From IMG/VR virus record IMGVR_UViG_3300034198_011603, positions 1-23,409 of that record: a stretch of DNA of 23,409 nucleotides; one strand, written 5' to 3'. How positions within the stretch are numbered: position 1 is the stretch's first letter; every line of letters starts with the position of its first letter. Both the position numbers and the translations under genes were made by a program. This DNA comes from a virus. Positions 1 through 23,409 of the stretch are shown here, piece after piece. Under the pieces are notes generated by a model. It searched no databases. It was given only the letters and a program-made list of their open reading frames with translations, and was not told the DNA's origin.

Positions 1-1263
1 TGTAGTGACATTGTAGATTTCGAGGATAAAGTTCGTTCCGCTTGTTGCACTTTTAGCAAATACACTAAAAGTCCACTTGCTAGCAGCGGCTGTAGTGTAA
101 TTTTGATACAGATACCCGGAAATAACGCTACTTTGAATTCTATCTCCAGTAGCCGTATTGTTTGGGCTTGCAATGTTGTTAGTTGGTACTGTTACGTTAC
201 TTAGGCCCCAATAAGTAACATTATCGTGATCTTCTGAAGCACGAAGCACGTTATTGCTGTCTGCTTCAACAATAACCCCTACATTATTGGCATTGTAGTT
301 ATCGATGGTGCCTTGCCGCACTTCATCAGGAAATCTAATGCTCTGGCTGCTAGTGCTAGTGGTGCTAGTGCTGTAATAGCCCCTAGAATACCTGGATGCT
401 GCAAGGGTAGGCCAAAGGTCTGGCCCGCTGGGGCTGGAATAGCGCCACTTAGTTCCATAGCAACTAATGTGGATAGTGCTAGTGGTCACATATGCGCCAC
501 TGGCTTCTTCAACCCGCAAATAGTTATCGCCAGGTGCAAGGTACACGTTATCTAATTCAGAAACGTATGCCACACCACTAGAGTTTGGAGTTAGCGCAAC
601 ACGCTGCGCCTGCTGCCCATCTTTCGGAATAACTCGCAGAAAGAAGCGCGTTGTTCTGATTGCCGCACTAAACGTTAGCGTACAAACCAGTTTGGTTGGC
701 ATATCGCCAGGATTATTGATCAGGAATGGAGTGCTAGCGATAGTGGCCGTGCTAGAACGCTCCAAGAATGGCGAATCGTACCTAATGCGAGCAAAGCCAC
801 CGGGGTTAATGGCACTACGGTATGACTGTATCCAGGCTCCTTCATTAGGACGCAAATCAAAGTTATAGCCAAGGATCTTTCCGTGGCTTTTAAACTTGTT
901 AATTTCTACTGCATCAGGAAACCCACGATAGTAGGAATTGCCAATAGTAACTCGCGAATTGATACCTGGTTTGCCGATACGATCATATACCTTGCGAAAC
1001 CATTCCATCATTTCCTTCTGGCCAGTGGTTACCGTTACGCTAGATGCAATCGGGAACAGATAGCCAGGAAAAGTTAGCGATCTAATCGGTGTCGCAACCC
1101 AATTAGGTTGCAGCATCACGGGGCCCGCAAAGGTATCTACCATCGAAGCAACAGCATTACCGGCCGGGTTCTGTAGGCCCTGTTCGTCTACCCAGATAAA
1201 CTTAGTATGGGTTCCATCATCCAGATGAATCTGCCCCACAATAGGCCCGTAAGGTTTGGTCAC
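1..1263 (-). CDS. Tail-tip or tail-fibre protein, N-terminal 421 residues (cut by the window edge)
   Basis: An uninterrupted frame of 421 codons runs off the left edge. The start is a GTG at 1263 with GGAGGG at 1271-1276, seven bases upstream; the overlapping ATG at that site hits a stop within 18 codons. The protein is beta-rich with no signal peptide or membrane segment. A stretch reading NNPGDMPTKLVCTLTF resembles the second, galectin-like domain of distal tail proteins. Near the visible end, SKWTFSVFAKS and NFILEIYN resemble the carbohydrate-binding or concanavalin-like sandwich folds common in phage fibres. It is the last gene of the tail module, after tape measure and hub, where receptor-binding or baseplate proteins usually sit. 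It has its own candidate promoter. The coding region is certain; the role is inferred from position and weak motif likeness. Confidence 0.75.
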   Translation of the reverse strand, partial: MTKPYGPIVGQIHLDDGTHTKFIWVDEQGLQNPAGNAVASMVDTFAGPVMLQPNWVATPIRSLTFPGYLFPIASSVTVTTGQKEMMEWFRKVYDRIGKPGINSRVTIGNSYYRGFPDAVEINKFKSHGKILGYNFDLRPNEGAWIQSYRSAINPGGFARIRYDSPFLERSSTATIASTPFLINNPGDMPTKLVCTLTFSAAIRTTRFFLRVIPKDGQQAQRVALTPNSSGVAYVSELDNVYLAPGDNYLRVEEASGAYVTTSTIHISCYGTKWRYSSPSGPDLWPTLAASRYSRGYYSTSTTSTSSQSIRFPDEVRQGTIDNYNANNVGVIVEADSNNVLRASEDHDNVTYWGLSNVTVPTNNIASPNNTATGDRIQSSVISGYLYQNYTTAAASKWTFSVFAKSATSGTNFILEIYNVTT

Positions 1264-1289
1264 AGATCATCCCTCCATCTGACTTATCT

Positions 1290-1318
1290 AGTATAGATTT
1301 GCCATTACAGGCGTTCAA
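1290..1318 (-). promoter_or_regulatory. Candidate sigma70-type promoter for the leftmost tail gene
   Basis: On the minus strand TTGAAC (1313-1318) is followed after exactly 17 bases by TATACT (1290-1295), matching the consensus at 4/6 and 5/6 positions. The predicted start near 1283 gives a leader of about 20 bases that holds the GGAGGG site. It lies in a 177-bp non-coding gap, one of the few in the minus-strand block. The sequence around the -35 box (ATTGAACGCCTGTAAT) matches 15 of 16 bases of one upstream of the gene at 14160. Confidence 0.55.
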
Positions 1319-1343
1319 TCCTGGAAAACCGGCTTTCTAGGAT
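1318..1343 (-). other. Intergenic hairpin upstream of the leftmost tail gene
   Basis: A ten-base-pair inverted repeat (ATCCTAGAAA / TTTCCAGGAT on the minus strand) with one mismatch and a six-base GC-rich loop. There is no T-run after it, so it is not a classic intrinsic terminator. It abuts the -35 box of the candidate promoter. It could be a weak terminator, an RNA-stability element or a protein site. Confidence 0.35.
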
Positions 1344-1383
1344 GGCTTTACAGGGGCCTGAAATAACTTGCCTGGGTGATTCA

Positions 1384-1401
1384 TCCTGTTTGAAAACAGA
1401 A
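1384..1401 (-). other. Short hairpin after the hub gene
   Basis: CTGTTT-TC-AAACAG on the minus strand, extended by a U.G pair and a U-A pair in minus-strand RNA; on plus-strand RNA the same position would be a C/A mismatch. It lies 40 bases past the hub stop codon. It may protect the 3' end of the hub transcript. No T-run follows. Confidence 0.35.
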
Positions 1402-1440
1402 TTGAATCCAGGGACTTACATAACGGCTAGCGTTAATTTG

Positions 1441-4182
1441 CTAGGCAACCCCACTGTAATCCACCAATTTATAGGTGGCTGTCATGGGGCCAGGCCCGCC
1501 ACTATCGCTAATCTGCCATACAAACAGGTCCAAACACGAACCATCAGGCAGATTTACCGTAACAGTATCCCCTAGTTCGACGCGAGGATCGAATAACGCA
1601 TCTACCGTATACTCGGCAGACTTGATAGCCATTTCATCGATATATCTCTCTGCAATCTGACGACATTCCGTGATGCTGATTCTAGTCTGGTTAATTACGG
1701 TCATCCTAGGCCTATTGCTAGTCCAGTTTGCGCTATACAGTGGCTGAATGCGTTTCAAGACACTAGGGTTCATATACTTGTGGCTAGTTATGCTAACACC
1801 ACGCTTCCACCAGATAGAACCAACATTAGTAACAGAGCTATAGCTATCCCAACCTGTTGGGTAAGTGCTGGTATCGTTTGTTTCTACCAAGTCATCGGTC
1901 AACAGGGCTGTCCAACTGCAATTATATTTAGACCATAGCTCTATTTCGGTAATGCGTGGGGCCATGTTATTACCCCCAACCTGGACCAGGTTTGTATTAT
2001 CAAATCGCAAATAGATGAAGGCCTGGCGACCAGGGCTAAAACCAGTTTCACCTTTATAGGCCTGATATGCAGCCTGGAAATCCTTGGCATCAATTTCAAG
2101 CGGACTATCCTGTTGAATTACCTTTGGCTGCCCCCCCCAAAAGTAATTTTGTTTCGTATATGCATTAGTGCTAGAGTTTTTTACCAATAGGCTTGCTGTT
2201 ACAACACCAGTTAGGCCTTTAATTACAATCTTGTCTAATGGGTCCAAAACGATTGGGCCAAAGTCAGGAACAGTAATAAGCACGTCACCAAAGTTAGGCA
2301 AAGCAACGGAAGCGAATATACTATCGGTTCCTGTATTGGTTGGGTCTGCGTTTTCAATACCATCAAACAAGTAATTGAAGTTTGCGATATTAGAACCAGA
2401 AATTTCCCACGCCTGAAACAATCCACGATTAAGGCGCTGGCTTTCCGGGAATTTACTGATGACAGTAACAGCTGTAGGCTGCGCAGGGCTGTTTTCTTTC
2501 GACACTGAAATAACATTGCCGATAGTGTATTGGCTAACTGGCGACTGCCGCAAAGCTGCAACCAATACCGTTCCGTCTGGCCTATCGAATAGCTTACCGT
2601 TGGGCGGAAATCCGTTTGTAGCTACCTTTTGCAACAAAGCCTGGCTAGTTTCGCCACTAGCATCCAAGACATTCACAAATGCGTTCATTTTGGTATGGTT
2701 GCCATAGTAATTGGCACCATCGGCAGGATTGCCCGTAAGAACCTTGCTAGTTCCTACATAATCCGTCAAAGCACTATAAACCAGGCTTTCAACACGGTTA
2801 TCTGTTCCAAGTGTTCCTTCAGATACGTTATTGACGATCAGATTGCTAACGTATACCAGGGCAGTGCTGCTATCGAAGTGATTTCCATACGTTGGAACCA
2901 CGATCCCCTGTTCTGGTTTGACTTCAAATCCACCTTTTGAATAAGCCGTACCACCAGACGTTTTTGCAAACGTTGGTTGGTTTTGTAGACCACCAAGTTG
3001 GTTGTTATTGAATCTTTCAAAGCTAGGGAACGGCCTGGTGGTCACAACACGCAAATAATCCCCTGCAACAGGCGCAGAAGAAAAAGCAGAGGTTACAGTA
3101 ACGGCCCCAGTGCCAGCATTGATGCTAGATACCTGCCTAACTTCCCTGGCGCCTGTATCTGCCCGTTGCCACTCCACAAATTCAGTAGGAGCCCCAGCAG
3201 GGTTACCCGCAATGAGTTTATAGCCTGAAGTGTCGATTGGTGTAACGATTGTAGTGGTTGCCCCACTAGCAATGGTTGTAACGAAGTCATCCCACAGATA
3301 GCGCTTCAAAGGCGGCTGCAAAGCGTAAGTAAATGCCTGCGAGTAATCAGGCAGACGAATAATTGCAGGAAAAGAAGCAAGCGTGGTTCTGGATACAGCA
3401 AAATAGTCCACTGTCCAGAATTTGATATAAAGCTGCGCATTTGGTTCGGTAATAAGCCACTTGATATATAGTGGCTCATTCTTGCTAGTGGATGGAACCA
3501 AAAGCACGCCTGCGCTATTGGTTATTTCGTACTGTACCCCACGGGTATAAGGCGCACTGAAATCGCTATTGGTAGATACAACAACACCAGGGAAAGTGCC
3601 CGTTGTAAGCACTTCCGCACTATTCATGCTGCCATCAATGAGTTGCACTGTACCAATGACGCGACCAGTGCCCGTATAACTAAAGTGCTTTACCGTGGAA
3701 TAGCCCGTAAGGTTGCCTGTAAAAGTGCTAGTTGCAGGGCTCCAATATTGAGCAATATAGAAAGCATCCTTGGTATTCTGCAAAACACCAAACGAGTTGA
3801 TTTCAAGCGTCTTTCTGATGCTGTTATCTACAATGTTGTAGCTTTCTCTGATGCTATCGATAGGCCCGGTATGGTACGGCCATCGAAACCCATCTCTATC
3901 TACCAAATCAATTTCCAGAATCATAAAAGGCTGGATGGTGTAGTAATCGGGCAACAGATCTTCAAGAAGCGTCAAACTAACTTGCTGCGACATCTGATCG
4001 CACGAACAAGAACGATTCCTGCTTATAACAGCAGATGCGGGTAGTTCGTAATAGACCCAGTTGGTATTTGTGTTCTTTATCCCGATTGTATCCGCAATCC
4101 TGAAGCTAAAGGTAAGACCCAGGGCCTTGCTATCAACAATGCTGGGTAGCGTCCTACCTGCATCCCGTTCTATAGTGATCAT
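1441..4182 (-). CDS. Putative tail hub / baseplate protein (913 aa)
   Basis: A 913-residue protein encoded directly after the tape measure, where siphoviruses carry the proteins that cap the tail tube and form the tip. The first 150 residues (containing DQMSQQVSLTLLEDLL and HTGPIDSIRE) resemble the start of siphoviral hub proteins. The last 70 residues (DALFDPRVELGDTVTVNL) have the D-P-x-x-x-x-G-D-x-V pattern common at the C-terminus of such hubs. The middle is a long beta-rich, Thr/Ser/Asn-rich insertion that may carry binding domains. ATG at 4182 with GGTGGG four bases upstream; eight bases separate it from the tape measure stop. A run of eight G (2131-2138) lies inside at about residue 682, read as TGG GGG GGG. 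The family call rests on position plus motif likeness and is moderately sure. Confidence 0.7.
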   Translation of the reverse strand: MITIERDAGRTLPSIVDSKALGLTFSFRIADTIGIKNTNTNWVYYELPASAVISRNRSCSCDQMSQQVSLTLLEDLLPDYYTIQPFMILEIDLVDRDGFRWPYHTGPIDSIRESYNIVDNSIRKTLEINSFGVLQNTKDAFYIAQYWSPATSTFTGNLTGYSTVKHFSYTGTGRVIGTVQLIDGSMNSAEVLTTGTFPGVVVSTNSDFSAPYTRGVQYEITNSAGVLLVPSTSKNEPLYIKWLITEPNAQLYIKFWTVDYFAVSRTTLASFPAIIRLPDYSQAFTYALQPPLKRYLWDDFVTTIASGATTTIVTPIDTSGYKLIAGNPAGAPTEFVEWQRADTGAREVRQVSSINAGTGAVTVTSAFSSAPVAGDYLRVVTTRPFPSFERFNNNQLGGLQNQPTFAKTSGGTAYSKGGFEVKPEQGIVVPTYGNHFDSSTALVYVSNLIVNNVSEGTLGTDNRVESLVYSALTDYVGTSKVLTGNPADGANYYGNHTKMNAFVNVLDASGETSQALLQKVATNGFPPNGKLFDRPDGTVLVAALRQSPVSQYTIGNVISVSKENSPAQPTAVTVISKFPESQRLNRGLFQAWEISGSNIANFNYLFDGIENADPTNTGTDSIFASVALPNFGDVLITVPDFGPIVLDPLDKIVIKGLTGVVTASLLVKNSSTNAYTKQNYFWGGQPKVIQQDSPLEIDAKDFQAAYQAYKGETGFSPGRQAFIYLRFDNTNLVQVGGNNMAPRITEIELWSKYNCSWTALLTDDLVETNDTSTYPTGWDSYSSVTNVGSIWWKRGVSITSHKYMNPSVLKRIQPLYSANWTSNRPRMTVINQTRISITECRQIAERYIDEMAIKSAEYTVDALFDPRVELGDTVTVNLPDGSCLDLFVWQISDSGGPGPMTATYKLVDYSGVA

Positions 4183-4190
4183 TTGCCCAC

Positions 4191-6869
4191 CTATGCCCGT
4201 GCGGCTGACAGATTAACGTCGTTGTATCCTAGCTGGCGCATCGATGCAGCCCGGAAGAACGCTTCCCTAGGAGCAAACGTAAATTGCTCTTCCTTAGGCG
4301 TCACATCGTATATATAGACCGGATTTCGTGGAGTAGAGCCAATTGCAGCCATTTCTGCATCAAACTTTCTTTCTTCTTCTGTTTTCTTCATACCAGATAG
4401 ACCACCGAATACTTTTACTAGCTCATCGATGAAAGAATTACGTTGTTCTGGCAATAATCCAAAGAAGCCATCTCCAACTTCACCAGGCAAGTCTCTAAGG
4501 GCATATGTTAGAGCCATAAGTGCCTTATCAGAACCACCTGCTTTTACAAATGGTTCAACAATTCTTTTTAGCTCATCTGGATTAGACTGCAAATAATCAG
4601 TTATTTTATTTTGAATTTGGCCAACAGTTCCAAATTTTTGACCAGTAACACCCAAAGTGCCCATATTTGATGCAGCAACGGACCGCAATCCAGAAAAAAG
4701 AGATTCTATAGCCGCTTGTGATTCAGTTATGAATCCAGCGGATAATCCTGCTTCAGTTATTGATTTACCTGTATTAGCCTGAATTTGTGCAAGTCTAGTT
4801 TGTGAATCTCTAGCAACTTGCAATTGTTCTTTAGCTATTTCCAAGTTCTGATCTGTTTGGTCAAAAAATCCACCAAGTATATTGCCAAGAACACCAATAG
4901 CCGAACCAACAGCAGCAATGACTGCTACAACCGGGACAGTTATAGATCCGAGCATCATTGTGGCCTGGCCTGCTGCCATTCCAGCGATTCCAAGGCCACC
5001 TTGCAATAAACCAGCAAATCCTCTGGCTTTATCACCGCCTGTTGCGCCTTGCCCGCCTGCAAATGATGCACCTATCGTGCTTGCAAACTGGCCAAGAAAA
5101 CTACTTAGCACATCGGCAAACTTAATAATAAATTGCCCGTTTATGTCCGATTGCGTCTTAAGAAGGTTAGTTTGTTGGTTTTTAAGGTCGCGCAGGTTCT
5201 TGCGTGCGGATTCTTCTTCGTCACCAGGCAGAGCCGTTCTAACATTCAATTCTGCAAGGCGGATAGCATCTGCAACAATCGCAAGTTTGTCAGAAATATT
5301 GGCAAAGTCACTAGGTAGAGTTTCCAGCTTGGAAAGTCTTTCGGTTATCAAATTCTGACGGCTAGCCTGCTGTCCACCACTGGTAAATCCGAAAACGGAC
5401 ATAATATCGTTCATCGATATTTTACTGGTATCAACACCAGGGAATCCGGCTTCTTGCTGGCGCTTTAATGCCCCTGCTGCGCTACCGATAGCGAAAACAG
5501 GCTGTCCAGGCTTAGCATTCAAACCCCATGCATTAATACCCTTTAGGATTTCCTCGCCAGCAGCAGCCTGCGCTTCTGCCTGGGTTTTGCCATACAACAT
5601 CATGGTTCGTGCAAGTTCCTGCGCACGTTCCAACAATGTCTTAGATTTTTTGGCATCAGGCGAGGATTCTTCACCTGGTGGCTTAATCAAACCACTGGAT
5701 ACATCAGGGATGCCGTTAGTGCCTACAGCTGCGCCAGTAGGCCCACCAAGAAGGGCAGAAAGCCTTGCCTGAAAGTCTTTAAACGTCTTACCGAACGTTT
5801 CATCGCCCTGCTTACGCCAGGCGTTCCAGAACATATCAGTTTTGGGGCTTTTGAAGCCCTTACCTGAAAAGAAGTTTTCTAGTTTCTCACCAATAGAGCC
5901 CATGGCAATACCGATATTGCCACTAAGGTTAACGATGCTTTCCGCTGCCAGCATGACAGCAGGTGGAACCAATGCAATGGCTTGCAACAACTTTGTAATG
6001 CCATCGATGGCTAACGTAAGGGCAGGGCTGAAGTTTTCACCAAATGAACCAAATGCTTCATTGGTTGCAATCCCCAGGCGGGCCATTGCACCTGTAAGGC
6101 CTTCAGAAAGCCGCTTTGTTTCTTCCGTTGCCCTGGCATTGCGTTCCAGGATGGCAGCGTATCTTTCGGTAGTGGTTGAATTGTTCTTGACGTTAATGCC
6201 GAAATTGCGCAGGCCTTCAGTGCTGCCTACAATGCCACCTGCGAGGCGTTTAACAGCATCAGGTATGGTTGTGCCATAAACAGCAGCAAGATTGGTTGCA
6301 GCGGGCAACAGGGCCTCTATCTGCCCTTGCGTGGCCCCTAGTTCTTTAAGGGCTGCTGCGCCTGCTGCAATATTGCCTTCATCAAACAGGCCCGTGCTAT
6401 CTGCCAGTTCTTTTACCAGGCGGGAAGTCTTTTCAAGCCCGGCTGTATCTGTACCGAAAGCCGCAAATATGGCAGCGGCTTCCCGTTCTGATTCTGATGC
6501 TTCACCAATAGCCCTGGTAATAAGGCCAATGGCTGTTGCGACTTGTGCCAAAGGATTAGCAAGTAGGGCAGCAAAAGCAGCAGTGCTAGCCTGCTGCAAA
6601 CTTTTGAACGAAACAGATGCACTATTGGTATTATTCGCAAGGTTTGCTTGCGATTTATTCAGTGCTTCTACTTTCGGAACAGCCTTACCGGCTTCGTCAC
6701 CTATCTGTTTGATTTCAACTTCGAGGTTATTTGCAGCTTTAGCAGCATCACCCATTGCGGCTTGTGCTGTATCTGCCATCTTTTCGGCAGCTTTAGCAAC
6801 TTCCGCACTTGCTTTGATAAAACCCCTGGCATCACCATCAATTTTTACTGAAATAGATTCGTCTGCCAC
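4191..6869 (-). CDS. Tail tape measure protein (892 aa)
   Basis: The longest helical protein in the tail module, directly after the chaperone frames and before the hub, as in lambda-like and other siphoviruses. The N-terminal 90 residues are Ala/Lys/Glu-rich and coiled-coil-like. A hydrophobic Gly/Ala/Val-rich stretch at about residues 620-670 (containing GSITVPVVAVIAAVGSAIGV) is typical of tape measures and may act in membrane passage. The protein sets tail length; by the usual ratio of about 0.15 nm per residue, 892 residues would give a tail near 130 nm. The start is a GTG at 6869, two bases from the stop of the frameshifted chaperone frame, with GGGG upstream. The part encoded near 4.5-4.7 kb is visibly AT-richer than flanking genes, which may mark recombination in the C-terminal third. 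Confidence 0.9.
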   Translation of the reverse strand: MADESISVKIDGDARGFIKASAEVAKAAEKMADTAQAAMGDAAKAANNLEVEIKQIGDEAGKAVPKVEALNKSQANLANNTNSASVSFKSLQQASTAAFAALLANPLAQVATAIGLITRAIGEASESEREAAAIFAAFGTDTAGLEKTSRLVKELADSTGLFDEGNIAAGAAALKELGATQGQIEALLPAATNLAAVYGTTIPDAVKRLAGGIVGSTEGLRNFGINVKNNSTTTERYAAILERNARATEETKRLSEGLTGAMARLGIATNEAFGSFGENFSPALTLAIDGITKLLQAIALVPPAVMLAAESIVNLSGNIGIAMGSIGEKLENFFSGKGFKSPKTDMFWNAWRKQGDETFGKTFKDFQARLSALLGGPTGAAVGTNGIPDVSSGLIKPPGEESSPDAKKSKTLLERAQELARTMMLYGKTQAEAQAAAGEEILKGINAWGLNAKPGQPVFAIGSAAGALKRQQEAGFPGVDTSKISMNDIMSVFGFTSGGQQASRQNLITERLSKLETLPSDFANISDKLAIVADAIRLAELNVRTALPGDEEESARKNLRDLKNQQTNLLKTQSDINGQFIIKFADVLSSFLGQFASTIGASFAGGQGATGGDKARGFAGLLQGGLGIAGMAAGQATMMLGSITVPVVAVIAAVGSAIGVLGNILGGFFDQTDQNLEIAKEQLQVARDSQTRLAQIQANTGKSITEAGLSAGFITESQAAIESLFSGLRSVAASNMGTLGVTGQKFGTVGQIQNKITDYLQSNPDELKRIVEPFVKAGGSDKALMALTYALRDLPGEVGDGFFGLLPEQRNSFIDELVKVFGGLSGMKKTEEERKFDAEMAAIGSTPRNPVYIYDVTPKEEQFTFAPREAFFRAASMRQLGYNDVNLSAARA

Positions 6870-6871
6870 GG

Positions 6872-7383
6872 TTATCCCCTACGTTGCGCTTTTGCTGCTG
6901 CCTTAGCCCTTACTTGCCTTTCGGCTTCTTCTTTTGCCTCTGCTTGAAACAAGCCAACCCATAAGATGAATTCCGCAGATGACATTTGGTCCATAAGCTG
7001 CCCTAGCGTCATCCCCAATTCCCGACATAGCTTCATAGCCACTCGGATTTCAGGCAGCTCTGCTAGTTTCCCTCTGCGGCATCCACAGCTTCAGTATTCA
7101 GGCCATTTACGGCCTGGACCATCTTAAGCAACTGGGTAAGGATGGATTCTGACCCATCTACTTCGTCCACAGCAGCCCAAATGGGTTCTCCATCCAAATC
7201 CATAACAGCAGCCTGAAGAAGCGATTGAACCCATTCAGGTTTCAGTGTTTCGCCATCCAGGACGCTGGCTCGCCACTTAATGCGCTCTTTCAGGCTAAGT
7301 TCTTTGATGCGAACCTCTACACCAGGCGCAAGTTCCATCACTTGCTGCTTAGGGGCCAGAAGGGCTTTCAATTCAGGCTTCAT
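6872..7383 (-). CDS. Tail assembly chaperone GT fusion, made by -1 frameshift
   Basis: This product shares its first 106 residues with the G-type chaperone. It then shifts -1 on GGGAAAC (7066-7072) just before the G stop and continues for 64 residues, from CTA at 7066 to a TAA at 6872-6874. The extension begins LAELPEIRVAMKL, contains FILWVGLFQAEAKEEAERQ and ends in a basic Ala/Lys/Arg tail. This is the layout of lambda gpG/gpGT: the T part lies directly before the tape measure and bridges it to the tail-tube subunit during assembly. The full fusion would be 170 residues. The extension has no convincing start codon and ribosome site of its own, which favours the frameshift reading. The frame and heptamer are seen directly; that the shift occurs is inferred from this widely conserved arrangement. 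Confidence 0.8.
7063..7383 (-). CDS. Tail assembly chaperone G-type (106 aa)
   Basis: A small acidic protein between the tail-tube genes and the tape measure. The ATG at 7383 shares a base with the stop of the upstream tail-tube gene (TAATG), so MKPELKALLAPK is the likely N-terminus; a longer form from an upstream alternative start has less support. KELSLKERIKWRASVLDG is typical of these chaperones. In the family this protein coats the tape measure with tail-tube subunits during assembly and is absent from the finished virion. The stop TAG (7063-7065) immediately follows the slippery heptamer, so a minority of ribosomes should extend it into the GT form. Confidence 0.82.
   Translation of the reverse strand: MKPELKALLAPKQQVMELAPGVEVRIKELSLKERIKWRASVLDGETLKPEWVQSLLQAAVMDLDGEPIWAAVDEVDGSESILTQLLKMVQAVNGLNTEAVDAAEGN
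7066..7072 (-). promoter_or_regulatory. -1 ribosomal frameshift slippery site GGGAAAC
   Basis: In the zero frame the codons are GAG GGA AAC TAG, so the heptamer fits X XXY YYZ exactly, with the stop codon in the next position. Slipping back one base lets translation run 64 more codons to just before the tape measure start. I saw no strong stem-loop immediately downstream. Confidence 0.82.
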
Positions 7384-7841
7384 TAGACCACTTCCCATGT
7401 TCCGTGAATGTTCAACGTCATGCTAAAGGCTGCAATCCCGCCAACGTCGTTAGACTGTTCGTAACTGGCAATTCGCGCACCATGCGACGTGCTAGGGCTT
7501 GAGGTCGAATAACCACTATTGCGATAGGTGCGGGTAGTGGTAGTACCCAATACGATAGACCAATTCAGCAGGCTATCGTTATTGATGGCATCACCAAGAA
7601 AGTAATCCGCGCCTGCTGTAGTTCCAACGCTGCTATCGTCGAAGAAACCACTAACGGTAATCGTGCCCGATAGGATAGTTTCCTGAAAATCCCTGTAGGT
7701 ATCAGAAAGCGACGTTACTTCAGTCAAACCAGAATCAAAACTGATACTTAGGTTATTAACCTGCGTGGTTAGCGTCTGAGTAGTAGGTGTTCCGGGTTTA
7801 ACCAGGACCAAGGTAGCGTTTCCACCACGAATAAATGGCAT
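7383..7841 (-). CDS. Tail-tube protein paralogue 3 (152 aa)
   Basis: Third of three consecutive related proteins. It starts MPFIRGG, carries EVTSLSDTYRDFQET and TVSGFFD at residues 50-75, and ends in ARIASYEQSNDVGGIAAFSMTLNIHGTWEV. The same blocks occur in order in the two upstream genes. The size, beta-rich composition and position just before the chaperone and tape measure fit a major tail (tube) protein. ATG at 7841 with GGAGG seven bases upstream. Being nearest the chaperone it is a good candidate for the main tube subunit, but sequence alone does not say which paralogue builds the tube. Confidence 0.75.
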   Translation of the reverse strand: MPFIRGGNATLVLVKPGTPTTQTLTTQVNNLSISFDSGLTEVTSLSDTYRDFQETILSGTITVSGFFDDSSVGTTAGADYFLGDAINNDSLLNWSIVLGTTTTRTYRNSGYSTSSPSTSHGARIASYEQSNDVGGIAAFSMTLNIHGTWEVV

Positions 7842-7855
7842 TTATTGGTCCTCCG

Positions 7856-8254
7856 TTACGAATAGGTGCCGACGGTAGTAGTCTGGATTTCTGCCGACCA
7901 AGCAACCAGGTTATCGGTTACAGCCGTGATTTCATAACTAGCAACACGCGCACCGGCCCATGTAATGGTTCTGGTGGTCGCTCCAACGTAAGTAATAATT
8001 AGCGATGCGCTAGTGCCCGCCAGAAGGGCAGCAGAAAGCACGATATCAGGCGTGCTAGATGCAGCGGTATCAAAGAAGCCAGACATGGTAATCCTGGCGC
8101 TTTTCAGGTTCTGTTGCGATTCGGAAAACGTATCACCCAGCGTAGTAATGTCGATAAGCTGGCTTTCGCGCGACATACTGAATTGGTTAACGAAGTTGGT
8201 CAAAGCAACCGAGTTATAAGTGATCGTTGCCTTAGAACCACGAATAAATGCCAT
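7856..8254 (-). CDS. Tail-tube protein paralogue 2 (132 aa)
   Basis: Middle and shortest of the three tandem paralogues. It begins MAFIRGSKATI, with DITTLGDTFSESQQN and ITMSGFFD at residues 35-63 and GARVASYEI near the end. These blocks align with the neighbours, but YRDFQE has become FSESQQ and the VGG motif is missing, so it is the most diverged. ATG at 8254 with GGAGGG six bases upstream. It could be a second tube protein, a tail-terminus or tip-adjacent ring, or a minor variant. Confidence 0.72.
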   Translation of the reverse strand: MAFIRGSKATITYNSVALTNFVNQFSMSRESQLIDITTLGDTFSESQQNLKSARITMSGFFDTAASSTPDIVLSAALLAGTSASLIITYVGATTRTITWAGARVASYEITAVTDNLVAWSAEIQTTTVGTYS

Positions 8255-8266
8255 TATTAGCCCTCC

Positions 8267-9112
8267 CTACAGTCTGGCGTAAGAAACGGCCAAAGTCTGG
8301 CCACCGGTCATGCTACTAACAAGATAAGCCCGCACATAACGGTTAATCGTGCCCGGAATGATAAGGCTCTGCCCATAAGGGCCGGTAACAGTGGTCAAAT
8401 CGCTAAAAGTTGCAACGGTAGTGGCACCAACACCACCAGCAGACGTAGAATGCTCAACCCTAATGGTACAAGTTCCAGAAGAACCAACAAACTGCCCGTG
8501 CAAATTGATAATGACACCATTTAGAGTTGAAGCGCCATTATCGTGTTCATTGCCAATGAATCCGCCACTGCTGTATGTAGCCAGAGGGGCCAGGATAACC
8601 CCCCGGCTACTAAAGCCGGTTTTCTGCGTGGTTCCCTTAGTTCCTGCAAGGGATGCTTCCCACGATGCTGCGCAATTGTAATTTGCAGCAAAACTGGTCA
8701 AACCACCTACATCATTGCCCGTATCGTAATCGGCAGACGTAACAGCGCCAACAAAGCAGGTATTTCCGCCAGTATTACCTGCCCATGCGACGGTAATAGG
8801 GGCATATCCCTTCGTGGTATCGATGGTATTGGTTAGAGCCAGGATACCGGGCGAGATTGAAGTAACCCGATCACTAACAATATCGTCCGAACCAGCGCCA
8901 GTCCCTGGGGCACCATAATCCTGGACATCATAAAAGCCACTGATGCTTACCGTGGCCGTCTGGATGTTTTCCTGAAAGTCTCGATAGAGGTCACCAAAAA
9001 CAGTGCTTTCAACCAACCCAGCATCCATACGAACGCTGCAATTATTGGTAAAAGGCGTTAGGTTGTGCGAACCAACCATCACATGAGCAGAACCACCACG
9101 AATAAAAGGCAT
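8267..9112 (-). CDS. Tail-tube protein paralogue 1 with extra C-terminal domain (281 aa)
   Basis: First and longest of the three paralogues. Residues 1-155 match the others: MPFIRGG at the start, ESTVFGDLYRDFQEN, VSISGFYD, and DYDTGNDVGGLTSFAANYN. About 125 further residues form a second beta-rich domain (IINLHGQFVGSSGTCTIRVE and later RYVRAYLV) of a kind often appended to phage structural proteins, perhaps displayed on the tail surface. The start codon overlaps the upstream stop (TAATG at 9112), with GGAGGG 11 bases upstream. In other siphoviruses tail-tube proteins with an extra C-terminal domain decorate the tube. The call of a tail-tube relative is fairly sure; function of the extra domain is unknown. 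Confidence 0.73.
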   Translation of the reverse strand: MPFIRGGSAHVMVGSHNLTPFTNNCSVRMDAGLVESTVFGDLYRDFQENIQTATVSISGFYDVQDYGAPGTGAGSDDIVSDRVTSISPGILALTNTIDTTKGYAPITVAWAGNTGGNTCFVGAVTSADYDTGNDVGGLTSFAANYNCAASWEASLAGTKGTTQKTGFSSRGVILAPLATYSSGGFIGNEHDNGASTLNGVIINLHGQFVGSSGTCTIRVEHSTSAGGVGATTVATFSDLTTVTGPYGQSLIIPGTINRYVRAYLVSSMTGGQTLAVSYARL

Positions 9113-9336
9113 TAGTCAGAACCCTCCATGGCATCTGCGTTAACTACGGAAATTTCCACCATCGGCAAACTGGAATCTCTGTTAGCCATATCAAAGTACG
9201 TCATACTATCTACAATTTCGCCTGTATCGATAGCATGTTTGAAAACAGAAACAAGATCATCGGGAATAATGCCGCCAGGCCCGCAACTAAAGCCTGCAGG
9301 ATCGTGACTGGCGCCTTTAAGGGCAATGTAGATCAT
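9112..9336 (-). CDS. Small protein of the head-tail/tail module, unknown (74 aa)
   Basis: A 74-residue protein between the tail-terminator-like gene and the tail-tube genes. ATG at 9336 overlaps the preceding stop as ATGA and has GAGGG seven bases upstream, so MIYIALKGASHDP is preferred over a start two codons earlier. It is acidic (GIIPDDLVSVFKHAIDTGEIVDS, split here by no break in frame) and has no motif I can assign. Its position suggests a minor structural or assembly role. Confidence 0.55.
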   Translation of the reverse strand: MIYIALKGASHDPAGFSCGPGGIIPDDLVSVFKHAIDTGEIVDSMTYFDMANRDSSLPMVEISVVNADAMEGSD

Positions 9337-9737
9337 CCCCATACCCTCACCTGAAATTCCGCACCTAGATAATCAACTCCACTTATATTATAAACCCCGA
9401 TCCCGCTAACACGTTCAACCATCAAAGTGTTAGCGGCCCCGGCTAGTTGGCTATCTGATTCGATTACTGTCTTTACAGAATTAACCCCAGTAGACTGCAA
9501 ATACACATCAAGTGCCCGCTGCGCATTGCGGTCCAGGGCTTTGGCAACCATAAGGCGCACTGGAAAGACAGCAGAATCGTTAGATCGGTTAAGAGTGGCA
9601 TCAAACTTGATTTCAGTAGGAACCCCCACGATAGCGCAGGGTACATTGATGCTTTCGGGTATTTCCGCATAGGTTCTAAGGCCCGTAATGGTTGCAAGCC
9701 TTACCCGTAGGCCTTCCCTAATATCACCGATGATCAT
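9333..9737 (-). CDS. Tail terminator / tail completion-like protein (134 aa)
   Basis: The start overlaps the neck gene's stop by four bases (ATGA). The protein begins MIIGDIREGLRVRLATI, followed by GLRTYAEIPESINVPCAIV, and ends in YLGAEFQVRVWG. Size, alternating beta/helix pattern and location between the gp10-like neck gene and the tail-tube genes fit the tail-terminator family that caps the tail and joins it to the head. The family assignment is from pattern and order, without a decisive motif. Confidence 0.62.
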   Translation of the reverse strand: MIIGDIREGLRVRLATITGLRTYAEIPESINVPCAIVGVPTEIKFDATLNRSNDSAVFPVRLMVAKALDRNAQRALDVYLQSTGVNSVKTVIESDSQLAGAANTLMVERVSGIGVYNISGVDYLGAEFQVRVWG

Positions 9738-10276
9738 CCCGTTCTCCCGTTAATAATGCCCCTGGTTATTCTACCCAGGCCCTCTATCACATACGGCCCC
9801 AGGCGATTAAAGGCATTTCGCAGCATCCTGCGAGGCTTCAGGCCCCCTCTAGCCATAATGGCAAAAGCCGCACGCCTGGCGAGGGCTTCAGGCGTCATGG
9901 GCTGGCCATCCTTGCCCGTTCCTCTAAGCTTACGGGTAGCCCACGCAACCAGGGCTTCAGGGGCTACCCTATGGGGCTTGCGTGGCCAATTTGGGTGGTC
10001 ATGCTGGGTTCCCGTACCATATTCCATGTACGGGGCATAGGACACGTTAGAACCGATTACAGCACTATAGAGCCCGGGTTCTTCCGTGTAATTGCTAACG
10101 ATGCTGGCCCTAAGGGTACCGTTATCCACTGGGGTTGCTGCTCTGGCTTCACCTGCAATCGTTTCACCAGAAGCACGAATGAATTTACCCAGCGTGTTGC
10201 TTAATGGAGCCCGGAAATCCATCCGATCTACCATTTTGCGCAACCCCTGTATCTTCAGGGTAAAACGATCGTTCAT
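9734..10276 (-). CDS. HK97 gp10-type neck / head-closure-associated protein (180 aa)
   Basis: TPVDNGTLRASIVSN at about residues 48-62 followed by AVIGSNVSYAPYMEYGTG is the hallmark of the HK97 gp10-like family of head-tail connection proteins. The C-terminus is strongly basic (RKPHRV, LKPRRMLRNAFNR, ITRGIINGRTG). It starts at an ATGA overlap with the connector gene and ends in another with the terminator gene, so the three are likely translationally coupled. It should act at the head-tail interface. Confidence 0.82.
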   Translation of the reverse strand: MNDRFTLKIQGLRKMVDRMDFRAPLSNTLGKFIRASGETIAGEARAATPVDNGTLRASIVSNYTEEPGLYSAVIGSNVSYAPYMEYGTGTQHDHPNWPRKPHRVAPEALVAWATRKLRGTGKDGQPMTPEALARRAAFAIMARGGLKPRRMLRNAFNRLGPYVIEGLGRITRGIINGRTG

Positions 10277-10878
10277 ACCAGGTCCGTTATAGCAATTCTG
10301 CGATAGCCACTAAGCAAAACGCTAACATCTGGGTCTACCCCACGAATAGCGATCGCCTGGCCCACATCACCGCCACCAGTAACACCAAATGGCGCATCCT
10401 TACGTTTGAAGTAACGTGATGCGAGCAACAAACAGGCTTCATTTACAGGATCTGGAATAGCAGGCCAGCCCCAGGTGCCTGCTATCTTCAACATGTCCTT
10501 GCCAAGGTCGAATGATTCGCTGGCAAGCGGCTTGATACGCAACTCGCAATAGGGAAGCCCATATTGCGGGCTAGACAATGGCCCTAGTTCATACTGGCTT
10601 GCAGTAATAACAGTGGACCAGGTTCTATCCAGGTTCCTATCAGTGGCAACGGAAGAAATGCTAATACAGTCATCAATGATGGCCAGGACGCTAGAAACCA
10701 CATAAAAGTAACGAGTTTGCACGGCTTGATAGAAATACCGATTACACCAGCGGTCAATTGCCCTGGATGCACTCTCGATTACGGCTTCAAGCATCGAATC
10801 GTCTACTGTATCACTAGGTGCGATAGTTAGACGTGCTTTGAGCTCTGCTAGCGTGGCATACCCATTAGTTATCGCCAT
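10273..10878 (-). CDS. Head-tail connector, HK97 gp6-like (201 aa)
   Basis: ATG at 10878 gives MAITNGYATLAELKARL, the usual opening of gp6-like connectors; AGGA lies eight bases upstream. A TTG seven codons earlier is a less likely start. The N-terminal half is helical (DDSMLEAVIESASRAIDRWCNRYF), followed by a mid-region KIAGTWGWPAIPDPVNEACLLLASRYFKR, a very common signature in this family. In HK97-like phages these form a ring below the portal. It overlaps the upstream small gene by 14 bases. Confidence 0.8.
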   Translation of the reverse strand: MAITNGYATLAELKARLTIAPSDTVDDSMLEAVIESASRAIDRWCNRYFYQAVQTRYFYVVSSVLAIIDDCISISSVATDRNLDRTWSTVITASQYELGPLSSPQYGLPYCELRIKPLASESFDLGKDMLKIAGTWGWPAIPDPVNEACLLLASRYFKRKDAPFGVTGGGDVGQAIAIRGVDPDVSVLLSGYRRIAITDLV

Positions 10879-11095
10879 TGCTCGAGTCCTTACGGGCAAG
10901 CTTTACTTTGCGAATGCTTTTGTCCATAGGTACGATTTCAACAGGCCTAATTTCATCCTGTTTGGCTGGCTGGATAACTTCAAAGCTATCCGGGCTTTCA
11001 TTCATTACCTGAAGTGCAATCTTGCCGCTAACGATGTCGCCAGGGAAGAATACACCAGAGCTAGAGCTAAAGCGCCTGATACACAACAGATCCAT
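10865..11095 (-). CDS. Small protein of the head module, unknown (76 aa)
   Basis: ATG at 11095 with GGGGGA about four bases upstream gives MDLLCIRRFSSSSGVFFPGD; an in-frame TTG at 11116 would fall inside the adjacent hairpin and is less likely. The first half suggests a small beta domain (FFPGDIVSGKIALQVM), the second is Lys-rich. It lies between decoration protein and connector; small proteins here are often minor head components. No family recognised. Confidence 0.55.
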   Translation of the reverse strand: MDLLCIRRFSSSSGVFFPGDIVSGKIALQVMNESPDSFEVIQPAKQDEIRPVEIVPMDKSIRKVKLARKDSSNGDN

Positions 11096-11116
11096 AAGTC
11101 CCCCTGGATAAGGCAA

Positions 11117-11147
11117 GTGGCTGGATGGCTATTAACCACCCAGCCAC
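11117..11147 (-). other. Strong hairpin between decoration and connector genes
   Basis: GTGGCTGG and CCAGCCAC form eight pairs, extended inward by three more and, in minus-strand RNA only, by a G.U pair; plus-strand RNA would have an A/C mismatch there. The result is a 12-pair stem with a seven-base loop in the 68-bp gap after the decoration gene. No T-run follows. It may act as a partial terminator, an RNase site or a 3' stabiliser letting capsid and decoration messages outnumber those downstream. Confidence 0.55.
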
Positions 11148-11163
11148 CTACCGGCGATGCTAT

Positions 11164-11589
11164 TTAGATGCCCGCTGCTTCGATTAGGACATAAACGACA
11201 ACCAGCAGGTCACTGCTAGTACCATTCCATCCCGCATTAGAGGTAATTTCAACCCCCAGCTTATCGCCTTCGGCAAGCGCGATAGAATCCCTGCCAAATA
11301 CTGCACGGGCAGCAGTAGCCGTGGTGATCGTCTGCGTGGAAGCGGATTGTTCCGTTCCACCAATAGTAACTCCCACGGTAAGCTGTCCTGCGCTAGCAGC
11401 AGCAGACAAATCCACCGACATACCCACAACACTGCCCGCAAAAGGCATAGAAATGCCCTGTACGGCCAAAGTCTGGTTACCGGCCTCGATAGCGTATAAC
11501 TGAACATCAGTTTGGCTATTAGCGACGCTATGTTGGCAGAAGATAAACGGAACAATCTGCCCCTTGGATGCAATTGCTTCAACTTGCAT
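11164..11589 (-). CDS. Probable capsid decoration protein (141 aa)
   Basis: A small, Ala/Thr/Val-rich beta protein encoded 11 bases after the major capsid gene, the usual place for a cement or decoration protein. Features are MPFAGSVVGMSVDLS, TVGVTIGGTEQS and a terminal SSDLLVVVYVLIE strand. The ATG at 11589 has AAGGTG about eight bases upstream. In HK97-fold phages such proteins bind the mature shell to stabilise it. The assignment comes from position, size and composition; no catalytic or family-specific motif is visible. Confidence 0.6.
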   Translation of the reverse strand: MQVEAIASKGQIVPFIFCQHSVANSQTDVQLYAIEAGNQTLAVQGISMPFAGSVVGMSVDLSAAASAGQLTVGVTIGGTEQSASTQTITTATAARAVFGRDSIALAEGDKLGVEITSNAGWNGTSSDLLVVVYVLIEAAGI

Positions 11590-11600
11590 TAGTTTGCACC

Positions 11601-12941
11601 TTACAGGCTGATGTTATACAGGACAGCCGCGCCTTCGATGCCAGAAGCCGCACCAGAGGGGCTATAACGGCCCAGACCCAGGCGGAACGAAGCAACCAGG
11701 CGAGACTGCTGCATACCGGGCATACGCTCAAGTTCAATAGCCACCTGGCGCTTCAGACCGACCTTAAACGCATTGCGATTGAAGGCGATAAGCTGCCCCT
11801 TGGTGTTATTGGCCGAAGTGGTCGAAATCTTACCGTCTGCTTCGGTAAGACCCATCGCCATCGTGGAAATAACGGGATGTCCAAGGATATTTCCGACCTG
11901 GCCGGTAAGAACACCAGCCTGCGGGCCGAATTTATCCACGGTAACCACCTGATCCAACTGAACCAGCTTATCCGCCGTCTGGGGATCGCAAACGAAGATA
12001 AGATCGCTGGAACGAACCGGATGGCCCCAATCAATGAGGTTAGAACGGTCCATCATCAGGCCCTTAAGGGCAGCAATGGAGCTAAGTTCCAGGGCACCAC
12101 CTTCGTCAAGCCTATTAGCCGTGTTATCCACCAGGCCAACCTTACGCAGGCCATCGAAAGCCAGGTAATACTTGGTATCGGCGGGATCGGCATCATCCAG
12201 GTTAATGTTGCCGGTAGCCGCATTAGTGGTATCACCATTCAGGACAACAGCATCGCTATAGAAAGCCAGGCTTGCAGCGATCTGCGCACGAATGAACGGA
12301 AGGAACGGGATGATGGCATCCTCTTCCAGTTCATAGGTCCAAATCTGATTAATAAGCATCTTCTTAGCCGAAACCAGAACACGATTCGAACCAACACGGC
12401 CCGTACCGCTAAGGAACGAGTTTTCCGTGGTGTTCTCACCCAGGAACTGGGGTTCGGGAAGATCTGCGACAACAGGCAGATAAGCACTGGTCAAGTTCAT
12501 TTCGAACGTATCGAGCAGGCTAAAGACGCGCGAATCCTGGCGAGCAGCGTCCCAAAGCTCATTAACGTACTGAACACCAACCAGTTCCTGGCCATAACCC
12601 GCTGCGCCTTCGTTCTGCGTGGCCTTACGGTAGGGAATCGCATCATTCTTGGTGTTATTGATGTAATTCCGCGAAACGTGGTTAAAGGCGTTCTCAAGCT
12701 CTTCGCTAGGGCCATTCTTGAGTCCCTTAGCGATACCATGCAGAATCTGCACGTCTGCGCTGGTAAGACCGGCAAACTTGCTGTTAGCAGTATTAGCGTC
12801 GCCATTAAAACGGATCTTACGGGCCATTTCAGGGCTGGCCTTCAGTTCCTTTTCGATGTTTTCCAGGCGGCTATTCACATCACCAGGAATCTGGTTAACT
12901 TTCGCTGCAAGTTCACCCAGCAGCTTATCCACTTCAGACAT
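11601..12941 (-). CDS. Major capsid protein, HK97 fold (446 aa)
   Basis: Encoded straight after the prohead protease, with GGAGGG six bases before the ATG. Residues 1-110 form a charged helical region (VNSRLENIEKELKASPEMARK) like the scaffolding delta domain that the protease removes. The rest matches the HK97 shell protein layout: VNELWDAARQDSRV, then AKKMLINQIWTYELEEDA, an FYSDAVVLNGD segment, and a C-terminal AFNRNAFKVGLKRQVAIELER. It builds the icosahedral head. The length fits a full precursor with delta domain. The exact cleavage site cannot be read from the sequence. A long open frame on the opposite strand here is a shadow. Confidence 0.92.
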   Translation of the reverse strand: MSEVDKLLGELAAKVNQIPGDVNSRLENIEKELKASPEMARKIRFNGDANTANSKFAGLTSADVQILHGIAKGLKNGPSEELENAFNHVSRNYINNTKNDAIPYRKATQNEGAAGYGQELVGVQYVNELWDAARQDSRVFSLLDTFEMNLTSAYLPVVADLPEPQFLGENTTENSFLSGTGRVGSNRVLVSAKKMLINQIWTYELEEDAIIPFLPFIRAQIAASLAFYSDAVVLNGDTTNAATGNINLDDADPADTKYYLAFDGLRKVGLVDNTANRLDEGGALELSSIAALKGLMMDRSNLIDWGHPVRSSDLIFVCDPQTADKLVQLDQVVTVDKFGPQAGVLTGQVGNILGHPVISTMAMGLTEADGKISTTSANNTKGQLIAFNRNAFKVGLKRQVAIELERMPGMQQSRLVASFRLGLGRYSPSGAASGIEGAAVLYNISL

Positions 12942-12952
12942 TATCCCTCCAA

Positions 12953-13984
12953 TTAGAAGTTGAATGAAGCAAGAAGCTGCTTCAGAGAATCACTAAGACG
13001 CTTGGCAGAATCCTCTGCCTCTTCTTCCATCGGCATTTCTGCTTCCGGCTCTTCTGCCTCAGGTTCTGCCTCATCATAATACGCAATGATGGCTTCTGCC
13101 TGTGCAACTGCTTCAACCAGCATATCCCGTAGACCACGGATCAGTTCAAGATCCTTCTTTACGGGCTTTTCCATTTCATCCTGGGTCATATGTTCCCCCT
13201 TAATGCGGATTGCCTCTGGATTGGCAGGGATTGCCACTAGACTAACTTCAAGAAGTTCTTGTTGAAGGTGGCGCATCACTCCATTATTGGGCTTCCGTTT
13301 CAGGGAACGAAAACCAACGCTTACAGTGCGGATCATGCCATCTTCGACCAATTGCTTGGCAAGTTGGCCTTTTGCAGTCTTAGCAAACTCGATTTCGATG
13401 GCCCATCCATTGCCTACCCGCTTAGGGGCACCAATTCCACGTCCGATAACGTCATCAATTGAATTATACTTATGCGAATCGAGGATTACGGGATTTTTCA
13501 TCCAATTACTGAAATCCCATCCATCCTGATCTACAATCTCGCCCTGGCGGTCAATAGCATCGGTGCTAATCAGGAATTCAGGGCCTTTGATGGCGCAATC
13601 TACAAATCCTTTGGATTCCTGGGATTCAATGGCCTTCTGGATGGTTTCACGCATATGATCAATTCCACGGGACCCGATTGCAAGCCACTTAATTTGGGCA
13701 ACGACTCCCGGAAGTTGGAAATCATCCAGATGACGCGCAATCCATGCTTCTCGCAAACGAATTGCTTGCTCTTCTTCGTTACTCTCTGGATTACGTTTTG
13801 CTTCAGCCATTGGAGCCAATAGGGCAAACTGTTCATTGCCACGAATATTGCCCCCTTCGTCCCAGATTGCGGGATAGTCATCCCGCAACCGGATTGCTTC
13901 GTCTACAGGGAACACTGGCCACTGGCTATTATCAAGCGAAACGGATTTATCATCACCAGGGCCTGGAAAATCAGTAATCGGCAT
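12953..13984 (-). CDS. Prohead protease, HK97/U35 type, with N-terminal extension (343 aa)
   Basis: ATG at 13984 overlaps the preceding stop as TAATG; an upstream GTG is less likely. The catalytic core spans residues 125-260: His171 in ILDSHKY, Ser222 in RTVSVGF and an acidic residue at about 246 in LLEVSLVAIPANPEA fit the herpes-protease-like His/Ser/acid triad of the HK97 family. It cleaves capsid delta domains during maturation. Two extra parts are unusual: about 115 N-terminal residues (WPVFPVDEAIRLRDDYPAIW, then GGNIRGN) unlike any standard prohead protease part I know, and an acidic Glu/Pro-rich C-terminal tail of 50 residues that may act as scaffold. Protease assignment is firm; roles of both extensions are inferred. 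Confidence 0.88.
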   Translation of the reverse strand: MPITDFPGPGDDKSVSLDNSQWPVFPVDEAIRLRDDYPAIWDEGGNIRGNEQFALLAPMAEAKRNPESNEEEQAIRLREAWIARHLDDFQLPGVVAQIKWLAIGSRGIDHMRETIQKAIESQESKGFVDCAIKGPEFLISTDAIDRQGEIVDQDGWDFSNWMKNPVILDSHKYNSIDDVIGRGIGAPKRVGNGWAIEIEFAKTAKGQLAKQLVEDGMIRTVSVGFRSLKRKPNNGVMRHLQQELLEVSLVAIPANPEAIRIKGEHMTQDEMEKPVKKDLELIRGLRDMLVEAVAQAEAIIAYYDEAEPEAEEPEAEMPMEEEAEDSAKRLSDSLKQLLASFNF

Positions 13985-14160
13985 TAGTGGTCTGCCCCAT
14001 ATTCGTGCATCTTGCACTTGTGATATATCGGTGGCCCAAACTTACGAATAACTAGATATCCTTCAGTAACCATACTAAAACGAGCAAAAGGATCATCTGC
14101 ACAATCAGAAATGGCAGCGTTTCTAGCATCCTGCTGGCTTTCGTGCATAACAATCTTCAT
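13984..14160 (-). CDS. Small protein between portal and protease, unknown (58 aa)
   Basis: The start is uncertain. ATG at 14160 (MKIVMHESQQDARNAA) has GGGTGG four bases upstream, the best ribosome site. ATG at 14196 or GTG at 14208 would lengthen it to 70 or 74 residues, but that extra stretch overlaps a candidate promoter. The body is a compact alpha/beta unit ending in FGPPIYHKCKMHEYGADH. Its stop overlaps the protease start, so the two are coupled. No function can be assigned. Confidence 0.5.
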   Translation of the reverse strand: MKIVMHESQQDARNAAISDCADDPFARFSMVTEGYLVIRKFGPPIYHKCKMHEYGADH

Positions 14161-14194
14161 TTTGCCACCCGATAGGCAGACAGTACCTATATGC

Positions 14195-14224
14195 ATCTTA
14201 CCCAGCACGATTCCAGGCGTTCAA
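14195..14224 (-). promoter_or_regulatory. Candidate promoter for the protease-capsid module
   Basis: TTGAAC (14219-14224), 18 bases, then TAAGAT (14195-14200) on the minus strand, starting one base from the portal stop. The -35 region ATTGAACGCCTGGAAT matches that of the 1290-1318 promoter in 15 of 16 bases. The -10 is only a 4/6 match. Confidence 0.35.
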
Positions 14225-16276
14225 TTACCCAGGTATGAAGTCTACACTGCATCGGCAGTTAATATCCTCTGCCGCAACCCCACTTTGCCCCGGCCCCATA
14301 GTAGGAACCCCTCCAACTTCAAAGTTATCCGAAAGATCTACCATCTGGCCATGGGCTTCCCGATGTGATTCCCTGGTTCTCTGGTCTAGCGCAGCAAGCC
14401 ATACTTTCTGGCCCTCTAGCCCGCTTTGGTCCCATCCTTCTTGCAGCCCGCCATTATAGGCCCCGATAACCTCTGTCCTGGCCACCATTTCGGCCCTCGC
14501 AGGCGAAACAACTGGGGATTGTTGAACAACCCGGATTAGTTCGTCTGTTCCTGCCCCTGCTGCCATGGCTCTGACCAGTTGCCCCTTCAATTCGGACCAC
14601 TGATCTTCCGGGATCATTTCTGCGAAACGCTGTTCCCTGTCATTCAAGAAAGCCATTGCATTAGGGGCTTCTTCGTCAAAGCTAATACCCAGGCGCAGGG
14701 CCTTAAGGGCTCTATTGGCCCCTGCCTTAACGATGTCTTTCGCCATCTGGGGGATCTTGTTGTCTTTGAACGCATTAACGAACACGTTAATGGCTTCCCT
14801 ATCGCTATTCAGGCCACCGAACAAATTGGACAGCAAACCCTTAGTTTCTGCTGGCTCCTGTAGCTTAGCGGTCAATTCTTCTACGATTTGAGCCTGCGCC
14901 TGGCGCCAGGCCCGTCTAAAGGCGGATTCATAAGGCATAATCAGTCTATCCCTGGTTCGAATAGCCAACTTATGCGCTTCTGATCCGTAATCGGGTACTT
15001 TAGCTACATAGTCTTTTTTTTTTGGAATTCCGAACCCGGCTTGCACGTCTTCCGTTGCAGGCGGGATATAACCCATCATTGGTTCGTTACCCCACGCATA
15101 TTCCCCTTCAGCGGGCAGCAATTCGGGCTTATATTCCGAAAGAACCTTATTCAGGGGCACACCCATCATGATAAGGGCCTGCATTTGAGCAACGATTTCA
15201 GATTGGTCTTCTTGCAGGCTAGGGACGCGACTGAAGTCAAAGCTTAGCTCCAGGTCGTCACCATAGACCGAAAGAAGTTGCTCTGTAAGTTCGGCTGCAA
15301 TCCTGCGGGATTCCGGGATGATGCAATCGGTATACAGGGCCTTATCTGCCTGTTCCACGTTGCTGTAAGTGGCTTGGCTAAAATCCATTAGCTTGGTAGG
15401 TGGCACTTTGAATACACGCGCAATGTCCAACGTCGTCCATTGCATCAATTCGATAAATTGCGCATCAGCAGGGCTAAGGGCAGGCGTCTGGATGTCCATT
15501 GGGTGGCTAAAGACTGCAAGTTTGTGCGCCTTATCGGCCCCACGCATACGCAGGTTCAATTGCTCTTCAATTAGCTGTCTTTGGTCCCTGGTAAGGGTAA
15601 TACCCGAATCTTTCGGTGAAACGATGCCACCAGGATTCAAACCATTCTTGAATATGGCCTGATTGGATACCATTGCATCCAATCCGCTTTCAATACTTAC
15701 CCGTGCTGCCTCTAGTGGGCTAAGACATCTAAATTCGTTCTTTGGGTCCATAACCCCACGAATCCAGACGACATCTGCTTTATCCAGGTTCAACTGTTGG
15801 CCAGCAGCAGGGCTATAACGAAAGCCCCTGATGTATTCCGTGGAATGCGTGACCACTTCCATCAAATCGGCTCTAGCAAACCAAATTTCCTGGGGGATAC
15901 CACGGGAATCCCGCTCCAACACCAGAAACGCCTGGCCATAAACGCACATCGACATTTCGATGCTCTGCATCAGGCGCTGGAAGGTCCAAAACGGATTTAC
16001 GAATCGCAGCAGGTCCAGGGCTGGATGCTGCGTAACCTCTTCGTGGCCTTCTGCTGTATTGCGAATCAACTTGATAGGAACGCTGCTAATGGTAGTAGAA
16101 CGCAAGTCAATTGCGCTATAAACAGCCGTGCTTAGTGCAACCAGTTCATTAGCGGGCTTGCGATTAGGCTCCATGCTGCGAAATGCTGCCGAAAACGCAT
16201 CATCAAACCCAGCATGCTGGGTTCCACCCAATCGCCAGGCCTTAAATGCAGCGGATACCCTATCGGTGAATTTCAT
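14225..16276 (-). CDS. Portal protein fused to a MuF-type minor head domain (683 aa)
   Basis: Residues 1 to about 415 are an HK97-family portal. Signs are FVNPFWTFQRLMQSIEM, the segment IRGVMDPKNEFRCLSPLEAA, FKNGLNPGGIVS and VPPTKLMDFSQATYSNVEQA. Portals form the 12-subunit DNA gate that binds the terminase. Residues from about 430 to 683 are a MuF/SPP1 gp7-like minor head domain: ARTEVIGAYNGG, then RTRESHREAHGQ, with Cys674-Arg-Cys676 near the end in the classic NCRC pattern. The two functions are usually on separate genes. The join is marked by ten A residues (15014-15023) coding Pro-Lys-Lys-Lys-Asp at 418-422; a shift in either direction gives a stop within five codons. ATG at 16276 with GGAGGG three bases upstream. 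Either a true fusion, a slippage-controlled pair, or two genes joined by a homopolymer-length error. Confidence 0.88.
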   Translation of the reverse strand: MKFTDRVSAAFKAWRLGGTQHAGFDDAFSAAFRSMEPNRKPANELVALSTAVYSAIDLRSTTISSVPIKLIRNTAEGHEEVTQHPALDLLRFVNPFWTFQRLMQSIEMSMCVYGQAFLVLERDSRGIPQEIWFARADLMEVVTHSTEYIRGFRYSPAAGQQLNLDKADVVWIRGVMDPKNEFRCLSPLEAARVSIESGLDAMVSNQAIFKNGLNPGGIVSPKDSGITLTRDQRQLIEEQLNLRMRGADKAHKLAVFSHPMDIQTPALSPADAQFIELMQWTTLDIARVFKVPPTKLMDFSQATYSNVEQADKALYTDCIIPESRRIAAELTEQLLSVYGDDLELSFDFSRVPSLQEDQSEIVAQMQALIMMGVPLNKVLSEYKPELLPAEGEYAWGNEPMMGYIPPATEDVQAGFGIPKKKDYVAKVPDYGSEAHKLAIRTRDRLIMPYESAFRRAWRQAQAQIVEELTAKLQEPAETKGLLSNLFGGLNSDREAINVFVNAFKDNKIPQMAKDIVKAGANRALKALRLGISFDEEAPNAMAFLNDREQRFAEMIPEDQWSELKGQLVRAMAAGAGTDELIRVVQQSPVVSPARAEMVARTEVIGAYNGGLQEGWDQSGLEGQKVWLAALDQRTRESHREAHGQMVDLSDNFEVGGVPTMGPGQSGVAAEDINCRCSVDFIPG
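15014..15023 (-). promoter_or_regulatory. A10 tract at the portal/MuF boundary, possible slippage site
   Basis: Ten consecutive A on the coding strand, read CCA AAA AAA AAA GAC. With 11 A the frame ends after Arg-Leu-Cys-Ser; with nine A it ends after Thr-Met. Runs of nine or more A are known to cause RNA polymerase slippage, and A AAA AAA also permits -1 ribosomal shifting. A shift would release a portal of 423-425 residues, a normal stand-alone size. Confidence 0.5.
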
Positions 16277-16303
16277 TGGCCCTCCATTGCGTGGATAATG
16301 GCA

Positions 16304-16333
16304 ATGTTACGTCATCTGGATTCCACTGTTCAA
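16304..16333 (-). promoter_or_regulatory. Candidate promoter upstream of the portal gene
   Basis: TTGAAC (16328-16333), 18 bases, TAACAT (16304-16309) on the minus strand, inside the last codons of the terminase gene. Same -35 box and spacing as the site at 14195-14224, with a one-base different -10. The predicted start near 16297 would place the portal ATG about 20 bases downstream. Confidence 0.33.
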
Positions 16334-17464
16334 TCCAGCCCGGTATGCGTATACAGTTGCATCTACCATGTCGTCATGAGCCCCTACCGGGAACCCCAAT
16401 AATTCCCTGCGATATTCCTGGGGCAAATCCCTGCTAAGAAACACCATACCCTGTTCAAACCTGGCTTGCAGAGGATAGAACCGGGTAACCTTGTCTTTGT
16501 CTGGCCTGATGCCCATTACAGGAAGGTTTGTAGTGCGCAGCAATTCGGTAACAACAGCCGCCTGGTATTGCACTTGCTCGATAGCCACGATAGATGGGTT
16601 CCAGGCTTCACAAAATCCTTTGATAAAGCGCAATACCCCGTCAAACGGCTGTCTTGTACGCTGCGCATCCAGAATCCAGATATGCCCGTCTGGTTGTCTG
16701 CCTATTGCCACGCAAGCCGTGTAATCTGCCCCGTCTTTCGTGCTGATGGCCAGATCTACCCCAATGGTCACGTCAATTTGGTCACGCAATGGAGGGTTGC
16801 CCGTCTGTAGCCATGCTTCTTTCAGAAGGGCCCCACTAGAGGATACAAATTCTGCGAGGAATTCCCGCCTGTATACAATTTCCGGGATGCTGGCCCTTGC
16901 TGCCTCTAGTTCTTCCGGATCTAGATAAGGGTTACTTGAACTAGGGAATTGCCAGGAAATGATGTCCTGGGTTCCATCCTGGCCCTTATGGAACAGGGAA
17001 TGAAACCAACCCCCTTCGATGTTAGGGGTTGAAATCATTACAGCCTGGCCTTTTCTGTCTGCTAGGGCAGGTCTAAGCACTTCTGTCCAAACAATTTCAT
17101 CCAGGAAATCGGCTTCGTCCAGGATCACCAGGTCCAGGCTTTCCCCACGCAAGTTATTGGGTTGGTCGCCAGACTTGCAGGAAATGAACCCTCCAGTAGG
17201 GAATTTGGCTGTCCTGGTGGATTCCGCAATCTCGCCACCTAACTGGCTGGCCATTGGTCTAATCATCTGCCAGGCGATAGTAGAGATAGAGTATGTAGGG
17301 GCTACCCACCATACCCGCTTGCCCTCCAGTGCGGATTTAAGGGCCATTACAGAACCCAGGCGCGTCTTACCCCATCTTCTTCCGCAAACGAGGATTTTAA
17401 AGCGGGCAGGATGGGTTGCAACCATTTTCTGAAGTGGATGCAAGGGGGGCAGCGTTACTTTCAC
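16307..17464 (-). CDS. terL: Terminase large subunit (385 aa)
   Basis: The DNA-packaging motor. The ATPase domain has Walker A CGRRWGKT at residues 27-34, Walker B LVILDEAD with the Asp-Glu pair at 116-117, and a coupling motif STPN at 145-148. The RNase H-like nuclease domain starts with Asp237 in GVDLA, has a Glu in VAIEQVQYQ and Asp364/365/368 in HDDMVDATVYA. It cuts concatemers and pumps DNA through the portal, whose gene follows. At 385 residues it is shorter than many large terminases, yet all motifs are present. The start is a GTG that overlaps the upstream stop as GTGA, so translation is probably coupled. Confidence 0.95.
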   Translation of the reverse strand: MKVTLPPLHPLQKMVATHPARFKILVCGRRWGKTRLGSVMALKSALEGKRVWWVAPTYSISTIAWQMIRPMASQLGGEIAESTRTAKFPTGGFISCKSGDQPNNLRGESLDLVILDEADFLDEIVWTEVLRPALADRKGQAVMISTPNIEGGWFHSLFHKGQDGTQDIISWQFPSSSNPYLDPEELEAARASIPEIVYRREFLAEFVSSSGALLKEAWLQTGNPPLRDQIDVTIGVDLAISTKDGADYTACVAIGRQPDGHIWILDAQRTRQPFDGVLRFIKGFCEAWNPSIVAIEQVQYQAAVVTELLRTTNLPVMGIRPDKDKVTRFYPLQARFEQGMVFLSRDLPQEYRRELLGFPVGAHDDMVDATVYAYRAGLNSGIQMT

Positions 17465-18075
17465 CGGCTAACCAATCTGCCCCAGGTATCCCGTTGCTCT
17501 GGTTCGTACCCATAAACGTTAAACAATGCGTCTACTTCACCTGGGTCAAGCATGAGCACGTCATGGCGCCAGTTGCAATACCGGGAATCCCGTTCTTTTG
17601 CCTTTTCGCTGCCGCAAATCAAACAACAGCCATACCTTGCCAGATCCCGCGCAACAATGGTTTCCCAGCGCGGATCATTGCTTAGATGTTCTACACTGCT
17701 CTTCTTGTTCAGATATTTGCTTACCGAACACGAATCACAATACACGCTAGAGGGGTGACCCATCTGGCCAGGCAGATTACACGATGCGCATCGCATATTG
17801 CCATCGTTTTCACGCTTCTGTCTGTGATATTGCACAGAATCAATGAGGCTTAGCGTGATAGTGTTAGAGCCCTTCTTGTTTACATAGATGTTATTGATGT
17901 AATCAGGCTTATCGTGGTTGTCCCAAATGTATAAAGCGATCTTCCGTGCAAGTGATTCATGCACGCGCATATTAGCCGAAAGTTTCGATAAATGAATCGG
18001 CCCTGCCGCTGTGAATTGCTTTACTTGTTCAATCCTGCGATCAGAAGGCGCATGGGGCTTATGTGAATTAGACAT
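17461..18075 (-). CDS. Unknown protein with two Cys clusters, upstream of the large terminase (204 aa)
   Basis: Residues 15-75 look like a small winged-helix unit (IHLSKLSANMRVHESLARKI). A first zinc-finger-like cluster has Cys96, Cys99, Cys113 and Cys116; a second has Cys150/151, Cys154, Cys167 and perhaps His171. Such proteins may bind DNA or act in packaging site recognition, but no family is recognised. ATG at 18075 overlaps the upstream 56-residue gene by eight bases, with GAGGGA four bases upstream. Its stop overlaps the terminase start, implying co-translation. Confidence 0.65.
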   Translation of the reverse strand: MSNSHKPHAPSDRRIEQVKQFTAAGPIHLSKLSANMRVHESLARKIALYIWDNHDKPDYINNIYVNKKGSNTITLSLIDSVQYHRQKRENDGNMRCASCNLPGQMGHPSSVYCDSCSVSKYLNKKSSVEHLSNDPRWETIVARDLARYGCCLICGSEKAKERDSRYCNWRHDVLMLDPGEVDALFNVYGYEPEQRDTWGRLVSR

Positions 18076-18238
18076 CGTCCCTCATTTCCTCTAAGCCACC
18101 GATCACCATTTCCAGGTCGTTGATATACAGGCTAAGCTCATTTCGGACTGCAAACCTGGTTTCTGTTGTCGCTAGATGCGTCATTTCACTAACGACACGA
18201 TTTAGAAAGCTAATAATGCCATCCAGCCTGTAGTTCAC
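18068..18238 (-). CDS. Small protein of unknown function (56 aa)
   Basis: A 56-codon frame starting at a GTG whose bases overlap the stop of the MazG-like gene (GTGA), and ending inside the start of the next gene by eight bases. It fills an otherwise empty 159-bp gap in a block where genes are contiguous. Residues: MNYRLDGIISFLNRVVSEMT at the start and ETRFAVRNELSLYINDLEMV later; it is predicted largely helical and may dimerise. The ribosome site is weak (GAGG), fitting translational coupling. Function unknown. Confidence 0.6.
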   Translation of the reverse strand: MNYRLDGIISFLNRVVSEMTHLATTETRFAVRNELSLYINDLEMVIGGLEEMRDDV

Positions 18239-18585
18239 TGGCTACCTCGATTCATCGATTGCTGCGCACTGAATCCGGCAGGATAGCGCTTCTTTAGCTT
18301 TACGATGTTACGCATCGCCACGCTATGCAGTTGCGTATCCAGGACGCTGCAAATTTCGGAGATATACCAGAGAACATCCCCTAGTTCTTCAATAATGGCC
18401 GTTGCATTCAATGGATGCCCGTGCCCCAGGGCTTTCTTGATTAGATCCGCAACTTCACCAGATTCGCCAGCAAGCCCCAGGCCCGCAATGGCTAACCGAT
18501 GTTCCGGCATCATTTCCGTCCTGGCTGTACGCTTTGCGGATTCTTGGTATTCGTTGAATTGCAGATTATCTCCCGGCAATAACAT
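18235..18585 (-). CDS. MazG-like nucleotide pyrophosphohydrolase (116 aa)
   Basis: Contains the metal-binding pattern of the all-alpha NTP pyrophosphatase family: GLAGESGEVADLIKK with Glu41 and Glu44, followed by EELGDVLWY with Glu67 and Asp70. The C-terminal KKRYPAGFSAQQSMNR is also typical of phage MazG-like proteins. The family hydrolyses nucleoside triphosphates to monophosphates and pyrophosphate. In phages it is thought to alter nucleotide pools or lower host alarmone stress signals; the substrate here is unknown. ATG at 18585 with AAGGA seven bases upstream; overlaps the preceding gene by 20 bases. Confidence 0.85.
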   Translation of the reverse strand: MLLPGDNLQFNEYQESAKRTARTEMMPEHRLAIAGLGLAGESGEVADLIKKALGHGHPLNATAIIEELGDVLWYISEICSVLDTQLHSVAMRNIVKLKKRYPAGFSAQQSMNRGSQ

Positions 18586-18871
18586 TAATCATCCTTACCG
18601 TGTACGGGTTACCATTTGGCTGCAAAACCCCGTGCTTATCGAGTACGCTAGCAATAAGTGACGGCTTCTTGCCCTGTTGCGTGGCTTTCTTGATAAGCTC
18701 CACGATTTCAGGGTTGTGTACCATTGCTTTGCTCTTGTTAGGGCGGATTTTTTCACGAAGCCGCTTAGCTTCGTTCTTGCATTTCATCTTGCAATACTTT
18801 TGGGGTAAGTGCCCGTATGGGTTAACTTCTGCAATGAAATCAGAATTGCAGATAGGACAAATTGCCTGCAT
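18566..18871 (-). CDS. Small zinc-finger-like protein (101 aa)
   Basis: Cys5, Cys8, Cys27 and Cys31 form a treble-clef-like zinc site (CPIC, then YCKMKCKNEAKRLRE), followed by a basic segment and a C-terminal helical part that could be a DNA-binding helix-turn-helix (EIVELIKKATQQGKKPSLIA). Likely nucleic-acid binding, perhaps regulatory. ATG at 18871 with GGAGGG three bases upstream. No named family. Confidence 0.65.
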   Translation of the reverse strand: MQAICPICNSDFIAEVNPYGHLPQKYCKMKCKNEAKRLREKIRPNKSKAMVHNPEIVELIKKATQQGKKPSLIASVLDKHGVLQPNGNPYTVRMINVIAGR

Positions 18872-18880
18872 AAGCCCTCC

Positions 18881-19063
18881 TTATGCCTGGCTTTTGTCAC
18901 CTTCTTCTACTGGCGCCATAGAGCCCGCAACCTTTAGCCATTTGATGGTTGCAGCCAGCTTCGTAAGTAACTTCCAGGACATCTTTAGTTCAATAACGAC
19001 AACCGGGTATCCGTTGTCATCCTGGCGCAATTTGATCTGAGTTTCAATTCCATCTTTAGGCAT
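18881..19063 (-). CDS. Small protein of unknown function (60 aa)
   Basis: A 60-residue frame between two others, overlapping the upstream gene by eight bases. The sequence alternates beta strand and helix (DDNGYPVVVIELKMSWKLL). ATG at 19063 has GAGGC nearby. No family recognised. Confidence 0.5.
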   Translation of the reverse strand: MPKDGIETQIKLRQDDNGYPVVVIELKMSWKLLTKLAATIKWLKVAGSMAPVEEGDKSQA

Positions 19064-19292
19064 TGGATGCCTCTAGCCTGTTTGCTTCTTCTTCAATGTC
19101 AGAAAAAGCGATGCGAATCATTTCATCGTCTATTTTGGCAAGTTGCGCCATTGCATCCCGCATCATTTGCCTAACTGATGCCTGGCTCCACCTTTTAGTG
19201 GCTTCAATGTATACACAAGAAGCAAATTCTTCCCGTATGCGCGTGCAAATGTCCGTAAGCATTTGCACTTCGTTTTCGTTCATTGGCACCAT
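19056..19292 (-). CDS. Small acidic helical protein (78 aa)
   Basis: A Glu/Met-rich, almost entirely helical protein (MLTDICTRIREEFASC, then MMRDAMAQLAKIDDEMIR) encoded nine bases after the terminase small subunit-like gene. ATG at 19292 lies behind GGGGG with a short spacer; a second ATG three codons in is possible. No family recognised. Location suggests a helper of packaging or DNA metabolism. Confidence 0.55.
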   Translation of the reverse strand: MVPMNENEVQMLTDICTRIREEFASCVYIEATKRWSQASVRQMMRDAMAQLAKIDDEMIRIAFSDIEEEANRLEASNA

Positions 19293-19300
19293 TAGCCCCC

Positions 19301-19726
19301 TTAGTTTTCTGCGTGGTTATCCTGTTCGTCTGCCCAACGGATAACGATTTCCTGCTGGCGCTCCATTTCGGGCTTTCTCTCTCCCCATCTATCCGGGAAT
19401 CTGCGAGACAACAGCCAGGCGCTGGCCCGCCAGTCCCCTTCTTGCCCTGATCGGCTAATTATATTCACATGCTGGCGCTCCCATGAAGCGATTGCCTGTT
19501 CGCATTGATGATTCAACACATCATCCTGCGCGCGCCAGTCTTGAAGCGTGGTAGGTGCAATTCCGGCTGCTTTTGCTGCTGCGGCAAACGATAGACCTTC
19601 TGACAAACACTGAAGGATGATATCTACCCTATCTTGCGTCATCTTAGATGGCCCGCGCGGTCTACCACGGGTAACAGAACGGCCTTTTGGTCTGCGCTCT
19701 TTTGGCAGTATCAAATCGTCACTCAT
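19301..19726 (-). CDS. Terminase small subunit-like protein (141 aa)
   Basis: A basic N-terminus (KERRPKGRSVTRGRPRGPSK), a helix-turn-helix at about residues 45-70 (FAAAAKAAGIAPTTLQDWRA), and the common ending GDWRASAWLLSRRFPDRWGER, which appears in many phage small-terminase proteins. It would recognise the packaging site and load the large subunit. Six small genes separate it from the large terminase, unusual because the two subunits are normally neighbours. Start and upstream stop share a base (TAATG at 19726). Confidence 0.78.
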   Translation of the reverse strand: MSDDLILPKERRPKGRSVTRGRPRGPSKMTQDRVDIILQCLSEGLSFAAAAKAAGIAPTTLQDWRAQDDVLNHQCEQAIASWERQHVNIISRSGQEGDWRASAWLLSRRFPDRWGERKPEMERQQEIVIRWADEQDNHAEN

Positions 19727-20520
19727 TAGTTGCTCATTCCGAAATACTGGCGATCTAGTAAGTCTGCTATCAGATATTTACCGCTGCTGCGTGCTTTCGA
19801 TAGACGAACAAGATAGCATCCTGTTTCGGTGGGCGGATAGGCCCCGTCTGATGCGTATCCCCCATATCGGTGCATCGTACCCGCATTGATAAACCATCTA
19901 CGCTGCCAATAGAAGCCAACATTGGGTTGGTATTTAAGAACCGTGGTTTTCGTTACGCTAGCCCTATGGTGATGGCCGTGCAAGTATATATCGGCAACCA
20001 CATTTTCCTGCATATCGTGGATTGCGTTTAAACTTGCGCCTGGTTTGCGTCCAGTACCCCTTACGCCATGTTGCGCATAAACAACCCAAACTTGCCCGTG
20101 CGCGTGGATAGCAAGTGCCCCTGCCTTATTTAGGTACGGGATTTTGTTGGATGCGCACCAAAACGAGACAACATCGATATCGGCTTCCCTTGCTGTCCTG
20201 GCTTCGTGGTTACCCGTCAAACACGCAAGGATTCTGTGAGCCCTAGGCCCAAACAGTTCTTCCAATTGCTCTAATTGTTCCTGGGGGCTAAGTTTCTGCT
20301 CATGCACAGAACCAACAGAACGCTTGATTGCCATTTCGAGCATATCGCCACAAAGAATCAGATATGCCTTCTGTTTGTCTGCATATGCAAGGATACGTTG
20401 CACCAGGGCCATATCGCACCATTCGGAACCCAGGTGCCAATCCGATGCGATAAGTATGCGCAAATCCGCTGTTTCAGGATGAAGTTTGCACTCTACTGTA
20501 GGAATCCCCAGGTCCGACAT
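19726..20520 (-). CDS. Calcineurin-like metallophosphoesterase (264 aa)
   Basis: All five metal-binding blocks are present: Asp27-x-His29 (SDWHLGS), Gly58-Asp59 (LCGDMLE), Gly-Asn104-His105-Glu (TGNHE), His151 in YAQHG, and GHHH at 182-185. The family uses two metal ions to cleave phosphodiesters or phosphomonoesters. The fold is also used by DNA exonucleases such as SbcD/Mre11, but with no helicase partner here the substrate is open (nucleotides, DNA ends or protein). It lies directly upstream of the terminase small subunit-like gene in a TAATG-coupled run and begins at another TAATG. Confidence 0.88.
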   Translation of the reverse strand: MSDLGIPTVECKLHPETADLRILIASDWHLGSEWCDMALVQRILAYADKQKAYLILCGDMLEMAIKRSVGSVHEQKLSPQEQLEQLEELFGPRAHRILACLTGNHEARTAREADIDVVSFWCASNKIPYLNKAGALAIHAHGQVWVVYAQHGVRGTGRKPGASLNAIHDMQENVVADIYLHGHHHRASVTKTTVLKYQPNVGFYWQRRWFINAGTMHRYGGYASDGAYPPTETGCYLVRLSKARSSGKYLIADLLDRQYFGMSN

Positions 20521-20951
20521 TAGTTTCCGCTTTCCTGCTGCGCTATTGCGTGGCTTAGTAAGGGGAAGTCAGAACGCTTCAGATTTGACCAGCAATAGTA
20601 ATTAAGTGGCGTACCCTTTTCAGTTTGCCAGGCCATATGCAACCGGCCCTTCTTCGTCCACTTGAAACCTACCTGGCAAGGGATATAGAGCCTTACCTTT
20701 TGGTCGCTCCATTCCTCTAGCCAACCAATTAGACCCATAATGTTCTGTCTGATGGCTTTATCCAGATCCGGCCTACTGGATGCCAGCAACCCCGGCAATT
20801 CTGCATCTTCAACGTAATACCGGATAGACAAATCCGCGCCTGGAATTTCAATGTCGAGATAGAGCCCGCAATCATCCTTGCCAGTAATGAAGTGGCCCTT
20901 AAGGTCCTTGGTTAGGCTGCAAATTTCAGACAGGATTTCAATAGCCGTCAT
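20520..20951 (-). CDS. Unknown protein near the start of the minus-strand block (143 aa)
   Basis: ATG at 20951 with GGGGGG about nine bases upstream. The protein is alpha/beta (KGHFITGKDDCGLYLDIEIP, and then an aromatic region KGRLHMAWQTEKGTPLNYYC). It has no catalytic motif I recognise. Position between resolvase and phosphoesterase suggests nucleic-acid metabolism. Confidence 0.6.
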   Translation of the reverse strand: MTAIEILSEICSLTKDLKGHFITGKDDCGLYLDIEIPGADLSIRYYVEDAELPGLLASSRPDLDKAIRQNIMGLIGWLEEWSDQKVRLYIPCQVGFKWTKKGRLHMAWQTEKGTPLNYYCWSNLKRSDFPLLSHAIAQQESGN

Positions 20952-20993
20952 GGTCGCTGCCCCCCTGTTTCAACGTAACCGAAACCAGGCGCC

Positions 20994-21176
20994 TTATTCC
21001 AGATGTTCACCAATAGCCCGCAAATGTTTCAGGAAAGCCGTGGCCCTGGCGTCCAGGTCGTTCCATTCCACCAAACAGGGCCGGCATAGCTTATCCCGAT
21101 ATTCCGGGCTTCGTTTCTTGGCTTCAACCTGGATACCGCATCCAGAACATTCAAATAGTGCATAAGCATGCGGCAT
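20994..21176 (-). CDS. Small zinc-ribbon protein (60 aa)
   Basis: Cys10-x-x-Cys13 and Cys31-x-x-Cys34 form a zinc ribbon (FECSGCGIQVEAK, then KLCRPCLVEW), followed by one helix. The start at 21176 is chosen because AGGGA lies just upstream and it leaves a ten-base gap after the resolvase gene. An ATG at 21203, nine codons upstream, would overlap that gene and lacks a ribosome site. Probably a nucleic-acid-binding or adaptor protein. Confidence 0.6.
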   Translation of the reverse strand: MPHAYALFECSGCGIQVEAKKRSPEYRDKLCRPCLVEWNDLDARATAFLKHLRAIGEHLE

Positions 21177-21186
21177 ATGTCCCTGC

Positions 21187-21606
21187 TTATTGCCCGATGT
21201 CATCAAACGTGGCGATTTTAGGCATCACTCTGCATTTCCAGTGATAGCCCAATTGCTTCTTAGGAACTTTCCAGATATGAAGCTCCATCACCTGGCGATC
21301 ATCGTCCCAAACGCTGCCAGTGAAGGCGTCCATAATCCCGCCTGCTGCGTTATCCGCATCCCCACGGCTAGCAGCAACCATAAGCCACATAGAAACGGCC
21401 TGTTTGCCAAACAGTGTTGCCTTCTTGGAATAGCGTTCCTCGATAGTGGTATCGATGGCTTGGCGTATCAGGGCTTTCCATTCCTGATATTCCCGTGGCA
21501 TATGAACCCCCCACTTCGAGGCCCGTGGCCGTGGTTTGGTTCTAACGGGTATATCTTCTGACTGGATAACCAGCATTTGGCTTTCGGCGTCCCAATGGAT
21601 GTCCAT
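21187..21606 (-). CDS. RusA-family Holliday junction resolvase-like endonuclease (139 aa)
   Basis: RGDADNAAGGIMDAFTGSVW followed by Asp-Asp-Asp matches the RusA core: Asp83, Asp85 and Asn86, Asp93, and the DDD cluster at 101-103 supply the acidic metal site. RusA proteins act as dimers that cut four-way DNA junctions and help resolve replication or packaging intermediates. ATG at 21606 with GGGGGC five bases upstream is preferred over a TTG four codons earlier. It is the first gene of the minus-strand block, just downstream of the repeat-rich control region. Confidence 0.88.
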   Translation of the reverse strand: MDIHWDAESQMLVIQSEDIPVRTKPRPRASKWGVHMPREYQEWKALIRQAIDTTIEERYSKKATLFGKQAVSMWLMVAASRGDADNAAGGIMDAFTGSVWDDDRQVMELHIWKVPKKQLGYHWKCRVMPKIATFDDIGQ

Positions 21607-21633
21607 TATTGCCCCCAATATGCTTCCACGATG

Positions 21634-21662
21634 ATCATACCCCAGAAATTCGGTTCTAACGA
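21634..21662 (-). promoter_or_regulatory. Candidate leftward promoter for the minus-strand block
   Basis: TATGAT (21634-21639, a 5/6 -10) with a weak 3/6 -35 (TCGTTA, 21657-21662) 17 bases upstream. It would begin transcription about 20 bases before the resolvase ATG. Repeats start five bases further upstream, which fits a promoter that needs an activator. Confidence 0.42.
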
Positions 21663-21666
21663 AACA

Positions 21667-21749
21667 TTGGTCAAGTTAGGTCAAGTCTTTGGTCAAATCC
21701 CGTAAATCGAGATATGGCGCGGCTTTCCCGGCTTTGGTCACGTTGGTCA
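21667..21749 (-). repeat. Left cluster of TTGACC repeats (five copies)
   Basis: On the minus strand TTGACC(A)-type copies lie at 21667-21674, 21677-21684 (degenerate), 21689-21696, 21734-21740 and 21743-21749. The first three are spaced 10-12 bases apart, near one helical turn. They read in the direction of leftward transcription. Confidence 0.8.
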
Positions 21750-21851
21750 TGTGTTTTGACAAAAACTTTTCTTTCTACAGGCATCTACCTGCTTTCTAAT
21801 TAAACTTTTTTACTAAATGGGTCGCGTCATATACACTTTTTACTTTTTCTA
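21750..21851. other. AT-rich core between the two repeat clusters
   Basis: About 100 bases with long T and A runs (CTTTTCTTTC, TTAAACTTTTTTACT, ACTTTTTACTTTTTC) and no frame. An AT-rich block flanked by clustered repeats is the layout of iteron-type replication origins, and also of divergent control regions. Confidence 0.5.
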
Positions 21852-21944
21852 TTGACCAACTTGACCAAACCTGTAAAGCCTGAACAGGAGCGGATCTACA
21901 GGTTGACCAAGACTTGACCAAGACTTGACCGGTCACTTGACCAA
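21852..21944 (+). repeat. Right cluster of TTGACCAA repeats (six copies)
   Basis: Copies start at 21852, 21861, 21903, 21914, 21925 (TTGACCGG) and 21937. The copies at 21903, 21914 and 21925 form an exact 11-bp tandem, TTGACCAAGAC. A perfect palindrome TGACCGGTCA lies at 21926-21935. Orientation mirrors the left cluster, so both point outward. Confidence 0.85.
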
Positions 21945-21952
21945 AGCAGGAT

Positions 21953-21982
21953 TTGACATCCTGGCCAGCGTTTTGTTACAAC
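21953..21982 (+). promoter_or_regulatory. Candidate rightward promoter for the plus-strand gene cassettes
   Basis: TTGACA (21953-21958), a perfect -35, is followed after 18 bases by TACAAC (21977-21982), a 4/6 -10 preceded by TGT, giving an extended -10. The nearest repeat ends nine bases upstream of the -35. The predicted start is at about 21989, the first base of a leader hairpin. Confidence 0.5.
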
Positions 21983-21988
21983 TAAATT

Positions 21989-22036
21989 GTGGCCAGGGGG
22001 CCACCCATACAACAACCCTAAGGGGGGGTTACCACC
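21989..22036 (+). promoter_or_regulatory. Leader cassette A: hairpin plus 16-nt start box
   Basis: Hairpin GTGGCC-AGGG-GGCCAC at 21989-22004, then CAACCCTAAGGGGGGG at 22013-22028, which matches the box of the other three cassettes in 14 of 16 positions. The G-run serves as ribosome site, eight bases before the ATG. Confidence 0.75.
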
Positions 22037-22285
22037 ATGCCTTACATCGAAAAGAACCCGTACCATACTGGCGCTAAGGTCATCTTCATGGATGAATTCC
22101 GTGGTTTTCATGAAGCCGTGGTTGGTTACACCAATGGCTACAGCTATCACTTGAAGTCAGAGGAATTCGGCATCATCCACCGTACCCGGCCCCAGATGGA
22201 CCTGGCGCATCGTGAATATGTAATAGTCTGCGAGGAACACCGGCAAGCCGCACGTTGGATGCGCGATTATTCCGCCGTCGATTAA
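22037..22285 (+). CDS. Plus-strand cassette protein 1, unknown (82 aa)
   Basis: First gene to the right of the control region, hence probably early expressed. A compact acidic protein (FMDEFRGFHEAVVGYTNGYS, later CEEHRQAARWMRDY) with many aromatic residues and no known motif. ATG at 22037 behind the G7 ribosome site. Small, solitary early genes like this often act on host functions, but nothing in the sequence shows it. Confidence 0.72.
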   Translation: MPYIEKNPYHTGAKVIFMDEFRGFHEAVVGYTNGYSYHLKSEEFGIIHRTRPQMDLAHREYVIVCEEHRQAARWMRDYSAVD

Positions 22286-22289
22286 GCAG

Positions 22290-22346
22290 CACCATAGGGG
22301 CCTGGATACCCGGGCCCCGAAACTACCAACCCTAATGGAGGGAACA
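22290..22346 (+). promoter_or_regulatory. Leader cassette B: 35-nt repeat with hairpin plus start box
   Basis: 22290-22324 is identical to 22818-22852. It holds a nine-pair stem GGGGCCTGG / CCGGGCCCC with loop ATAC (22297-22318); one pair is U.G in plus-strand RNA. CAACCCTAATGGAGGG follows at 22327-22342, four bases before the ATG. Confidence 0.85.
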
Positions 22347-22814
22347 ATGGAAATGGAACTCATCTTTGCAGGGCAACCCGTGGAAATTGTGGATATTGCC
22401 CCCACCTTCTTCAGTGACGATCAGAAGCAGGCCACCGAAATCATCACGATTTGCAGCAAAGACAAGAAGAACCCGTGGATGGCTACCGTCCTGGCGCAGG
22501 ATCTGACCTGGCGGGAAAGGGGAAAGCCGTGGACCAGGGCAGAGCAGCGGACCGTTTCGGATAAGGTGAACACGATCGCAACCCGTAAGTTCTTCAAGTC
22601 TACCTACCTGGATACCGGTATCGCCAGCAACTGGAACGGCTATATCCAGGCCAGTGGATTCCCGTTGTGTATTGCCTACACCAGGGAAGAAGCGGCATCC
22701 ATCCTGAAAGTGGATTTTGACAGCATCCAGCATGTTATCGAGGTGAGCCCAAAGGATCGCCATCCTGAATTGATTTTGGCCGTCAATTACGGCTATGTCT
22801 GGCAAGCCAACTAG
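22347..22814 (+). CDS. Plus-strand cassette protein 2, unknown (155 aa)
   Basis: The ATG at 22347 (MEMELIFAGQPVEIV) is chosen because GGAGGG at 22337-22342 lies four bases upstream, as in the sister cassettes; an ATG at 22335 is itself part of the ribosome-site box. The protein is mixed alpha/beta (EIITICSKDKKNPWMATVLA, then AIREEAASIL-like helix near the end, read in sequence as YTREEAASILKVDF). No catalytic motif or membrane segment. Function unknown. Confidence 0.72.
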   Translation: MEMELIFAGQPVEIVDIAPTFFSDDQKQATEIITICSKDKKNPWMATVLAQDLTWRERGKPWTRAEQRTVSDKVNTIATRKFFKSTYLDTGIASNWNGYIQASGFPLCIAYTREEAASILKVDFDSIQHVIEVSPKDRHPELILAVNYGYVWQAN

Positions 22815-22817
22815 CGA

Positions 22818-22874
22818 CACCATAGGGGCCTGGATACCCGGGCCCCGAAACTGCAACCCTAATGGAGGGTAACG
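22818..22874 (+). promoter_or_regulatory. Leader cassette C: 35-nt repeat with hairpin plus start box
   Basis: Same 35-nt unit as cassette B, with stem at 22825-22846. The box CAACCCTAATGGAGGG is at 22854-22869, five bases before the ATG at 22875. Confidence 0.85.
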
Positions 22875-23189
22875 ATGATCGGCTCTAAAGAGGTTTACTG
22901 CAATCAAGACCGCGCCTGGGTGGCCCGCCAGATTGGGGATGTCTGGCCCGTGTATCGTATCGGAACGGACAGCATCGTGGGGTATCAAACCCTGGTTCCT
23001 ATCCGTGGTACAGCCCCGGAATTCGGGGCAGGAAACGTCATGCTGGGGACTAGCGTCATCATCCATCTTACTTACTTGCTTAATGTCGCAGCAGAAATGA
23101 AGCAGGCAGAGGATATCTACAGTGCCCGGCAAACCATCCTGGCTAAGTGGCCTGATGCCCTCATGCATCCACTGGACCAGATGAATTAG
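22875..23189 (+). CDS. Plus-strand cassette protein 3, unknown (104 aa)
   Basis: ATG at 22875 with GGAGGG five bases upstream. Sequence begins MIGSKEVYCNQDRAWVARQI and has a hydrophobic mid-segment (GNVMLGTSVIIHLTYLLNVA) that may be a buried helix rather than a membrane span, followed by a charged helix. No known family. It sits alone between two leader cassettes, so is probably expressed as a separate unit. Confidence 0.7.
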   Translation: MIGSKEVYCNQDRAWVARQIGDVWPVYRIGTDSIVGYQTLVPIRGTAPEFGAGNVMLGTSVIIHLTYLLNVAAEMKQAEDIYSARQTILAKWPDALMHPLDQMN

Positions 23190-23195
23190 CATCCC

Positions 23196-23245
23196 GTGGC
23201 CCTGGCCTTTGCTGGGGCCACAAGACAACCCTAATGGAGGGAACA
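23196..23245 (+). promoter_or_regulatory. Leader cassette D: diverged hairpin plus start box
   Basis: A ten-pair stem GTGGCCCTGG / CTGGGGCCAC with a six-base loop (23196-23221). Its loop and inner stem differ from B and C, but pairing is kept. The box CAACCCTAATGGAGGG at 23226-23241 is identical to B and C. Confidence 0.8.
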
Positions 23246-23409
23246 ATGGTTACGTTTACTGCAATGAAACCCGGCGTGATAACTGCAATTGAAGCGATCG
23301 TGCGCAGCATCCCTAATGATGGAATATCGATGCGCATCGATGATCGTCTGGTGGAATTCACGTCTACCCGTACGGGTTTCATTTACAGTGGCTGGGTGGA
23401 CAGCAGCAA
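23246..23409 (+). CDS. Plus-strand cassette protein 4, partial, unknown
   Basis: Open from the ATG at 23246 to the right edge (54 full codons), four bases after GGAGGG. Begins MVTFTAMKPGVITAIEAIV, then a short beta stretch and GWVDSS at the edge. No motif; recognised as a gene by its leader cassette and open frame. Confidence 0.65.
   Translation, partial: MVTFTAMKPGVITAIEAIVRSIPNDGISMRIDDRLVEFTSTRTGFIYSGWVDSS

Follow-up and report, generated by a model that had tools for sequence, protein, structure and literature searches.

The stretch of DNA analyzed here, referred to in the following as the window, is a complete IMG/VR virus record of 23.4 kb. It encodes a siphovirus-like phage, in which the head, tail and packaging genes (including terminase, portal/head, protease, capsid and tape measure) are read leftward and four genes at the right end, here named A to D, are read rightward; the record ends inside gene D. 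At the DNA level, no match to the window was found among cultured phages. Our comparison rests on two near-identical genomes, the window and a permuted sister contig with 94% identity to it (G001; 26.6 kb, IMGVR_UViG_3300042453_003902), and among sequence words that could point to a host, HIP1 showed no enrichment. The sister spans the region 3′ of gene D that is absent from the window, which contains small genes, recT and a gene for a Prim-Pol/helicase protein. Its coordinates are given for the reversed contig (L020).

The proteins encoded by genes A–D (Table 1) are mutually unrelated and not paralogous, and we rejected a tandem gene duplication on these grounds. Searches against Pfam and PHROG returned no family for any of the four, and proteins B and D found no match among cultured phages. 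Distant matches to gene B (L021–L023) were located inside a large structural gene of another kind and were discarded as chance. The differences between the two phages in A–D fall mostly on codon position 3, so these are real genes. Their order is the same in window and sister, and sequence identity is lower within A–D than in the flanks. A primase scan of about 85,000 prokaryote genomes yielded no relative. In the sister, the RecT protein (L020 7576–8424) contains a repetitive linker rich in Gln and, at the C-terminal end, matches GemA weakly.

Table 1. Genes, hairpins and start boxes at the right end of the window and additional boxes of the sister contig
Feature	Position	Strand	Description
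Hairpin A	21989..22004	+	GTGGCC-AGGG-GGCCAC, 6 bp; weak, competing fold
Start box A	22013..22028	+	CAACCCTAAGGGGGGG, 14/16; sister form CATCCCTAATGGAGGG
Gene A	22037..22285	+	82 aa; no known family
35-nt perfect repeat around hairpins B/C	22290..22324 and 22818..22852	+	
Intercistronic hairpin B	22297..22318	+	GGGGCCUGG-AUAC-CCGGGCCCC, 9 bp; 11 nt past gene A stop
Start box B	22327..22342	+	exact; possible CCCU–AGGG pairing across the SD
Gene B	22347..22814	+	155 aa; no known family; in-frame upstream ATG at 22335 inside the box
Intercistronic hairpin C	22825..22846	+	same as B, 9 bp; 10 nt past gene B stop
Start box C	22854..22869	+	exact
Gene C	22875..23189	+	104 aa; no known family
Intercistronic hairpin D	23196..23221	+	11 bp, two wobble pairs, loop CUUU; 6 nt past gene C stop
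Start box D	23226..23241	+	exact
Gene D	23246..23409	+	runs off the window; 149 aa in sister; no known family
Sister extra box	before small gene at 7321 (L020)		TAACCCTGAAGGAGGG, overlaps upstream stop; no hairpin (box at L020 7298)
Sister extra box	before recT at 7576 (L020)		CTACCCTAATGGAGGG; behind terminator-like hairpin with U-rich tail

A start box shared by several early genes

As reported in the initial annotation, the box CAACCCTAATGGAGGG precedes four plus-strand genes, three times exactly and once at 14/16; none of 100 dinucleotide shuffles reached four matches. That annotation had made its case depend on further copies in the genome, and the sister indeed has six boxes: A in its variant form, exact copies of B, C and D, and two more before a small gene and recT. 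Boxes are present on 6 of the approximately 10 rightward early genes. The CCCT part is found at none of the 26 leftward structural genes, and the suggestion of a 'phage-wide' element is accordingly not supported.

The right half of the box, ATGGAGGG, or close forms of it also stand before the portal, capsid and tail genes and a 420-aa gene (1–1263). Since several leftward genes carry it, ATGGAGGG is a generic strong Shine-Dalgarno sequence (SD) of this phage, and the leader-specific portion of the box is only CAACCCTA, which contains CCCT. A shortened form, CCCGATGGGGG, belongs to the primase gene. The ATG inside the box shares the reading frame of the gene in only some copies and is therefore not the start. 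We also considered attenuation by a leader peptide (an ORF ending CAA CCC TAA) and rejected it, as its start codon is inconsistent across the sister leaders. The altered gene A box of the window (GGGGGTTACCACCATG, 22021–22039) resembles the primase start of the sister (GGGGGTTACCAATG, L020 8965–8986), as if it had been copied.

Within the box core, CCCTAATGGAGGG, CCC and GGG are unbroken in all 10 boxes and the inner bases vary. CCCU and AGGG never vary on both sides in these ten. A fold of CCCT onto AGGG had been proposed to cover part of the ribosome site; it belongs to the predicted minimum-energy fold of every leader except B. Folding of the isolated 13-mers gives the mini-hairpin a predicted energy of −3.5 to −5 kcal/mol, and by such predictions CCCT can close a weak 4-bp hairpin over the SD.

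Scans of IMG/VR for the box followed by ATG found a real set only in the window and its sister. Other contigs carry single copies in unrelated contexts, three of them (L025, L082 and L113) with a second approximate match, and the same combination had 0 matches in about 85,000 prokaryote genomes.

Hairpins between the early genes

The initial annotation also placed a GC-rich hairpin before each box. B, C and D are each predicted as a stable hairpin with a loop of 4 nt, and each lies between the stop codon of one gene and the SD of the following one. In either contig, they are the only plus-strand tetraloop hairpins with a GC-rich stem of at least 9 bp, at an expectation of 0.28 per 30.7 kb under an order-4 Markov model of the genome. 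Ranked by folding among 50-nt genome segments, B and C fall into about the best 1% and D into the best 0.3%. Hairpin A, by contrast, is weak: 35% of such segments fold at least equally well, and its left arm also pairs with 21960–21967, a competing pairing that wins in the window sequence.

Two earlier observations on the stems need correction. The change from T-A to G-C with pairing kept compares different stems (A/D with B/C) and not homologous ones, and wobble pairs such as U·G, taken to favor a plus-strand RNA, are not informative on the strand, because the opposite strand folds about equally well. The GGCC arms are spaced by 4 nt in A, 10 nt in B/C and 14 nt in D, and the loops of B–D in window and sister (AUAC, CCAU, CUUU and CGUU) include neither GNRA nor UNCG. 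No U tract follows these three hairpins, whose 3′ neighbors are GAAAC (B and C) and AAGAC (D); a terminator scan did not call them, and normal U-tract terminators exist elsewhere in the phage. No sigma-70-like promoter was called around A–D in a crude scan, and Rfam 15 found no family above the gathering score in the window.

Evolution of the leaders

At three gene borders, the order of stop codon, hairpin, box and ATG is fixed in both phages. Between them, hairpins B and C have changed at 3 of 4 loop positions and once in the stem, from U-G to U-A with pairing kept, and the changes in hairpin D are confined to the loop. That stem change is one-sided, and no two-sided covariation was found on homologous stems of window and sister; support for a claim at the RNA level therefore comes from where the hairpins lie, from the contrast between variable loops and kept stems, and from the outgroups described below.

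In each phage, B and C match one another exactly, yet they differ between the phages, which indicates concerted evolution. The perfect B/C repeat described in the initial annotation was recovered; in the window, this 35-nt tract takes in upstream flanking sequence that is missing at C of the sister, so that B is the probable source and C the copy. The idea that such leaders allow gene cassettes to move gains partial support from this joint evolution of the two leaders, but between the two phages we saw no gene gained or lost along with its leader.

The same hairpin class in unrelated phages

We scanned IMG/VR for the stem of hairpins B and C (GGGGCCTGG..CC[AG]GGCCCC with any tetraloop) and obtained 34 contigs (loci L049–L081), a recurrence of the exact stem for which the scan itself selected. 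In most of these, the hairpin is located a few nucleotides past the stop codon of a long ORF and about 20–32 nt ahead of an SD-led start, which is the layout seen at B and C. Of 10 upstream genes tested, 7 encode major head proteins, which span five PHROG families. While hairpins B and C follow small early genes, the post-capsid hairpins lack the start box and mostly have GNRA or UNCG loops. Across the scan, read towards the downstream gene, we counted 11 GNRA and 3 UNCG loops among about 16 distinct hairpins. At one homologous locus (L066/L068/L079), a single stem carries the loop UACG, GAGA or UCCG.

Cultured relatives of three of the capsid proteins have a hairpin of different sequence or a long stem in the gap in 11 of 12 cases (L125–L136). 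Those compared include phages of Achromobacter, Vibrio, Pseudomonas, Ochrobactrum, Streptomyces, Actinoplanes, Gordonia, Microbacterium, Mycobacterium and E. coli; the exception is a Bacteroides phage with a short hairpin only. Some of these hairpins carry U-rich tails and may be terminators. Arbitrary viral contigs contained 4 intercistronic tetraloop hairpins in 535 kb. A match in Gordonia phage SpeedDemon had only half of the hairpin in common and was dismissed as chance. In Rfam, the hairpin-bearing loci matched only tRNAs and one c-di-AMP riboswitch, and the post-capsid hairpin is not represented there. The riboswitch match (ydaO/yuaA; L066 11788–11928) adjoins a tRNA cluster on a 76-kb viral contig.

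Given the B/C stem in unrelated contigs and the other hairpins in the cultured relatives, hairpins B–D are members of a general phage class and not a private signal. The initial annotation's view of hairpin and box as a single private signal was not borne out, as unrelated phages have the same stem after their capsid genes and lack the box there. What is special here is that the hairpins are used between early genes and are coupled to a shared box. Behind capsid genes, such hairpins may offer phages a simple means to increase the level of their most abundant mRNA or to protect it.

Comparison with known systems

Cluster K mycobacteriophages carry a 13-bp start-associated sequence (SAS), GGGATAGGAGCCC (Pope et al., 2011, PMC3203893), and the initial annotation aptly pointed to this likeness. 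Both the SAS and our box have a 13-nt core with complementary outer triplets and an SD inside, located a few nucleotides before the ATG of a subset of non-structural genes from different families; here, the SD-core repeat likewise falls within the Cluster K range of about 3–9 nt from the starts. As in the present phage, some SAS copies have an upstream inverted repeat. The sequences differ, however, with GGG..CCC in Cluster K and CCC..GGG here. The associated ESAS consists of imperfect 17-bp inverted repeats, for which SigA-like promoter hexamers were reported (PMC11373665) and which were judged not to support RNA pairing (PMC3203893, PMC11373665), whereas the inverted repeats here are GC-rich tetraloop hairpins with stems of 6, 9 and 11 bp and different sequences, at which no promoter was called. 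In TM4, Adephagia and Pixie, most SAS copies are identical; the deviating Cluster K copies include one compensatory change (Pixie), one or two wobbles and several broken pairs.

Likewise, Microbacterium phages of cluster EF have an SAS-like motif, GGGAAAGGACCCC (PMC7302621). It is again a conserved 13-nt ribosome-site motif with an upstream companion, but its sequence is another one and the description of the companion does not mention a hairpin. In all three 13-mers, complementary outer triplets flank the SD. Very stable tetraloop hairpins between phage genes are also found in T4, for which PMC8948821 cites intercistronic CUUCGG hairpins and the 5′ stabilizer hairpin of gene 32 (Tuerk, 1988; Gorski, 1985); compared with these UUCG loops, the hairpins here have other loops and are tied to a repeated start box.

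The start box is another, sequence-unrelated case of a type of repeat that has rarely been described and still lacks an explanation. Start-associated repeats have been reported since 2011 without a function and, in the literature we found, only from phages of actinobacteria. The comparison raises the question of whether the SD flank is conserved as a clamp, as a binding site for a protein or merely because leaders recombine. It would be a bold reading, to which we give little credence, that a 13-nt start code arose independently in unrelated phages, with outer triplets that form a tiny hairpin around the SD and with one factor that can switch the early genes, combined here with intercistronic hairpins.

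Possible role of the leaders

We favor, at roughly even odds (probability about 0.5), the view that the leader is a repeated gene-boundary module of the early operon, which joins an insulating or stabilizing hairpin to a strong, possibly self-clamped ribosome site. Its first part would be the intercistronic tetraloop hairpin, directly after the upstream stop codon and 24–28 nt before the next start. This hairpin probably shields the transcript, as an exonuclease barrier that leaves a stable processed end, and probably prevents pairing between upstream RNA and the ribosome site that follows. The second part would be an A/C-rich linker that stays open, CCCT and a standard SD, TGGAGGG, 4–8 nt before the ATG; by pairing with AGGG in a 4-bp hairpin, CCCU may damp or tune initiation. 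Together, hairpin and box would make each of the unrelated genes its own translation unit. The analysis shows the sequences, their positions and repetition, the predicted folds, the conservation in one sister and the occurrence of the hairpin class in unrelated phages; from these features we infer that the folds form in the RNA and that they act on mRNA decay and on translation. The stabilizing role is proposed by analogy with T4 gene 32, where hairpins stabilize phage mRNA (PMC8948821).

Several observations argue for this view: the fixed order at three borders in two phages, the uniqueness of hairpins B–D in either contig, their changing loops on stems that keep pairing, the lack of paralogy among the genes behind the leaders, the same stem and layout in unrelated phages together with the other hairpins of cultured relatives, the CCC/GGG kept in every box, and the T4 precedent (PMC8948821). 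Against it stand a clamp on the SD that would lower and not raise initiation, the restriction to two near-identical genomes with no two-sided covariation, an opposite strand that folds equally well, the weakness of hairpin A, and the box at L020 7298 that has no hairpin.

The missing U tract of B–D, which sets them apart from the hairpin upstream of the sister recT, also supports the module over partial transcription termination, in which each hairpin would reduce transcription of the next gene and so grade the operon. Position directly after stop codons, the U-rich tails of some capsid-gene hairpins in cultured relatives and the terminator-like recT hairpin would suit such a role, yet the scan called none of B–D in a phage that has normal U-tract terminators, and we regard it as unlikely. 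A regulated translational switch, in which an RNA-binding protein or small RNA reads CCCUAAUGGAGGG or the clamp senses conditions so that the boxed early genes are toggled together, is a possible but rather doubtful alternative. CCCT is not required for a strong SD, yet every box keeps it and none of the 26 leftward genes has it; the isolated 13-mers are predicted to fold, and a similar flank is conserved in Cluster K and EF phages; the clamp is weak, however, its pairing never varies on both sides, deviating Cluster K copies often break theirs, and no regulator is known.

The concerted evolution of B and C with their 35-nt tract, the unrelated genes behind like leaders and the lower identity in A–D would also be expected if identical leaders allowed early-gene cassettes to be shuffled and recombination homogenized them, in a phage that has RecT. 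As the order A–D is the same in both phages, no swap was seen and the box is conserved beyond what recombination homology needs, this appears improbable as the main explanation. Least probable of all are DNA-level elements, with the inverted repeats as part of promoters or operators. This has been proposed for the Cluster K ESAS, whose repeats reportedly hold SigA-like promoters (PMC11373665); here, however, the variable spacing of the GGCC arms fits hairpins of variable length better than a single dimer site, and the crude promoter scan called nothing around A–D.

Repeats upstream of gene A

A near-palindrome, CCTGGCCAGCGTTTTGTT-AC-AACTAAATTGTGGCCAGG, covers 21960–21997, and its pairing excludes hairpin A. 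It lies over a possible gene A promoter, TTGACA-18-TACAAC, which is our own reading of the sequence and below the threshold of the promoter tool. Between the RusA-like gene and gene A (21664–21947), there are about 10 copies of a TTGACCAA-type 10–13-mer, with the left cluster inverted relative to the right one. These repeats are kept in the sister and look like operator or origin iterons. Finally, GGGCCTGG, CATCCAGG and similar words occur about 19-fold above the base-composition expectation in both window and sister, genes included.
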